Source: Opitutaceae bacterium (GTDB lineage: Bacteria > Verrucomicrobiota > Verrucomicrobiia > Opitutales > Opitutaceae). Taken from it: 64,000 nucleotides of DNA. Positions 1-64,000 of the stretch are shown here, in pieces. Made by a program: the position numbers and the translations under genes. Each line of letters starts with the position of its first letter. Positions within the stretch are counted from its first letter, which is position 1. The DNA is taken from positions 1 to 64,000 of the forward strand of contig JAUYAK010000093.1 in assembly GCA_030693515.1 (NCBI GenBank), given 5' to 3'. The notes beneath the pieces were generated by a model, which searched no databases, was not told where the DNA came from, and was given only the letters and a program-made list of their open reading frames with translations.

Positions 1-276
1 CGACTTGGCGTTGCCCCCGCAGGCGCCGCCTAAAATCCGCGCGCCGAAAACCGACGCGTTGTAGTGGCGACCTTTGGGGTGGCTTAACGATGAATCAATG
101 CTTTGCGCGTCTGAAACCCGCCAGTAGCGGAAGTCGGGTTAATCGGATACACCTGACCGCCGCTAGATGAGCCAATGCCTGATAGGTTTGTAGGCCAATT
201 CCTACAAAATGGTCCGAGTCGGGGCGTAAAGCCCCTCCCCCTACCAAACTGACCTCCTCCCCATGCACCATCGTGC
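1..276. other. Intergenic left edge
   Basis: No gene is supported in this stretch. It lies downstream of the minus-strand kinase that stops at 277. Two small hairpins are visible: an 8-bp stem at 187-194/201-208 with loop CCAATT, and a 5-bp GGGGC/GCCCC stem at 221-225/231-235. Either could end the minus-strand transcript, but neither is followed by a clear T-run. The open frames on the minus strand here have no family features. Confidence 0.5.
187..208. terminator. Possible terminator hairpin
   Basis: TTTGTAGG and CCTACAAA form a perfect 8-bp stem around a 6-nt loop, about 70 nt past the stop codon of the minus-strand hybrid kinase. The missing T-run keeps this tentative. Confidence 0.3.
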
Positions 277-2415
277 TTACCTGCGCCCGCCCTCGCGGTC
301 GCCGGCGTGAGCGCAAGCGACACCTGCCGGATCGCCTCCCAGCCTCAGCTCACGCTCCGGCATGTTGTTTTTGGCGGATGAGGCGGCGAACGCTGCCCCC
401 ATCGGGCCGGCCACCAGGACCTCCCGGACGAGGCGCAGCAGGCTTTCCGTGCGATACGGCTTTTGCAGAAACGCATTCACGCCGAGCGCACCGAGGGCGC
501 AGCGGGGCCCCTTCGCCTCCTCGCTCAAATCGGCGCCGCTGCAGGCCACGATGGGCACGGCCGGCTCGAGGCGGCGCAGCGCCCGCACGAGGGCGATGCC
601 GTCGAGATGCGGCATCATCACGTCCGTGACGACGACGCGGATTTCCGTGCGGTGCTGGAGAAAGCGAGTCAGCCCTTCCGTGCCATCCGCGGCCGCAATC
701 ACCCGGTAGCCGTTGGCCTCCAGGCAGCGCTGGAGCATCTCGCGGAGCAGTTCATCATCCTCCACCACGAGCACCTGCTCGCCGCTGCCGCGGCTGTTGC
801 GATCCGGTCCGGCCTCCGGTTCTGCTACGCTCGTGTCGGGTTGGGCCGGCAGGAAAACCTTGAAGATCGTGCCGTGCCCGACCGTGGACTGCACCTGCAC
901 AAACCCGCCGTGGCTGCGCGCGATCGTCTGCACCGTCGCGAGGCCCAGGCCGGTCCCGCGGCCCGGTTCCTTGGTGGTGAAGAACGGCTCGAAGATTCTC
1001 GGCAGAATATCCGCCGGGATACCGCCCCCGGTGTCGGTCACCACGAAAGCGACGTGGGGGCCGGGGCGGGCGCCGGGCTGCATGCTGGCAAAGGCTTCGT
1101 CGATTCGCACGTTGACTGCGGACAGGGTCAGTCTGCCGCCGTGGGGCATCGCGTCGCGGGCGTTGACGCAGAGGTTGAGCAGGACCTGGTGGAACTGCGT
1201 CGCATCGCCCTCCACGACCCAGAGGTCATGCGGGAAGCTGGCCTTGAGCTCGCAAGTCTTGGGCAGGAGGCCGGGGAGCAGTGTCACCAATTCGCGCAGG
1301 AGATGGCGCGGCTGCAGCAGCACGCGCTGGCCGTCGCAGCCGCGGGCAAAGGTGAGCAGCTGTTTCACGAGATCGGCGCCGCGCCGCGCGCAGGACTCCA
1401 TCGTGCCGAGGATCTGGCCGGCGGCGGCATCTGGCATCACCTCGCGCAGCAGTTCGCTCCCCATCAGAATCGGGGCGAGGATATTGTTGAGATCGTGCGC
1501 CACGCCGCCGGCCAGGGTGCCGATGCTCTCCACGCGCTGGGCGCGCAGGAAGTCCGCCTCCAGCCGCTTGGCCTCGGTGATGTCCTGATGCGAGCCGAGC
1601 ATGCGGGCCGGCCGGCCCGCATCGTCGCGCAGCACCTGCCCGATCGAGCGGATCCAGCGCCACGAGCCGTCGCGGTGGCGCAGGCGGAACTCCGCCTCAT
1701 AGCGCCCCGCGGGATTGGCGACATGGGCGCGCACCTTGGCCATCGTCTGCCCGTGGTCCTCGGGGTGGAGGCGCTGCTCCCAGGCGGCAAACGCACAGGG
1801 CAGCTCCTGGTCCTTATAGCCCAGCTGGGCCTTCCATTCCGGTGAATAGAAGACCTCGCCGGTCGTGAGATTCCAGTCCCACAGGCCGATATTGGAGGCG
1901 CTGGCCGCCAGCCGCAGACGCTCAGCGCTCTCCCGCAGCGCCTGCAGGGTCCGGCGCAATTCACGCCGCACATCGGCCTCGCGCAGTTCCCGCTCCACCG
2001 CCGGACCCAGCCGGACGAGATGATCCTTCTCGATGAAATCATGCGCTCCCGCCCGCATCGCCTCGACGGCCGCCCGGTCGTTCATGCTGCCCGAAACCAA
2101 AATGAACGGCACGTCCTGCGCCCGCGCCTGCACCAGCTCCAACGCTTCCAGTCCGGAGAAGCCCGGCATCTGGCAATCGGCCAAAATCAGCTCCCAGCCG
2201 CCTTCCTCGAGGGCGCGCTCCGTGGCCTCCCGTGATTTCACCCGGTGGTGCGCCACCGCGAAGCCCTGCTGCTTCAGCTCCCGCAGCACGAGTTCCTCAT
2301 CCAGCGCCGAATCCTCGACGAGGAGCACCTTCAGCACCCGCGGTGTGTCGCCCGCCTGGGGGCGCGCAGAGGAGAAGAAGCCGTTGCTTTGTTCCATGCC
2401 CCCATCTTCCCACAA
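277..2415 (-). CDS. Hybrid histidine kinase, REC-PAS-HisKA-HATPase-REC
   Basis: This 712-aa cytoplasmic hybrid kinase has no membrane segment or signal peptide. An N-terminal receiver (about residues 28-150) has its acceptor Asp80 in ILADCQMPG. A PAS domain (about 165-285) follows, ending in a typical DIT-E-K linker. The HisKA domain has the phospho-His307 in GGVAHDLNN, a form typical of NtrB-like kinases. The HATPase has the N box ([10 protein letters not shown]) and G boxes (DTGGGIP, GTGLGLA). A second receiver (about 565-685) carries VVVTDVMMP. A receiver at each end suggests it both receives and sends phosphate. It is the last gene of the minus-strand signalling block, 75 bp after a NarL-type regulator. 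ATG at 2415 is used; ATG at 2397 would remove six residues. The signal is unknown. Confidence 0.88.
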   Translation of the reverse strand: MWEDGGMEQSNGFFSSARPQAGDTPRVLKVLLVEDSALDEELVLRELKQQGFAVAHHRVKSREATERALEEGGWELILADCQMPGFSGLEALELVQARAQDVPFILVSGSMNDRAAVEAMRAGAHDFIEKDHLVRLGPAVERELREADVRRELRRTLQALRESAERLRLAASASNIGLWDWNLTTGEVFYSPEWKAQLGYKDQELPCAFAAWEQRLHPEDHGQTMAKVRAHVANPAGRYEAEFRLRHRDGSWRWIRSIGQVLRDDAGRPARMLGSHQDITEAKRLEADFLRAQRVESIGTLAGGVAHDLNNILAPILMGSELLREVMPDAAAGQILGTMESCARRGADLVKQLLTFARGCDGQRVLLQPRHLLRELVTLLPGLLPKTCELKASFPHDLWVVEGDATQFHQVLLNLCVNARDAMPHGGRLTLSAVNVRIDEAFASMQPGARPGPHVAFVVTDTGGGIPADILPRIFEPFFTTKEPGRGTGLGLATVQTIARSHGGFVQVQSTVGHGTIFKVFLPAQPDTSVAEPEAGPDRNSRGSGEQVLVVEDDELLREMLQRCLEANGYRVIAAADGTEGLTRFLQHRTEIRVVVTDVMMPHLDGIALVRALRRLEPAVPIVACSGADLSEEAKGPRCALGALGVNAFLQKPYRTESLLRLVREVLVAGPMGAAFAASSAKNNMPERELRLGGDPAGVACAHAGDREGGRR

Positions 2416-2477
2416 ACGGCCCCAGTCTGTCTGTCGGGCCGAGGCTGAATATTCCGTAGGCCCGCGGCCCCGTCGCT

Positions 2478-2495
2478 CGTAGGCCGCGGCCTACG
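2478..2495. repeat. 18-bp perfect palindrome over a stop codon
   Basis: CGTAGGCCGCGGCCTACG is a perfect palindrome that includes the TAG stop of the NarL-type regulator. A degenerate partner (GTAGGCCCGCGGCC) lies just upstream near 2457. It may be part of a transcription terminator or a fragment of a palindromic repeat. Confidence 0.5.
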
Positions 2496-3129
2496 CCTCG
2501 GCGACCAGCCCGTGCTCCTGCGCGTAGCGCGCGAGCTCGATGTCGTTCCGCAGGCCCAGCTTCTGGAAGATCCGGCTGCGAAACGTGCTGATCGTCTTCG
2601 CGCTCAGCGCCAGCTCCCCGGCAATCTCCTTCGCGCTGCGCCCCGCCACGCTCAGGTGAAACACCTGCAGCTCCCGCGCCGAGAGCTGCTCGTGCCGCGG
2701 CCCCTCCCCCGCCCGCTCCACCTCGCCGGCCAGCCGCTCCGCCAAGGCCGCCGTGATGAAATGCCCGCCGCGCAGCACCGTCTGCACCGCCTCCACCAGC
2801 CGCTCCGGCGCCGCCTGCTTGTTCAGGTAGCCCGCCGCCCCGCCCTTGATCACCCGCAGCCCGATCTGGTCCTCCGGCACCGAACTCAGCACCAGCACCG
2901 GCAGCCGCGGGTAGTCCCGCCGCACCTCCGCCAGCACCTCGAAGCCGTGCCGCCCGGGCAGGTTCACATCCAATATCAATAGATCCCACGTCTCCCCGTG
3001 CAGCCGCGCCAGCGCCTCCGCCGCCGTCCCCGCTTCCCCAAATTCCAGCCCCGGCAGACCCTCGGCCAGGATCTGCTTCAGCCCTTGCCGCAAAATGGCA
3101 TGGTCGTCGGTCAGCAGAATTTTCGTCAT
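2491..3129 (-). CDS. NarL/FixJ-type response regulator (copy 1)
   Basis: This 212-aa regulator has a receiver at residues 1-120 with acceptor Asp54 in LLILDVNLPG, and a C-terminal LuxR-type helix-turn-helix at about 147-210 (LSARELQV...SAKTIS). The start MTKILLTDDH was chosen because its ATG overlaps the kinase stop as ATGA and a GGAGG ribosome site lies a few bases before it; longer frames upstream overlap the kinase. The gene is almost identical in sequence and equal in length to the regulator at 15342-15980. It should be phosphorylated by the HisKA_3 kinase directly upstream, as is usual for NarL-NarX-type pairs. Its target promoters are unknown. Confidence 0.92.
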   Translation of the reverse strand: MTKILLTDDHAILRQGLKQILAEGLPGLEFGEAGTAAEALARLHGETWDLLILDVNLPGRHGFEVLAEVRRDYPRLPVLVLSSVPEDQIGLRVIKGGAAGYLNKQAAPERLVEAVQTVLRGGHFITAALAERLAGEVERAGEGPRHEQLSARELQVFHLSVAGRSAKEIAGELALSAKTISTFRSRIFQKLGLRNDIELARYAQEHGLVAEA

Positions 3130-4748
3130 AACCCGCCTCCGTTTGCAATGGGCACGCGTGCTACCACCGTGGTCCCCGCCCCCGCCCTTCCCGTGATCTC
3201 CACCGTGCCCCCGAAGGCGTGCGCCCGCTCCTTCATCCCCAACAGCCCGATCGAGCGCACGTTCTCCGCCTGCTCGCTGGTGATCCCCACGCCGTTGTCG
3301 GTCACCTTCAAAATCGCGACGCCCTCCGCCTCGCTCAACTCGACCAGCACCTCCGAGGCCTGCGCATACCGCGCCACATTTGTCAGGCTCTCCTGCAAGA
3401 TCCGGAAGAGCGCCGTCGCCCGCTCCCGCTCCAGCTCTGTCGGGCCCGGGCCTGCCTGCACCCGGCACACCACGCCCGTGCGCCGCGCAAAATCCTCCCC
3501 CAGCCACTCCACCGCCGCCGGCAGCCCCAGGGTGTCGAGAATCACCGGCCGTAAATCCGTCGCGATCCGCTGCACCATCGTGATCGTGGCGTCCACCTGC
3601 CCCAGCGCCTCGCCGATCCGCCCGGCCACGGCAGCCTGCCCCGTCGGCGCCAGCGGCGGCCCCAGCCGCTTGGCCACCCAGGTCAGATCGATTTTCAGCC
3701 GGGTCAGCTCCTGCGCCAGCACATCGTGGATCTCCCGCGCGATCAGGGTGCGCTCCTCTTCCCGCACCACCTGCACCCGCGCTGCCAGCGCCCGCAGCTG
3801 CTCCGCCGAGTCCCGCAGGGCGGACTCCGTGCGCTTGCGTGCGGTGATGTCGCGCGTGATGCCAAGGAAGGAAACAATCTTGCCCGCCTCATCCCGCAGC
3901 GGCGCCGCATGGGTCTCCAGCCAGCGCCGCCCGCCTTTCAAACCCACGATCTCAAACTCAAGTGTGCCGGATTCGCCCCCGAAGACCTTCCCGGCGAGCT
4001 GACGGAAGGCGGCGCGGTGCTCCTCGGTCACGAACGAATAGATACTCGCGTGGGCGACTTGCTGGAACGACTCCGCCTCAAGCATCCTGAGCCCGGCTGG
4101 ATTCACCTCCAGCAGCGCGCCGTCGGCGCCGAGGATGTTCACCCCCTCCGGCTCCGTCTCGACGATGGCGCGGAGATGCGCCTCGCTCCTCGCCAGCTTT
4201 CGTTCCGCCTGCCGGCGCGCATCGATATCCGTCACGATGAAGCGGCACTCCTGGCCATCGGTCGAGCGCTCGCCTTGCACCCACACGGCCAGCGCCGGAC
4301 GGTCTTCCGCCACGAGGCCGAGTTCGATCGTGCCGGCCTCTTGCTGCGCCAGCATGCGCGCGAGGAACTCGTCGAAGGCGCGCCGGTCGCTCCGGGCCAC
4401 AAACAATTGGAAACGCCGCCCCAGCAGCCACGCGCGCTCGACCCCGGTGAGCCGGGCGCCGGCGAGATTCACGAGCCGGATGGTGCCATCGGCTCTCAGG
4501 GTGAAATAGCCCGCCGGCGCAAAATCGTAGAGTTCGGTGTAGCGCTCGATCCCGGCCTCGAGCGCCGCCTGGCTCTGCCGCAGTTCCTCGTTCTGCATCT
4601 CCAGCTCGATTTGGTGGACTTCCAGCTCGTGCTGCAGCCGGCGCAGATCGGCCTCGGCGCGGGGCTGGCCCACGGCCGGCCGCGCATGCAAGCGCGCTTC
4701 CGCGGCGCGGCGCAGCGCGACGGGGTCATTGGTCTTGGCGGGTTTCAT
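3126..4748 (-). CDS. PAS sensor histidine kinase, HisKA_3 type
   Basis: This soluble 540-aa kinase has an N-terminal coiled coil (about 30-65), two PAS domains (about 65-185 and 190-305), a HisKA_3 dimerisation domain with His341 in AREIHDVLAQELTR, and a HATPase domain ending at the C-terminus (VTDNGVGIT; GLLGMKERA). The kinase core is nearly the same as in the proteins at 7746-10709 and 15977-19564, so the three are paralogues. It overlaps the CheB-CheR fusion upstream and the regulator downstream by ATGA, which indicates one coupled unit. With no membrane segment it probably senses a cytoplasmic cue or receives input from the upstream fusion protein; that part is inference. Confidence 0.9.
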   Translation of the reverse strand: MKPAKTNDPVALRRAAEARLHARPAVGQPRAEADLRRLQHELEVHQIELEMQNEELRQSQAALEAGIERYTELYDFAPAGYFTLRADGTIRLVNLAGARLTGVERAWLLGRRFQLFVARSDRRAFDEFLARMLAQQEAGTIELGLVAEDRPALAVWVQGERSTDGQECRFIVTDIDARRQAERKLARSEAHLRAIVETEPEGVNILGADGALLEVNPAGLRMLEAESFQQVAHASIYSFVTEEHRAAFRQLAGKVFGGESGTLEFEIVGLKGGRRWLETHAAPLRDEAGKIVSFLGITRDITARKRTESALRDSAEQLRALAARVQVVREEERTLIAREIHDVLAQELTRLKIDLTWVAKRLGPPLAPTGQAAVAGRIGEALGQVDATITMVQRIATDLRPVILDTLGLPAAVEWLGEDFARRTGVVCRVQAGPGPTELERERATALFRILQESLTNVARYAQASEVLVELSEAEGVAILKVTDNGVGITSEQAENVRSIGLLGMKERAHAFGGTVEITGRAGAGTTVVARVPIANGGGL

Positions 4749-7399
4749 TTTTCACCTGCCGTTCGCGCGAGCAAGCTGGCTTCGAGTTTCCGGATGCTGG
4801 TCAGATCGGTGAAGGTGATGACGACGCCGTCGATGCGGTTGTCCATCGTGCGGTAGGGCATCAGGCGCAGCGCGAAGCTGCGTCCGTCGCGGGTGGAGAG
4901 CGCCTTCTCCACCGTGTTGAGCGAGCGCAGGACTTCATGCGCGTCCTTCACCAGATCCGGGTAAACCAGCGAACTCGCGAGGTCGGTGACGGGCCGGCCC
5001 ACATCGCCGGGGATGAGATTGATGATGGCGGTGGCCTGCTCGGTGAAGCGCCGCACGTTGAGCGCGTTGTCGAGGAACACCGTGGCGATCTCCGTGCTGT
5101 TGAGGAGATTCTTCATGTCGTTGCTGGCGGCGCACAGCTCGTCCAGCTTGGCCTGCAGCTCGGCGTTCAACGTCTGGAGTTCCTCGTTGAGCGACTGCAT
5201 CTCCTCCTTCGAGGTGGTGAGTTCCTCATTCGTCGATTGCAGCTCCTCGTTGGTGGACTGCAGCTCCTCGTTCATGGATTTGAGCTCCTCCTGCGAGGTC
5301 TGCATCTCCTCGCGCGTGCTCTGCACCTCGTCGCGGGCCTGGCGGAGTTCGCGCTCCAGCTCCCAGGTGAGTTCGCTGGGCGGGGCCGCCTTCGCCCCAC
5401 GGCCTTTCGGCGCGGGCACCGGATCGGCTGACTCTGAGAACACAATCATCGTCAATCCGCCCAAGGGCCCGGGCTCCGCGATTCTCTGCACGGTCAGATC
5501 GACCCCCATGGTCCGACCGTCGGCCCCGATCCGGAGGCGGCGGCTCGCGACCGGTCCTGGCTGCCGCGAGGATTTCTGGCAGGCGCTGATCAGTTCATAG
5601 CGCAAACCCTCGCGGGCCATGACGAGGACATTCCAGTTGGCCTTGCCCGCCGCCGGCTCCAGATAGGGCCCGGTGCGCCCGCTCACAAAGAGGATGTCGC
5701 CCTGGTCGTTGACGAGCACGGCGGCCGGCGCGTGATGCCGGAGGAGCCATTGCTCGGCCTGCGCCTGCAGGCTGTCCGCCGGCACCATCGGCGCGCGGGC
5801 CGGCGGCCGCGCATCCGGCGGCGAGGCCACGAAGGCCGAGGGGAACTCCACCGGCCCGGCACCCGGGCCGGAGTCCTTCCGCCGAAAGAGGCGCGACTTG
5901 CCGGGCAACGGTGCGAACAGGCCGGTGAATCCGCCCACGCTCTCCGCGCTGCCGAGCAGCAGCACCCCGCGCGCATTCAGGCTGTAGTGAAACAGCGGGA
6001 AGAGCTTCTTCTGCAACTCCGGCCCAAAGTAGATGAGCAGGTTGCGGCAGCTCAGGATGTCCAGCTTGGTGAACGGCGGGTCCATGATGAGATTCTGCGG
6101 GGCGAAGATCACCATCTCGCGGATTTCCTTGGCCACGCGGTAGCCGCCCTCTTCCTCGACGAAGAACCGGCGCAGCCGCTCCGGCGACACATCGGCGGCG
6201 ATGTTGGCCGGATAGAACCCCTGCCGCGCCCGGTCCACCGCATCGCGATCGAGATCGGTGGCGAAGATTTGCAGGGAGAATTTGCCGCGGGGCTTGAGCC
6301 GCGTGAGCGCCTCCTGGAAAACGATGGCCAGCGAATAGGCCTCCTCGCCCGTCGAGCAACCCGGCACCCACGCCCGCAGCGCGTGGCCAAACGAACGCCC
6401 GGCCAGCAACGGGGGCAGCGCCTCATCCCGCAGCTGCTCCCACACCGCCGGGTCGCGAAAGAAATTCGTCACGCCGATGAGCAGTTCCCGGAAAAGCAAA
6501 TCCAGCTCCAGCGGATTGCTGCGGAGATAACGGACATAATCCGCGATGCGGGGCAGTTGGTGCAGGCCCATCCGCCGCTCAACCCGCCGGGAGAGGGTGT
6601 TGCGCTTGTAGAGCGCGAAGTCGTGCCCCGTGTGGTTGCGCAGCAGGATGACGATTTTTTCGAGCTGGCTCTGCGTCCCGCTGTGCACCGGCGCCGCGGC
6701 GTCCGCGAGCAGCGGCGTGTGCCGCAGATAGTTGATCAGCCGCGCCGGGAGCTCCTCGACTGGCGCCACGATGTCCGCCAGCCCCGCCTCGACGGCGCTG
6801 CGCGGCATCCCGTCGAATTTCGCCGTCGCGGGGTCCTGCACGAGCGCCACGCCGGTCTGCTCTTTGATCGCCTTGAGGCCCAGTGTGCCATCGGTGCCCA
6901 TGCCCGAGAGGATTACGCCCACGCTGCGCTCCCGCTGATCCACGGCCAGCGCGCGCAGGAAAAAATCGATGGGCAGCCGGAGCCCGCGCGGCGCGGCCGG
7001 CTTGAGCAGATGCAGCACGCCGTGGAGCACGGACATGTCCCGGTTCGGCGGAATCACGTAAACGCAATCCGGCCGGACCCGCGTGCGATCCCTCACCTGC
7101 ACCACCTTCATTTTCGTCTTACGCTGGAGGAGCTCGGCCATGATGCCCGTGTGCGTCGGGTCGAGATGCTGGACGATGACGAACGCCAGGCCGCACTTCT
7201 CCGGCACGTTGCGCAGGAAAAGTTCGAGCGCTTCAAGGCCGCCCGCGGAAGCGCCGAGCCCGACGATCGGGGGACCGACGGGCGAATCCGGCGCCTTCAC
7301 CGCGGGCACGCCGGCCGGCTCGCTCGCCCCAGCGGCCCGGCGGCGCGCCGCGCGCGGAGCAGGTTTGGATTTTCCCGGCCTGGTTTTGATCTTCGGCAT
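4745..7399 (-). CDS. CheB-CheR-PAS fusion protein
   Basis: This 884-aa protein joins a CheB-type methylesterase and a CheR-type methyltransferase to a PAS domain. The CheB part (about 44-225) shows the catalytic Ser51 in GLGASAGG, His78 in QHLDPTH and Asp171 in GMGTDG. The CheR part (about 240-515) has the AdoMet motif WVPGCSTGEEAYS and the NLLIYF motif. A long heptad-rich coil of repeated E-E-L-Q-S-x-N units (about 690-760) leads to a PAS domain (about 770-875). There is no kinase domain, although many relatives carry one. The overlapping downstream gene is a kinase, so the two may act as a split version of the longer fusions. The CheB part lacks a receiver. No chemoreceptor gene lies nearby. 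Confidence 0.92.
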   Translation of the reverse strand: MPKIKTRPGKSKPAPRAARRRAAGASEPAGVPAVKAPDSPVGPPIVGLGASAGGLEALELFLRNVPEKCGLAFVIVQHLDPTHTGIMAELLQRKTKMKVVQVRDRTRVRPDCVYVIPPNRDMSVLHGVLHLLKPAAPRGLRLPIDFFLRALAVDQRERSVGVILSGMGTDGTLGLKAIKEQTGVALVQDPATAKFDGMPRSAVEAGLADIVAPVEELPARLINYLRHTPLLADAAAPVHSGTQSQLEKIVILLRNHTGHDFALYKRNTLSRRVERRMGLHQLPRIADYVRYLRSNPLELDLLFRELLIGVTNFFRDPAVWEQLRDEALPPLLAGRSFGHALRAWVPGCSTGEEAYSLAIVFQEALTRLKPRGKFSLQIFATDLDRDAVDRARQGFYPANIAADVSPERLRRFFVEEEGGYRVAKEIREMVIFAPQNLIMDPPFTKLDILSCRNLLIYFGPELQKKLFPLFHYSLNARGVLLLGSAESVGGFTGLFAPLPGKSRLFRRKDSGPGAGPVEFPSAFVASPPDARPPARAPMVPADSLQAQAEQWLLRHHAPAAVLVNDQGDILFVSGRTGPYLEPAAGKANWNVLVMAREGLRYELISACQKSSRQPGPVASRRLRIGADGRTMGVDLTVQRIAEPGPLGGLTMIVFSESADPVPAPKGRGAKAAPPSELTWELERELRQARDEVQSTREEMQTSQEELKSMNEELQSTNEELQSTNEELTTSKEEMQSLNEELQTLNAELQAKLDELCAASNDMKNLLNSTEIATVFLDNALNVRRFTEQATAIINLIPGDVGRPVTDLASSLVYPDLVKDAHEVLRSLNTVEKALSTRDGRSFALRLMPYRTMDNRIDGVVITFTDLTSIRKLEASLLARTAGEK

Positions 7400-7590
7400 G
7401 CGAACGCTCCTGGTTTAAAAAACGCCTGCTGCGCTGGCGTGTGGTCCTCGGGGCGGCGCTCTTCGCCGGCAGCCTCCGCGCAATCTTCAGAATTAACAAG
7501 GGCCATTAATCCCGCCGCACCTGCGCCAGCCCCTCGCAACCGCGCCGCAACCTATTGAGAATCGCGCGATAGCCTGACGGCGAGGTTCGA

Positions 7591-7663
7591 GGTAGGGCGG
7601 GGTCTGTGACCCGCCCCGAAACGTTCGGCGCGCGAATGGGCGGGTCACAGACCCCGCCCTACC
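7591..7663. repeat. Long inverted repeat, REP/REPIN-like
   Basis: Bases 7591-7616 and 7638-7663 are a perfect 26-bp inverted repeat (GGTAGGGCGGGGTCTGTGAC and its complement) around a 21-nt loop. The arms are far longer than a normal terminator. The form matches dispersed palindromic REP-type repeats in bacterial intergenic regions. It lies between the CheB-CheR gene and the remnant regulator start. It is a different sequence from the repeat ends of the RAYT in alaS. Confidence 0.75.
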
Positions 7664-7701
7664 CAAGGCCACCGCTTCCGATTTCGAATCGTGTCAGCCT
7701 A

Positions 7702-7749
7702 TCACGCGATTACCAATAACCTGGGGTCGGTCCGCCGGATTTTCGTCAT
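7702..7749 (-). pseudogene. Remnant start of a NarL-type regulator
   Basis: The kinase at 7746-10709 ends in the same ATGA overlap as its two paralogues. The ATG that follows reads MTKI, exactly as both intact regulators begin, then diverges and stops after 15 codons (TGA at 7702-7704). Beyond the first codons no receiver sequence is left before the palindromic repeat and the CheB-CheR gene. The simplest reading is that the third regulator was deleted and only its translation start remains. The evidence is short but position, overlap and codons all agree. Confidence 0.7.
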
Positions 7750-10709
7750 GGCCCACCTCCCGGCAGGCTGGGCAGGCGCGCCACCACCGTGGTCCCCACC
7801 CCCGGCCGCCCCGTGATCTCCACAGTCCCCCCGAAGGCGTGCGCCCGCTGCTTCATCCCCAGCAGCCCGATCGAACGCGGGTCCTCGGCGCGCTCGCGCG
7901 AGATGCCCACGCCGTTGTCAGTCACCTTTAGCGTCACGACGCCCTCCGCCTCGCTCAACTCCACCAGCACCTCCGAGGCCTGCGCATACCGCGCCACGTT
8001 TGTCAGGCTCTCCTGCAAAATCCGGAAGATCGCCGTCGCCCGCTCCCGCTCCAGCGCCGCCGGACCGGACTCGACACTGGCGTGGCACACCAGGCCCGTG
8101 CGCCGCGCAAAATCCTCCCCCATCCATTCCACCGCCGCCAGCAGGCCGAGGCTGTCGAGAATCACCGGCCGCAAATCCGTCGCGATCCGCTGCACCGTCG
8201 AGATCGAGGCGTCCACTTGCCCCAGGGCTTCGCCGATCCGCCCGGCCACCGCGGCCTGCCCCGTCGGCTCCAGCGGCGGCACCAGCCGCTTCGCGACCCA
8301 CGTCAGATCGATCTTCAGCCGGGTCAGCTCCTGCGCCAGCACATCGTGGATCTCCCGCGCGATTCTCGTGCGCTCCTCTTCCCGCACCGCCTGCACCCGC
8401 GCCGCCAGCGCCCGCAGCTGCTCCGCCGAGTCCCGCAGGGCAGACTCCGCGCGCTTGCGTTCGGTGACGTCGCGCGTGAGCGCCAGGAGGCTGCCGTCCG
8501 GCATCATCGTCGCGATGACATCGGCGGGGAACGTCGAGTCATCCTTGCGGCGAAACCGCCATTCGCGGCGATGTTCGGCGCCGTCCGCGATTTCCTTCAA
8601 GGCCGTCTCGACGCGAGCAATCTCGGCCGAAGCGACGATGCGATCGGGTTTCTGGCCGATCAACTCCTCCCGGGTGCAGCCCAGCATGCGGCACAGGCTC
8701 GGGTTGGCGGCCAGCACGGTGCCTTGCGTATCGGTAATGAGGATGCCATCCGGCGCGCATTCGAAGAGCGTGCGATAGCGCGCCTCGCTCTGCGCCCGCG
8801 CCCGCTCCGCGTTGATGAGGTCCGAGATATCGACGACGACGGCGACGACCGCCGTCACCTCGCCCTCGCTCTCCATCGGCTGGTAGCGGACGGAGAGGAA
8901 GAACTCCTTGCCCGCGACTTTCCGGCTGAGCTCGAAGGCCACCCGCTCCCCCTGGAAAGCGCGGTCGAGTCGCGGGCGGACCTGCATTTCATATTCTCGC
9001 TCCAACAAATCCGCCACGCGCAAGCCCACGATCTGGTCCGCTGCGACCCCGAAAATCCGGGCGTAGGTGGCATTCGCGTAGACGTAGCGCCGTTCGCGAT
9101 CCACGATCACGAGGCCGACGCGGGCGTTGTCGGTGACGATGCGCAGGCGTTCCTCGCTGGCGCGGATGGCCGCCTCGGCCCGTTTGCGCTCGGTGATGTC
9201 GTCGATGACGACCAGTGCATGCCTGGAGGGGTGGCCCTCCGTCTCGAGGTTCACGACCGTGAGGTTGGCCCACACGATCGAGCCATCTTTCCTCCGGTAG
9301 CGTTTCTCGAGGTGAAACCCCTTGATCTGGCCGGTGGCGAGCCGACGAAATTCCGCCATGTTGGCCGGCAAATCATCCGGGTGGGTGTAGTCCTTGAAAT
9401 TCAGGGTCAGGAGTTCTCCGCGCGTGTAGCCCACGATGTCGGCGTAGCGCTGGTTCACGGCCACGAAGCGACCCGTTTCGATTTCCCCTTCCGCGATGCC
9501 CAGCGGAGCCTGTTCGAAAATGGCCCGGAACCGCGCCTCGCTGGCGCGCAGCCGGGTCTCCGCGGAGCGCTCGTCCTCCAGGATGCTCAACAGCGCGGCC
9601 CGGGCCCGCTGCGCCTCGGCGAGGTGCGCGCGTGCCTGCGCCTCGCTCTGCGCAAGCGTGGCGGTCCGCTCCGCGACGCGCGCCTCCAAGTCTCCGAGCG
9701 CCTGGCGCTGCGCGAGCTGCGCCCGCGTCCGCTCCGCCACGATGGCCGCGATGCCCAGCGCCGTCAGCGTAATCGCGGCCAAAAACAATTCGAGGAGCAG
9801 CAGCGCATCATCGCGCGGGACGGCATTGAACGGGCCGGCCCGGTGGATCGTTCCCCACACCGCCAGCAGTGCGAGCAGACCGAGCGCCGTCGCTGCACCG
9901 CGGGGACCGAAACGCGCCGCCGCCCAGACCAAGGGGGGCACCGCGAGGAAGGCCAGTGGCCGACCGGTCTCATTGGCGAGGAAAACCCAGATGCCGGCGC
10001 CGGCCAAGGCGAGGAAACAGGCCGCAAGCTCCAGCCGGTTCGGCGGGGTGGTCTTGGGGCGCGAGCCCATCCAAGCCAGCAGTAGCGGCGCCACGATGAA
10101 GACCCCGGTCACGTCGCCCAGCCACCACGTCAGCCAGGTCGTCCCGAAGCCCGCCCGCGGCACAATGCCCGTCAGGCCGAGTGCCGCCACGCCCAGCGTC
10201 GCGCTCGGCAGGCAGCCCGCTAGGCCACCCAGCGCCATGAATCCACCTACATCGCGCAGGCGCTCCAGCGGATTGCGCCCATGCAGGAAACGTTGCAGCA
10301 GCGCGGCCCCGGCGAGCGCCGCCGCGCTCGCCCCCAAGGCCAGCAGAGCGGCGACGCCCAGCGCGGCCGGCAGCCCCAACGCCCGCTCCGAAAAATCCCA
10401 AAAGTTCGTGGCGCACGATCCCAGCCAGATGCCCGGCCACAGCCGCCAGCCCCGGAGATAAATCACCGCCAGCGCCACCCCCGCCGCCGGCCACAGCGGC
10501 GCCACATGTCCGCCCGGCATCGCCAGTTGCAGCCCCAGCCGCGCGCTGGCGAAATACAACGCCGCCAAAGCGAGCACCGCCAGCAGCCACCGGCGATCCA
10601 GACGCACTGGACTCGGGTCGGAAACGGCCGGGCTCATCATGGCGCGCGCCTCTTCCACCCAAACGGATTTTCCGCGAGCAAACCACACGGAGCGTTCATC
10701 GGGCCTCAT
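7746..10709 (-). CDS. MASE1-PAS-PAS-PAS sensor kinase, HisKA_3 type
   Basis: This 987-aa membrane kinase starts with a MASE1-type sensory domain of about eight hydrophobic segments (about residues 40-345; motif APLWPAAGVALA is typical). A coil and three PAS domains follow (about 395-515, 520-640, 645-765). The HisKA_3 domain carries IAREIHDVLAQELTR and the HATPase ends the protein. The kinase core matches those at 3126-4748 and 15977-19564. The ATG at 10709 overlaps the upstream gene by 14 bases. A second in-frame ATG at 10640 has a better ribosome site (GGAAGAGG) and would still include the whole membrane domain. Its own regulator seems lost, so it may signal through one of the two near-identical NarL copies. 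Confidence 0.9.
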   Translation of the reverse strand: MRPDERSVWFARGKSVWVEEARAMMSPAVSDPSPVRLDRRWLLAVLALAALYFASARLGLQLAMPGGHVAPLWPAAGVALAVIYLRGWRLWPGIWLGSCATNFWDFSERALGLPAALGVAALLALGASAAALAGAALLQRFLHGRNPLERLRDVGGFMALGGLAGCLPSATLGVAALGLTGIVPRAGFGTTWLTWWLGDVTGVFIVAPLLLAWMGSRPKTTPPNRLELAACFLALAGAGIWVFLANETGRPLAFLAVPPLVWAAARFGPRGAATALGLLALLAVWGTIHRAGPFNAVPRDDALLLLELFLAAITLTALGIAAIVAERTRAQLAQRQALGDLEARVAERTATLAQSEAQARAHLAEAQRARAALLSILEDERSAETRLRASEARFRAIFEQAPLGIAEGEIETGRFVAVNQRYADIVGYTRGELLTLNFKDYTHPDDLPANMAEFRRLATGQIKGFHLEKRYRRKDGSIVWANLTVVNLETEGHPSRHALVVIDDITERKRAEAAIRASEERLRIVTDNARVGLVIVDRERRYVYANATYARIFGVAADQIVGLRVADLLEREYEMQVRPRLDRAFQGERVAFELSRKVAGKEFFLSVRYQPMESEGEVTAVVAVVVDISDLINAERARAQSEARYRTLFECAPDGILITDTQGTVLAANPSLCRMLGCTREELIGQKPDRIVASAEIARVETALKEIADGAEHRREWRFRRKDDSTFPADVIATMMPDGSLLALTRDVTERKRAESALRDSAEQLRALAARVQAVREEERTRIAREIHDVLAQELTRLKIDLTWVAKRLVPPLEPTGQAAVAGRIGEALGQVDASISTVQRIATDLRPVILDSLGLLAAVEWMGEDFARRTGLVCHASVESGPAALERERATAIFRILQESLTNVARYAQASEVLVELSEAEGVVTLKVTDNGVGISRERAEDPRSIGLLGMKQRAHAFGGTVEITGRPGVGTTVVARLPSLPGGGP

Positions 10710-12591
10710 CTCCCCCGTAAGCGGGCGGTTCCCCGAGTCGCGCCTGCAGGGCGTTGACCTCTTGCTTCAGCTCCCGCACCCGATCTTCGCGACCGAGGGT
10801 CACCTGCTGCCAGCGCCGCAGCTCGTCCAGCTGCACGTGGAGCTTCTGCTCCGCCCGTTTTTGCGCGGTGAGATCCTCGACCAGGCAGATGCAGGCGCGA
10901 GGCGAGCCCTCCAGCAGCGCCACCGAGGCGCGGATCGGGATCCGGTGGCCGGCCACGTGGTAATACTCCTTCTCCACCGGGCCGCCTTTGCCCGTGCGCA
11001 TCACCTCGTCGCGCAGGGCTTCATCCACGGCGCGCCACTGCGGCGGCGTCATCGCGTCCCAGCGCACACTGCCGGCTGCGACCGCGGCCCGCGTCACGCC
11101 CGTCAGGGTGAGGAAATAGTCGTTGGCCTCGGTGATGTTGCCCTCGATGTCGGCGATGATCACGCCGATGAGGTTGGCCTCGATGAGCCGCCGGTAGCGG
11201 CTCTCGCTCGCGCGCAAGGCGGCCTCGGTGCGCTGGCGCACGATGGCGATGGCCGCCGTCTGCGTCGCCAGGTCGACGAGCCGCTGGTGGTCCGGCGCAG
11301 GCCGGCCCGGCTGCCGGTAATAGAGGGCCAACGTGCCGAGCACGCGCCGCTGCTCGTCCAGGACGGGCGTAGACCAGCACGCGCGCAAGCCATGGGCCAG
11401 CGCGATCCCTCTCCATCCCGCCCAGCGCGGATCGGTCGCGATATCCTCGACGATGACCATTTCGCCGCGAAACGCCGCGGAGCCGCACGATCCGACGTCC
11501 AGGCCGATCGCGACGCCGTCGATCGCAGCGATAAACGCCGCGGGCAGCCGCGGCGCGGCGCAGTGCCGCAGATGGACGCCATCCGCGTCGAGCAGCTGCA
11601 GGGAACCGATCATCTCGGGCGTATGCGCCTCCAGCACCCGCAGCAGCAACGCCGCGGTCTCGGCCAGCGGCGCGCCGACCGCGATCAGTTCGAGCACGCG
11701 CTTCTGGCCGTTGAGCAAGGCCTCATCCCGCTTGCGGGCCGTGATGTCCCGCGTGATGGCGAGCTGGGAGACGACGCTGCCGGATGCATCGCGCAGCGGG
11801 GCGCTGTGAGTCTCCAGCCAGCGGCGGCCGCCTTTCAGGCCGACCAACTCAAACTCCAGCGTGCCGGACTTGCCTTGGAAAGTCTCCTCGTTGAGCCGGC
11901 GAAACGCCTCGCGGTGCGCCTCGGCCACGAGCGGATAGATGCAACGGTCCGCGACCTGCCCGATGGAATCAGCCTCAATCATCCGCAAACCAGCGTGATT
12001 CATTTCCTGCAGCACCCCGTCGGCGGCCAGCAGTTTCACGCACTCCGGCTCGGTGTCGAAGATGAGACGCAAGCGGGCCTCCCGCGCGGCCAAATCACGG
12101 TTGGCCCGGTCGAGCGCGAGCGCCTTCTCCTCCAATTTCCGGATCAGCGCCGCAGAGTATTGCCGGGCCAGCACGGCATCGTCTCCGGTCCAAGGCGGCG
12201 CAGCCCGGATTTGGCCCGCTTGGTGCGCCGCAATCACCTCCCGCAACTGCGCCAGCAACGCCTCCGGCTCGGCGGGCTTGAGGATGAAGGCGTCCGCCCC
12301 GAGATCGAGCGCGAGCTTTTCGTCCTCGGGGTCGGTGTAGGTGGCCGTGTAAACCACGTAAGGGATCAGCTTCAGCCGCGGATCGACTTTCCAGTGCCGC
12401 AGCAGCGTGAAGCCGTCCATCACCGGCATGAAAAGATCGGCGATGACGAGGTGGGGCGGGGATTGGCGGGCCTTGGTGAGGGCCTCGGCGCCATCGCTCG
12501 CCTCCTCCACCGCGAAGCCATGGCCGACCAGCAGGGTCCGCAGGAGATAGCGGTTCTCCGAATTGTCGTCGACGATGAGAATGCGCGTCAT
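10696..12591 (-). CDS. Receiver-PAS-GAF-PAS protein without output domain
   Basis: This 631-aa protein has an N-terminal receiver (about 1-120, acceptor Asp52 in VIADLFMPVMDG), a PAS domain (about 170-290), a GAF domain (about 300-450), a second PAS (about 465-590) and a coiled-coil tail. No kinase, cyclase or DNA-binding domain is present. Its first PAS strongly resembles the PAS domains at 3126-4748 and 20034-23120 (shared VGLKGGRRWLETHSAPLRD block). It overlaps the next gene, the MASE1 kinase, and may deliver its signal to that kinase by direct contact through the tail; this is inference. Confidence 0.85.
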   Translation of the reverse strand: MTRILIVDDNSENRYLLRTLLVGHGFAVEEASDGAEALTKARQSPPHLVIADLFMPVMDGFTLLRHWKVDPRLKLIPYVVYTATYTDPEDEKLALDLGADAFILKPAEPEALLAQLREVIAAHQAGQIRAAPPWTGDDAVLARQYSAALIRKLEEKALALDRANRDLAAREARLRLIFDTEPECVKLLAADGVLQEMNHAGLRMIEADSIGQVADRCIYPLVAEAHREAFRRLNEETFQGKSGTLEFELVGLKGGRRWLETHSAPLRDASGSVVSQLAITRDITARKRDEALLNGQKRVLELIAVGAPLAETAALLLRVLEAHTPEMIGSLQLLDADGVHLRHCAAPRLPAAFIAAIDGVAIGLDVGSCGSAAFRGEMVIVEDIATDPRWAGWRGIALAHGLRACWSTPVLDEQRRVLGTLALYYRQPGRPAPDHQRLVDLATQTAAIAIVRQRTEAALRASESRYRRLIEANLIGVIIADIEGNITEANDYFLTLTGVTRAAVAAGSVRWDAMTPPQWRAVDEALRDEVMRTGKGGPVEKEYYHVAGHRIPIRASVALLEGSPRACICLVEDLTAQKRAEQKLHVQLDELRRWQQVTLGREDRVRELKQEVNALQARLGEPPAYGGDEAR

Positions 12592-12726
12592 GGAAATCAG
12601 CCGTGCCGCGACCTAACGGGGAACGGACTAGAAGATCAACCTTCGGGATCGCCCTCTCGGCCCGTGGGCCTGCCCGCTGAGCCGGGCCGCGCACGCCTGC
12701 ACCGCCGCACGCTCCATACTCGTCAT

Positions 12727-13113
12727 TCAGGACGCCGCCGGCGGGCGGAGGAATCCGGTGATGGCCTCCGCAAAGGTGTCGGGATCGATCGGTTTTTCCA
12801 GATAGCCGTTGCACCCGGCGGCGAAGCATTTCTCGCGGTCGCCCTCCATGGCGTAGGAGGTGACCGCCACGATGGGCACACGCGCATACGACGCGTTGGC
12901 CCGCAGCGCGCGAGCGACCGCATACCCATCCATCACCGCGAGCTGAATATCGAGCAGCACAAGATCGAAATGTTCGCGGGCGGCGAGGTCGAGCCCGGCC
13001 GCTCCATCCGGCGCATGGGCGACGCCGTGGCCGCACTGTTCGAGGAGAAAAGTCGCGAGGTAGCGGTTCGCCTCGTTGTCTTCGATCAGCAGGATCTGGA
13101 ATTTCAATTTCAT
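12727..13113 (-). CDS. CheY-like single-domain response regulator
   Basis: This 128-aa receiver has the acidic pair in LLIEDNEANR, acceptor Asp55 in DLVLLDIQLAVMDG, and the conserved Thr and Lys (VAVTS, YLEKP). The start MKLKF overlaps the stop of the upstream sensor kinase as ATGA, which fixes the start against a longer frame that would run into the kinase. It is of the kind fused to the C-terminus of BvgS/EvgS-type hybrid kinases, here encoded separately. A 135-bp gap with no gene separates it from the next gene. Confidence 0.92.
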   Translation of the reverse strand: MKLKFQILLIEDNEANRYLATFLLEQCGHGVAHAPDGAAGLDLAAREHFDLVLLDIQLAVMDGYAVARALRANASYARVPIVAVTSYAMEGDREKCFAAGCNGYLEKPIDPDTFAEAITGFLRPPAAS

Positions 13114-15257
13114 GGGGGAAAGGGCGGGGCGGAGACGGGCGGGGCGTCCGGCTGCAACGGCAGGAAGAACGCGAACGTGCTGCCCCGCCCCGGCTCGCTC
13201 ACGACGGTAATCTCGCCCCCGAGCAGGCGGAGCAGTTTGCGGCAAATGGCGAGGCCCAGGCCGGTGCCCTCCTGCGGTCGCGTCAGCCCGCCGTTCACCT
13301 GCTGGAAAGGCTTGAACAGCTGCGGCAGGTGGTGGGCCGCGATGCCCTCGCCGGTATCCGTCACGCTGACCGAGATGCGGTCGCCTTCGTGCGCCGCCGT
13401 GAGGGTGATCGAGCCCCGCGCGGTGAATTTCACGGCATTGGTCAGCAGGTTGAGCAGCACCTGCTCGACCCGGCGCCGGTCGCTCACGAGCAGCCCGACC
13501 TCCGGCGCCAGCGAGAAGGCCAGCGCCAGCCCCTTCTTTTGCGCCAGGGGCTGCACGATCCCGGCGATTTTTTCGAGGGAGGCGCGCACATCGAACGGCT
13601 CGCGGGCCACCCGCAGCTCGCCCGCCTCAATCTTGGAGAGGTCGAGCACGTCGTTGATGAGGTCGAGCAGATGGCGCGCGCTCGTGCGCACCAGGCCGAG
13701 CTGCTTCTCCTGCTCGGCGTTGATCGGACCGGCCATCTTTTGGAGGAGAATGCCGGTGAACCCGATGATGGAGTTGAGCGGCGTGCGCAGCTCGTGCGAC
13801 ATCGAGGCGAGAAAAGTGGACTTCAGCCGGTCCGCCGCTTCGGCGCGGTCCCGCTCGACCGCCAGCTCCGCGGTGCGCTCGGCCACCCGCCGCTCCAGCT
13901 CCGCCGCGCGGACGCGCAGCTCAGTGTGCAGCTGGCGGACCTCGTCCTTCGCCCGCTTTTCCTCCGTGATGTCGTCGATGATGGCCATGCAGCGGCGCGG
14001 CTTTTCCCCGGAGCCCGCCAGACTCGAGACGCTCAGTTTCGCCCAGATGACCGCGCCGTCCTTCCGCACGTAGCGCTTCTCCATCGCAAATGATGCGATC
14101 CCGCCCGCCGCGAGCCGCTCAAATTCCGCGAGATCCTTGGGCAGATCCTCCGGGTGCGTGAAATCCTTGAAGGTCAGTTTCTGGATTTCATCGACCGAAT
14201 AGCCCAGGATTTCGGCGTAGCGGCGGTTCACCCGGATGAATTGCCCCGTGGCGATCTCGCCTTCGCTGATGCCCAGCGGGGCCCGTTCGAAAATCGCCTG
14301 GAAGCGTCGCTCGCTCGCGTGCAGGGCGGTCGTTACCCGCGTCGCCAATTTTCGGAGCCAGCGGTTCCAGCCGATCAGGATGGCCAAGCCCAGGAGGGCC
14401 GCGGCCAGCAGCAGCAGGAGCCCGCCGCGGGGCCGGGTTGCCACCAGGCGACCGAGCCACTTCTCATCGATGCGCCGCAATTCGCCGCCGCCGATGGCGG
14501 CAAATCCCGCCTCCACCCGGCGCAGCAACGCCGTCTCGCCCTTGCGCACCGCCCGGTGCAGCCGCCCCAGATTGATCGGCGGCGAGCGGCGAAACTCCCC
14601 GGCGATGCCGTGCTTGTTCAAAAAATACAGGGCCGGCGGCGCATCGACGACAAAGACGTTCACCTGGTGCTGCTTCGCCGCCTCGATGATGGCCTCGTAG
14701 CTGGCGAAGGGCAGGATGGTCGCCGTCCCCTGGGCCGCGATCAGATCGAGCGCGTCGTCGCCGATCTTGGCCGCGACGGGAAAGCCCCGCAGCGACGCGA
14801 GGCTGGTGAGCCCGGAAATATCCTGGCGGAAAAAAATCGGGACTTCGATGGTCGCATAAGGACGCGTGAAATCGAACTGGGCGCGGCGCTCCGACGTTTC
14901 AAAGATGGTGTCAATGACGTCGAATTCGCCGGCGCGCATGCGCCGGAGCGCCTCGCCCCAGGCCATCGCGTGCAGTTCGACTTTGATGCCTGTCTTCCGC
15001 TCCCAGGCGCGCCATTGATCGATCAGGATGCCCTCGGGGTTGCCCGCCTCGTTCTCCAGCACGTAGGGCGGATAGTTGTTGTCCAAGACGACGCGGATGC
15101 GTTGCGGCACCGCGGTCGCGGTTTGAGCCAGCACGTCCGCCATCGGTGCCAGCACAAGACCCAGTGCCAAGGTCCGCAACAGCCGCCCGACGCCGGCAAA
15201 GCCACCCACCCGCGCGGGGGACGGCGGCACGTATCGAGCTCTAAGGCACGGGCTCAC
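13110..15257 (-). CDS. Periplasmic-binding-domain PAS histidine kinase
   Basis: This 715-aa sensor has a signal peptide (about 25-45, ending DVLAQ), a type-3 periplasmic solute-binding domain (about 50-275), one membrane helix (about 280-300), a PAS domain (about 315-440), a coil, a HisKA domain with the H box MSHELRTPLNSIIGF and a HATPase with N box NLLTNAVKF and GTGLGLAI. The layout is like BvgS/EvgS, but the receiver is a separate overlapping gene (12727-13113). The binding domain suggests a small amino-acid-like ligand in the periplasm; the ligand cannot be told. The PAS domain resembles the first PAS of the MASE1 kinase. The first 24 residues look poor as coding N-terminus, so a later GTG start is possible. 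Confidence 0.9.
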   Translation of the reverse strand: MSPCLRARYVPPSPARVGGFAGVGRLLRTLALGLVLAPMADVLAQTATAVPQRIRVVLDNNYPPYVLENEAGNPEGILIDQWRAWERKTGIKVELHAMAWGEALRRMRAGEFDVIDTIFETSERRAQFDFTRPYATIEVPIFFRQDISGLTSLASLRGFPVAAKIGDDALDLIAAQGTATILPFASYEAIIEAAKQHQVNVFVVDAPPALYFLNKHGIAGEFRRSPPINLGRLHRAVRKGETALLRRVEAGFAAIGGGELRRIDEKWLGRLVATRPRGGLLLLLAAALLGLAILIGWNRWLRKLATRVTTALHASERRFQAIFERAPLGISEGEIATGQFIRVNRRYAEILGYSVDEIQKLTFKDFTHPEDLPKDLAEFERLAAGGIASFAMEKRYVRKDGAVIWAKLSVSSLAGSGEKPRRCMAIIDDITEEKRAKDEVRQLHTELRVRAAELERRVAERTAELAVERDRAEAADRLKSTFLASMSHELRTPLNSIIGFTGILLQKMAGPINAEQEKQLGLVRTSARHLLDLINDVLDLSKIEAGELRVAREPFDVRASLEKIAGIVQPLAQKKGLALAFSLAPEVGLLVSDRRRVEQVLLNLLTNAVKFTARGSITLTAAHEGDRISVSVTDTGEGIAAHHLPQLFKPFQQVNGGLTRPQEGTGLGLAICRKLLRLLGGEITVVSEPGRGSTFAFFLPLQPDAPPVSAPPFPP

Positions 15258-15341
15258 GGGAGACGATGCCTGTCAGGACCGGAGTAGCCCGTCGATGGCA
15301 ATCGCCTGCGCGCCAGACAGGCGCCGCGGGTGGGCCGCCGC

Positions 15342-15980
15342 CTACGCCTCGGCGACCAGCCCGTGCTCCTGCGCGTAGCGCGCGAGTTCGATGTCGTTCC
15401 TCACGCCCAGCTTTTGGAAGATCCGGCTGCGAAACGTGCTGATCGTCTTGGCGCTCAGCGCCAGCTCCGCCGCGATCTCCTTCACGCTGCGGCCCGCCAC
15501 GCTCAGCTGAAACACCTGCAGCTCCCGCGCCGAGAGCTGCTCGTGCCGCGGCCCCGCCCCCGCCCGCTCCACCTCCCCCGCCAGCCGCTCCGCCAAGGCC
15601 GCCGTGATGAAGTGTCCCCCGCGCAGCATCGTCTGCACCGCCTCCACCAGCCGCTCCGGCGCCGCCTGCTTGTTCAGGTAGCCCGCCGCCCCGCCCTTGA
15701 TCACCCGCAGCCCGATCTGATCCTCCGGCACCGAACTCAGCACCAGCACCGGCAGCCGCGGATAATCCCGCCGCACCTCCGCCAGCACCTCGAAACCGTG
15801 CCGCCCGGGCAGGTTCACATCCAAAATCAACAGATCCCACGCCTCCCCGTGCAGCCGCGCCAGCGCCTCCGCCGCCGTCCCCGCCTCCCCAAATTCCAGC
15901 CCAGGCAGACCCTCGTTCAGGATCTGCTTCAGCCCTTGCCGCAAGATGGCATGGTCGTCGGTCAGCAAGATTTTCGTCAT
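15342..15980 (-). CDS. NarL/FixJ-type response regulator (copy 2)
   Basis: This 212-aa regulator matches the one at 2491-3129 over its full length with only scattered changes. Acceptor Asp54 lies in LLILDVNLPG and a LuxR-type helix-turn-helix ends the protein. Differences include N for A at residue 22 and V for A near the HTH entry (SVKEIAAEL). The recognition helix (SAKTISTFRSRIFQKLG) is unchanged, so both copies probably bind the same DNA sites. The ATG overlaps the upstream kinase stop as ATGA. An 84-bp gap separates it from the next gene. Confidence 0.92.
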   Translation of the reverse strand: MTKILLTDDHAILRQGLKQILNEGLPGLEFGEAGTAAEALARLHGEAWDLLILDVNLPGRHGFEVLAEVRRDYPRLPVLVLSSVPEDQIGLRVIKGGAAGYLNKQAAPERLVEAVQTMLRGGHFITAALAERLAGEVERAGAGPRHEQLSARELQVFQLSVAGRSVKEIAAELALSAKTISTFRSRIFQKLGVRNDIELARYAQEHGLVAEA

Positions 15981-18900
15981 GGCAGGCCTCCCGGCGCGAT
16001 GGACAACCGCGCCACCACCGTGGTTCCCGCCCCCGGCCGCCCGGTGATCTCCAGCGTGCCCCCGAAGGCATGCGCCCGCTCCTTCATCCCCAGCAGCCCG
16101 ATCGAGCGTGGGTCCTCCGCCTGCTCCCGCGTGATGCCCACGCCGTTGTCGGCCACCTTCAGCGTCACGACGCCCTCCGCCTCGCTCAACTCCACCAGCA
16201 CCTCCGAGGCCTGCGCAGACCGCGCCACATTCGTCAGGCTCTCCTGCAAAATCCGAAAGACCGCCGTCGCCCGCTCCCGCTCCAGCGCCGCCGGACCGGA
16301 CTCGACACTGGCGTGGCACACCAGGCCCGTGCGCCGCGCAAAATCCTCCGTCATCCATTCCACCGCCGCCGGCAGACCCAGGCTGTCCAGAATCACCGGC
16401 CGCAAGTCCGTCGCGATCCGCTGCACCGTCGTGATCGACGCGTCCACCTGTCCCAGCGCCTCGCCGACCCGCCCGGCCACGGCGGCCTGCCCCGTCGGCG
16501 CCAGCGGCTGTCCCAGCCGCTTCGCCACCCACACCAGATCGATTTTCAGCCGGGTCAGCTCCTGCGCCAGCACATCGTGGATCTCCCGTGCGATCCGCGT
16601 GCGCTCCTCCTCCCGCACCGCCTGCACCCGCGCCGCCAGCGCCCGCAGCTGCTCCGCCGTCTCCCGGAGCACGGCCTCGGTTCGCTTGCGCGGGGTGATG
16701 TCCTGGCAGGTGCCCAGGCAACGGAGCGGGTTCCCCCGCTCGTCGCGGACCACGACCCAGCGTTCTTCGACAAATTTCGTCCGGCCGCCGGCCAGGAGAA
16801 TCCGGTGTTCGAGGGCCGACGGCCCGGGCTGGTCGAGCGAGGCCACAAACGCCGCGTCCACCGCCGCCCGATCCTCGGGATGCACGAATTCCAAAAAGCC
16901 CGCGTGCGTCGCCGCGAACAACTGCGGATCGATCTCGAAGATGCGAAAGGTTTCCGCCGACCACGTGACCGCGAGGGTGGCGAGGTCCGTCTCCCAGCTG
17001 CCCACCTTGGCCACCTCCTGCGCCATAATCAGACGGGCCCGCTCGCGCTCCAACTGCGCACCGAGCTTCCGTTGCACCTCCACGCTGGCGCGCAGCGCTT
17101 CCTCCGCGTGTTTGCGCGTCGTGATGTCGGTAATCACCACGACCACGAGCGCGACCGCGCCGTCCACCTTTGTCGGCTCATACCGCGCGATGTAGTGGCG
17201 CGGCTCGCCGACCGTGGGCCACGCCAGCTCATAAGCCATCCGCTCGCCGGCAAAGGCCCGGTCGAGGCGCTCGCGGATCTGCGTTTCGTAGAGCAAGGGC
17301 AGCACCTCCGCCACGCGGCGCCCAACAATATCCTGGGACGGGAGGCCGAGCATTTCCGCGTAGGTGGCGTTGGCAAAGGTGTAGCGCCGCTCACTGTCGA
17401 TCATCATCAGGCCCACGCGCGCATTGTCGGTCACGAACCGCAGCCGCTCCTCGCTGGCGCGCAGCGCGTCTTCCGTCCGCTTCCGCTCGGTCACATCACG
17501 CGCAACCGCAAAGACCCGCCGGGACTCCACCAAGGGATGCACGCTCCACGAAAGCCAACGGTAGGAACCATCCTTGGCCCGATAGCGGTTCTCAAGCCCG
17601 CGGATCTGCTCGCCTTGCTGGACCCGCGCCCTGATCCGGGCCGTCGTCTCGTGATCGTCCGGCAGGATGAACTCGCTCATCGGCCGGGCCGTCAGTTCCT
17701 CCGCCGTCCAGCCCAGGCACGCGGTCCACGCCGGATTTACCTGTTCGAACCGGCCGTCGAAACTGGCGACGCAAAGCAGGTCGAGCGACAGGTTGAAGAG
17801 CCGGTCGCGCTCGGTCTCGGCCAGCCGGCGCTCGGTGATGTCGTGCGCCGTGCCGATCAGCTTCACCGGGCGGCCGGTCTGGCCATCGTATTTCACCTGC
17901 GCCATCTCCTCCACAACCCGGGTCGTGCCGTCCGGCCGAATCAGGTGGTGGACGATGGCATACTGGCCGTGCTCACGAATCGCAGCCGCGACGGCGCGGC
18001 GGATGGGCTCGTGCTCCTCCGGCGGGACCAGGCTGAAAAACAGGTCGTTGGTGACGCGGACCACGCCCGGCGCCAAACCCGCGATGCGAAACATCTCATC
18101 CGACCAACGCAGGGGGTTGGCGTCGATTTTCTCGTCGGTAATATCCAATTCCCAACTGCCGAGGTGGGCGATCTGTTGGGCCGTCGCCATGCTCACCTCG
18201 CTCTCGCGCAAAGCCGCCTCAGCCCGTTGCCGTTTCACTTCGCGGTCGATCGCACCGAGGGCAAACGAGAGGTTGTCGGCCACCGCGACGAGCAGCTGGA
18301 TTTCCTCCTCCTGAAAAACTTCCGTCTCCTCGGAGAAAAGGACGAGCGCCCCGAAAATTTCCTGCCCCTGCCGGATCGGGAATGACGCTCCCGAGCGGTA
18401 ACCGCGCTGGGCCAACGGGGCCTGCCAGGCCGCCATCCGCGCCTCGTGGGCGAAGTCGTTGCAGACGTCGTAACGGCCCGTGCGGATCGCGGTGCCGATC
18501 GTGCCTTGGTTGAGATGCGGATCGGCGAGGTTGACCCTCATCTCGCTAAAATAGCCCAGCTCGGCCCCAAAATATGCCAGCGGCCTCGCCTCGCCCGTCG
18601 CCGCGTCCAGGCCGAAGATCGCCGCCAGACGAAACCGGCCGTGCTCGACGGCAATCCGGCACACCCCCGCGAAAAGCGGGGTCGCCTCCGCCGTCCGGAC
18701 GATCATTTCATTGATCCGGCTCAGCACGACGTAGAGCCGGCTCACGCGCGCCAGCCGCTGTTCCGCGAGCTTGCGCTCCGTGATGTCGCGCTCGATCGCC
18801 ACCCAGTGGGTGAACCAGCCCTTGGCGTCCGCTACCGGCGCCATGTCGATCTCAACCCAGAATTCTTCGCCGCCCTTCGTGTAGTTGATCAGCTCCGCCC

Positions 18901-19564
18901 GCACCGGCTCCCAGCGGCTCATCGCCGCACGGATGCGATCCAACTCGGCCCGGCTGGTTTTCGGGCCCTGCAAGAAACGCGGCGAGCGCCCGAGCACTTC
19001 CGCGCGTGAATACCCGGTGCGGCGCACGAACGCGTCGTTGACAAAAAGGATGCGCGGCCCCGGCTCGTCGTGCGGCTCCGCCTCGGTGACGAGGAAGATG
19101 TCATTGAGCCGGGCCACGCCGGTCTCCAGCAGCTTGAGCTGAAACTCCATCCGCGCCTTGGCCTCCTCCGCCTTGTGCCGCTCGCGCTGCAGCTTGGCCT
19201 CGCCCAAGGCGTGGGCCACGGCGGGCCCGAGTCGCGCGAGCCGATCCTTGAGCAGATAGTCCGTGGCGCCTTGCTTCATCGCGCTCACTGCCAGCTCCTC
19301 ACCGATCGTGCCCGACACCAGAATGAAGGGGATGACCAGCCCGCTCGCGCGCAGCAGCTCGAGGGCGCGGAGGCCGTTGAACTGCGGCATCGCGTAATCC
19401 GAGAGCACGAGGTCCAGCCCGGCATGGAGGTGCTCCAGGAATTGCGCTTCCGTGTCCACCCGCTTCCATTCCGGCGCGAAACCCGCGCGCACCAGTTCGC
19501 GGACCAGCAGCTCGGTGTCGGAGACGCTGTCCTCGACAATCAAAAGTTGGAGCGGTTGAGCCAT
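15977..19564 (-). CDS. Receiver-GAF-multi-PAS kinase, HisKA_3 type
   Basis: This 1195-aa soluble kinase has a receiver (1-125; LVLSDYAMPQFNG), a LOV-like PAS (about 150-275), a GAF domain (about 285-450), several further PAS domains (about 460-955) and a HisKA_3/HATPase core (IAREIHDVLAQELTR) shared with two neighbours. The first PAS reads GRSPRFLQGPKT where photoactive LOV domains read GRNCRFLQ, so the flavin-linking Cys is missing. The start MAQPLQLL was chosen because it begins the receiver fold and lies 20 bp after the previous gene; the frame stays open further upstream but overlaps that gene. The protein feeds the NarL-type regulator that overlaps its stop. Confidence 0.88.
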   Translation of the reverse strand: MAQPLQLLIVEDSVSDTELLVRELVRAGFAPEWKRVDTEAQFLEHLHAGLDLVLSDYAMPQFNGLRALELLRASGLVIPFILVSGTIGEELAVSAMKQGATDYLLKDRLARLGPAVAHALGEAKLQRERHKAEEAKARMEFQLKLLETGVARLNDIFLVTEAEPHDEPGPRILFVNDAFVRRTGYSRAEVLGRSPRFLQGPKTSRAELDRIRAAMSRWEPVRAELINYTKGGEEFWVEIDMAPVADAKGWFTHWVAIERDITERKLAEQRLARVSRLYVVLSRINEMIVRTAEATPLFAGVCRIAVEHGRFRLAAIFGLDAATGEARPLAYFGAELGYFSEMRVNLADPHLNQGTIGTAIRTGRYDVCNDFAHEARMAAWQAPLAQRGYRSGASFPIRQGQEIFGALVLFSEETEVFQEEEIQLLVAVADNLSFALGAIDREVKRQRAEAALRESEVSMATAQQIAHLGSWELDITDEKIDANPLRWSDEMFRIAGLAPGVVRVTNDLFFSLVPPEEHEPIRRAVAAAIREHGQYAIVHHLIRPDGTTRVVEEMAQVKYDGQTGRPVKLIGTAHDITERRLAETERDRLFNLSLDLLCVASFDGRFEQVNPAWTACLGWTAEELTARPMSEFILPDDHETTARIRARVQQGEQIRGLENRYRAKDGSYRWLSWSVHPLVESRRVFAVARDVTERKRTEDALRASEERLRFVTDNARVGLMMIDSERRYTFANATYAEMLGLPSQDIVGRRVAEVLPLLYETQIRERLDRAFAGERMAYELAWPTVGEPRHYIARYEPTKVDGAVALVVVVITDITTRKHAEEALRASVEVQRKLGAQLERERARLIMAQEVAKVGSWETDLATLAVTWSAETFRIFEIDPQLFAATHAGFLEFVHPEDRAAVDAAFVASLDQPGPSALEHRILLAGGRTKFVEERWVVVRDERGNPLRCLGTCQDITPRKRTEAVLRETAEQLRALAARVQAVREEERTRIAREIHDVLAQELTRLKIDLVWVAKRLGQPLAPTGQAAVAGRVGEALGQVDASITTVQRIATDLRPVILDSLGLPAAVEWMTEDFARRTGLVCHASVESGPAALERERATAVFRILQESLTNVARSAQASEVLVELSEAEGVVTLKVADNGVGITREQAEDPRSIGLLGMKERAHAFGGTLEITGRPGAGTTVVARLSIAPGGLP

Positions 19565-19584
19565 GGCGATGAGGAGTCTACCCG

Positions 19585-20037
19585 CTACTCGGTCAGCTTG
19601 GGCGGCTGGTTGAGCAGCAGCCAGTAAAGCCCGAGGTCCTTCACGGCCTCGGCGAAGCCGGCAAAGTCCACCGGCTTCACGATGTAGCTGTTGACGCCCA
19701 GCTGGTAGCTTTCGACGACGTCGCGCTGTTCCTTGGACGAGGTGAGCACGACCACGGGAATCATCCGCGTGCGCGGATCGCCTTTCAGGCGCTTGAGCAC
19801 CTCCAGCCCGTCCACTTTGGGCAATTTCAGATCGAGCAGGATCATCTTGGGGCTGTCCTCGATTTTCCGGCCCGCCTGGGCGCCTTCGCAAAAAATAAAC
19901 TCCAAGGCTTCGGCTCCGTCGCGCGCGATCGCGATACGATTGGAAATTTTGGCTTTTTTCAGGGCCCGAAGCGTGAGCTCCAAGTCCTGCGGATTATCTT
20001 CCACCAGCAATACCTCGACTGCGTTTGTTTCGTTCAT
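19585..20037 (-). CDS. Rcp1-type response regulator
   Basis: This 150-aa single receiver has the features of the cyanobacterial Rcp1 group: [14 protein letters not shown] near the start, acceptor Asp in [13 protein letters not shown], and the [12 protein letters not shown] and YIVKPVDF blocks. Rcp1-type receivers usually partner with phytochrome-type kinases whose core has the H box [11 protein letters not shown]. The upstream, overlapping kinase (ATGA at 20034-20037) has exactly that H box, so they form a natural pair. No DNA-binding domain is present. Confidence 0.92.
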
Positions 20038-23000
20038 GAAAGCGATGATGAAGCAGTTTCCTCTCCCAGCGTGAAATAGAATGTCGCGCCGCGGTCCACG
20101 GCCGCCTCGGCCCAGACGCGCCCGCCATGCCGGTGAATCACGCGCTGCACAATCGCGAGCCCGACGCCGGTGCCCTCGTAGTCCTCCGCCCGGTGCTGGC
20201 GCTGGAAGACGCCGAAGAGCTTGCCGGCATACTGCATGTCGAAGCCCGCGCCATTGTCGCGGACGAAAAATACATCCTCCCCTCCTTGCCGCCGGCAGCC
20301 GATTTCAACCACGGCGGGATTGCGGCCGGCGGTGTATTTCACCGCGTTGGAAAGCAGGTTGATCCAGACTTGCCGGAGCAGCGCCGGATCGCCCGAGCAC
20401 GGCGGCAACGGGTCGCGCTTGATCTCGATCGACCGCCCGGCGCGCTGGCCGGCCAGCTCCTCCAGGGCCTCATCGACCAGCTGGGTGGTGTTCACCGGCC
20501 GCTTGCTCAGGGGCAGGCGGCCCAGCCGCGAGAATCGCAGCAGGTCGTCAATCAGCGCGCCCATTTTTCGCGCGCCTCTCCCGATGTTCTCCAAGTGGCG
20601 GCGGCCCTCGGCGGGAAGCTGCGGGCCATAGTCCTCGATCACGATTTGCGCGAACCCATCGACCGCGCGCAACGGCGCGCGCAAGTCATGCGATACGGAA
20701 TACGAGAAGGCCTCCAGCTCCTTGTTCGTAACCTCGAGCTGCCGGTTGGCCGCCTCCAGTTGCGCCGTGCGCTCGACGACGCGCTGCTCCAGCTCGCTGT
20801 TGAGCCGGCGGATTTTTTCCTCCGCTTGATAGCGCTCGGAGATATCCCGGGAGATGGACAGCAGCCGCTCCACCTGTCCGGAGGCACCACGAATCGGCGT
20901 GATAATCACATCCCACCAGCGCGGGTTGCCCGTTTCCGTGAGACAGAAAGCCTGGAATCGTCCCGCGCCGCCTGCCTTCGCGGCCTCGATGCCGTCCCGC
21001 ACCCGCGGCTGATCTCCGGGCTGCCAGAAGGAGATCCATGAATTGTTCAGGTAGCGGTTGAGGTCGTGGATTTCCATCAGACGCTGGCCGCCCTCGCTCA
21101 TGGATAAAAGCCGGGCTTCGAGATCGAGCACCTTGATGCAATCGGGGCTGCTCTCGATGATCCGGCGATTGAACTCCTCGCTCTGGCGCAGGCGCTCCTG
21201 GGCCTGCTTCAGCGCCTCGACGTCGGTATTCGTGCCGAACCACTGCACCACCCGGCCTGCCGAATCCTTCAGTGGTTCCACGCGGGTCAGGAAAGTGCGG
21301 AACTGCCCGTCCGCCCCGCGCAAGGGGAACTCCATGTCGAACCGTTTTCCGGAGGCGATCGCGTCGGTCCAGTTGGCCACGACTTTCGGCAGGACGGCGG
21401 GATCATGCACGCTCTGCCAGCCCCAGCCTTCCATCTGTTCCGGCGTCGTGCCGGTATAATCATGCCAGCGCTGGTTATACCAAAAGATGAATCCGTCCGC
21501 GCGGGCGGTCCAGGCCAGCTGGGGAATGGAATTCGCCATCGTCCGGAAGCGCGCCTCGCTCTCGCGCACCGCCAGTTCCATGTGTTGGCGCTCGGTGATG
21601 TCGCGCAGATAGGCCGTGAAGAAAAGGTCGTCCGCGCGTGAGACGACGATGCTCAGTTCCACGGGGAATTCTTTCCCGTCGCGGTGGAGCGCGGGCATCT
21701 CGATGCGTCTGCCCACCACCGGGCCTTCGCCCTTTTCCAAAAAGCGGGCCAGCCCGCGCCCGTGCGCCTCGCGCAAACGCACCGGGACGATGAGATCGCC
21801 CAACGGTTGGCCCATCGCATCCGCGCGCGAGTAGCCAAACGTCCTCTCCGCCGCCGGGTTCCATTCGATGACGCGCCCGTGGCGGTCCATGGCGATGATG
21901 CAATCCAGAGCTGACGCCAGGATTGCAGCGTTGGCGACTTCACTCGCGCGCGCCGCCTGCTCCATGCGCTTGCGCTCGGTGATGTCGCGCGTGATGCCGA
22001 GCAGCGCGGTGACGCGCCCCTCCGCATCGCGCAGGGGCGCGGCGTGCGTGTCGAGCCAGCGGCGACCATTCTTCAACCCGACAACTTCAAATTCCAGCGT
22101 CCCGTCGCCGCCCGCCATGACTCGCCCGTGCAGGCTGCGGAAGGCGGCGCGATGCTCCGGCGCGACGAATTCCAGCAGTGATTTCCGCTGGACCTCCGCG
22201 AGGGAGCCGGCCTCCAGCATGGCCAGCCCCGCCGGGTTCATCTCCACCAAACCGCCGCCGCGATCCACGATCTTCACGCACTCGGGCTCGTTTTGGATGA
22301 TCATGCTCAGCCGCTCTTCCCGTTCACGAAGCGTCTCGGCCTGACCGGCGATCCGCTTCAGCAGGGTGCGTTGCCGCAGTATCCCCCACAACGCGATCCC
22401 GAGCGCAAGGGTCAGGCCGCCGGCCACGACCAGCAGCACCTGCTCGGCGGTATAGCCGACCGGGGCGACAAACCCGAACCACTTCCGGTAAAGTTCGTCG
22501 AAGCGCCCGTTGCGCCCCAACAGCGCCATGCCTTCGTTGATCCGCGCCAGCAGGGGGTGAGCGCCCTTCTGCACCGCGATGCAGTAAGCCACCGCATAGC
22601 CCTCGACCTCCACGCCCGCGACGCGCAGCTGCGTCAGACCCCGTTGGTGCGCCACGGCGAGACCCGTCAGCCGCGCCGCCAGCGTGGCATCGCCTTCGCC
22701 GCGATCAACCATCACCAGGGCCTGCTCGACCGAATCCACATGGGTGATGGTCTCGCCCAGCCCCGCCTGCTGGAGCACTTGCTCGCCTACGCTGCCACGG
22801 TGAACCAGCACCTTCCGGCCCCGCAGATCGGCGAGGGCCTTGATCTCGGGACCGCCCCGGCGCACGAAGACCTGACCGGCCATGTTCAGATAGGGCACGG
22901 AAAACTCGGCTTGGGTCGCGCGCTCCGGCGATCGGGCGTAGCTCTGCAGCAGGTCGAGCCGCCCCTCCCGGAACGCGCGGTTGATGTCATCGGTGGTCCC

Positions 23001-23120
23001 CTCCACGCGCTCGAAACGGAGGTCCATGACCCGCTCGATTTCCTGCAGCAATTCGTAGGCAAACCCCTGCATCCGGCCGTCCGGCCCGCGGAAAGAAAAC
23101 GGATAATTGTCCACCAGCAC
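20034..23120 (-). CDS. Periplasmic-binding multi-PAS kinase (5' frame break)
   Basis: The readable frame gives 1028 aa from a GTG at 23120. It holds a type-3 solute-binding domain (about 1-240), a membrane helix (about 250-272), four PAS domains, and a phytochrome-type HisKA/HATPase core (H box [18 protein letters not shown] box NLLSNAVKY). As read, it begins inside the binding domain at the first strand and has no signal peptide, which would strand the domain in the cytoplasm. A good signal peptide lies directly upstream in another frame (23121-23232). The gene should probably start at 23232 with a one-base frame correction in the run of five C at 23172-23176. Its partner is the Rcp1-type receiver downstream. 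Confidence 0.85.
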
Positions 23121-23232
23121 GCCGACCTTTACGCTGCGGCCGGGCGCCGAGGGCTGGGCGAGCCCGGATTGCCCCCACCCACAGCACCAGCGTGGCCAAG
23201 ATGCAGCGCAGACCGTTGAGGAAACGCTTCAT
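23121..23232 (-). pseudogene. Out-of-frame signal peptide of the downstream kinase
   Basis: An ATG at 23232 opens MKRFLNGLRCILATLVLWVG, a textbook signal peptide, but that frame runs on only 81 codons and out of register with the kinase. Dropping one base from the G5 run (C5 at 23172-23176 on the plus strand) joins it to the kinase frame and gives QSGLA-QPSAPG, a good signal-peptidase site, followed by [13 protein letters not shown], the first strand of the binding domain. This may be a sequencing error, a true mutation or a phase-variable run. Confidence 0.7.
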
Positions 23233-23615
23233 GGTGGGGGGTGTTCTGGGTCAATGCTTGAAGCCTGCAAAGCAAGGGGCGACCTGAATGGGAACTTACG
23301 TCTGGCGCTTCGCCAAATGCAATACCCGTCACCGCGCCGGAGGAGCCAAGGCGCGCGCCGCACCCAGTTGCGCCAGAGCGATCGTGGTGCTCACCAACCG
23401 GGCGCGCAAACCGCTGTCCCCAACATCAGGCCTACACCCCATTCCCCGAGCCGGTGTTTGCGGGCACTGTTGCATGGAGGTTCGTGTCCCCGACGCCACC
23501 TTCGTTCGCATTACACACACCATTCACCTCATTCACCTGCGCCGAGCAGGAAGCTTCCCGCGCATCCGAATGCGTGCCCGCCGCGGGTCCACGAATACTT
23601 CTGCAAAAATCAGCC
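23233..23615. other. Intergenic region between divergent genes
   Basis: This 383-bp stretch separates the minus-strand signalling block from a plus-strand receiver gene and should hold promoters for both. No clear -35/-10 pair, hairpin or small gene was recognised. Open frames here lack family features. Confidence 0.5.
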
Positions 23616-24083
23616 ATGCCATCCATTCTCGATCTCTCGGTCCGACTCAAAACCAAGGATGTCGCCGTCCCGCGTCAACCTGCCCGGGTCCTCGTCGTGG
23701 ACGACGACCCGTTGATACTCCAGTTGGAGGCGACCATCCTTCGACGCGCCGGGCACCACGTCGACATCGCGAAGGACGGCGAGTGCGGCTGGCAGGCGCT
23801 GCTCGCCGCCCGTTACGATCTGCTCGTGACAGACTGCCAGATGCCGCGCATGTCCGGCCTTGATCTCGTGCTTCAGCTTCGCGCCGCCCAAATGACGCTC
23901 CCGGTCATCATGGCCTCAGGCAGCCTGGAGTCGTTGAATATCGAAACGCTCACCCATGCGCCTTCGCGCATCCATGCGTTTGTGCGAAAGCCGTTCACCA
24001 TCTCACAGCTCCTCGGCGCGGTGAAAAGCGCCCTTGAGCCCAGTTCGGACGGCGACCGGTCACCGCAAATGGCTTTGGGCTGA
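23616..24083 (+). CDS. CheY-like response regulator
   Basis: This 155-aa protein has a receiver from about residue 23 (VLVVDDDPLILQ), acceptor Asp in LLVTDCQMPRMSG, and the conserved Lys in FVRKPFTI. A 22-residue leader precedes it. The start MPSILDL was chosen over an upstream extension because the extension has no domain features. It is transcribed away from the kinase block and stands alone, 220 bp before alaS. The partner kinase is unknown. No output domain is present. Confidence 0.85.
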   Translation: MPSILDLSVRLKTKDVAVPRQPARVLVVDDDPLILQLEATILRRAGHHVDIAKDGECGWQALLAARYDLLVTDCQMPRMSGLDLVLQLRAAQMTLPVIMASGSLESLNIETLTHAPSRIHAFVRKPFTISQLLGAVKSALEPSSDGDRSPQMALG

Positions 24084-24303
24084 GCCCCGCTCAGCATCGC
24101 AAGCCCAACCCGCGCCGCGGGCAAATGCAGGGACGGCCGCGCGCCGCCGTAGCTCTTTGTGCGCACGGCCAATCGCGACAGGTCGCAGGCTTGCCGCCTC
24201 TGGTCGTGATGAGTGACGGAGGGCGCAGACGCGCGCCTTGGCGCTGAAAATATCCTTTGCGCCCGCTACCCCGGGCTCTTTGCTCTCCCTTCACTTTTCA
24301 CGC

Positions 24304-27300
24304 ATGACCTCCGCCGAGATCCGTCAGTCGTTCCTCGATTTCTTCGCCCAGCAGGGCCACACGATCACGCCGTCGTCGTCGCTTCTGCCGGACTCGCCCG
24401 GGCTGCTGTTCACCAACGCCGGCATGAACCAGTTCGTGCCCATCTTCCTCGGCGACCGCGCGCCTGATGTCTCAAAATGGGCCGGCGTCCGCCCGTCGAA
24501 GGACACTCGCGCCGCCGACACCCAGAAATGTATCCGCGCCGGCGGCAAGCACAACGACCTCGAGGATGTCGGCTTCGACACCTATCACCACACGCTCTTC
24601 GAGATGCTCGGCAACTGGTCCTTCGGCGACTACTTCAAGAAGGAGTCCATCAACTGGGGCTGGGAGCTCATCACCAAAGTCTGGGGCATCCCGCCGAAGC
24701 GCCTTTTCGCGACCGTCTATTCGCCCGACAAATCGAAGAACGATCCGTCGGAGTTTGACCAGGAAGCCTACGACATCTGGGCGAAGATTTTCACTGCCGC
24801 CGGCCTCGACCCCGCGGTCCACATCGTCAACGGCAACAAGAAGGACAATTTCTGGATGATGGGCGACACCGGCCCCTGCGGCCCGTGCTCGGAAATCCAC
24901 TTCAACCTGCTCCCGAGCGACGAGGAATCGGCGGGAAGGAAACTGGTGAACGCCAGTTCGCCGCGCTGCATCGAGATTTGGAACCACGTCTTCATCCAGT
25001 TCAACGCGAACGCCGACGGCACCTTCGCCCCGCTCGCCGCCAAGCACGTGGACACCGGCATGGGCTTCGAGCGCGTCGCGGGCATCCATGCGACGACCGG
25101 CGGCTTCAAGAATTTCGACAAGGATCCGTCGAACTACGCCGCCGATGTCTTCGCCCCGCTCTTCGCGAAAATCACCGCGCTCTCCGGCAAGGCCTACGCC
25201 GCCACCGTCCCCACGAAGCGCGAAGGCCTGACGGATCAGGAAAACATCGACATCGCCTTCCGCGTGCTCGCCGACCACGCGCGCTGCGTGAGCTGCGCGA
25301 TCGCCGACGGCATTCTCCCGTCGAACGAGGGCCGAAACTACGTCATCCGCCGCATCCTCCGCCGCGGGATTCTCTATGGGAAGAAACTCGGCTTGCCGAC
25401 GGGCTTCTTCGAGCAACTCGTCGGCCCCGTCGTGGAATCACTCGGCGGCGTCTTCCCGGAATTGAAGCAGCGTGAGGACATCGTGCGGCGGGCGATTCGG
25501 AGTGAGGAGGAGAGCTTTGGGCGGACGCTGGATCGCGGGCTGGCCGTCTTTCAGGCGGAGGTCGCGAAGTTCCCGGGGAGCGCACGCGTCCCGCGTGCCG
25601 CATCCGGCGTCTCGCCGGATGCTCCTCAGGATGTCCGCTACGCGAAGCGACGTCTCCCGCACTTCGAGCGCCCATGGGGAAAATACCACCTCACGTTCAC
25701 CACCCACGAACGCCGCGCCCTGTCACCCGCCGCACGCCAAATCGTCCTCGACAGTCTCGTGCATGGTCACACCCAAGGCCGCTACCACCTCTTCGCCGCG
25801 TGCGTGATGCCCGACCACGTCCATGCGCTGATCGAGCCGCAGCCGAAGGGAAAAACCGACGACGGCACCTCGCTGTTCCCCACACTCACCGAGCTTCTGC
25901 ACTCGATCAAATCCTTCACCGCGCACGAAATTAACAAGGCGGGCGGTGCCACTGGCCCCGTCTGGGAGAAGGAATCTTTCGACCGCCTGATTCGCGGAGA
26001 GAACGATCTCGTGGAGAAATTTCGCTACATCGTGGACAATCCGCGCGCCGACAAACTCGTCGGGCCGGACGAAGATTATCCGTTTCTGTGGACGCCACCG
26101 GAAGGGCTTCGGCGGGACGCCGAAGCCAGCCCGCGGGACGCGGGCGCTCCCCGGGAAATTTCGGGCGCCGTCGCTTTTCAACTCTACGACACCTACGGCT
26201 TCCCCCTCGACATGACACAGCTCCTCGCCACCGAGCGCGGGCTCACCGTCGATGCCGCCGGGTTCGAGGCTGAGATGGAAAAGCAACGCGAGCGCGGCCG
26301 TGCTTCCCAGAAGAAGACCGTCCTCGTCGCCGCCACCGAGGGCGACGACACCGCGCCCGTCGTGGCCACGACCTTCACGGGCTACACGCTCCCGACCGAG
26401 CCGGTGACGGCGACGGTCATCGACGTGATTTCGAACTACGATGCGTCGTTCGTGGTGTTCGACACCACGCCGTTCTACGCCGAGATGGGCGGCCAGGCCG
26501 GCGACACCGGCACCGCCGTCATCGCCGGGATTCCCTACGCCATCGTCGACACGATCAAGGACAAGGCCGGCCGCACGCTGCACAAACTCGGCGTGCCCGC
26601 CGGCGAGATGCCCTCCGCCCCGCCGTTCTCCCGCGGCGCGCCTGCCGTGCTCGCGCTCGACCTCGCGCGCCGCCGCGCCATCTCACGCCACCACAGCGCC
26701 GCGCATTTGATTCATTGGGCGCTGCGCAAAGTGCTCGGCACGCACGTCCGCCAAGCGGGCACCTCGAAGACCGCCGACCGGATGCGTTTCGATTTCTCGC
26801 ACTTCGAAGCTGCCACGCCCGCGCAGCTCCTCGAGGTCGAGCGCCTCGTGAACGAAAAAGTGATCGATAACGCGCGCGTCGAAAGCTACGAGACCGAGTT
26901 CGACCAGAAGCCCGAGGGCACCCTCGCCTTCTTCGGCGACAAATACGGGAAAATCGTCCGCGTCGTCGATATCGGCGGCTACAGCCGCGAACTCTGCGGC
27001 GGCACGCACGTCACCACGACCGGAGAAATCGGCCTCATCAAGGTCGTCGCCGAAATGGCCATCGCCGCCGGCACGCGCCGCATCGAGGCCGTCGCCGGCC
27101 AGCCCGCGTTTGATTTCGTCGCCACGAAGGAAGCCGCCCTCGCCGCCCTCAGCGCCCACCTCGGCGGAGGCGTGAGCGATGTGGTGAAGAAGCTCGAGAC
27201 CCTCCTCGCCCAGCAGAAGGAAACCGAGAAACAGTTGAAGGCCTTTCAGCAGAAAGCCCTCGCCGGCCTCGCCGAGGAACTCGCCGCCAAGGCCACGGAA

Positions 27301-27600
27301 CGCGACGGCCTCAAATTCGTTTCCGGAGTCGTCAGCGTCTCCGACCAGGAAGCGCTGCGCAGCCTGGGCTCGCAAGTCGCCGCCAAGCTCGGCGAAGGCG
27401 TGGTGCAGCTCGGCGCCGCGCTCGGCGACAAGGCCAGCCTCGTCGCCTTCTGCACGCCCGCCGCGGTGAAGGCCGGCCACCAAGCCGGAAAAATCATCCA
27501 GACGCTCAGCGCCGCCATCGGCGGCAAGGGCGGCGGCAAGCCCGACTTCGCGATGGGCGGCGGCAAGGACATCGCCAGGCTGGCCGAGGTGCTGCGCTAA
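24304..27600 (+). CDS. alaS: Alanyl-tRNA synthetase with in-frame RAYT insertion
   Basis: The 1098-aa product is AlaRS, which charges tRNA-Ala, with about 196 extra residues. The catalytic domain starts at MTSAEIRQSFLDFF. After TLDRGLAVFQAEVAK (about residue 422) the sequence changes to a complete REP-associated transposase domain (about 423-618), then returns to ISGAVAFQLYDTYGFPLDMT. The editing domain has the HHSAAH and CGGTH zinc-binding motifs. The C-Ala domain ends in GGGKDIARLAEVL. The insertion lies in a length-variable loop before the LYDTYGFP motif of the tRNA-recognition domain. There is no stop or frame change. Removing it leaves 902 aa, close to the usual size. ATG at 24304 is chosen by homology. 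No second alaS is seen in the window. Confidence 0.96.
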   Translation: MTSAEIRQSFLDFFAQQGHTITPSSSLLPDSPGLLFTNAGMNQFVPIFLGDRAPDVSKWAGVRPSKDTRAADTQKCIRAGGKHNDLEDVGFDTYHHTLFEMLGNWSFGDYFKKESINWGWELITKVWGIPPKRLFATVYSPDKSKNDPSEFDQEAYDIWAKIFTAAGLDPAVHIVNGNKKDNFWMMGDTGPCGPCSEIHFNLLPSDEESAGRKLVNASSPRCIEIWNHVFIQFNANADGTFAPLAAKHVDTGMGFERVAGIHATTGGFKNFDKDPSNYAADVFAPLFAKITALSGKAYAATVPTKREGLTDQENIDIAFRVLADHARCVSCAIADGILPSNEGRNYVIRRILRRGILYGKKLGLPTGFFEQLVGPVVESLGGVFPELKQREDIVRRAIRSEEESFGRTLDRGLAVFQAEVAKFPGSARVPRAASGVSPDAPQDVRYAKRRLPHFERPWGKYHLTFTTHERRALSPAARQIVLDSLVHGHTQGRYHLFAACVMPDHVHALIEPQPKGKTDDGTSLFPTLTELLHSIKSFTAHEINKAGGATGPVWEKESFDRLIRGENDLVEKFRYIVDNPRADKLVGPDEDYPFLWTPPEGLRRDAEASPRDAGAPREISGAVAFQLYDTYGFPLDMTQLLATERGLTVDAAGFEAEMEKQRERGRASQKKTVLVAATEGDDTAPVVATTFTGYTLPTEPVTATVIDVISNYDASFVVFDTTPFYAEMGGQAGDTGTAVIAGIPYAIVDTIKDKAGRTLHKLGVPAGEMPSAPPFSRGAPAVLALDLARRRAISRHHSAAHLIHWALRKVLGTHVRQAGTSKTADRMRFDFSHFEAATPAQLLEVERLVNEKVIDNARVESYETEFDQKPEGTLAFFGDKYGKIVRVVDIGGYSRELCGGTHVTTTGEIGLIKVVAEMAIAAGTRRIEAVAGQPAFDFVATKEAALAALSAHLGGGVSDVVKKLETLLAQQKETEKQLKAFQQKALAGLAEELAAKATERDGLKFVSGVVSVSDQEALRSLGSQVAAKLGEGVVQLGAALGDKASLVAFCTPAAVKAGHQAGKIIQTLSAAIGGKGGGKPDFAMGGGKDIARLAEVLR
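25570..25622 (+). repeat. Left REP end of the RAYT element
   Basis: This 53-nt repeat starts TTCCCGGGGAGC and folds into two hairpins: GCACGCG/CGCGTGC (25582-25588/25592-25598) and a 10-bp stem at 25600-25609/25613-25622, each with a 3-nt loop. The right end is its inverted partner. Read in the alaS frame it gives GSARVPRA. Confidence 0.85.
26105..26157 (-). repeat. Right REP end of the RAYT element
   Basis: This inverted partner of the left end has the same two hairpins: 26105-26114/26118-26127 and 26129-26135/26139-26145. Where it differs from the left end within a stem, the opposite base changes too (A-T becomes C-G, C-G becomes G-C or T-A). Four such compensated pairs are seen. Confidence 0.85.
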
Positions 27601-27609
27601 TCCCCCCAA

Positions 27610-27641
27610 GCCAAGTGGCATTAGTTCAACTGCCACTTGGC
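27610..27641. promoter_or_regulatory. Inverted repeat before the toxin-antitoxin pair
   Basis: GCCAAGTGGCA and TGCCACTTGGC are perfect 11-bp arms around a 10-nt loop, 9 bp after the alaS stop and 44 bp before the antitoxin ATG. It could be the operator bound by the Xre-type antitoxin, as such antitoxins usually repress their own promoter. It could also end alaS transcription, but no T-run follows. Confidence 0.5.
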
Positions 27642-27685
27642 ACATACGGCTTGCCGCAACCGGCGGGCCCGGCCACACTGGCGGC

Positions 27686-28102
27686 ATGAAGAAGAAGCCC
27701 GCCGCCAAGCCCCAGCCCTACGCGATGGGCGACCACAAGGAGAACGCCCTCCGGGTCGAAGAAGGCGTGCCGGTGACGGAACTCGTCGCCTTCGGGCGCG
27801 AGACCGGTTTCACCGTCGATGAGCTGGCGAAGCTCGTGCAAATCCCGCCGCGCACCTATGCCCGGCGCGTCGCCAGCAAGGCCCGCCTGAGCCTGCCCGA
27901 GGGCGAACGCGCCGTGCGGGTGATGCGCCTCTACGATCGCGCCAAGGAACTCTTCGGCACGCACGACAACACCCGCGAATGGCTCAACGCGGCGATTCCG
28001 GCCCTGGGTGGGCGCACACCGCTGTCGTTCGCCCGCACGGAGCAAGGTGCGCGCGAGGTCGAGAATCTCATCGGCCGCATCGAGCACGGCATCCCGTGGT
28101 AG
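27686..28102 (+). CDS. Xre/MbcA/ParS-type antitoxin
   Basis: This 138-aa protein has a helix-turn-helix-like region (about 40-75, VDELAKLVQIPPRTYARR) and the C-terminal DUF2384 region that ends in the toxin-binding tail (VENLIGRIEHGIPW). This is the usual antitoxin of RES-domain toxins. It likely binds DNA, represses the operon and blocks the toxin active site with its C-terminal end. The next gene, a RES toxin, starts within its last codons. The inverted repeat at 27610-27641 is a candidate binding site. Confidence 0.9.
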   Translation: MKKKPAAKPQPYAMGDHKENALRVEEGVPVTELVAFGRETGFTVDELAKLVQIPPRTYARRVASKARLSLPEGERAVRVMRLYDRAKELFGTHDNTREWLNAAIPALGGRTPLSFARTEQGAREVENLIGRIEHGIPW

Positions 28103-28566
28103 CCCCGCTCCGGCTCTGGCGACTGTGCCGCAGCACCTACGCGGCCGAGGCGTTTTCCGGCCGGGGGGCCTACCTCCTGGGCGGGCGCTGGAGTCCGCCC
28201 GGTGCCGGCGTCGTCTATTGCGCCGACTCGCGTTCGCTCGCGGCGATGGAGGTGCTCGTGCATCACATCGGGACCGGCGTTTTCCGGGATTCGCTCTGGG
28301 TGCAGATCGCCGCGGACGTGCCGCCCGATCTGGTCGAGATTCCCGCGCGCGTGCCGGGGGCGTGGCGTGAACCGTCCCCGGTCGCCAGCGTGCAGGCTTT
28401 CGGCGCGGCGTGGTGCAAGGAACAACGCTCCGTCGCGTTGCGCGTGCCCAGCTCTGTCGTGCTCGGCGAGTTCAACTACCTGCTCAATCCCGCGCATCCC
28501 GATTTCAAGCGCGTGAAACTCGGCCAACCCGAGCCCTTCAACTTCGATCCGCGGCTCGGCAAATGA
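28096..28566 (+). CDS. RES-domain toxin
   Basis: This 156-aa RES-family protein shows the family residues: Arg and Trp in GGRWSPPG, Glu in LAAMEVLVH and Ser in VPSSVV, with the closing NYLLNPAHPDF block. Studied members break down NAD+ and stop growth. The start is GTG at 28096, which overlaps the antitoxin stop (GTGGTAG); no ATG suits and the frame begins APLRLWR, the usual start of the fold. The order antitoxin-toxin with overlap fits a type II toxin-antitoxin system. Confidence 0.9.
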   Translation: MVAPLRLWRLCRSTYAAEAFSGRGAYLLGGRWSPPGAGVVYCADSRSLAAMEVLVHHIGTGVFRDSLWVQIAADVPPDLVEIPARVPGAWREPSPVASVQAFGAAWCKEQRSVALRVPSSVVLGEFNYLLNPAHPDFKRVKLGQPEPFNFDPRLGK

Positions 28567-28627
28567 AGCCGGCGCGGGTTGAAGCTGGCGTTGCCAAACG
28601 CGGCGGGCCTCCGGCATTTTCATCCAC

Positions 28628-28882
28628 ATGACGGCCGACCTGCGCCCCATCATCGACGAAATCGCAAACCGCGCGGATGACTTCCTCGAAGGCTCCCCCG
28701 ATCGCGCGCACGCACGCGCGGGGATCGAGGAAGTCATCACGATGGACTACCCGGCGCTCAATCCGCTGGATCGCGCCACGGTGGTGGCGGGCGTGATGGC
28801 GGTGCTCAACGACGAGGACTTCTTCGGCATCGAGTTTGTGGGCGATCCGTTTGCGGACGACGACGGCGCAGACGAGGAGTGA
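28628..28882 (+). CDS. Small acidic hypothetical protein
   Basis: This 84-aa protein has no family that I recognise. It is acidic, ending FADDDGADEE, and seems mostly helical. Its stop shares one base with the ATG of ispH (TGATG), so the two are probably translated together. The tight coupling to an essential gene and a normal codon pattern support it as a real gene. Its role is unknown. Confidence 0.7.
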   Translation: MTADLRPIIDEIANRADDFLEGSPDRAHARAGIEEVITMDYPALNPLDRATVVAGVMAVLNDEDFFGIEFVGDPFADDDGADEE

Positions 28883-30573
28883 TGCCCGCCGTGTCCGCCC
28901 TCATCGCCATCTTCGCGTTCAACGCGAACAACCAGCTCGCCGTGCGCCGGCTCGGCTCCAAGGCCGGCCTGCCCTTCACCGGCACCGATCTCGCGATGGC
29001 GACAGCGCGGCTCGAGGGAGCCTTCCGCACGCACACGCCGCCGGTGGAATATTTTTCGCACGGCGCGGGCGGTCGCGACTACCGCGTCTGCTTCGCCCAG
29101 GTCGAGAGCACGCCCGCCGATGCCGAGATCGCGTTTGCCTCGATCGAGTCGCTGCTCGCGGACCCGGGCGCGCTTGCGCCCTCGCTGGCGGCGCTGCTGC
29201 CGCAGGCCGAGCCGCACCTCGTGGACATCCCCTATCTGCACCTCGGGGAGAACGATTTCATCTACAAGTTCCGCCCCGCGCAGGAGCGCAACACCGCCAT
29301 CTACGCGCAGGACGCCGCCGCGCAGGCCCTTTACCAATCGCAGCTCTGCGCCGCGATCAAGGCGCTGGCCCGCCGCCACGAGCGCACAGCGACGGCGCCC
29401 GTGACACTCGATTTCGGCGCCGTGCGCTACGTGATCCCGAGCCACTTCGGCTTCTGCCTCGGCGTGAAAAACGCCATCGAGCGCGCCTATGAGACGCTGG
29501 CGGAGAATCCCGGCCGCCGCGTCTTCATGCTCTCCGAGCTGATCCACAATCCGTTTGTGAACGAGGATCTCCTGCGGCGCGGGCTGCGGTATTTGCAGAC
29601 GGACAAGGGCGTGCCCCACCCCGCCGACAGCAGCCCGAGATCACCGCTGCTTTGGGATACGCTCACGCCCGAGGACATCGTGATCATCCCGGCCTTTGGC
29701 GCGACGGACGACGACAAGCGCCGGCTCGTGCGCAAGGGCCTCGCGGTCTTTGCCTACGACGCCACGTGCATGCTCGTGGAAAAAGTCTGGAAGGCCGCGC
29801 GCACCTACGGTCGCGAGGGCTACACGGTGATCATCCATGGCAAGCACGAGCACGAGGAGACCAAGGCGACCTTCTCCAACACGCGGCGTCACGCCCACGC
29901 GATCATCGTGCGCAACCTCGACGAGGCGCGGCAGCTCGGCGAGCTCATCGCGAGCGACGATCCGGCGGTGCGCGCCAGATTCTTCACGCTCTTCGCGGGC
30001 CGCCACACGGCGGGCTTCGACGTGGCGCGCCACCTTGAGCGCGTCGCCGTCGTGAACCAGACGACGCTGCTCATGAACGAGACGCTGGCCATCATCGAGC
30101 ACCTCCGCGGCGTCTATCGCGGGAAATTCGGCGACGACACGCGCGTGGGCGGCGGCGGCCGGCGTGATACGCTCTGCTACGCCACGCAGGTAAACCAGGA
30201 CGCATTGGGTCGCGCGCTCGCGGAGCCGCTCGACGCAGCGTTCGTCATCGGCGGGAAAAACTCGTCCAACACCTACCAACTCTTCCGCCTCTGTGAGGAG
30301 CGGCTCGGCGCACGGGCGTTTTTCATCCAATCCGAAGCGGGCATCATCTCGCCCGAAGCCGTCGAGCACTACGTTTATGGCAAGGGTCCGGGACAGATCG
30401 AGCGACGCCGGCTCTGGAATGCCGGCGACGCGCCCAAGCGGGTCCTCATCACCGGAGGCGCAAGCTGCCCGGATGGGATCATCCAGCAGGCGATCATGCG
30501 GATAAACTCGTTTTTCCCCGAGGCGAGCCTGCGGCCGATCGAGGCGGTGCTCGCTGACCTCACGGCCGGTTAA
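28882..30573 (+). CDS. ispH: HMBPP reductase IspH with N-terminal extension
   Basis: This 563-aa protein makes IPP and DMAPP from HMBPP in the last step of the MEP isoprenoid pathway. The three iron-sulfur Cys are C192 (HFGFCLGVKNA), C296 (YDATCMLVEKVW) and C432 (DTLCYATQ). The catalytic HEE motif is in KHEHEETKAT and the substrate-binding NSSN in GGKNSSNT. It resembles the longer plant and cyanobacterial type (VVNQTTLL, DVARHLERV). About 175 residues lie before the reductase, without a recognised domain and without a transit or signal peptide. Usual bacterial forms begin close to the first Cys. The ATG at 28882 is used because it is coupled to the preceding gene. Confidence 0.92.
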   Translation: MPAVSALIAIFAFNANNQLAVRRLGSKAGLPFTGTDLAMATARLEGAFRTHTPPVEYFSHGAGGRDYRVCFAQVESTPADAEIAFASIESLLADPGALAPSLAALLPQAEPHLVDIPYLHLGENDFIYKFRPAQERNTAIYAQDAAAQALYQSQLCAAIKALARRHERTATAPVTLDFGAVRYVIPSHFGFCLGVKNAIERAYETLAENPGRRVFMLSELIHNPFVNEDLLRRGLRYLQTDKGVPHPADSSPRSPLLWDTLTPEDIVIIPAFGATDDDKRRLVRKGLAVFAYDATCMLVEKVWKAARTYGREGYTVIIHGKHEHEETKATFSNTRRHAHAIIVRNLDEARQLGELIASDDPAVRARFFTLFAGRHTAGFDVARHLERVAVVNQTTLLMNETLAIIEHLRGVYRGKFGDDTRVGGGGRRDTLCYATQVNQDALGRALAEPLDAAFVIGGKNSSNTYQLFRLCEERLGARAFFIQSEAGIISPEAVEHYVYGKGPGQIERRRLWNAGDAPKRVLITGGASCPDGIIQQAIMRINSFFPEASLRPIEAVLADLTAG

Positions 30574-30579
30574 GCGCGC

Positions 30580-31833
30580 TCAGAAGCGATACGACATACC
30601 GGCGCGGATGCCGTGCTGGTTCGCGAGGTCGATCTTGGTGGAGTAGTTGGCGTTGGCCGAATCGACGTTCTGCGTGTAGCTGCCCGCGGACTGGAGGATG
30701 GCACCGGCATAGAATCCGGTGCGCTCCGTGAGATCGAACTGCACGGTGGCGTCGGCATAATAGCCGGGGAGCAGCTTGTAGGCGTTGCTCGAAGAGGTGT
30801 CCGAGATTTCAGCACCTGAGGCCGGAGCAAACGTCTGAGTGACCGTGTAGCTGGTGCCGGAGTAAACCATCGCGGCACCCACGCTCACGGTGGCCTTGAG
30901 GCGGGAGGTCACCGGAAGTGTGACGGTCGGGCCGGCGCGGAATGTGTAGTAGGCGCCCTTCACATTCCAGCGGTTGGAAACGCTGGTGTTGTCGATGGCG
31001 TTGGTGATGGTGCGCCCGGCGGGCTCGTTGCCGATGAGCACGCTCGTGTCGGTCGTGATGGTGCGCACCGAGCCATCGTCATTGAGGATGGTGTTGCCGG
31101 CGGCATCGAGGGCGTTGGCGGTCGTCGTGCCCGGCGAAGTGAAGGGCGCATCAGGCGGCACCTGGCCGTAAAGCGAGTAGAGGTCGGTCAAGGTGCGGAT
31201 GTTGGCGCGCACGCCGTCGATGGTGTTGGCCGCGATGTCATTAATCGACATGCCGGCGGTGAGAGTCCACGGCACGCGGCCGCCGAAGAGTTTGCCCATG
31301 TCGCGGGACATGGTGATGTCCATGCCGCTGCTCGATTCGCTGTCCTTCTTGCGGACCGCCGAGTCGGAGATTTCAGCCGAGTAGCTGTTGAAGGCAATGT
31401 AGCCGGCGGCAACGCCGAGTTGCCTGGCGTCAGAGTAGCTCCAGGAATTGGTGCGGCCGTCCGGCGCGATGGGATCGAAAATGGGGTTGTTGGTCTGCGG
31501 GTCGATGATGGGGTTGCCCGAGCTGTCGAGACGCGAGGCCACGCGGCCATCGGGCTGCACCGTGCCGTCGTGATAAACGCGGACGAGATTGGCCCCGGTG
31601 GCGGCCCCGGGATCCTGGGGCGACGGCAGGCGGCCGGTGCCGGAAAAACTGGTCTTGGCGCCGCCGATGTAGCGGAAACCAAAAGTGAGCGTGCTCCGGG
31701 GCTCGTAGATATATTCGTCGAGGTTGCTGAAATCGGGGATTTCAACCGGCGGGGCGCGGCGCTCATCCTCCTGCGCAAAGGCGGCTCCAACGAGGGATGC
31801 GAAGGCGACGAGGGCGAGACGGAGATGTTTCAT
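30580..31833 (-). CDS. Outer-membrane beta-barrel protein
   Basis: This 417-aa exported protein has a signal peptide (MKHLRLALVAFASLVGAAFA-Q). The body is rich in alternating hydrophobic strands, Gly, Ser, Thr and Asn, and ends in SYRF, the aromatic end residue of outer-membrane beta-barrels. A loop near residues 90-140 is rich in Pro, Asp and Asn. No specific family is recognised. ATG at 31833 was chosen for the signal peptide rather than an upstream ATG. It converges on ispH with only 6 bp between stop codons. Confidence 0.75.
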   Translation of the reverse strand: MKHLRLALVAFASLVGAAFAQEDERRAPPVEIPDFSNLDEYIYEPRSTLTFGFRYIGGAKTSFSGTGRLPSPQDPGAATGANLVRVYHDGTVQPDGRVASRLDSSGNPIIDPQTNNPIFDPIAPDGRTNSWSYSDARQLGVAAGYIAFNSYSAEISDSAVRKKDSESSSGMDITMSRDMGKLFGGRVPWTLTAGMSINDIAANTIDGVRANIRTLTDLYSLYGQVPPDAPFTSPGTTTANALDAAGNTILNDDGSVRTITTDTSVLIGNEPAGRTITNAIDNTSVSNRWNVKGAYYTFRAGPTVTLPVTSRLKATVSVGAAMVYSGTSYTVTQTFAPASGAEISDTSSSNAYKLLPGYYADATVQFDLTERTGFYAGAILQSAGSYTQNVDSANANYSTKIDLANQHGIRAGMSYRF

Positions 31834-32225
31834 GCGGCAGGGGGAACGACCGACTTGGACGGTGCGGCGGCTCCAATGTTGCACGAAAGTTCGAGGCGCG
31901 CGCGGCGGGCGTCAACGCGAGACTTCGCCAGCCCGCCCCTTAAAAAAGAGGGCGGGCGGCGCGACCACACTCGCACCGCCCGCCGGTTCTATCCTTCACA
32001 CCCCCTGACCAAATTTTTCTTTTTGTGGCCGGTAAGCTGACGATCCGGGGATGCAGGTTTTATCGGCGCGGCTCCGGGAGCCTTAACCGCAATCCAGCCC
32101 AGCTGGGCTGAAACCGAGTGCGGACTTTGCGCATATGCGGCGAACCCCGCGGTGGCGCCGCCAAGGCTGGAGCCCGGGCCCCAAAGTGAGGAAAGCCACG
32201 GCCAAGGCCGCGCCAGCGCCGGCCC
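31834..32225. other. Intergenic region, two hairpins
   Basis: No gene is supported. An 8-bp stem GCCCGCCC/GGGCGGGC (31931-31938/31950-31957) and a 16-bp palindrome CAGCCCAGCTGGGCTG (32095-32110) are present. The second lies downstream of the minus-strand NtrC-type gene and could mark its end; no T-run follows either. The promoter of the minus-strand barrel gene should be here but was not identified. Confidence 0.45.
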
Positions 32226-33695
32226 TCAGGCTTCGGCTGACTCGGCCTCGACGTCGATGGGCTCCCCGGCTTCGCGGTATTCCTGGAGCTTGTTGCGCAG
32301 GGTGCGGATGCTGATGCCGAGGGCCGTGGCGGCCTGCGTCCGGTTGCCCGCCGTCTGGCGCAACGCGACCCGGATAGCCTGCTTCTCCAGTGCATCAAGA
32401 CGGAGCACCTGGCCCGCGTCATCCGTAAACACCTGGGGCCCTTGGCCCGCGCCATCCCCCGCCACGGCGCCGGCGGGCACATCAAGCACCTCGGACTCCC
32501 AAGGCGGCACAGACTCGCCGGCTCCCGTCTCGCCCGATAATCCAAGGGCGGCCGCCGTGACCGCACGACCCGACTCGGAAAGAATCACCGCGCGCTCGAC
32601 CGTGTTTTGGAGTTCGCGGACGTTACCCGGCCAGCGGTAGGACAAGAGGGAGGCGCGGGCGGAATCAGAGAAGCCCGTGACCTTCACGCCATGCTTGCGG
32701 GCAAAGCGCTTCAAAAAATGATCCGCGAGGAGCGGCACATCGTCGATACGCTCGCGGAGCGACGGCACGTGCACGGGGAAGACATTGAGCCGGTAGTAGA
32801 GATCCTGGCGAAACTCACCTTTGGCCACATTGGCGAGCAGGTCGCGATTGGACGTGGCGATGATGCGAACGTTGACCTTGATCGTGCGGCTGCCGCCGAC
32901 GCGTTCGAATTCCCGCTCCTGCAGCACGCGAAGCAGCTTGGCCTGCAAGGGCCCGGGAATCTCGCTCACCTCGTCGAGGAGGAGCGTGCCATTGTTGGCG
33001 AGTTCGAAGCGACCCTCACGACGCTCGGTCGCCCCGGTGAAGGCCCCGCGCTCATGGCCGAAAAACTCGCTCTCGATGAGGTTCTCCGAGACGGCTGCGC
33101 AATTCACCTTGATGTAGGGCTGGCCGCGCCGCGGACTGCGCCGATAGAATTCGCGCGAGATCATCTCCTTGCCGGTGCCGCTCTCGCCGGTGACGAGCAC
33201 GGTGGCATCGGTCGGTGCGACCCGATCGATGAGCTGGCGGAGCCGCAGCATCGCAGCACTGCGGCCGATGAGCATGCCGTCGTCGTCCTCGGGGTCGTCG
33301 CTAAGGAGGTTGTTGACCTTGACGAGCTGCTGGTAGGTCTGGGCCTTGCGCAGGATCACGTCGATCTGCGAGGGCGAGAACGGTTTCATCACATAATCAA
33401 ACGCGCCGGCCCGCATGCACGACACCGCCGACTCGATCGTGCCGAAACCGGTCATCATGACCACCAGTGGCCGCTGGGGCAACGTGCCGACCTGCTCGAG
33501 GAACTTGAGGCCATCACCATCCGGCAGTCGCAAATCGAGCAGCATCAGATCGACGGGCTCTTTCTCCAAATGGGCCTGAGCTTCCGCGAGGCTGCCCGCC
33601 ATCATCAGCGGCAATTTATGCCGGGCAAAGATGCTCTGCAGGAGATTTCGGACCACCGGATCGTCTTCGACCACGAGGACTTTCTCAAAGGACAT
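32226..33695 (-). CDS. NtrC-family sigma-54 activator
   Basis: This 489-aa regulator has a receiver (1-120; acceptor Asp in LMLLDLRLPDGDG), an AAA+ sigma-54 activation domain (about 145-380) with Walker A GESGTGKE, the sigma-54 contact loop GAFTGA, Walker B TLLLDEVSE and the arginine-finger region, and a Fis-type helix-turn-helix at the C-terminus (NRTQAATALGISIRTLRNKL). A linker rich in Gly and Pro separates the last two. The start MSFEKVLVVEDD was chosen over a longer frame. Next to the flagellar genes, it may be a FlbD/FleQ-like flagellar regulator; that is inference. Confidence 0.92.
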   Translation of the reverse strand: MSFEKVLVVEDDPVVRNLLQSIFARHKLPLMMAGSLAEAQAHLEKEPVDLMLLDLRLPDGDGLKFLEQVGTLPQRPLVVMMTGFGTIESAVSCMRAGAFDYVMKPFSPSQIDVILRKAQTYQQLVKVNNLLSDDPEDDDGMLIGRSAAMLRLRQLIDRVAPTDATVLVTGESGTGKEMISREFYRRSPRRGQPYIKVNCAAVSENLIESEFFGHERGAFTGATERREGRFELANNGTLLLDEVSEIPGPLQAKLLRVLQEREFERVGGSRTIKVNVRIIATSNRDLLANVAKGEFRQDLYYRLNVFPVHVPSLRERIDDVPLLADHFLKRFARKHGVKVTGFSDSARASLLSYRWPGNVRELQNTVERAVILSESGRAVTAAALGLSGETGAGESVPPWESEVLDVPAGAVAGDGAGQGPQVFTDDAGQVLRLDALEKQAIRVALRQTAGNRTQAATALGISIRTLRNKLQEYREAGEPIDVEAESAEA

Positions 33696-33896
33696 GCGGT
33701 GATAGTGGCGGCAGGGGTTGAACAGCGGGACCGACGCCATCAAACTTGAGCCAGCCACGGATTCAAACAAATGTTAGCGCTGCGTTGTGGGATAATCCCG
33801 ACATCGGGCCCGCGGACAGAGCAGGCCGGATGTAAGCGCATGGCAGAGCGTCGCTCGGCGATTTCGATCTCCAGTCTGGCTTATCGAGGATTTTCT

Positions 33897-33923
33897 TAAA
33901 GCCTCGCCGAGTCTGGTCGATTT
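33897..33923 (+). promoter_or_regulatory. Possible sigma-28 promoter
   Basis: TAAAGCCT, 11 bases, GTCGATTT compares with the flagellar consensus TAAAGTTT-N11-GCCGATAA. It lies 12 bp before the ATG at 33936, which would give a very short leader. The match is partial. Confidence 0.4.
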
Positions 33924-33935
33924 CACCCTATAGCG

Positions 33936-34331
33936 ATGCGCCTCCTTTCCTTTCTGTCCGATATTGAGCGAGCCGTCACGGCCGGCGCGCCGGCAGCCAA
34001 CGCGGGCCCATGGGAGACCACCCGCATGGTCAATTTCCACCATGGGCTGGCCCGCCTCACGCTCAAGCCCCGCACCGCCGGTCAGGGCGGCTCCGTTTTC
34101 CTTCAGGCCTTTGCCCTCGCCGATGGTTCGCAGTGCCTCAAAGCCAGCCTCAACTGGGACGGCAGTGAAAACGTGCCGGTGGTCTCCGTCTATTCCACGC
34201 CGACCCTAAATTGGAAAAAGGAAGCCACGCGCATTGCCACGGCCTGGCTGGCTGGCCCGGGTGAGATGGCTTCTGTTACGAGCGTCGACATGACCGCACC
34301 CATCGCGCAGCCCAAAGTCGCCACGGCCTGA
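33936..34331 (+). CDS. Hypothetical protein of the flagellar region
   Basis: This 131-aa protein is not recognised. It looks like a small mixed alpha/beta domain without signal peptide or membrane helix. It has a possible sigma-28 promoter in front and a strong terminator hairpin behind (34364-34396), so it seems to be a single-gene unit expressed with late flagellar genes. ATG at 33936 is used; ATG at 34026 has a better ribosome site (GGGAG) and would drop 30 residues. Confidence 0.6.
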   Translation: MRLLSFLSDIERAVTAGAPAANAGPWETTRMVNFHHGLARLTLKPRTAGQGGSVFLQAFALADGSQCLKASLNWDGSENVPVVSVYSTPTLNWKKEATRIATAWLAGPGEMASVTSVDMTAPIAQPKVATA

Positions 34332-34363
34332 ACACCCCTCCCACTCTTTCTTATCGGGAAAAA

Positions 34364-34396
34364 CGAAAAGCGCGGTCACAACGACCGCGCTTTTCG
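34364..34396. terminator. Bidirectional terminator hairpin
   Basis: CGAAAAGCGCGGTC and GACCGCGCTTTTCG are perfect 14-bp arms around a 5-nt loop, between two converging genes. The arms end in A/T runs, so the hairpin can work on both strands. Confidence 0.88.
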
Positions 34397-34418
34397 CGTT
34401 AGAGGACGTCGTCTGGCG

Positions 34419-34784
34419 TCAGCCCACGACCTGCAGCTGAGAGACCGCGGCCGTCGCGCGCCCGTAGACCGGCGCGATGCGTGCCACGCGACGACGCGCA
34501 GCACCGGTTTCAGCCAGCTCGGCGCGGGCGTGCTGCGCCTGGTGGGAAATTATTTCGAGCGTCCGCGCGCGTCGCGCCCGAATCGCCCCGATTCGCTCTG
34601 ACAGAGCCGGGCTGCGCGCGACCTCGGCGGCCTGCGCGGCGAGATACTCGACCACGGGCCCGGCGCGGTCCTGCAAACCGACGACCGTTTCATAGTCACC
34701 CGCCGCGAGCGCGGCAGATTCCTGCGCCACGATATCTTCCAGCGCAACCGCGAGGCGCGTGCAACGCTCGGTGGTGGTCTCCAT
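34419..34784 (-). CDS. FliT/FlgN-like flagellar chaperone
   Basis: This 121-aa, Ala- and Arg-rich, wholly helical protein lies 2 bp after the FliS gene, the place where fliT often sits. Its size and helical pattern fit a FliT/FlgN-like export chaperone, but the sequence alone does not prove it. It ends at the bidirectional terminator. Confidence 0.5.
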   Translation of the reverse strand: METTTERCTRLAVALEDIVAQESAALAAGDYETVVGLQDRAGPVVEYLAAQAAEVARSPALSERIGAIRARRARTLEIISHQAQHARAELAETGAARRRVARIAPVYGRATAAVSQLQVVG

Positions 34785-34786
34785 GG

Positions 34787-35212
34787 TCAGGCAATCCCGC
34801 TCACGTGTTCAATCGCCGGCGCATCCTGCTGGACGAGCATCTGGGCCCAGGCGTCGCGCAGTTCACGGACGAGGCGCTCGACCTCGATGACGGGGGCAAC
34901 TTGCTTCCGCATGTTGGCCTCGAAAAGCCGCGCGAGGTGAAAATCGTAGAGCCGGTGCATGGTGCGGGCAAATTCTCCGCCCACCTCATGGTTCAAGCCG
35001 CTTTGCAGTTCGCCCAGGATCGCCTGCGCTTTCAGCAGTTGCTGGCTGATCACGGCGATGCGCCGTGGATCTTCGCCGGGGGCTTCGAGGCCCTCGCGGG
35101 CCAATGCGAGAGAGTTCAACGCCCCGTCATAAAGCATGAGCACCAACTGGCCGGGACTCGCGGTCAGGACTGCATTGGCGCGGTAGGCTCGCGCATAGCC
35201 GGTAGCGACCAT
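34787..35212 (-). CDS. fliS: Flagellar export chaperone FliS
   Basis: This 141-aa protein has the FliS hallmark ASPGQLVLMLYDGALN near residue 18-33 and the helical body ending in a conserved (Y/H)DFHLARLFEAN-like stretch. FliS binds the flagellin C-terminus in the cytoplasm and stops early assembly. The start MVATGYARAY was chosen because Tyr-containing MxxxxYxxAY is typical of FliS; a longer frame overlaps the upstream gene. It lies between a FlgM-like gene and a FliT-like gene. Confidence 0.93.
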   Translation of the reverse strand: MVATGYARAYRANAVLTASPGQLVLMLYDGALNSLALAREGLEAPGEDPRRIAVISQQLLKAQAILGELQSGLNHEVGGEFARTMHRLYDFHLARLFEANMRKQVAPVIEVERLVRELRDAWAQMLVQQDAPAIEHVSGIA

Positions 35213-35222
35213 GGACGGCGGC

Positions 35223-35507
35223 TCAGGAATCGATCTCGCTGAGGTCCGGCGATCCGAGAATCTGTTCCGCGATCTTCCGGTTGATCTCCGTCGACGGATA
35301 GTTCGGATCGGCGGCGAGCGCACGGGCACGGGCGACGACCTCGGGACGCACTTCCGGCTGGCGTGCCAGCTCGGTGCGGAGGAACCCCGCGCGCTCCGTC
35401 GAAATCTGATCCCCCGCGCGCGCCGCCGACCGTTGCGGTGGGCGCGCGCCAGCCGGGAGAATCTCAGGCCGGCCGGAACGGTCAGGCGATGACATGGATG
35501 ATATCAT
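35223..35507 (-). CDS. FlgM-like anti-sigma-28 factor
   Basis: This 94-aa protein has a disordered N-terminal half and a C-terminal part (DQISTERAGFL, VRPEVVARARALA, STEINRKIAEQIL) that follows the pattern of FlgM, the anti-sigma factor of sigma-28. A near-consensus sigma-28 promoter stands 76 bp before it, as for autoregulated flgM genes elsewhere. The fliS gene starts 10 bp after its stop. ATG at 35507 is used; ATG at 35495 is also possible. Confidence 0.7.
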   Translation of the reverse strand: MISSMSSPDRSGRPEILPAGARPPQRSAARAGDQISTERAGFLRTELARQPEVRPEVVARARALAADPNYPSTEINRKIAEQILGSPDLSEIDS

Positions 35508-35582
35508 GAGTGGGTGGGGAATTCGGGTGTTACGTGCCCTCGCGCATGGCTCGGGCTGGTGATGGATGCTTGTCTCGGTAAA

Positions 35583-35609
35583 ATATCGGCCAAATCCCTC
35601 TCAACTTTA
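35583..35609 (-). promoter_or_regulatory. Sigma-28 flagellar promoter, near consensus
   Basis: On the minus strand TAAAGTTG, 11 bases, GCCGATAT matches TAAAGTTT-N11-GCCGATAA at 14 of 16 positions with exact spacing. It should drive the FlgM-like, FliS and FliT-like genes. Confidence 0.85.
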
Positions 35610-35631
35610 GGGGGAACTAAGCCTACGGCCA

Positions 35632-36327
35632 CTACTTAGAAGACGCCACCCGCGGCGCCAAGACGGGCGGGAGGGTCGCAAACATCGTGCTGGTGGCATA
35701 AGCCGCGAACTTGGACGGCGACTGCAACACCGCCGCCGTGAGGTCGGTCGGGACACTGCGATCACGCTCGATGAAGAAGCGGCGGGCGGAATTGGCCACC
35801 GCCGGGTCGTCGGAAGCGAACACGTTGTCGAAAGTCCATATGAGCCGCGAACCATCGATGGCGGCCAGCTTGCCGCGCAAACCCAGCACCAGGGGCTTGT
35901 AGGCTTGGTAGGCGGTCACATCCACGAAGAGGACCGCATCCACGGCATACTCTCGCTTAAGCATCTCAAGGAGATCGGACGGAAGTGCCGTGGACGACGA
36001 CAGCGCGTCAAGAACGTAGCGGCGCCGGCACTCCTCCCGTGAGAATGGCACGATTTCGAAGCGATTCTGGCGCTGGAGGGTGGCGAGCACCACTTCGTCG
36101 AACGCGGCCACGGCCTCGGGCGAGGTCCCCTGCCCCACCCAGACGGGCATGAGGACGACGCGCCGCACGATGCCGAGGCTCTCGTCGCCGGCAAAATTGC
36201 CCGGAGCATAGAAAGGCCCCAGTCGTGCCGCATTGGCGACGGTGGGATAAGGGTGCAGGCAGCCCGGCAACCAAGCGAGGGCTGCAGCCGCCACGAGCGC
36301 GACAGGGAATGGCTTGAGGGGGATCAT
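35632..36327 (-). CDS. Lipoprotein of the fliD operon
   Basis: This 231-aa protein has a lipoprotein signal (hydrophobic stretch, then LPGC with Cys23). The body contains a stretch like nucleotide- or peptidoglycan-linked surface lipoproteins (RRVVLMPVWVGQG, AVDAVLFVDVTAYQ), but no family is named with certainty. Its ATG shares a base with the fliD stop (TAATG), so it is made with FliD. That suggests a flagellar role at the outer membrane, for example in assembly; this is inference. Confidence 0.75.
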   Translation of the reverse strand: MIPLKPFPVALVAAAALAWLPGCLHPYPTVANAARLGPFYAPGNFAGDESLGIVRRVVLMPVWVGQGTSPEAVAAFDEVVLATLQRQNRFEIVPFSREECRRRYVLDALSSSTALPSDLLEMLKREYAVDAVLFVDVTAYQAYKPLVLGLRGKLAAIDGSRLIWTFDNVFASDDPAVANSARRFFIERDRSVPTDLTAAVLQSPSKFAAYATSTMFATLPPVLAPRVASSK

Positions 36328-38048
36328 TAGGATTTATTGGCGAAGATCGCGTCGAGCGAGGACTGCTGCTGCTTCAGCTTCTGCTGTGCTTCCTCCATGC
36401 GGATGAAGGCCGACTCCAGCAATGCGCGCCGCTGTTCCAATCGTCGGTCAATCGCCGCGATTTGGTCGCCCAGACTCGTCGTCTGCAGGTTCAAGGTTTT
36501 CTGTTGGTCCGTGTTTTTCGTGTCGATCCGGCCGAGATAGGTGTCGAGTTTGGCGGCAAAGCCGGTTGTCGCAGCGGTGAAAAAGGCCGCCACATCTCCC
36601 GTCCTTTCCGCGAGGGCCTGATCGAGCTTCGCGCTATCCTTGATCTCGAGCTTGTTCGCGCCGGCCGTAAAATCGAGGCCGAGGTCGTCGAGTCGTTTCA
36701 CCGAGCCGGTTACTCCGCTGACCGCGGCAAAGACCATGCGCCGCAGTGAAGCCGCCCAATCCTGAATCTCGCGGTTGCCGGAGAGCGCCGCAGCATTCAC
36801 GTCGCCCCGCGCGCTCGTGGTAACGCGCGTCTGGACGTCAATGAAGTCCTGCACGCCGTTGAACTGCTCGACGAACTTCTCCAGCTTCTTTCGCATGGTC
36901 GACGTATCGGAGGCGACGGTGACGGTCTGCGAGGTCGCCGAGTCCACCGTCACGCTGAGACCCTCCACGCCATGCGAGGACGAGTCGACGGTGTTGGAGT
37001 AGCTGGTAAGCGTGGCGCCGCCATTGAGAGAGAACTGGGCGTTGTCACCACGCGTGAAAGTCGTGCCACTGGTGAGTCCCAAGGCACCCAGCAGACCGCC
37101 CGCGGCCTCGGAAACCGCGATGCCAAGGTCGCCGGTCGATTTGTTGGCGAGCGTCACGCGGTCGTTCACGGCATCGTAAGTCGCGCTCACCCCGGCGGTG
37201 GAGGCGTTGATCCGCGCGGCGATCGAAGTGAGGGAGTCGGTGTTGACGTTGTAGTCGATGGCCACGCCGTTGATGGAAAACGTGCCGGCACCGGCGCCAT
37301 CCACGGCGGTGATGGGGGTGGAAAGGTTGGCGCTCACCAGCGTCGCGGCCGGTTTCACCGTGCCCAGGCGCGCTGAACTGGAGACGGAACCGGTTCCGTT
37401 GTTGTTCAGCTGGAGCGCCCGGAGAAAATTCGAGGTGTCGTTGGCGGCGCCGAGCATCACGCTTCCGCTCGTGCTCGTGAGCGTGACGCGATCGCTGGCG
37501 CTGCTGTAGGACGCCGTGACAGCGCCCCCCGTCGCCGTGGAGATCGCATCGAAGACGTCCTCCAGCGAATCGGTCAGCCCCACGGTGACTTGGGCGCCAT
37601 TGACGGTGAAGGTGCCGGCGGCCACGGCCTGGCCGATCGGGAGATTGGCGAGGGTGAGGCCGGAGACATCGTTGGAGGCGGGGTTCAGGGCCGAGCCGAT
37701 GTCAGCCGCGCCGGCGAGCTTGGCGGTGCTCGCCAGCCGGCTGACCGCGATTGCGTAGGTGCCGGCGGCGGTGTTGTTGCCGGCGGCGAGGCCCCAGGTC
37801 GAACCACTGACAGCCGAAATCGCCGTGCGCTTGCCGAAAAGCGTGTCGGTCTTCAAATCACGAACTGCGGTCTGAAGCGCCGAGAGCTTGGTGCCAAGCG
37901 AATCCAACAGGGTGACCTTCTGCCGGTTGAGCGCCTGTTCCCTTTCCATACGTGCCGCCGGCGTGCGCTCCAAGTTGAGAATTTGATCGACGAAGCTTTT
38001 CCAATCAAAGTTGGAGGCGAGTCCGGCGACTTGGAGACCAGTGGACAT
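36327..38048 (-). CDS. fliD: Flagellar hook-associated protein 2 (filament cap)
   Basis: This 573-aa FliD has the typical N-terminus (VAGLASNFDWKSFVDQIL, MEREQALNRQKVTLLDSLGTKLSAL) and a C-terminal coil (LEQRRALLESAFIRMEEAQQKLKQQQ). FliD caps the growing filament and folds flagellin. The middle has two related units, each with a TFTVNG/TFSINGV strand, a (T)DSL helix start and a DRVTL strand, which look like an internal duplication of the exposed D2/D3 region. A weak sigma-28-like promoter lies at 38092-38118. It is divergent from the flagellin genes. Confidence 0.95.
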   Translation of the reverse strand: MSTGLQVAGLASNFDWKSFVDQILNLERTPAARMEREQALNRQKVTLLDSLGTKLSALQTAVRDLKTDTLFGKRTAISAVSGSTWGLAAGNNTAAGTYAIAVSRLASTAKLAGAADIGSALNPASNDVSGLTLANLPIGQAVAAGTFTVNGAQVTVGLTDSLEDVFDAISTATGGAVTASYSSASDRVTLTSTSGSVMLGAANDTSNFLRALQLNNNGTGSVSSSARLGTVKPAATLVSANLSTPITAVDGAGAGTFSINGVAIDYNVNTDSLTSIAARINASTAGVSATYDAVNDRVTLANKSTGDLGIAVSEAAGGLLGALGLTSGTTFTRGDNAQFSLNGGATLTSYSNTVDSSSHGVEGLSVTVDSATSQTVTVASDTSTMRKKLEKFVEQFNGVQDFIDVQTRVTTSARGDVNAAALSGNREIQDWAASLRRMVFAAVSGVTGSVKRLDDLGLDFTAGANKLEIKDSAKLDQALAERTGDVAAFFTAATTGFAAKLDTYLGRIDTKNTDQQKTLNLQTTSLGDQIAAIDRRLEQRRALLESAFIRMEEAQQKLKQQQSSLDAIFANKS

Positions 38049-38091
38049 GGCGAGAGTGGAGATTGAGCGGACACGATGATCCGCCTATAAC

Positions 38092-38118
38092 TTATCGACC
38101 CGCGCGCGATCGGCTTGA
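38092..38118 (-). promoter_or_regulatory. Sigma-28-like promoter before fliD
   Basis: On the minus strand TCAAGCCG, 11 bases, GTCGATAA. The -10 part matches the flagellar consensus at 7 of 8 positions with correct spacing; the -35 part is weak. Confidence 0.5.
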
Positions 38119-38177
38119 GGCCTGATCGGTTTAGGAAAAATGTGCCGGGTCCCGAAAATAATTCGCACCGATTGCGG

Positions 38178-38205
38178 CAAAGTTTTCTCCCCGTCGCGTC
38201 GATAG
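38178..38205 (+). promoter_or_regulatory. Sigma-28-like promoter before flagellin 1
   Basis: CAAAGTTT, 12 bases, GTCGATAG compares with TAAAGTTT-N11-GCCGATAA (13 of 16 positions, one base longer spacing). It lies 103 bp before the flagellin ATG at 38308. Confidence 0.7.
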
Positions 38206-38307
38206 CCTCCCTGTCGAGACAAGTGTCGAGACCGGCGCGATTCGGAGCCGCCTCCCCGAATACGAATGTGGCACGGACGCCACGCTCAACGATCAAGGAA
38301 GATCACC

Positions 38308-39120
38308 ATGTCAGTAGTCATCAACACGAACTTTGCTGCCACCATGGCGGCAAACAACCTCGCCTTCTCCAACGGTATGTTGCAGAAGAGCCTCAACCGC
38401 CTTTCGAGCGGTTCTAAAATCGTCTCCCCTGCGGATGACGCCGGCGGCTTGGCCGTCGCAATGAAGCTCACGGCGACCGCGCGTCGCCAGGGAGCCGTGA
38501 ACACCAACATCGGCAACGCCGTATCGTTCCTCCAGACGCAGGACGGCGTGCTCAAAGTCACCGCCAAGGTGCTCGAGCGCATCAGCGAGCTCCGCACGCT
38601 CTACAATGATCCGACCAAGAGCGTAAGTGACCAGGCCAACTACGACTCCGAGTTCAACGAACTCCAGCGGCAGTTGAGCGACCTCACCACGGAATCCTTC
38701 AACAGCGTCAATCTTTTCGGCACGTCGGACCTTAATGTCCCCATCACGGAAAGCGGCGCGACCACCGTCGCCATCGTGGGCCGCGATCTCAGCGACTCCA
38801 CGTCGGGCGTGGGTGCCATCACCTCGTCTTCTGTGACCTCGCTGGCCGGCATCAATCTGACCGATGTCACCGCCGCGATCCAGAATGTCGCCACTTTCCG
38901 CGCCGAGAACGGCGCCGAACAGAGCCGCTTCGGCTTCGCTGCCGAGCTGCTCACGGTGAACAAAGCTAACCTCGAGGCCGCGGCCAGCCGCATCCTCGAC
39001 GTGGATGTCGCGCAGGAATCCACTCAACTCGCCCGCTTCAATATCCTCGTGCAATCAGGCACGGCGATGCTGGCGCAGGCCAACGCGAGCACTCAAATCG
39101 CGCTGAAGCTGCTCGGCTAA
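38308..39120 (+). CDS. fliC: Flagellin 1
   Basis: This 270-aa flagellin has the conserved D0/D1 ends: VINTNFAATMAANNL, LNRLSSGSKIVSPADDAGG at the N-terminus and ILDVDVAQESTQLARFNIL, LAQAN at the C-terminus. The variable middle is very short, so most of the exposed D2/D3 part is missing. Ser- and Thr-rich stretches in the middle (DSTSGVGAITSSSVTS) are possible O-glycosylation sites given the nearby transferases. The start ATGTCAGTAGTC has AAGGAAG in front; the frame stays open upstream but without homology. A second flagellin of equal length follows. Confidence 0.96.
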   Translation: MSVVINTNFAATMAANNLAFSNGMLQKSLNRLSSGSKIVSPADDAGGLAVAMKLTATARRQGAVNTNIGNAVSFLQTQDGVLKVTAKVLERISELRTLYNDPTKSVSDQANYDSEFNELQRQLSDLTTESFNSVNLFGTSDLNVPITESGATTVAIVGRDLSDSTSGVGAITSSSVTSLAGINLTDVTAAIQNVATFRAENGAEQSRFGFAAELLTVNKANLEAAASRILDVDVAQESTQLARFNILVQSGTAMLAQANASTQIALKLLG

Positions 39121-39140
39121 GCCCCAATCTTAATGGTCCA

Positions 39141-39173
39141 CGCGGCGGCGGGCCTAGTCCGCCCGCCGCCGCG
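39141..39173 (+). terminator. GC-rich hairpin after flagellin 1
   Basis: A perfect 13-bp stem (39141-39153/39161-39173) with loop CTAGTCC, 20 bp past the flagellin stop. No T-run follows, so it may slow or protect the transcript rather than end it fully. Confidence 0.6.
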
Positions 39174-39449
39174 GTCTCCGCCAGGGCTCGGTTGTCTGCC
39201 ACGGGGATGGGGCCATCAAGCCGGTCGTTAGTCGTCAGGAGTCGGGAGTCGGGAGTCGGGAGTTTTTTGAAAGTCAAAAGGTATGAAGTCAGTCTGGTTC
39301 TTTCCATGAGTCACAGCCCCCAGACCCCGCGCCGCATTATGGCGGCGCGGGTCACTTTGCGGCACTTGCTGCAGACGGCGCGGTCCGGCGCCGAATATCC
39401 GGACACGTGGCGACGACGGACGTCGCACTCATCAAGGAAAGATAAGAAC
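39174..39449 (+). other. Spacer between the flagellin genes, with a short tandem repeat
   Basis: This spacer, part of a 329-bp gap, holds four 7-bp units (GTCAGGA then three GTCGGGA, 39234-39261) followed by six T. No clear sigma-28 pair was found; GCCGAATA near 39390 is -10-like but lacks a -35. The last 20 bases before the ATG (ATCAAGGAAAGAT) resemble those of flagellin 1. Confidence 0.6.
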
Positions 39450-40262
39450 ATGTCAGTCGTAATTAATACCAACTACGCGGCGACGGTTGCCTCCAACAAC
39501 CTCGCCACGTCGAACAGCATGCTCCAGCGCAGCCTCAACCGGCTGTCGAGCGGTTCCCGCATCGTGAATCCCTCCGATGACGCCGGCGGTCTCGCCGTCG
39601 CCACCAAGCTGTCGGCCGCGGCTAAACGCCAAGGCGCGACGGCCACGAACATCGGTAACTCGGTCTCCTTCCTGCAGACGCAGGATGGCGCGCTCAAGGT
39701 CGCCACGAAGGTCCTCGATCGCATCAGCGAATTGAAGACCCTCTATTCCGACCCGACGAAGAGCGCCAGCGATCTCGCGAACTACGACTCGGAGTTCAAT
39801 GAACTCCAGACGCAGCTCTCGGACATCGATGGCGAATCCTTCAACGGCGTCGCCCTCTTCGGCACCACTAACCTCACGGTCAGCGTGTCGCAAGATGCCA
39901 GCACCACGGTGACGATCTCGGGCCGCGATTTCACCGACGCCACCTCCGGCGTCGGCGCGATCACCGGCTCCGGTGTGACCTCGCTCGCAGGCGTGAGCCT
40001 CAGCGATGTGACCACCGCGATCGAGAATGTGGCTACGTTCCGCGCCCAGAACGGCGCTGAGCAGAGCCATCTTGGCTTCGCTGCGGAGCTGCTCACGATC
40101 AACAAGGCCAACCTCGAGGCGGCGACCAGCCGCATTCTCGATGTCGACGTGGCCGAGGAATCGACCCAGCTCGCCCGCTGGAATATCCTCGTCCAATCCG
40201 GCACCGCGATGCTCGCCCAGGCCAACCAGAGCGCCCAGAGCGCGCTGCGGTTGATCCAGTAA
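39450..40262 (+). CDS. Flagellin 2
   Basis: This 270-aa paralogue of flagellin 1 has the same length and the same conserved ends (VINTNYAATVASNNL, LNRLSSGSRIVNPSDDAGG; ILDVDVAEESTQLARWNIL). Most changes lie in the centre (about 140-195) and at the last residues (ALRLIQ against ALKLLG). A tandem duplication is the simplest origin. The start is set by homology and by AAGGAAAG in front. Strong hairpins follow. Confidence 0.96.
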   Translation: MSVVINTNYAATVASNNLATSNSMLQRSLNRLSSGSRIVNPSDDAGGLAVATKLSAAAKRQGATATNIGNSVSFLQTQDGALKVATKVLDRISELKTLYSDPTKSASDLANYDSEFNELQTQLSDIDGESFNGVALFGTTNLTVSVSQDASTTVTISGRDFTDATSGVGAITGSGVTSLAGVSLSDVTTAIENVATFRAQNGAEQSHLGFAAELLTINKANLEAATSRILDVDVAEESTQLARWNILVQSGTAMLAQANQSAQSALRLIQ

Positions 40263-40299
40263 GGAAACCCCGCCCAGGGACAGTCCTGATTCGCCCAGT

Positions 40300-40328
40300 C
40301 CCGGCCGCCGCTAACCCCGGCGGCCGGG
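40300..40328 (+). terminator. Hairpin after flagellin 2
   Basis: CCCGGCCGCC and GGCGGCCGGG form a perfect 10-bp stem with a 9-nt loop, 37 bp past the stop. No T-run follows. Confidence 0.55.
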
Positions 40329-40400
40329 CTAAGCGGATCGGTCTACCGCTCCCGGCGAAGGCCCTGCGAAATATCCGCTGCTGTTCACTCGTTGTGCAAC

Positions 40401-40428
40401 AAGGCCCCGGTCACACACCCGGGGCCTT
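40401..40428 (+). terminator. Second hairpin after flagellin 2
   Basis: AAGGCCCCGG and CCGGGGCCTT form a perfect 10-bp stem with an 8-nt loop, then CGCATTTTCC. This fits a rho-independent terminator. Confidence 0.7.
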
Positions 40429-40438
40429 CGCATTTTCC

Positions 40439-40461
40439 AAGGCCGGCATCTCGCCGGCCTT
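40439..40461 (+). terminator. Rho-independent terminator
   Basis: AAGGCCGGC and GCCGGCCTT form a 9-bp stem with loop ATCTC, followed at once by a T-run (TTTTTGCTTTT including the stem end). With the hairpin before it, it insulates the flagellin genes from the converging minus-strand island. Confidence 0.85.
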
Positions 40462-40481
40462 TTTGCTTTTCAAGCCGCACG

Positions 40482-40964
40482 TCAGGCGACGCGCCGGCTG
40501 AGCTCAAACACCTGCGGCGTCACCGCGCCCGGTTCAAAATCCTCGATGTCGCCGCTGCGGACTTTGTTCAGCACCTCGTTAATCAGCGTGGAGCTGGTGC
40601 CCTTCGTGTAGGGAAAATAGACGACCTTCACGCCCGCATCGGCCAGCTGCTTCTCGATGGCCTGCCAGCGCGGATTCTTGAACCAGTCGTCGCCGACAAA
40701 CATCACGTCGAAGCGCAGCTTTTCCCACGCGGCATACTTGTCCATCGTCTCCTGCGGCACGACCGCATCGACGTAGCGGCACGCGCGCACGATTTCAAAA
40801 CGCTCCCCAAACGCGATCACCGCGCGCTTGTGCTTGTAGGCGACAAGCTCGTCCGTCGTGACGCCGACGACCAGTTTGTCGCAGAGGGCGCGCGCGTTGC
40901 GCAGCAGGTTCAGATGCCCGATGTGGAAAAGATCAAAGACGCCGGTGGTGTAGCCGATTTTCAT
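40482..40964 (-). CDS. TagD-like cytidylyltransferase
   Basis: This 160-aa nucleotidyltransferase has the family motif GVFDLFHIGHLNLL with the catalytic HIGH box near residues 14-17. Relatives join CTP to glycerol-3-phosphate (TagD/GCT) or similar phosphates. The C-terminal motif GTSSTLI corresponds to the RTxGISTT/S-type block. Its ATG overlaps the asparagine synthetase stop. The fusion protein at 42537-45812 has a CDP-glycerol-transferase-like domain, which suggests that this enzyme supplies a CDP-activated alcohol phosphate. The exact substrate is inferred. Confidence 0.85.
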   Translation of the reverse strand: MKIGYTTGVFDLFHIGHLNLLRNARALCDKLVVGVTTDELVAYKHKRAVIAFGERFEIVRACRYVDAVVPQETMDKYAAWEKLRFDVMFVGDDWFKNPRWQAIEKQLADAGVKVVYFPYTKGTSSTLINEVLNKVRSGDIEDFEPGAVTPQVFELSRRVA

Positions 40965-42523
40965 ACGCAGGTGGGTGAAGACGTTTCGAGGCCGAGCGCG
41001 GAGAGATTGAAGTCGAACCAGCGGTCCATCGCCGTGCCGGCCCCATCGGACGTGCCGCGCGGCAGCACGCGATCCAGGTTCACAGGAAAGCCTACCTTAG
41101 GCCGGTGCACGACATCGGCCGGCAAAAGGTGGCCGAAGACGCGCTTCAGCGGAGCCTTCACGACTCCACCCGCCATCTTGTAGCCGAGCGGCACACCGGC
41201 GAGTCGCTCCACCAGCCGGTGATCGACGAAGGGCACGCGGCCCTCGACACCGCAAAGCATCGTCGCGTTATCGAGCCGCCGCAGCAACCCGTGCAAGTGT
41301 GCGATCTGGAAAAATGCCGACACTATCGCGAAAGGTTCGCCGCGCCCGACAAACGGCGCCACCGCGTCCTCCACGACTTCGAGGTCGAGCTGGCCGCCGT
41401 AGCAATAGCGACGCGCAAACTCCCGCACGTCCCACGCCCGGGATTCGCCCGCCCAGCGGAAAATCCGATCGTAGCCGGCGAACAGCTCGTCGGCCCCCTC
41501 CCCGCTCAGCACCACGGTGTTTTTCACCTTCACCGCGCGGGTCATTTCAAAAAGCAGGACTTCGTTCGGCACCGCCAGCGGCTCGCGTCGCGCCACGATC
41601 ATTTCCTGGGCGGCGGCCACAAACCGCTCCGCTGTGACCGTGATTGCGCGGTGCTCGGTGCCGAGGTGATGTGCGACTTTTTCCGCCCATTCAAATTCGT
41701 TCTCCCCCGGCAGACCCGTCACCCAGGTGTGCGCCCGCCGCGCCAGTGCGGCAACGATGCTGCTGTCGAGTCCGCCGCTCAAATAGCTGCCCACCGGCAC
41801 ATCGGCGATCAGCCGGTAATCCACGGCCGAGCGCAGCAGCGCGTCGAGTTCCTCATCGGTCGGCGGCGTCTGCGGCCCCTCGGGCAGCGACCAGTAGCGC
41901 GTCATTTTCCCATTCCGCGAAAAACACCCGGGCGGAAACATCTCAATCCCGCGGTAGAGCGTGCGCCCGCCGAAGAACCCGCGCAGCGCGCGATACTGCC
42001 GCAGCGCAAATTCGTCCACCGCCGTCTCCGGCACGAGCCGCAGAATCGCCGCAATCTCGGAGGCTAGAATCACGCCATCGGCGTGCTCATGCACATAGAG
42101 CGGCTTAACGCCGAGGCGGTCGCGCGCGACGAAAGTCTCGCCCGTGACGGTGTCGAGCACGACAAAGGCAAACATCCCGTAGAGCCAGCCGAGCATCTTC
42201 TCGCCGTGGCGCAGCCAGAGTTCGAGGAGCAGCTCGGTGTCGGAGCCCGTGCGCAAGGCGATGCCGTGTGTGCGCGCGAGTTCGCGGTAGTTGTAGATCT
42301 CGCCGTTGAACACGATCGCGTGGCGGCGGTCGCGCGACCAGAAGGGCTGGTTGCTGCGAGGGTTCAGGTCGACAATGCTCAGGCGGTTGTGCCCGAGCTG
42401 AGCGTCGCCGTGCCGCGCGTAGCCGCCGGGCGCATCCGGTCCGCGGTGCCGCATCGTGGCCAGCGCGGCCACGAAGTCCTCGCGCTCCATCCCCGGCCGG
42501 TTCGTGAACAGGATGCCGCACAT
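40961..42523 (-). CDS. Asparagine synthetase (glutamine-hydrolysing)
   Basis: This 520-aa AsnB-type protein has the catalytic Cys2 (MCGILF), a class II amidotransferase domain (about 1-190) and a synthetase domain with the ATP-binding PP-loop SGGLDSS. It is a little shorter than housekeeping AsnB proteins. Such copies in polysaccharide loci often amidate sugar acids or peptides on the glycan rather than make free asparagine. A diacetamido uronic acid is the likely sugar made next door, so it may amidate that carboxyl group; this is inference. Confidence 0.88.
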   Translation of the reverse strand: MCGILFTNRPGMEREDFVAALATMRHRGPDAPGGYARHGDAQLGHNRLSIVDLNPRSNQPFWSRDRRHAIVFNGEIYNYRELARTHGIALRTGSDTELLLELWLRHGEKMLGWLYGMFAFVVLDTVTGETFVARDRLGVKPLYVHEHADGVILASEIAAILRLVPETAVDEFALRQYRALRGFFGGRTLYRGIEMFPPGCFSRNGKMTRYWSLPEGPQTPPTDEELDALLRSAVDYRLIADVPVGSYLSGGLDSSIVAALARRAHTWVTGLPGENEFEWAEKVAHHLGTEHRAITVTAERFVAAAQEMIVARREPLAVPNEVLLFEMTRAVKVKNTVVLSGEGADELFAGYDRIFRWAGESRAWDVREFARRYCYGGQLDLEVVEDAVAPFVGRGEPFAIVSAFFQIAHLHGLLRRLDNATMLCGVEGRVPFVDHRLVERLAGVPLGYKMAGGVVKAPLKRVFGHLLPADVVHRPKVGFPVNLDRVLPRGTSDGAGTAMDRWFDFNLSALGLETSSPTCV

Positions 42524-42536
42524 CGCGGAGGTTGGT

Positions 42537-45500
42537 TCAGCTCGCCGCGAGTTCGCGGTCTCCGATCGCAGGCGCCAGCTCGGCGTCGAGCCGGTCGTTG
42601 ACTGCGGCTTTCACGGCCTCGGCCACGGAGCCGGCGGGCTGATGCACATATTTGGGAAACGCTGCGCGCCGATCGCGGGCCCGCGGATCGTCGCCCCGCG
42701 CGACCATGTCGATGAAGTCGCAGATCTGCCGATCCTGAACCGCAGTGTAGCAGTGTTCGGTGACAAATTCGCCGTCGTCGTTGAGGCCCGGGCCGCGCGG
42801 ATTGCACAGATAGAGGAGCGGCCGGCCGGTCGCGCCATACTCGATGAGCAGTGACGACGCATCGGAGATGAGCGCCGCCGCGCGCGCAAACACCGGCAGA
42901 TACGACGGACGCCGATCGATGAGGATGTTGCCGGCCGCAGCCACGCGCGCCTCGAAGTCCGCCCGTTGCGCCGCGGTCCACGCGCCTTGTTTTTCGAGCG
43001 ATCCGAAAAACAGCGGATGCGGACGGATCACGAACGCAAGGTCCGGCCGCCGAGAAAATTCCCCGATCATGAAATCTTGCCAGCGCAGGAAGGTCGAGAG
43101 GCCCGCGCCGAATTCGGAGCCGTCGGGCCGCACGTCGAAGTGCGGATTCCAGCAGATCATCTTCCGCCCCGCCACGAAGCGCGCGAGTTCCGCGTCCTCG
43201 ATTGAGGCGAGGCCGCGCAAGGCATCGAGCTTGGGGTGGCCGGTCACGACCACGTGCCCGTCGCCCGTCGCACAGTGGCGCTCAAACATCGCCTTGTTGC
43301 GCTCGCTGTGGGCCACGACCATCCAGGCGCGCTGCTGCAACGGCAGGTTGAACTGGCAGGCGTTGTTCTCGTCGCCTCCGACAATCACGAGCGCATACGG
43401 CAGGTAGACGAGCCGCGGCGTCGCGCGCATGAGATCGTCGAGGCGCCAGCCGATGGGCAGCGTCTCGTCGTAGGGCAGATTGAGGAACACCACGTCGGCC
43501 GCGCCGGGCGTGAGCGTAAAGTCGCGCCAGTGCACATGGGCGATGCCTTCGCGCGTCAGGAAGTCGAAGACGCCGTTGCGCTCCGCCTCGGTCTTGAAAC
43601 TGCAGTGGCGGAACGGCACGCCCACGACCGTGACCTTCCACTCCGGGTCCGCGGCAAACGCCGCGTAAACCGACGCCATGCCCGGCCAGGCGAGGCCCTG
43701 CTGCACGACAAAGACCGCGTGGCGCCGGCCGACCGATAGAGGCGGCAGCTCAAACTCACCGCTGCCGGCCGCCCGGCGGTGCCAGATCAGCGCCTCGCGG
43801 TTCTGGCCACGCCGTTTGAGAAAATCGCCCCACGCCAGCGCGGCGTCGCGCGACTCGTCGTGCTGCATGATCGCGCTCCAGAGCGTTTTCTCCGCGGCAT
43901 AGTGGTTGCCCTCCGCCTCATGGGCACGCGCGAGCTCAAGCGTAAGCGGCAAATCGTCCGTCTGCACCCGCAGCACGCGCTGGAAAAGGTCGATGGCCTC
44001 GCGGCGACGCCCGGCGCGGCTGAGCGCGAGCGCCAATGCGCGCTCGATGGTGATGTCGCCCGGACGAAGCCTCAGCGCCGTCTGGAAACACTCGACCGCA
44101 CGCGCGGCGCCCTCGGGCCGCGTCGCGGCAATCTCGCCGAGGAGCGCGTGGGCGTCGGCCAGATTGGGATCAGCTTTGAGCGCGGCCATCGCCTTGGCCA
44201 GCGCGGCGCCGGGATTGCGGGCTTGGAAAAGGCGTCGGGCATCAGCAAATTCTCGTTCTGCAACCGGCAGGCTGGCGGCGGCCGCGGCCTGAAGTTCGGC
44301 GGCCAGCGTCTCGATCTTGAGGACCGAGAGATCGACCGAGAAGCACGTGGCGCGTGACTGTCCCTGGCGCTGGAGGAGCGCGAAGAGATCGGGCTGACGC
44401 ACGAGGGCCAGGAGCTTGTTTGCCAGATCGGCATCATCGCCGGCGTTGAACAAAAGGCCGTCCACCCGGTCGCGCACGATCTCGCGCGCGCCGCCCGTGC
44501 CACTGGAGACGACGACGAGGCCCGCGGCCATCGCCTCGACCTGCGAGATGCCGAACGGCTCTTGGAAGCGGCTGGGGAAAACGAGCACGTTGCTGCGCGC
44601 AAAGAGAGCCGCAAGGCCCCGGCGATCGAGGAAGCCGGTGAAGGTGACTTTGCCCGCCAGGCCGTGGGCGCGCACCAGTTCCTGCATCTCGGCTAGGAAC
44701 TTCGCGTCGGGCGTATCACCCGCGATTTCAGCGGTGAAATCCACGCCCGCCTCGTGCAGCCGCACGAGCGCGCGCACGAGCGTGTCGGCACCCTTGTAGG
44801 GCAGCATCAGGCTCGCGAAGCAGAGGCGCAGGCGCTGCGTGTCCGGCAGGAAGAGGCGGAAGAACCGATCCACGCGCGCGCCCGGATAGATCGTAGCAAG
44901 GCGCGCCGGCTTGTAGCCGGCCTGTTGCACCGCGTCGGTATTCCAATCGCTGCACCCCGCGATCCAGTAGTGCGGATCGGTGGGCAGTTCGGCGGGCGCG
45001 TAGCCGGGATTGGCGTTGGCGACGGTGTGCAGCACGGGGACTTTGCGATCGAGCACCGGACGAATGAGCGCGGGGCCGAGGAAATCGAGGTTGCCCGCCA
45101 GCACGAGGTCGGCGCGGCACTCGGCGACGACGGCCTGGAGGCGTGCGGCGTTGTCGCGGGCGCGACGCGCGATTTCGCCACGATCGGTGATTGGGGTGGC
45201 TCGTCCGCCGGCCCAGCTGCCGGCCAATCGCAGCGTGCGCGAGACGTAGCGCTCCATCGCGGCTTCGTCGCCCGTGGGCGTCTTGCCAAACTCCGCGACA
45301 TCGGAGGTCACGATCCGCACGCGATGGCCGCGGGCCATGAGCCCGTGGGCAAATTCCCACATCATGCGGCCGTAGCCGCCGAGTTCCTGCGGCGGGAAAA
45401 GATTGGTCACGAGCACGAGCGAAAGCGTTTTCCCGGCGGCTGCCGTCGGCACGCGGCCGATGGCGCGGAGATAGTTTTCCAACTGCGGATCGGAGGCGGC

Positions 45501-45812
45501 TTGCTGCGCGAGCTCACGATGGAGTTCGACGGCCTCAGGCGGCAACAAGCCGGCGCGCGCCGTCTCCTCGAGCAAGGCAAAGGTCAGCGAGGGCACGCCA
45601 AAATCGAGCGACAGGGCGGCTTGGGCGAGCAGGGCATCACCGCAGTCGCGGTCGAGCGCGATGGCCCGTTCAAGGCAGCGGCGCTGAAGGTCCGTTTCGG
45701 CAAGGTGCTCGGCGGCACCGGCGAGCGCGACGCAATCGGCGGCCGAATGCACCTTATTCAATTCCGCGGCAATCGTGGCAGCGGTCGGCAAGTTATCCGT
45801 AGACAGGCTCAT
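42537..45812 (-). CDS. GT4-TPR-CDP-glycerol-transferase fusion
   Basis: This 1091-aa protein joins three parts. After a helical repeat region (about 1-125) comes a GT4-type glycosyltransferase (about 130-505; LFPPQELGGYGRMMWEF, FPSRFQEPFGISQVEAMAAG). A TPR stretch follows (about 525-690). The C-terminal part (about 700-1080) resembles CDP-glycerol glycerophosphotransferases (VVVTGHPKLDAL, FVIRPHPLFF, LISDASSLLIEYGATGRPLLYL). It could add a sugar and then a glycerol-phosphate-like group. ATG at 45812 is used; TTG at 45821 is also in frame. It precedes an asparagine synthetase and a CTP-using enzyme. No membrane segment is visible, so it acts in the cytoplasm. Confidence 0.85.
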   Translation of the reverse strand: MSLSTDNLPTAATIAAELNKVHSAADCVALAGAAEHLAETDLQRRCLERAIALDRDCGDALLAQAALSLDFGVPSLTFALLEETARAGLLPPEAVELHRELAQQAASDPQLENYLRAIGRVPTAAAGKTLSLVLVTNLFPPQELGGYGRMMWEFAHGLMARGHRVRIVTSDVAEFGKTPTGDEAAMERYVSRTLRLAGSWAGGRATPITDRGEIARRARDNAARLQAVVAECRADLVLAGNLDFLGPALIRPVLDRKVPVLHTVANANPGYAPAELPTDPHYWIAGCSDWNTDAVQQAGYKPARLATIYPGARVDRFFRLFLPDTQRLRLCFASLMLPYKGADTLVRALVRLHEAGVDFTAEIAGDTPDAKFLAEMQELVRAHGLAGKVTFTGFLDRRGLAALFARSNVLVFPSRFQEPFGISQVEAMAAGLVVVSSGTGGAREIVRDRVDGLLFNAGDDADLANKLLALVRQPDLFALLQRQGQSRATCFSVDLSVLKIETLAAELQAAAAASLPVAEREFADARRLFQARNPGAALAKAMAALKADPNLADAHALLGEIAATRPEGAARAVECFQTALRLRPGDITIERALALALSRAGRRREAIDLFQRVLRVQTDDLPLTLELARAHEAEGNHYAAEKTLWSAIMQHDESRDAALAWGDFLKRRGQNREALIWHRRAAGSGEFELPPLSVGRRHAVFVVQQGLAWPGMASVYAAFAADPEWKVTVVGVPFRHCSFKTEAERNGVFDFLTREGIAHVHWRDFTLTPGAADVVFLNLPYDETLPIGWRLDDLMRATPRLVYLPYALVIVGGDENNACQFNLPLQQRAWMVVAHSERNKAMFERHCATGDGHVVVTGHPKLDALRGLASIEDAELARFVAGRKMICWNPHFDVRPDGSEFGAGLSTFLRWQDFMIGEFSRRPDLAFVIRPHPLFFGSLEKQGAWTAAQRADFEARVAAAGNILIDRRPSYLPVFARAAALISDASSLLIEYGATGRPLLYLCNPRGPGLNDDGEFVTEHCYTAVQDRQICDFIDMVARGDDPRARDRRAAFPKYVHQPAGSVAEAVKAAVNDRLDAELAPAIGDRELAAS

Positions 45813-45935
45813 GATGGCCAATAATTCGCAGGCTATGTGCCAGCGCGCCCTGCACGAACCCTAGCCGCTGAAAACTATCAACTTAGGGCCTTAGATGGGG
45901 ATTTAATCCCGGCCAGCGGCAGGTTTTGCCGCCGC

Positions 45936-47465
45936 CTAACGGAGGCACGACATCAACAGCGCCGTCCATTCGCGAAACGTCTTCTGCGGCAAGATATGCA
46001 CGGTCTCCACGTTGCTTGTCTCGTCGCCTTCGACGATTTGAAACGCGGGGCGCTGCCCGAGGGCGGGATGAGCCTTCGCAAAAATCCATCGCGCGGCGTT
46101 GAGCGCCGGATGCCGCAGTCCGGGATTGCGATCGAGGATCGTTACGGCGGACTTCGCCTCCTTGACGCGCATCAGCACCGCCGCCGTCACCGCCATGTCG
46201 ATCGGATCGGCCTGACTGAAACGGAAATGCTCCAGCATCAACTTTAGGTTGTAGGTGAGATGGGGAACGGCCTCCGCGGGCCGCCCGAGCCGCACGAGCG
46301 ACAGTGCCGCGCCGAGTCGCGCCTCCGCCACACACGGCACGATCGCGATGATCCAGTCGAACTTCGCGAGCGCGTCGGCCCAGCGATTCTCCGCCATGAG
46401 GCGGTGGCCGTCGGCGATGGCATCGACGAGGGGGTTCTCCGCGGGAAAGGTGCAGGCCGGCGCCGGATCATCCGCGGCGACGAGACGCAGCGGCTCAAGC
46501 GGATTGACCTGCACAATGCGTTCGCCGGGCAGCTTCGTTCTCCACAGTTGAAACCATTCCGCGAACACGCGTCGGTTGCGCTGCGTGTGGCGCTCGTGCG
46601 CGAGCTTGAAACCGGCGTCCGTGATCGCGCGGAGGCGACCTTCGTCGGTGGCCAGAGCCATGACTTTGGCGACGACGTTCTGGGCGTCGGCAAAAATGCA
46701 GTTCACCCCATCGCGGAAGCCCAGCGCCTTCATCGCCTCGGTCTCCTCGGTGATGAGGCAGCAGCGCGAGGCGGGAATCTCAAGGAGCTTGAGCGTGACG
46801 TAGCGGCTCACGGTGCCGCAGCCCGCGGAAAAGCGACTGCGGTTGAGCAGCCGCGCGTAGTTCGCGCCCGTGTAGTCGTGGTCCGTGCGGCGGTTGCCCC
46901 CGCCCGGCACATGGAAGATCGGAACCTTGGGCAGGAGTTGCCGGCAAATTTCCGGGCGCCACGTGTAGATGCAGCGCGTGAACCAGCCCGTGCCGGTGAG
47001 CGCGACCCAGAGGGACTTCTCCTCCCCGTATTCGCGAAAGATCGTATCGTCGACCCACCAGGGCAGGTAGAATGTGTCTTTGAAATACGGTGCCGGCGCA
47101 TCGCTCGGGCGAAAATCGGTCACGACCTGGTGAACGCCCCACGCCCGCATGCGGTTCATCGTCGCCGCGCGCGAAGGGCTGAACGGATCGCGAAACATGT
47201 AGCCGAGCCGTGGAAGTTCGGGAAACGCATCGGTGTTCGTGATGTGCAGCTCGGGCTCGTGCGGCGCCTCGCAACCCGTGTGAAACAGCGCAAGGTCCGG
47301 CCGGTGGGTCTCCACCTCGCGGCGGAAATCACAATCGCCCTCGACCGCGATCACCTCGAAGTCCTGCTCGAGCAGCCGGCGAAACGGCGCGATGTAGGAT
47401 TCGCGGATGCGCTCGCCCACGTAGTCCCAGGGACCGTTGAAATAGAGCAGGCGGGGGCGGTTCAT
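45936..47465 (-). CDS. CgeB-like glycosyltransferase (copy 2)
   Basis: This 509-aa protein is a paralogue of the next upstream gene. The first 340 residues look like a CgeB-type GT4-fold transferase (LLYFNGPWDYVGERI, SRYVTLKLLEIPASRCCLITEET, the acceptor/donor Glu-rich motif), and the last 140 are helical repeats like TPR. It starts 10 bp after the paralogue stop. The donor sugar is unknown. The start MNRPRLLYFNG matches the paralogue; a longer frame has no homology. Confidence 0.82.
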   Translation of the reverse strand: MNRPRLLYFNGPWDYVGERIRESYIAPFRRLLEQDFEVIAVEGDCDFRREVETHRPDLALFHTGCEAPHEPELHITNTDAFPELPRLGYMFRDPFSPSRAATMNRMRAWGVHQVVTDFRPSDAPAPYFKDTFYLPWWVDDTIFREYGEEKSLWVALTGTGWFTRCIYTWRPEICRQLLPKVPIFHVPGGGNRRTDHDYTGANYARLLNRSRFSAGCGTVSRYVTLKLLEIPASRCCLITEETEAMKALGFRDGVNCIFADAQNVVAKVMALATDEGRLRAITDAGFKLAHERHTQRNRRVFAEWFQLWRTKLPGERIVQVNPLEPLRLVAADDPAPACTFPAENPLVDAIADGHRLMAENRWADALAKFDWIIAIVPCVAEARLGAALSLVRLGRPAEAVPHLTYNLKLMLEHFRFSQADPIDMAVTAAVLMRVKEAKSAVTILDRNPGLRHPALNAARWIFAKAHPALGQRPAFQIVEGDETSNVETVHILPQKTFREWTALLMSCLR

Positions 47466-47475
47466 CGTCGGCACT

Positions 47476-49011
47476 TCAGGGTTTGAGCAAAGGCGACCAA
47501 AACGCGACCCAGCCCGCGAAATCGTGGATCGGCAGCAGATGCGGCGTCTCGCAATTTTGCGCGTCGTCATCCTTCGCTCCCTGAAACGCCGGTTGCTTCC
47601 GGCGTAGTTCGGGCCAGGCCTGCCCGAACAGCCAGCGCGCCGCATTGATGGCCGGATGGCGCATCGCAGGCGTGCCGGCCAACAATTCGGCCCCCTGCTT
47701 CGGCTCGCCGCTGCGCGCCAGCACGATCGCGTGGAGCGAGACGCTCACTGGATCGGGCGCTCGATAGTTGCAGAGCTTGAGCTGCACGTAAATCACGTGC
47801 TCGAGGTGTTTCTTCGCCATCGCGAGATCGCCCGCGCGCACCTGGTGCAGCGCCGCGCCGAGGCGGGCCTCGGCGACGTGCGGGATGATGTCGATCACCC
47901 ACTGGAATTTTGCGAGCGCCTCGCTCCCCTGCCCCGCGTCGAGCAGCCGATAGCCTTCGAGCAGCGCGGCGGTCAGCGGATTTTCCGCGGGAAACGTCGC
48001 CGCCGGCACCGCGTCCGCCGCCGCGAGCCGCAAGGGCTCGAAGGGATGCGGCTGCACGATGCGCTCACCGGGCTGCCTGGCTTTCCAAAGCTGAAGCCAC
48101 TCGGCAAACATGCGGCGGTGCTTCCGGGTATGGCCGCCATGCACGAGCGCGTGCCCCGCGTCGGTGATCGCCTGAAGCCGAGCGGGGTCGTCCATGAGCG
48201 CCTGCACCTTGGGCACGACATTGTCCGCGGTCGCAAAGACACAGTTCACGCCATCGGCAAAGCCGATCGCCTTCAGGACGTCGGTCTCCTCGGTGATGAG
48301 GCAGCTTCGCGTGGCGGGGATTTCGAGCAGCTTCAGCGTGAGAAACCGGCTGACCGTGCCGCAGCCGGCGGCGAAGTGGCTGCGGTTGAGCAGCCGGGCA
48401 TAAGACTCGCCCACGTAGGCGTCGTTTTTCACATGCGTCTCGAAGGCAGGCACGTGGTAGAATGGCAGCTTCTCGGCGAGCTTGATAAAAATGGGCAGCC
48501 GCCACTCGTAGAACTGTCGCTGCAGCCAGCCCGATCCGGTGAGCGTAATCGGCAAGGTCTTTTTCTCCCCATAGTCGCGGAACACCTCGTCCTCGATCCA
48601 CCACGGCACGTAAATGCTGTCCCTGAAGAAAGGAATCGGGCAATCGGTGGCGCGGAAATCCGTGAAGACTTGGTTCACGCCCCAGGCGCGGAACCGGTTC
48701 ATCGAGTTCCGGCGCGACGGACTGAACGGATCGCGGAACATCCAGCCAAGCCGCGGCACCTCGGAAAACTTGTCGGTGTTCCTGATCGTGACTTCGCGCT
48801 CCTTGGGCGACTCGACGCCACCATGGAAGAGCACGAGATCAGGCGCGTGCTGCTTCACCTCCACGGCGAAGTCGCAGTCACCCTCGACAGACACGACGTC
48901 AAAGTCCTGCTCGAGCAGCCGGCGGAACGGCTCGATGTAGGAAATGATCAGACGCTCGCCGAGATAGTCGAACGGCCCGTTGAAATAAAGCAGCCTGGGC
49001 CGTGGGCTCAT
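47476..49011 (-). CDS. CgeB-like glycosyltransferase (copy 1)
   Basis: This 511-aa protein matches the gene at 45936-47465 along its length: LLYFNGPFDYLGERL, the GDCDF and MFRDPFSPSR blocks, and SRFLTLKLLEIPATRSCLITEET. The N-terminal part is a likely GT-B transferase domain and the C-terminal third is TPR-like. Tandem paralogues of this kind often add successive sugars. It is downstream of the aminotransferase gene. A role in flagellin or surface glycan modification is inferred from position. Confidence 0.82.
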   Translation of the reverse strand: MSPRPRLLYFNGPFDYLGERLIISYIEPFRRLLEQDFDVVSVEGDCDFAVEVKQHAPDLVLFHGGVESPKEREVTIRNTDKFSEVPRLGWMFRDPFSPSRRNSMNRFRAWGVNQVFTDFRATDCPIPFFRDSIYVPWWIEDEVFRDYGEKKTLPITLTGSGWLQRQFYEWRLPIFIKLAEKLPFYHVPAFETHVKNDAYVGESYARLLNRSHFAAGCGTVSRFLTLKLLEIPATRSCLITEETDVLKAIGFADGVNCVFATADNVVPKVQALMDDPARLQAITDAGHALVHGGHTRKHRRMFAEWLQLWKARQPGERIVQPHPFEPLRLAAADAVPAATFPAENPLTAALLEGYRLLDAGQGSEALAKFQWVIDIIPHVAEARLGAALHQVRAGDLAMAKKHLEHVIYVQLKLCNYRAPDPVSVSLHAIVLARSGEPKQGAELLAGTPAMRHPAINAARWLFGQAWPELRRKQPAFQGAKDDDAQNCETPHLLPIHDFAGWVAFWSPLLKP

Positions 49012-49033
49012 GGCGGCGAGCGCACGCCGGCAC

Positions 49034-50143
49034 TCAGGCGCCGGAAGCGAAGAACTCCTTGATCGTCGCAGCCACCGTGTCCTGTTGCGCGTCGGTCAGC
49101 TCAGGGAAGATCGGGAGGCTTAAGCACTCGCGCGCCGCCTGCTCGGCGATGGGGAATGACCCCACCTTGTAGCCGAGATCGGCGAAGCATTTTTGCAAGT
49201 GGCAGGGCAACGGATAGTGCAGCGCGCAGCCGACGCCGCGCTTGGTCAGGAATTCACGGAGCGCATCGCGCTTCGGGTGGCGCACGACGTAGAGGTGATA
49301 GACGCTCTCGGCGTAGCTCGCCTCCTTTGGCAGGGTGAGCGGCGTGCCGGCGAGCAGTTCATGATAGCGATGCGCGATCGCGCGGCGGCGGGCGGTCCAG
49401 TCGGGCAGGCGCTTCAGCTTCACGCCGAGCGCGGCGCCCTGGATGCCTTCCATGCGGTAGTTATAGCCGATCTCGTCGTGGTAGTAGCGCTCGTAGGAGC
49501 CGTGCTCGCGGAGCGCGCGGCTGCGCTTGCAGGCGGCATCGTCATTGGTGACGAGCGCACCGCCCTCCCCGCAGGCGCCGAGGTTCTTGCCGGGATAAAA
49601 GCTGTAGCAGGCCGTCTGGCCGAACGTGCCGACGCCGCGGCCGCGGTATTTCGCGCCGTGCGCCTGCGCCACATCCTCGATGAGCGCGAGGTTGTGCTTT
49701 TTGCAGATCGCCACGATGGGCTCCATGTCGCACGGGTGTCCGTAGAGATGCACGGGCATGATCGCCTTGGTGCGCGGCGTGATGGCGGCCTCAATCTTCG
49801 CGGGGTCGAGGTTCATCGTCGCAGGATCGATGTCCACGTAGACGGGTTTCACGTTGCAATACACGATGGCCCAGCTCGTGGCGACAAACGTGTAGGGCGT
49901 GCTGATGATCTCGTCGCCGGGCTTGAGGTCGAGCAGGCGGACCGCGACGTGCAGTGCGGAGGTGCCGCTGTTGAAGCCGAGGGCGTGCTTCACCCCGCAG
50001 TAGGCCGCGAAGTCGCGCTCAAACGCCTCCACCGCCGGCCCGAGGCAAAAGGAGCCGCGATCAAGCTGCTCGGCGATCGCGCGATCGAGTTCCGCGCGGA
50101 TCGATTTGGTCTGCCCGTTGAGGTCGAAGTAGGGAACGTTCAT
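49034..50143 (-). CDS. DegT/DnrJ/EryC1 aminotransferase (WbpE-like)
   Basis: This 369-aa PLP enzyme shows the family motifs: YTFVATSWAI, the PLP-phosphate site NSGTSALH, Asp in IEDVAQAHGA, and the PLP-binding Lys in SFYPGKNLGACGEGG. It transfers an amino group to a keto-sugar nucleotide. With the overlapping acetyltransferase and the oxidoreductase that follow upstream it matches the WbpB-WbpE-WbpD set for a 2,3-diamino-uronic sugar. The start MNVPYFDLN overlaps the acetyltransferase stop as ATGA, against a longer frame upstream. Confidence 0.92.
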   Translation of the reverse strand: MNVPYFDLNGQTKSIRAELDRAIAEQLDRGSFCLGPAVEAFERDFAAYCGVKHALGFNSGTSALHVAVRLLDLKPGDEIISTPYTFVATSWAIVYCNVKPVYVDIDPATMNLDPAKIEAAITPRTKAIMPVHLYGHPCDMEPIVAICKKHNLALIEDVAQAHGAKYRGRGVGTFGQTACYSFYPGKNLGACGEGGALVTNDDAACKRSRALREHGSYERYYHDEIGYNYRMEGIQGAALGVKLKRLPDWTARRRAIAHRYHELLAGTPLTLPKEASYAESVYHLYVVRHPKRDALREFLTKRGVGCALHYPLPCHLQKCFADLGYKVGSFPIAEQAARECLSLPIFPELTDAQQDTVAATIKEFFASGA

Positions 50144-50619
50144 GGGAGAGTGCGAAGGACGCGCGCGGGATTTCCGGCGACGACCGTGCGGGGTGCGACA
50201 TTTTTCGTGACGACCGAGCCGGCGCCGACGATGGCGCCCTCCCCGATCGTGACACCGCAGAGGATGGTGACGTTGCTGCCGATGGAGGCCTGGCGGCCAA
50301 TCACGGTCGGCTCGCATTTCCAGTCCTTGGCGCCCTGCACCGTGCCATCGGCATTGGTCGCGCGCGGGAAGCGGTCGTTGGTAAACATCACGCCGTGGCC
50401 AATGAAAGCCTCGTCCTCGATCGTGACACCGGAGCACACAAAGGTGTGGCTCTGGATCTTCACGCGACGACCGACCTTCACGTCGGACTGAATCTCGACA
50501 AAGGGACCGATGAAAGTCTCGTCGCCGATCTCGCAGCCGTAGAGGTTGACGAAAGCGATGAGACGAACGTTTTTCCCCAGCTTCACGCTGGGTGCGACAC
50601 GCAAGGTAGGCTCGGACAT
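50140..50619 (-). CDS. Hexapeptide N-acetyltransferase (WbpD-like)
   Basis: This 159-aa left-handed beta-helix protein has hexapeptide turns throughout (IGDETFIGPFVEI, IGSNVTILCGVTIGEGAIVGAGSVV) and the closing NPARV typical of sugar acetyltransferases such as WbpD/WlbB. It should acetylate the amino group put on by the overlapping aminotransferase with acetyl-CoA. The WHxxP-like donor site cannot be told apart by eye. Confidence 0.9.
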   Translation of the reverse strand: MSEPTLRVAPSVKLGKNVRLIAFVNLYGCEIGDETFIGPFVEIQSDVKVGRRVKIQSHTFVCSGVTIEDEAFIGHGVMFTNDRFPRATNADGTVQGAKDWKCEPTVIGRQASIGSNVTILCGVTIGEGAIVGAGSVVTKNVAPRTVVAGNPARVLRTLP

Positions 50620-50633
50620 GGAGGCGGCGCGAA

Positions 50634-51755
50634 TCAGAGCGGAATCGGCTGGCCTTTCAAGAACAGCGATTGCGAGGCGGCCTCAAGCATGCGGATGAGC
50701 TGGAGGCCCTCGGCGCCGCCGGAGAGCGGGGGCTTGCCGCTGCGGATGCTCTCGACGAAGTGCTCGACCTCAAGCTTGAGCGCCTCCTTGCCCTCGAGGT
50801 GAGGGATGGAGATGTCGCCCTTGCGGTAGTCGATGCGCATCCGGTAATCGGGGTGGCCTTGCTCGGCTTCGCCGTGCTGGCCGAGCTTCACGCCGCTGTC
50901 GTAGATGCGGAGCTTCTCGGTGGGCTCGACATCATCATAGACGACCATCTTCTTCGTGCCGCCGATGAGGGTGCGGCGGACCTTCACGGGCGAGAGCCAG
51001 TTGACGTGGCAGTGCGCGATGAGGCCGGAGCCGTAATGGAGCGTGAGGTAGGCGATCGTCTCGGGCCGGCCCGCAATATGGCGCATGCCCGTGGCCGAAA
51101 CCGCCTGCGGCGCCTCGGGAAACAAAAACTGGATGATCGAGAGATCATGCACCGCGAGGTCCCAGAGCACATTCACGTCGGCCTGCACGAGGCCGAGATT
51201 GATGCGGGCGGAGTCGTAATAATAAATCTGTCCGAGCTCGTTGTCCTTGATGAGCTGTTTGATTTTTCGAACCGCCGGCGTGTAGATGAAGGTGTGGTCA
51301 ACCATCAGCGTGACCTTGCGCTTGGCCGCCTCGTCGATGAGTTCGCGTGCGAGATCGGAGCGGTGGCAGAGCGGCTTCTCGACGAGCACATGCTTGCCGG
51401 CGCGGACGGCGCGCATGGCGAGTTCGAAGTGCGTGTTGACCGGGGTCGCGATGGCGACGGCCTCGATGCGAGGATCGTTGATCAACTCATCGGCGGACGA
51501 CGTCGCGGTGATGTGCGGATAGAGGCCGCGGGCCCACGCCAGGCGATCAGGATTCAAATCGGCGACGCCCACGAGCTTGGTATCGCGGCCCTCGTGGAAA
51601 TTGCGGAGCAGGTTCGGGCCCCAGTAGCCGCAGCCGATGACGGCAACGCCGAGCTGACTGGGCCGGGCCCCGAACGGGCTGGTGGTGCCATTGGGGCCGC
51701 GCGTTTCGCTGGTCGCCGAAACGACAAAGGGAGAAGAGGTGGCGGAGCGTGACAT
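50634..51755 (-). CDS. Gfo/Idh/MocA oxidoreductase (WbpB-like)
   Basis: This 373-aa NAD-dependent dehydrogenase has the Rossmann motif VAVIGCGYWGPNLLRNF, the ATPVNTH block and the catalytic EKP in VLVEKPL. The C-terminal domain is rich in strands. The first 33 residues are a low-complexity Ser/Thr/Pro leader. WbpB/WlbA relatives oxidise C3 of UDP-sugar uronic acids. The gene starts the three-gene sugar set and lies 14 bp before the acetyltransferase. A 161-bp gap separates it from the GT41 gene. Confidence 0.9.
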   Translation of the reverse strand: MSRSATSSPFVVSATSETRGPNGTTSPFGARPSQLGVAVIGCGYWGPNLLRNFHEGRDTKLVGVADLNPDRLAWARGLYPHITATSSADELINDPRIEAVAIATPVNTHFELAMRAVRAGKHVLVEKPLCHRSDLARELIDEAAKRKVTLMVDHTFIYTPAVRKIKQLIKDNELGQIYYYDSARINLGLVQADVNVLWDLAVHDLSIIQFLFPEAPQAVSATGMRHIAGRPETIAYLTLHYGSGLIAHCHVNWLSPVKVRRTLIGGTKKMVVYDDVEPTEKLRIYDSGVKLGQHGEAEQGHPDYRMRIDYRKGDISIPHLEGKEALKLEVEHFVESIRSGKPPLSGGAEGLQLIRMLEAASQSLFLKGQPIPL

Positions 51756-51916
51756 AGTTGCGGTGTTGCAGCTGAGATTCCAAATGCTGAAGGAGGAGCC
51801 TAAGTTTCAGTCAACCAGTTGAAAATGTGTGGTTATTATCGGCACGCGAAAAGCCGCGGCAGAATTTTCCCAAGTAAGAATCGACGATGACAGGTTTGGG
51901 TCGAGTCTGTTTCAGA

Positions 51917-53827
51917 TCATTCATCATTTCGTAGCAATTGCCCGACCGAAGTGGCGTGTGATTTCGTGCCGCACCAATCCTGCCAGCAGGCGCGCAGCGC
52001 GGCACCGAAACGCGCCGCCTGCCCCCCATGATCCAGAAGCGCGCTGCCGAGCATGGCGTCGCGCAGCGTGGCGCGCAGCTGCGCGAGGGCGAAGTGATCG
52101 CGCGCGAGGTCGGTGGCGATCTGCACGTAGGCCGCCTCGTCCGCCGCGCACCACTCGGGATGGCCGACCGCCGTGAGCAGGCTGGCGCCCACCCGCGACA
52201 TATGCTGACGGCCGACGAGCGTCACGACGGGCACGCCCATCCACAGGGCTTCGCAGGTGGTCGTCGTGCCATGGTAGGGTGCCGTGTCGAGAGCGATGTC
52301 CACCTCGCCATACACCGCCAGGTGATCCGCCGCGCCGGCGGTGCGCTCGACGAGATCAACGCGATCCGCCGGCAAACCGGCGCGGGCGAAGCGCTCGACG
52401 TAGCGCGCGCGCACTTGCGGATCACTGAAGCCCTGGCCCTTCAGCCGGAGCCGCGAATCGGGTGTCGCCTGCAGGATGCGACCCCACACGGCGAGCATGC
52501 GGTCCGTGACCTTGGCGAGATTGTTGAAGCAGCCAAACGTCACGTGGCCGGCGTTGAAGCACGGCGCCGGCGCGACTTCGGGCGCATCAGCCTGCGGCTC
52601 ATAGCTCCACGCCGTCGGCGCGAAGCGCACCAAGGTCTCGGTCGCAAACTCGTCCGCCTCGGGCGCCGGATCGGACGTGGCATCGGTCAAGCGATAGTCG
52701 ATGGCCTCGACCGCGGTGGTATTCGGATAGCCGAGATAAGTGACCTGCACGGGGGCGAGCCGGCGCGCGAGGAGCGGCAGCCGGTTGAGCCCCGTGTGGC
52801 CCGCGAGATCGATCAGGATGTCCGGCGCGTCAGCGAGGATGCGTTGCTCGACCGCGGCGGCCGGCTGGCCCACAAAATTCCGCCAGACGGTCGCCTGCTC
52901 GCGCAGGCGCGCCGAAACCGCGTCCTCGCGGAAATGGTCGTGATAGAGATAGATCTCGAAACTCCCGCGATCGAGGTGGCGCACGAGCGGTTCGACAAAG
53001 TGGGCGCACGAGTGCGCGCGCAAATCGGGCGAGAGAAACGCCACCCTCAGCCGGCGCGCGGGATCGACGGCATGGGCAAACTCGCGCGGCACAGGCCCGC
53101 CGACCGCGCGGCCGTAGGCGAGGTGTTCGGCATGCAGTTTCTCCGGGGCGATCCCATCAAGGTAATGTAACGCGAAGAGCCGGTAGCTGCGCGCCTCATG
53201 GTGCCGCGGCTGCAGCGCGAGGAAGCGGCCGTAGTCTTCGACGGCCTCCGGAATGCGATGCGTCTGCTGCAGGGCCTGTGCGCGCCCGAATCGCCCGAGC
53301 GCACAGTCGGGATCGGCGGCGATGGCTCGCTCGTGGCAGCCCAGGGCCTCGAAGGAACGCCCGGCAAGGCTCAGGGTGAGCCCATAATTATACCAACCCG
53401 TGGCAAACGCCGGCGCGAGCGCCACGGCCTTCTTATGACACTCGATCGCCTCGAGCAGGCGGTTCTGGGTTTTGAGGCAGTAGGCGAGAAAGTCCCAGCC
53501 TTCGTGCGAATCGGGCGCGGTCTGGACCGCGTGGCGCAGATGAGCCTCGGCCTGCTCGAAGCGACCGAGGGCGTTGCACGCGAGGCCGAGCCTTGTCTCG
53601 CAACCGCGGTGAGCGGGATTCAGCGCATGGGCCCGGCCGAGCAGACCGGCGGCATCGGCCGTGCGGCCCTCCTGCTGCGCCAGGAGCCCGGAGAGATGGA
53701 GCGCATCGAAACTATTCGGCACCGCCGCGCGCAGCTGCCGATACAGCCGCTCCGCCTCGGCGAGACGGCCGGCTTTGTGGTGCGACAGCGCGGACTGGAG
53801 CAGGGACTGGACCTTGGCGGGTGACAC
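51917..53827 (-). CDS. TPR/GT41 O-GlcNAc-transferase-like protein
   Basis: This 636-aa protein has about six TPR units (1-235) and a GT41 (OGT/SPINDLY) catalytic region (about 255-610): FLSPDLRAHSCAHFVEPL, ILIDLAGHTGLNR, APVQVTYLGYPNTT, TFGCFNNLAKVT, LDTAPYHGTTTTCEALWMGVPVVTL. It should transfer GlcNAc or a similar sugar from a nucleotide sugar to Ser/Thr of proteins in the cytoplasm. Bacterial members near flagellin genes often glycosylate flagellin. The start is GTG at 53827, with no clear ribosome site; no ATG suits. It is the first gene of the island. Confidence 0.92.
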   Translation of the reverse strand: MSPAKVQSLLQSALSHHKAGRLAEAERLYRQLRAAVPNSFDALHLSGLLAQQEGRTADAAGLLGRAHALNPAHRGCETRLGLACNALGRFEQAEAHLRHAVQTAPDSHEGWDFLAYCLKTQNRLLEAIECHKKAVALAPAFATGWYNYGLTLSLAGRSFEALGCHERAIAADPDCALGRFGRAQALQQTHRIPEAVEDYGRFLALQPRHHEARSYRLFALHYLDGIAPEKLHAEHLAYGRAVGGPVPREFAHAVDPARRLRVAFLSPDLRAHSCAHFVEPLVRHLDRGSFEIYLYHDHFREDAVSARLREQATVWRNFVGQPAAAVEQRILADAPDILIDLAGHTGLNRLPLLARRLAPVQVTYLGYPNTTAVEAIDYRLTDATSDPAPEADEFATETLVRFAPTAWSYEPQADAPEVAPAPCFNAGHVTFGCFNNLAKVTDRMLAVWGRILQATPDSRLRLKGQGFSDPQVRARYVERFARAGLPADRVDLVERTAGAADHLAVYGEVDIALDTAPYHGTTTTCEALWMGVPVVTLVGRQHMSRVGASLLTAVGHPEWCAADEAAYVQIATDLARDHFALAQLRATLRDAMLGSALLDHGGQAARFGAALRACWQDWCGTKSHATSVGQLLRNDE

Positions 53828-53963
53828 TTCGTGTGGTGCTAACGCCTTCGTCGCACGGGCGCACTGCTTTAGTTAATTTCCTCTCAAGAGCGTCCCGCGC
53901 CGCGCCGAATACTTCACTGCACCGGTTTGCCTGTCAGCCGGGCATCATCCGCGCATTTCCTTC

Positions 53964-54893
53964 ATGTCCACAGCGACCCTGGCTCCGGCCCCCTCGACCG
54001 CCGCCCCCTACTCCGACGCGGAGATCAGGAAGCGCATCGAATCGTGCCCGAAGCTCGCCTCCCTCGGCAGCATCAACCGTGCGCTGAGCGAACTCGTGCG
54101 CTCGGACGTGAGCCTCAACTCGCAGATCGCCGATGTGATTCGCCGTGATCCTTCGCTCTCGGCGCGCCTGCTGCGCATGGTCAACTCGGTGTATTTCGGC
54201 CTCTCCACCCGGGTGAACAGCATTGAGGAAGCAGTGTTCTTCCTCGGCCTGCGGCAAATCCGCGAACTGTCAATGGCCACGCCGGTGCTCGAGGAGGTCG
54301 ATCTGCTGCAAAAGAAAACCGCCGCCGCGCTGCCCTGGAAGGATCTCTGGTCGCACAGCCTCGCGACGGCGATTCTCACGCGCGAGATTCTCGCCTCGAC
54401 CTCCTTTCAGGTCGACGACGACACCGATTACCTCGTGGGCCTGCTGCATAATGTCGGCAAGGTCGTGATGGCTTATGCGTTCCCCACGGAACTGCGCACC
54501 TTGATGGCGACACCCGCGGACACGCCCACGGAATACTGCGAGCACGAGCGCGCCCTCATCGGCTGGGACCACGGCCGGATCGGTGCCTACTACCTTCAAC
54601 GCCATCAGCTCTCCGAGGAAATCGTGATGGCGGTCGGCTACCACAACCACCCCGAGCAGGCGCCCACGCACCAGAATTTTGCCGCCGCCGTCCAAGTCGC
54701 CGATCACATCGTGCGGCACAGCGGCATCACCGGCAGCTTTGAAGCCGTGGATCATGTCGCGGCCGATGCGTGGCTCGATCTGCCGGGATGGAAACTGCTT
54801 TACGGCGCCGACAGCGCCGAATCGATGCTCGCTCGCGCCTCCATCGCCAACACCTTGCAGCGGCTGCCGTCGATGCTGCAGGGCCTGCTGTAG
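53964..54893 (+). CDS. HDOD-domain protein
   Basis: This 309-aa protein has an HDOD domain (about 30-230; IRRDPSLSARLLRMVNSVYFGL, EAVFFLGLRQIREL, LVGLLHNVGKVV). HDOD proteins resemble HD phosphohydrolases but usually lack the metal residues and act in signalling. Here the HD pair is replaced by HN in LLHNVGK, so a phosphodiesterase activity is unlikely. It is 20 bp before a PAS hybrid kinase, which may form an operon with it. Confidence 0.9.
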   Translation: MSTATLAPAPSTAAPYSDAEIRKRIESCPKLASLGSINRALSELVRSDVSLNSQIADVIRRDPSLSARLLRMVNSVYFGLSTRVNSIEEAVFFLGLRQIRELSMATPVLEEVDLLQKKTAAALPWKDLWSHSLATAILTREILASTSFQVDDDTDYLVGLLHNVGKVVMAYAFPTELRTLMATPADTPTEYCEHERALIGWDHGRIGAYYLQRHQLSEEIVMAVGYHNHPEQAPTHQNFAAAVQVADHIVRHSGITGSFEAVDHVAADAWLDLPGWKLLYGADSAESMLARASIANTLQRLPSMLQGLL

Positions 54894-54913
54894 AGCGCCC
54901 CCTCCCCCGCGCC

Positions 54914-56833
54914 ATGCCCGCCACACTCAGCGCACCTGACGCCAACTTCGTCGCCAAGACCACCCTTGATGCTTGGCTGGGTGCCTGGGAGACGAGCGCC
55001 GATGCCGCCTACTGCCGCGATCAGGAGGGCCGGATTCTCACGACCAACCTCTCCTTTGCCCGAAAATTCGGCCGCACGCCGGCCGCGATCGCCGAGACGC
55101 GGCTCGAGGAACTCATCCACCCCGATGATCTCGGCACGCTGCAAAAATCCACCGCCGAGATTCTGCGCGCGCCCCACCGCGGTGCGGCGGAGCACCGGTG
55201 GCGCACGCCGCAGGGGGTCCGCTGGTTTTCCTGGGATGAAGTCGCCCTGCGCGACGAATCCGGCGCCATCGTCGCGATCCGCGCCGTGGGCCGCGACATC
55301 ACCCGGCAGCGTCTCGCCGAGGAGCAGTATTTTCGTCTTTCCCGCGCCGTCGAGCAGTCCCCCGTCTCCATCGTCATCACCGACCTCGATGGCCGCGCGC
55401 AGTATGTGAATTCCAAATTCACCGTTGTGACCGGCCGGACGCTGGAGGACATGATCGACCACGGCGCCGAACCGCTGCGCGCCGGCCACTTGAACGAGGC
55501 CTCCTACCAAGCCTGCCTCGAACGCGTGCGGGCGGGCGGCGAGTGGCGCGGCGAGTTCTGCGTCACGCGGGCTGACGGCTCCACGATTTGGGAGTCGGTC
55601 AAGATCTCGTGCCTCCGCAACGCCTCCGGTGAAATCGCCAACCTGCTCTGCCTCCGCGAGGATTTCACCGAGCGCAAGCGGCTCGAACACGAGCTGCGGC
55701 AGGCACAGAAAATGGAGAGCCTCGGCACCCTCGCCGGTGGCATCGCGCACGATTTCAACAACCTCCTCGCGATCATCAACGGCTACGCCGAATTTTGCGC
55801 CCAGAGCCTCGACGAGCCGGCCGTGATGCGGAAGAGCCTGCGCGAGATCCATAACGCCGCCCAGCGCGCCGGCAGCCTCGTGCGGCAGATCCTCACCTTC
55901 AGCCGCAAGACCGAGATCAGCTTTGCCCCCGTCGATTTCAACCAGCAGATCCGCGATCTGCTGCGCATGTTTGCGGAGACGTTCCCGCGCAATGTCACCG
56001 TCTGCCTGGATTTGCTGGAAGGCATGCCGCACCTGCTCGGCGACCAGAGCCAGCTGCAGCAGATCCTGCTGAATCTCTGCGTCAACGCCCGCGATGCGAT
56101 GCCGGAAGGCGGCGCGCTCACCCTCACGACACGCACCGTGCCGGGCGCCTCGATCACGCACCTCGGCGCCACCGCCGGCCGGACCTACGCCTGCCTCTCC
56201 GTGGACGACACCGGCACGGGCATGAGCCCGGAGGTGCGCGCGCGGATTTTCGAGCCGTTCTTCACCACCAAGGCGGGCAACCAAGGCACGGGCCTGGGCC
56301 TCGCAGTCGTCTACGGCATCGTCGTGGCGCACCGGGGCTGCATCGAAGTCGAGAGCGAACCTGGCGAAGGCAGCACGTTCCGGGTTTATCTGCCGGTCGC
56401 GGAGTCGGCCGCCGCCAACACCACGCCGCCAATCCCCGAAATTTGTCCTCGAGGCCGTGAATCCATCCTGATCGTGGACGACGAGGAGGCGCTGCGCACC
56501 CTGCTCTCGCGCGCGCTGGCGCAAAAAGGCTACGCCATCACGACCGCCGCCACCGGACTGGAGGCGATCAATTTCCTCAGCGATCCCGCCCGAATTTTCG
56601 ACGCCATGCTGCTCGATCTCAACATGCCCGGCGCCACCGGCGTCGAGGTGCTGCGGGCCATGCGCATTTGCCGGCCTGGACTAAAAGTCATCGTCGTCAG
56701 CGGTCATCTTACCCACGAGGCGAGCATGGAGTTCGAGCACCACGGTGCGCACACCTTCATCCAAAAGCCCTACAAGCTGGATCAAGTCAGCCGCCAGTTG
56801 CGGTCACTCCTGGACACTCCGGTCGCGGAGTAG
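54914..56833 (+). CDS. PAS-PAS hybrid histidine kinase with receiver
   Basis: This 639-aa soluble kinase has two PAS domains (about 20-145, 150-265), HisKA with [13 protein letters not shown], a HATPase with [10 protein letters not shown] and GTGLGLAV, and a C-terminal receiver (about 510-635; [12 protein letters not shown]). The core is of the NtrB-like hybrid kind, as in the gene at 277-2415 but with PAS in place of the first receiver. The start MPATLSAP was chosen as the frame upstream overlaps the HDOD gene. It may share a transcript with the HDOD gene. Confidence 0.9.
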
Positions 56834-56944
56834 GGCAAAGACCCCGTCTGGGGGCCCAGATTCCGTTTCAGGGCGCTGTCAGCGTGTCGATAAAACCGCG
56901 GGCAACATCAGGACCGTCCATTCACATGGCACGTCTTTTACTAA

Positions 56945-57526
56945 ATGAATCATCGCGAACCACCGGCTCCGGCCGCGGGAGTCCGCAAGGCAACGCATTG
57001 CCTTGCACTGCTCCTGCTGACGGTCCTCGCGCCTTCGGGCGTGGATGCCGCAGTCAGCCTTGTCGCATCACCGAAAGCAGACCCCCGCGGCTATCTTCGC
57101 GCGGTGGCGGCTCCGGCGCTCCGTTTTCAGGCTCCGCCGCCCCCGCGTGCGGAAATCACCCGCTTGGCGATGGCCTATCCATCCTCGGGCAAACCGACCT
57201 TCGTTCCCTCGTCCCTGCCGCGCACAAGCGATGTGACGGGACGGGCTGCCCCGGCGATTGTGGCCGCAGGCAAGGACAGTGCGGCCAAGGCCGAGTCCAC
57301 GGAGAAGGCTCCGCCGCCGCCCGTGCTGCTCGAGCGCAATCCCGCGCAGATCATTCCCGATGATTTGCGTCCGACCATCCAAGCGGAGGATTTTATTCCT
57401 TTCTTCCAACTTCCGGGTTCATCCCGGGGCCGGGGAGACGTAAACGTCTTGGTGCCGGCGCCGCGCTCCGTGCCTGCGCCGCCGCCGCTCCCAGAAAGCT
57501 CCGCCACCTATCGCCAAACGCCTTGA
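56945..57526 (+). CDS. Secreted Pro-rich hypothetical protein
   Basis: This 193-aa protein has a hydrophobic export segment (about 17-36, CLALLLLTVLAPSGVDA-A), then a disordered Pro/Ala/Ser-rich body without a known domain. Its stop overlaps the TTG start of the next gene, a TPR protein. A -10-like GTCGATAA at 56886-56893 lies 52 bp upstream but the -35 part is poor. The three genes 56945-59216 appear to be one operon. Function unknown. Confidence 0.65.
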   Translation: MNHREPPAPAAGVRKATHCLALLLLTVLAPSGVDAAVSLVASPKADPRGYLRAVAAPALRFQAPPPPRAEITRLAMAYPSSGKPTFVPSSLPRTSDVTGRAAPAIVAAGKDSAAKAESTEKAPPPPVLLERNPAQIIPDDLRPTIQAEDFIPFFQLPGSSRGRGDVNVLVPAPRSVPAPPPLPESSATYRQTP

Positions 57527-58839
57527 TCTTCCGCCGTCGCCATCCTCTGTCCGCGCTCGCGCCCTCCCAGGCGTCGGCGGCGCTTTGGCTGGCGACGGCG
57601 GCGTGTCTGGCCGCCTCGACCCCGGCGACGAAAGAAGCGGCGTCGGAGCACGCGGCCCTAAAAGCCACGGAGCCGGCTTCCGCACTGACCACGCCCACCA
57701 AGCCAGTGCTCACCGGCCTGGCCACGCCGGAGGAGGAAATCCGCGGCCTGCTCACACTCGGCGGACGGCTGGCCGATCGCGGCCAGTTTGACGCCGCGGA
57801 CATCGCTTTTCGCCAGGTGCTCGGTTCGCCGCGCGTCAAGCCCCCCGAAGAGCGCACGGCGCTGCTCGGGCTCGCGCAACTGCACCGCAAACATGGCCAG
57901 CTCACCAAGGCCGCCGCGATTTACGAGCGCTTCCTCAAGGAGCACGCGGACGCCGAGGAGACACCCGAGGCGATGCTCGCGCTCGGCCGCATCCTGCGCG
58001 CCCTCGGCACACACAAGCTCGCGATCGCGCGGTTCTACAGCGTCCTCAATTCCACCCTCAAGGTCTCCGGCGAAGGCCTCGAGCGCTACCAGCTCCTCGC
58101 CAAAACCGCGCAGTTCGAAATCGCCGAGACGCATTTCCAGGCCGGCAACTTTGCCGAAGCCAACAAGTTTTTCTCCCGCCTGCGCCTGCTCGATCTCGCG
58201 CCGGCGGATCGTGCCCGCGCGCATTTCAAGGCCGGCTATGCGCTGCGCCTGCAGGGCAATCACGAGGGCGCGGTCAGCACCCTGCGGAGCTACCTCGAGC
58301 AATGGCCGGAGGACGAAAACGTCCCCGAGGCCCGCTACATGCTGGCGATCTCGCTCCGCGAGTTGAAGCGCACGCAGGAGGCCCTCGCCGCCACGCTCGA
58401 ACTCCTCCGCAGCGAAAGATCCAACAAGGAGGACGACGCCAAGCGCTGGGCCTACTGGCAGCGCAAGACCGGCAACCAGCTCGCCAATGATTTCTACGAC
58501 GCCGGCGACTCCACCAACGCGCGCACCATCTATTCAGGCCTGCTGGCGCTCTCCACCGAACTCGCCTGGCGCCTCCCCATCACCTACCAGATCGCGCTGT
58601 GCGACGAACGCCTCGGGCTCCCCGAGCGCGCGCGCACCGCCTACGACACGATTATCAAGGCGACCGAGGCCAACGCTCCGGCCGAGCTCACGGAGCTTGC
58701 AAACATGGCGAAATGGCGCATCCAACACCTCGAGTGGCGGGACCGCGTCAGCCAGCAGCTTTCGAATGCTCTGGAATCTCCGGCGACGAAGTCGGCTGCG
58801 GTCCCGGCACCGCCCCCGTCTCCCACCGCCATTCCATGA
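57523..58839 (+). CDS. TPR-repeat protein, exported
   Basis: This 438-aa protein has an N-terminal hydrophobic segment (about 12-30), then TPR-like repeats across about 70-400 (LTLGGRLADRGQFDAADIAFRQVL, LGLAQLHRKHGQLTKAAAIYERFL, YALRLQGNHEGAVSTLRSYLEQWPED). It resembles periplasmic TPR scaffolds such as YbgF-type proteins. The start is TTG at 57523, overlapping the previous stop as TTGA. It overlaps the next gene by ATGA. Partner unknown. Confidence 0.78.
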   Translation: MIFRRRHPLSALAPSQASAALWLATAACLAASTPATKEAASEHAALKATEPASALTTPTKPVLTGLATPEEEIRGLLTLGGRLADRGQFDAADIAFRQVLGSPRVKPPEERTALLGLAQLHRKHGQLTKAAAIYERFLKEHADAEETPEAMLALGRILRALGTHKLAIARFYSVLNSTLKVSGEGLERYQLLAKTAQFEIAETHFQAGNFAEANKFFSRLRLLDLAPADRARAHFKAGYALRLQGNHEGAVSTLRSYLEQWPEDENVPEARYMLAISLRELKRTQEALAATLELLRSERSNKEDDAKRWAYWQRKTGNQLANDFYDAGDSTNARTIYSGLLALSTELAWRLPITYQIALCDERLGLPERARTAYDTIIKATEANAPAELTELANMAKWRIQHLEWRDRVSQQLSNALESPATKSAAVPAPPPSPTAIP

Positions 58840-59216
58840 CCCAACTTGAAACGATCCAGGAGCACCACCGCCTGTGCGATGAAATCCACCAGTGCGTGCT
58901 CGATGAGAATCGTTTCCTCCGCACGCAGCAACGCCCGCCCGACGCCGCGTTGATCGAACGCAAGCGCGGCCTCCTCGCGCGACTCGATGCCTCGCTGGAG
59001 GCGCTGAAGACCGTGCCGGCGGCCTCGGTGCGCGACCCGGCCACCCGCGAGGCGCTCGACAAATCGCGCACCCGCATCCTGCAAATTCTCCAGCTCGACA
59101 AGGAAAACGAACAGCTGCTGCTGCGCTCCAGCCTCGGCGCTTCGCGCCCCACGGGCACGGCCGCGCCGGCGGCTTCCGTGGCGATGCTGCAAAAAATTTA
59201 CGCGCGCTGCACGTAG
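58836..59216 (+). CDS. FlgN-like helical protein
   Basis: This 126-aa, mostly helical protein (ENRFLRTQQRPPDAALIERKRGLLARLDASLEAL) has the length and helix pattern of FlgN-type flagellar chaperones, with conserved-type Lys-Arg before LLxxLD. The match is by eye and not certain. It overlaps the TPR gene by ATGA. Its 3' end overlaps by 19 bases the end of the convergent HDOD gene (59198-59216). The C-terminal LQKIYAR end is short and Ala-rich before it. Confidence 0.55.
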   Translation: MTQLETIQEHHRLCDEIHQCVLDENRFLRTQQRPPDAALIERKRGLLARLDASLEALKTVPAASVRDPATREALDKSRTRILQILQLDKENEQLLLRSSLGASRPTGTAAPAASVAMLQKIYARCT

Positions 59217-60160
59217 CGGTCCGCGGCACCCCGGTGCCAGTCCTGCGTCGGGAAACGGTGCCGCACGCCGGCCGGTTTGGTCAGACCGCGCGTGTCGAGG
59301 AGTGAGCTGACCGCGTCGAGCCGCGTGCCCGCCTCGATCGCGAGCGCGTCGAGTTCCTCGGGCTGCAGGCCGAGCGGCTCAATCATCCGCGCCTCGGGGA
59401 GCGGCGGTCGCTGGTCGATCGCCGGCACACAAACCGCCGAGCGGATCCATTTCGCCGCATGGAGGAGGCTCGCCATCGGGGCAAAGGCGATGGTCGCCCG
59501 CGGCGTGTATTGCGTGCGCACCGGCTCGGACATGCCGCGGGGAAACATCCAATGCTCCATCAGCGCTGCGCCGGCTTCCGCTTGAGTGAAGCCCAGCGTA
59601 GCGCGTTCGGCTTTCGTCGCTTCGTCCGGATACCCGGCGGTCGCGAGGAAAAGTTGCCGCCCCTCCCGCAAGGCCCACTCGTCGATTGCGACCATGCCCA
59701 CGGCATGCAGCAACCCGATGGTGTAGGCCACGCTGCGATCCTGCAGCGTGTGTTCCGCGATCAAATCGGCCGCAATCGCGCAGGCCACGGACATCTTCCA
59801 AAGATCATTGGCTTCCATCCCGTAGGCCGCCACCGGGCGGACCAGCACTTGGGAAGCGACCGCGTAGGAAACGAGTTCGTAAATCCGATCGTAGCCCACC
59901 CGGTTCACGGCCTGCTCCACGGTCGTGCAGCGAGTGCCCATGCTAAAATAGGCGCTGTTGGCCGTCACGAGCACGCGCGCCGCGATGCCGGGGTCGAGGC
60001 GCACCAACGAAACAATGTCCTGCATCGATGAATTGCCATCGCCAAGCAGCTGCTTCAGCCGTGGAACGACCTTGGGCGACGAGGGCAGGCTCGTGACCGC
60101 GCGCACAATGTCCGCCGGCGTGACACGAGAGCCTTGGGTGGCAGCAAAGGCGGCGTTCAT
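59198..60160 (-). CDS. HDOD-domain protein
   Basis: This 320-aa protein has an HDOD domain (about 15-215; VRLDPGIAARVLVTANSAYFSM, QAVNRVGYDRIYELV, IGLLHAVGMVAIDEW). Like its relative at 53964-54893 it lacks the HD pair (LHAVG), so it is probably a non-catalytic signalling protein. About 100 residues follow the domain without known match. Its 3' end overlaps the FlgN-like gene by 19 bases on the other strand. Confidence 0.9.
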   Translation of the reverse strand: MNAAFAATQGSRVTPADIVRAVTSLPSSPKVVPRLKQLLGDGNSSMQDIVSLVRLDPGIAARVLVTANSAYFSMGTRCTTVEQAVNRVGYDRIYELVSYAVASQVLVRPVAAYGMEANDLWKMSVACAIAADLIAEHTLQDRSVAYTIGLLHAVGMVAIDEWALREGRQLFLATAGYPDEATKAERATLGFTQAEAGAALMEHWMFPRGMSEPVRTQYTPRATIAFAPMASLLHAAKWIRSAVCVPAIDQRPPLPEARMIEPLGLQPEELDALAIEAGTRLDAVSSLLDTRGLTKPAGVRHRFPTQDWHRGAADRYVQRA

Positions 60161-60247
60161 GGAGAGAGGCTAGCTCCCCTCATCGTCTCACCCGCGGAAA
60201 ACTGGGGTTAAATCCTACGGCCCCAGGATCGGAGAGCGGGCCGAGGC

Positions 60248-61003
60248 TCAGTTTTTGGCCTCTTCACCCGCCTTGGCTGGAGCCGCGGGTGGCGGAGTCA
60301 TCTTGCGGCGGATAAAATCCACGTCCTGCCCATCCGCCTTCACCTTCACGACCTTCTGCGTGGAGGAGTCCTGTCCGATGTAGTCCATCGTGGCCGAGGC
60401 CATGATCGGAAGGTATTTTCTCAGGTCCTTGCTCTCATCCTCGGCGCTGGCGTGGATGCTCCAAAGTTCGGCCGGGGGGCGGCCCTCGCTCGCGGGTTTG
60501 TTTTCGCGGGCCGAGATTTTGAGATACTTCTCGTAGATGGTGACGAGGCGCGGTTGCTCGTCGTAGCCGATGAGTTCGTTGCGCGGTGCATCATAGACGG
60601 CGACGGTGCGATAGCTGACATTGCCGCGCGCATCAGCGACCGGCACGGACTCATAACGCACGGCGCCGCCCACCTGCGCGTAGAGCGGCACACTCACGCG
60701 CTCCATCTTGGAACGCGGAGCTTCCATGCCATAGTCGAGTTCCACGATCATGTCGGCGCGATCCTCGGAAGGCGCTTCGTAGAGGCCCTTGCTCGAGAGC
60801 GCCGTGCGCACGAAATCCGCCGCTTCCTTGTAGCGCAGATTCTCCTCTCCGAGACGGGGATCCTTGCTCTTCAATTTGAACGACTGCCGCTCACCCGGCA
60901 CGGATTTGGCAATCGCATCCACTTTAACTTCGTGGCGGGCCGTGGCACATCCCGCCATCAACACCGCGGCGGCCAGCGAAAGGAGGAAGGGTGAGCCTTT
61001 CAT
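60248..61003 (-). CDS. Lipoprotein, DUF4136-like
   Basis: This 251-aa protein has a lipoprotein signal (LSLAAAVLMAGC, Cys19). The body has the pattern of DUF4136-like surface lipoproteins (KEAADFVRTALSSKGLYEAPSE; IYEKYLKISAR), which are common and of unknown role. The C-terminus is Pro/Ala/Lys-rich. It lies 30 bp after another lipoprotein gene, probably in one transcript. Confidence 0.75.
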   Translation of the reverse strand: MKGSPFLLSLAAAVLMAGCATARHEVKVDAIAKSVPGERQSFKLKSKDPRLGEENLRYKEAADFVRTALSSKGLYEAPSEDRADMIVELDYGMEAPRSKMERVSVPLYAQVGGAVRYESVPVADARGNVSYRTVAVYDAPRNELIGYDEQPRLVTIYEKYLKISARENKPASEGRPPAELWSIHASAEDESKDLRKYLPIMASATMDYIGQDSSTQKVVKVKADGQDVDFIRRKMTPPPAAPAKAGEEAKN

Positions 61004-61033
61004 GGGACCGGGTGACCTTTATTGAGGGCCTGA

Positions 61034-61693
61034 CTATTGTTGGCTGGGCTTCGACGCCGGGGTGGAAGGTTCAGTCGGTTTACGCTGGCCTTCGTCGCCC
61101 TTCAGACGGGCCAGCTCCTCCTCGATGCGGGCAATCTCGGCCTCCATGGAAAGGGTCTTCTCGTGCGCTTCGTCGAGGGCTTTCTTTTTGGCGAGCGCGC
61201 CGGAGCGCTCCTCCTGCAAGCGCTTGAGGCGCTCGCTGGTGCTCTCCTGTTTCTTTTTCGCGTCGTTGAGCTCGAGGTCGGAGATGCGGAAGCCTTCGGC
61301 TATCGCGAGTTCCTCCTCCATCGAAGCCCTCATCTTCGCCTCCTCGGCGCGCTTCTTGGCGAGTTCCTGCTGATAAGCCCGCTCCTGCGCGAGCCGGTCC
61401 TGTTCGCGCCGGTCCTTGGCATCCTGCACCATGCCGATGATGCCGCCCGTGATCGCACCGAGCGCAGCGCCGGCGGCGAGGCCGGTGCCAGTGCCCATGC
61501 TGCTGTTGTTACCGGCGACGGCGCCGGCCGCGCCGCCAATCATGGCGCCGGTGCCGGCGCCTCCGGCGGTTTTCGAAGGCGCGACACCGGACGAACAACC
61601 GGTCGCCGCCAGCAACGCGAGCGAAGCGCCGACCGCGATCACGCGGCGGCGGGCGGACTCACGGCGAATCTGAGACAAGGAATGCGGGATCAT
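61034..61693 (-). CDS. Lipoprotein with glycine zipper and coiled coil
   Basis: This 219-aa protein has a lipoprotein signal (ASLALLAATGC, Cys33), then a Gly/Ala zipper (GGAGTGAMIGGAAGAVAG, GLAAGAALGAITGGIIG), as in YmgG- or OmpA-linker-like proteins that insert into the membrane. A long charged coil follows (about 95-200, ending EEELARLKG). Pro/Ser-rich tail. The ATG gives a long pre-signal of about 15 residues. It is divergent from the ExbB-like gene. Confidence 0.75.
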   Translation of the reverse strand: MIPHSLSQIRRESARRRVIAVGASLALLAATGCSSGVAPSKTAGGAGTGAMIGGAAGAVAGNNSSMGTGTGLAAGAALGAITGGIIGMVQDAKDRREQDRLAQERAYQQELAKKRAEEAKMRASMEEELAIAEGFRISDLELNDAKKKQESTSERLKRLQEERSGALAKKKALDEAHEKTLSMEAEIARIEEELARLKGDEGQRKPTEPSTPASKPSQQ

Positions 61694-61876
61694 GGGAATT
61701 GACGGGGATGGCGAAGCAGATTGGGGAAGGACGCAGGCAGTTAATCGGAGTTCCGTGCTAATTCAAACGGCGCGGGTGATTTTCCAGTCGTCATGGCTAA
61801 GTCGTCACTGCATTTGAAATTCTAGAAATTCGGACCATACAGGGTCAGCCCCGCCAACTCCCCGCTTTTTATTCCC

Positions 61877-62740
61877 ATGATTTCGCGAAACAAGGGTATT
61901 CTTTCCCTCGAATTCCTCGTGCCGGTGATCGGGCTGCTGTTCGCCGCCATCGTCATCAACATCTGGTATGTCCAGAGCGTCATCCCCCGCGCCAACGACG
62001 ACGCCGCCCGCCGGAAACTCGCCACCGCCCGCGGCGTGAGCAGCGAGGCCCCCGAGATCAAGCAGCGCACCTTCTACGCCATCATCCAAGACGAAGAGTC
62101 GAAGTGGGAAATCGTCTTCTGCCTCTGGGGCATGATCATCCTCGGCTACAAGCTGACGCACGTGACCCGGGAACGCGCCCTCCTGAAGCAGGATTTCGTG
62201 CGCGTGCAGCCAGGCGAACGCATCATCCCCGAAGACGCGCTCGATCGCTACAAGGAGCTCAAGTCCGCGATCGAGCGCAACGGCCGATGGCGCGAACGCC
62301 TGCTGCCGGAATGCATCCTCGCCTCGCTGCATCGTTTCCACGCCACGAACTCGGTGCAGGACGCCGCCACCGCCGTGCGCGAACGCGCCGAGCTGGCGGG
62401 CGACGAACTCGACTCCTCGCTGGGCATGGTGCGCTACATCGCCTGGGCCATCCCCGCCCTCGGGTTCATCGGCACCGTGCGCGGCATCGGCGACGCGCTC
62501 AACTCCGCCGAGGCCGCCATCAAGGGCGACATCGCGCCGGTGACCAACGCCCTCGGCCTCGCCTTCAACACCACCTTCGTCGGCCTCGCGCTCTGCATCG
62601 TCCTGATGTTTTTCATGCACCTCGTGCAGGCCCGGCAGGAAGCCTTCATCATCGAGACCCAAGCCCTGTGCCGCGACAAGCTGATCGACGTGATGAAGGT
62701 GCCGCACCTCGACAAGAGTGCGCCCGCTTCGTTCGCCTAG
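61877..62740 (+). CDS. MotA/TolQ/ExbB-family channel protein
   Basis: This 287-aa protein has three to four membrane segments: about 9-30, a second near 75-93, and a pair at 190-215 and 235-255. The last two hold the family pattern YIAWAIPALGFIGTVRGIGDAL and GLAFNTTFVGLALCIVLMFF, with the conserved Thr and Gly that line the proton path. The cytoplasmic loop (95-185) is charged. No ExbD/MotB-type partner follows in the window; instead an Hsp70-like gene begins 12 bp later. A weak promoter-like TTGAAA is at 61814-61819. Confidence 0.85.
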   Translation: MISRNKGILSLEFLVPVIGLLFAAIVINIWYVQSVIPRANDDAARRKLATARGVSSEAPEIKQRTFYAIIQDEESKWEIVFCLWGMIILGYKLTHVTRERALLKQDFVRVQPGERIIPEDALDRYKELKSAIERNGRWRERLLPECILASLHRFHATNSVQDAATAVRERAELAGDELDSSLGMVRYIAWAIPALGFIGTVRGIGDALNSAEAAIKGDIAPVTNALGLAFNTTFVGLALCIVLMFFMHLVQARQEAFIIETQALCRDKLIDVMKVPHLDKSAPASFA

Positions 62741-62752
62741 GCCGCCCCCATC

Positions 62753-64000
62753 ATGGCCACCCTTGGAATCGATCTGTGCGACGCGGCCTTCCAAGCCGCC
62801 ATCGCAAACCACGACGAAGCGCGCCCGCTGACCATCGCCGACGCGCAGGGCTCGGGCGAATGGCCCGGCTTCGCCTACTTCGACGGCCAGAATTTCGCCT
62901 TCGGCCGCGCCGCCGAGGACAACTGGTTCGTCCACCCACGGCGCGTGGCGCATACCTTCTGGGCGCGGCTCGCCCATGAGCCCTCGACCATCGGGCCCAT
63001 CGGCAAGGCCGCTCCCTTCTCCGAGCTGGCGTTCCACTTCTTCGGCGACTTCGTGCGCCGCGCCACCGCCGCGGCCCAGGCCGACAAGGTCGTGCTCGCC
63101 GTGCCCGGTGCCTACCTGAAGGACCCCGCCACCGAGGAGGAAAAAATCGGCCTGCTCCTCGGCATGGCCGGGGAACTCGACCTCCCGCTGACCGCCATCG
63201 TGGACGAAGCGTGCGCCACGCTCTGCGATCCGCGCGCGGGCGGCTTCAACCCCGCCCTGCCCGTCGTCCTGATCGACCTGCATCTGGAGGGCGCAGACCT
63301 CACGCTCCTCACCGCCGAGGAACACCTGGAGCGGCGCGACTTCATCCACCTGCCGCAGTCGGGCACGGCGCAGTTGCTGAAAAATTTCACCGCCGCGATG
63401 GGCAACCGCTTCCTGCGTCACACCGCGTTCGACATCCTTGAGGACGGCCGCATCGAGCAGCTGTTTTTCCGGCAGACCAAGGATTTTGTCCTCAACGGCG
63501 CCCCCGAGCATCGCTTCCAGATCAACACCGCCAAGCGCGCCTACGAGATGCTGGCCAAGCGCGACCAGCTCGTGGCCGACGCCCAGGGATTCGTCGCCAC
63601 GCTCGTCCAGGGCCTGCAGTCCTTCCTCCATCACTCCGCCCACGCGGGCGGCCCCTGCACCATCGCCCTCACCGACCGCGCCGCCATCGTGCCCGGGCTG
63701 GAGGAACGGCTCCGCACCGCGGGCTTCCATCGCATCCTCAAACTCGCGGCCGGGGCCGCCGCCTGCGGCGCCGCGCGCATTGGCGAGCATCGCTCCGCGC
63801 CCCCGGCCGACCTCGCGGATGTGCCGGTCGATACCGCCGTGCCGGTCGCGCTCACCCGCCGCAGTGCCGCTGCGCCTTGGGAGGCCCATCTGCAAAAACT
63901 CCGCGCCTCCGGCGCGGCGCGCCTGCAGCCCACGCACGCCGTGCTCGACGGCATCGGCCAGCCCATCGCAGCGGGCGCGCGCTTCACCATCGGTCTGGGC
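62753..64000 (+). CDS. Hsp70/actin-fold protein (3' truncated by window)
   Basis: The frame is open from ATG at 62753 to the window end (416 codons, no stop). It looks like a divergent Hsp70-family ATPase: MATLGIDLCDAAFQAAI as phosphate-1 strand, VVLAVPGAYL, IVDEACATLCDP in place of EPTAAAL, and VVLIDLHLEGADLTLL as phosphate-2 strand. The usual DLGGGT is changed to DLHLEG, so ATP binding may be altered. The gene is 12 bp after the ExbB-like gene and likely its partner. What lies behind the window edge would help to name the family. Confidence 0.75.
   Translation, partial: MATLGIDLCDAAFQAAIANHDEARPLTIADAQGSGEWPGFAYFDGQNFAFGRAAEDNWFVHPRRVAHTFWARLAHEPSTIGPIGKAAPFSELAFHFFGDFVRRATAAAQADKVVLAVPGAYLKDPATEEEKIGLLLGMAGELDLPLTAIVDEACATLCDPRAGGFNPALPVVLIDLHLEGADLTLLTAEEHLERRDFIHLPQSGTAQLLKNFTAAMGNRFLRHTAFDILEDGRIEQLFFRQTKDFVLNGAPEHRFQINTAKRAYEMLAKRDQLVADAQGFVATLVQGLQSFLHHSAHAGGPCTIALTDRAAIVPGLEERLRTAGFHRILKLAAGAAACGAARIGEHRSAPPADLADVPVDTAVPVALTRRSAAAPWEAHLQKLRASGAARLQPTHAVLDGIGQPIAAGARFTIGLG

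Follow-up and report, generated by a model that had tools for sequence, protein, structure and literature searches.

Inteins are inserted in frame in conserved genes, are expressed via the host gene, recur at the same sites and have no start or stop of their own, whereas IS200/IS605 transposases are encoded by an ORF with its own start and stop and IStrons make use of RNA splicing. In eukaryotes, transposase domains occur as parts of host proteins, in fusions that arise through splicing or exon capture. The RAYT/REPtron transposases (TnpA-REP) are presented, in the available parts of two papers, as genes that occur in single copy and are inherited vertically, neither copying themselves nor showing signs of self-mobility (PMC8049555, PMC2817692). 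Mobile palindromes that keep the reading frame of the conserved genes they lie in have also been described, both as intragenic REPs (PMC3733652) and as Rickettsia palindromic elements (RPE; PMC10969869); as far as the available text of these papers goes, the inserts are short and carry no transposase (REP dimers of 20-30 residues, clusters of 43 to 82; RPE of about 150 bp). The same text of PMC3733652 reports that intragenic GTAG repeats are most abundant in Opitutus terrae and mentions RAYTs with terminal repeats, and it describes in-frame REPs but no in-frame whole RAYT. In the open-licence literature we recognised no description of a gene that contains an entire RAYT in its reading frame, in agreement with an earlier note on this DNA that knew of no such case; a survey of the family discarded "a few unexpectedly long proteins" as fusions or errors (PMC6006769, available in part).

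We analysed a stretch of 64,000 nucleotides (the window) from an Opitutaceae bacterium, in which alaS is interrupted by a RAYT flanked by REPs. We consider it probable that this is a RAYT/REP mobile cassette without translation signals of its own, which lives as a translated internal domain in the linkers of housekeeping enzymes. The features of the locus are as follows.

24304..27600, forward strand: alaS, alanyl-tRNA synthetase (AlaRS), 1098 codons including the in-frame insert; the sole alaS found in the genome
25570..26157, forward strand: RAYT/REP cassette insert, 588 nt, with a core GGGG...CCCC at 25575-26152 (578 nt)
25567..25617, forward strand: left terminal inverted repeat (REP with hairpins), read through in frame
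25660..26085, forward strand: RAYT (HUH/Y1) domain, matched by NF047646
25816..25824, forward strand: HUH motif (His-Val-His of CVMPDHVH)
26026..26028, forward strand: catalytic Tyr codon (EKFRYI), from the family alignment with 4er8
26110..26160, forward strand: right terminal inverted repeat (REP with hairpins), read through in frame

The alaS frame is open without a stop through the 588-nt block, and the TIGR00344 alaS profile matches its product in two stretches (795 bits), with AlaRS on both flanks of the transposase. AlaRS is an essential enzyme, and the source genome (6.65 Mb in 130 contigs, completeness 100%, contamination 1.1%) yielded, with a full-length query, one alaS and four RAYT-only matches, and no second alaS. 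The profiles and this single match bear out the earlier note, which had read the RAYT as lying in frame inside alaS, a gene it called usually single-copy. From the left repeat to the transposase core of the cassette there is no in-frame ATG, GTG or TTG; the earliest start-type codons in the block (GTG 25759, GTG 25804 and ATG 25807) all fall within the transposase domain, so that the further claim of a stop-free block with no usual start for the transposase alone agrees with our reading of the frame. Hence the window RAYT is not a stand-alone gene with its own start and stop, but part of alaS. Downstream of alaS (27686-28566), two small ORFs look like candidates for an Xre/DUF2384 antitoxin and a RES-domain toxin.

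The insertion site is located after the helix that follows EEESFGRTL and before LYDTYGFP, and in the comparison with human AlaRS chains the two matched parts of the window AlaRS meet at this site. Where the motifs can be read in RAYT-free relatives, EEESFGRTL and LYDTYGFP lie 32 to 99 residues apart, most commonly 32, which makes this a length-tolerant stretch. The RAYT-free sequences L006-L033 differ before LYDTYGFP not only in length but also in sequence, and some of them could be worn remnants of earlier insertions.

The inserted block belongs to the RAYT family: NF047646 (REP_Tyr_transpos) matches residues 453-594, scoring 82.6 bits with the block alone (cut-off 80) and 78.5 bits with the whole protein, and PF01797 (Y1_Tnp) gives a further match. 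The IS200 profile NF033573 (transpos_IS200) reaches 26 bits with the block, against a cut-off of 55; thus the element shares the Y1 HUH fold and the hairpin ends of IS200/IS605 elements and IStrons, but it falls below the NCBIfam IS200 cut-off and lacks a start and stop of its own. The HUH motif and the Y1 tyrosine, already pointed out in the earlier note, were recognised in the window and aligned with 4er8 through the family profile. The predicted model of the RAYT domain alone (58 aligned sequences) had a pLDDT of 90.3 and a pTM of 0.85, and the closest PDB chain by Foldseek (E 4e-8) was 4er8, in which a RAYT binds a REP hairpin, with IS200-type transposases next; a sequence-profile search again returned 4er8 as the top PDB match (E 2e-6). 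The NF047646 domain, the HUH and Tyr residues and the closest PDB structure are thus those of the RAYT/REPtron system.

In the model of the whole chimera, block means were 68-92 for residues 461-600 and below 50 for the REP-encoded residues 424-455 and 600-616; the overall pTM was only 0.39, too weak for any reading of how the domains pack. The REP-encoded stretches would accordingly act as disordered linkers on either side of an autonomously folded HUH/Y1 domain. These predicted linkers on both sides would also suit proteolysis, in which the chimera is cut within them to give a free RAYT and an AlaRS made of two associated fragments; we regard this as quite unlikely, although it is compatible with most of the explanation that we prefer, the uncut internal domain.

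The earlier note had left two outcomes, a chimeric AlaRS or removal of the block. Nothing that we found suggests removal, and a chimera, which would be synthesised as one polypeptide of 1098 residues and would retain AlaRS activity, is the best reading. Removal before translation by RNA splicing, or afterwards by intein-like splicing, deserved attention since inteins likewise lie in frame in conserved genes without their own start or stop, a lifestyle similar to that of the RAYT cassette. However, no Rfam family matched 24000-28000 at E<=1, the window alaS had no Hint splicing domain or other intein family among its Pfam and NCBIfam matches at E<=0.001, and the ends of the element are REP hairpins; in the lack of anything indicating that the cassette leaves the protein it differs from inteins, and with no support from Rfam or from splicing families we rejected intron or intein removal as very improbable.

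The terminal repeats claimed for the block were recovered as 51-nt arms at 25567-25617 and 26110-26160, which are 84% complementary and contain an internal hairpin each. The block is indeed 588 nt long and free of stops, as a length of "exactly 196 codons" requires, but its outermost ends rest only on the inverted repeat, within which GGGG...CCCC spans 578 nt. Of the non-autonomous copies in other parts of the genome, one (C118) agrees with the 588-nt reading, TTCCCGGGG...CCCCGGGAA, at both ends and others agree at one end, while two differ there. Its removal would leave 30 residues (226 minus 196) between EEESFGRTL and LYDTYGFP, compared to the commonest 32 in RAYT-free relatives, and therefore the empty site is not fixed to the base. 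The flanks lean toward TYYG|element|CRRA; target and element end are indistinguishable in this pattern, and a target-site rule was dropped.

Searching with the window RAYT in 84,980 genomes, one per species, we took the best 80 of 227 matches, which gave 79 distinct loci. By record title these belong to Verrucomicrobiota lineages, except for one "Kiritimatiellaeota" (L069) and one "bacterium" (L103), and the nearest named matches among them are from Opitutia and Ereboglobus. The hosts of the 80 elements (79 loci and the window) were called by blastp of both element sides against five E. coli K-12 proteins, on which the identity of RecG, MetH, ThrRS and PriA rests: AlaRS accounts for 29, RecG for 27, MetH for 13, ThrRS for 5 and PriA for 1, with 5 outside any of them. 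Therefore 75/80 elements map to one of the five proteins, and 68/80 have both host sides in one open frame; the seven one-sided elements are bounded by a contig end (L062, L072, L105, L126, L129) or by a nearby stop (L075 and L084, the latter with a stop 22 codons downstream), and in the RecG copies L085 and L087 the host ends early. The sites are few. In E. coli numbering they lie at about 387/390 (24 elements) and 272/280 (5) of AlaRS, at about 356/373 of RecG (27), at about 334/341 (9) and 932/935 (4) of MetH and at about 318/327 of ThrRS (5); the host-site label of L075 was assigned by hand.

Samples of the phylum were searched with a profile built from 18 such RAYTs, 17 of them in genes, and hence leaning to close kin; some of the sampled genomes are identical to, or near copies of, loci of the species scan. 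At E<=1e-35, 7 of 288 genomes matched (the source genome included), all in AlaRS (5) or RecG (2). At E<=1e-22 there were 18 matches in 16 of 387 genomes, 12 of them in frames of at least 730 aa (AlaRS 6, RecG 2, MetH 2, a DrmD-like helicase 1, IspG 1); the frames of the other 6 measured 213-438 aa. Because the loci are the best 80 of 227, seeded by the window RAYT, and the profile comes from 18 such copies, the host-gene shares are not an unbiased census. A one-off insertion is ruled out by the 79 related loci and the phylum sample, and with the element recurring across many genomes, and in several housekeeping genes besides alaS, the finding is larger than the earlier note could see.

An artefact of assembly or binning, or a dead alaS, would be another account of the locus. 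The carriers are mostly metagenome assemblies, and the assembly of the isolate Ereboglobus sp. PH5-10 is interrupted at the left REP, where its contigs run into junk sequence; against this account stand 79 loci from many separate assemblies with the same arrangement, several in long contigs and one in a contig of 2.7 Mb (L102), the sole alaS found in a complete genome, and Ka/Ks values of 0.01-0.45 for the host halves of the pairs tested. We hold this account to be extremely improbable; neither ground for refutation named in the earlier note, an assembly artefact or a second intact alaS, has held up. The interrupted REP of Ereboglobus sp. PH5-10 (L032 3541-3692 and L057 30-180) belongs to the alaS element and shows G/C-run junk at both contig ends, and strong hairpins may block sequencing there. 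Seven assemblies contain two or three elements (L065/L131, L090/L107/L134, L074/L118, L066/L113, L098/L120, L081/L136 and L100/L112), placed in different housekeeping genes or with one in a gene and one outside; in one of these assemblies the RAYTs in ThrRS (L065) and AlaRS (L131) are 71% identical.

The anatomy seen in the window is shared across the set. Comparison of the 240 nt before with the 300 nt after the core gave inverted repeats at E<0.01 in 76/80 elements, typically ending in GGGGAGCGC or GGGTAGCGC, and a perfect stem of at least 5 bp, of widely varying sequence, adjoins 94 of 123 collected ends, where shuffles would give 3.9. A fuzzy pattern located the ends of 76 elements, a few of them visibly in the wrong place (e.g., L062, L076, L117). 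Between left end and core, 73/76 have no ATG and 47/76 no ATG, GTG or TTG, and a stop in the RAYT frame was found in none of the 76. Since the host frame is open, a stop-free frame is independent evidence only in the 5 elements outside recognised genes, and these likewise have no start before the core and no stop inside. The motif patterns recover HUH in 75/80 and Tyr in 71/80; 14/80 fail a pattern, and on inspection by eye these are near variants, except that L074 has lost HUH and L082, L119 and L132 have lost Tyr.

REPINs of about 102 nt with ends matching those of the cassette occur five times in the source genome, with one more cut by a contig end. An exact pattern, GGGGAGCG...CGCTCCCC, matched 7 of 54 genomes, the source genome included; on reading, REP structures were found in the source genome (G000; 5), in G028 (1), which also has a RAYT in alaS, in G027 (2) and in G031 (1 of 2 matches); G020, G025 and G035 have what look like chance matches. 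REPINs thus co-occurred with a RAYT in alaS in 2/2 genomes versus 2/52 of the others (Fisher P=0.004, genomes treated as independent; among the 52, alaS was not found whole in G005, G017, G020, G021 and G052, and RAYT absence elsewhere was checked in seven). A second, overlapping set gave REPINs in 3/8 RAYT genomes versus 0/18 others (P=0.02, with one chance-like match in G208 left out), that is, the exact pattern did not find them in 5 of the 8 RAYT-bearing genomes. G027 and G031 have no RAYT of the window type at E<=1e-20, and their REPs therefore disfavour a strict RAYT-REPIN link. For the RecG element of G214 a search for ends gave no result, and we therefore do not pair its RAYT with the REPINs of that genome. 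Flanking inverted REPs (GGGGAG or GGGTAG with hairpins) and REPINs with matching ends are again as in the RAYT/REPtron system, and by domain, motifs, ends and REPINs the window block is a RAYT/REP element and not a stand-alone gene. It differs from that system in that the present lineage has no start or stop of its own, lies in frame in housekeeping genes and has repeatedly changed host gene; unlike the short palindromes of intragenic REPs and RPE, the insert carries a whole transposase as a translated domain.

We then compared the histories of RAYT and host. The RAYT tree of 80 rows requires 20 changes of host-site label, where the minimum possible is 7 and the shuffled mean is 45.0 (0/200 shuffles as low); these are quick trees with many open forks, and on the starred branches alone at least 4 changes are needed for AlaRS 387, at least 3 for AlaRS 272 and at least 2 each for RecG, MetH 334 and ThrRS. 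The host-site label is thus well kept within clades yet repeatedly changed. In the tree of the AlaRS N-terminal part, the window AlaRS falls among members of its genus that lack the RAYT, the nearest being L007 at 91.6% identity (SH-aLRT of the forks 80-89). The nearest relatives of the window RAYT are L059 and L060, and their AlaRS N-terminal part is only 78-79% identical to that of the window. One gain explains the window alaS; otherwise about 13 losses, by an eye count with several forks moderately supported, would be needed. GC3 is 0.76 in the window RAYT versus 0.88 in both alaS halves, which, with the RAYT-free genus-mates, suggests a recent gain. Simple vertical inheritance is disfavoured by the label changes and the AlaRS tree.

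The RAYT core is under purifying selection. Of 20 chosen pairs, 15 yielded a Ka/Ks for the core, of 0.03-0.21 (four had saturated Ks and one was identical), a rough estimate because Ks often exceeded 1; for the host parts of these pairs Ka/Ks was 0.01-0.45. Between L098 and L133, at one MetH site, the RAYT Ks is 0.49 versus 1.2-1.3 for the host, as if the cassette had arrived or been swapped after the host split.

This selection on the RAYT, the clustering of host labels on its tree and the description of RAYTs, in the available parts of one paper, as single-copy, vertically inherited and domesticated (PMC8049555) would fit an ancient domesticated fusion, in which AlaRS, RecG, MetH and ThrRS made a few acquisitions that were then inherited vertically with many losses, the domain being immobile and serving the host, for example by processing single-stranded DNA in connection with proteins of translation or repair. 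We consider such a history rather unlikely: it has to face the losses set against a single gain in the window lineage, the changes forced by the starred branches at AlaRS 387 and 272, inverted repeats and end hairpins that persist while their stem sequences vary, the low RAYT Ks of L098/L133, and the same habit in RAYTs of other types in other genes.

For the mobile cassette, we propose that left REP, transposase and right REP form one complete unit, with a single frame open from end to end, which would persist in frame within flexible linkers of conserved multidomain enzymes and be translated together with the host enzyme, here AlaRS, as an additional domain inside it. Its place in an essential gene would provide steady expression, and only precise or in-frame loss would be tolerated. 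The domain, having retained its catalytic residues, probably still acts on REP hairpins, which may have moved the cassette to the same few sites and spread the non-autonomous REPINs; the route to a site may have been transposition or recombination between alleles. On balance, we favour the broader statement that this autonomous cassette exists only as an internal enzyme domain, re-entering the same linker sites of AlaRS, RecG, MetH and ThrRS across the phylum without splicing and acting on REP DNA while fused.

RAYTs have been regarded as domesticated single-copy genes of unknown function, and the large lineage seen here shows a different life. From its seat in essential genes the transposase would gain expression and protection against imprecise deletion, and the host enzyme would come to carry a nuclease domain. 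As a transposase domain within a host protein, it would be a prokaryotic counterpart of the eukaryotic host-transposase fusions and a non-splicing counterpart of inteins. The tolerance of an essential enzyme for a 196-residue insert, and a possible tie of RAYT activity to translation or repair proteins, become testable. Annotation may also be affected, as long RAYT proteins resemble fusions or errors.

The general RAYT family matched 50 of 115 phylum genomes at E<=1e-15. Ordinary RAYTs prevail in the phylum: by hand count, about 13 of the 150 general-family matches listed have frames of at least 600 aa, and three of these are AlaRS. Other hosts were met as well. The RAYT is enclosed by host domains in HypF, in a B12-binding radical SAM protein (L195) and in a CCA-type nucleotidyltransferase; in a second radical SAM protein (L194) and in BREX PglX (L196) the host was seen on one side in the stretch examined, and in a creatininase the RAYT lies on one side. 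Four further loci (L190, L191, L192 and L198) had no match to the five E. coli proteins, with the RAYT near the frame end in three, and in L157 and L159 the RAYT lies in MetH near E. coli residue 1050. Several RAYTs of L193-L197 and L199-L201, a group that includes those in the DrmD-like helicase and in IspG, and the RAYTs of the MetH loci L157 and L159, look by eye like another RAYT type than that of the window. In the source genome itself, the RAYTs L037, L038, L041 and L043 are each flanked by their own, different pair of inverted repeats, and several REPtron families seem to coexist there.
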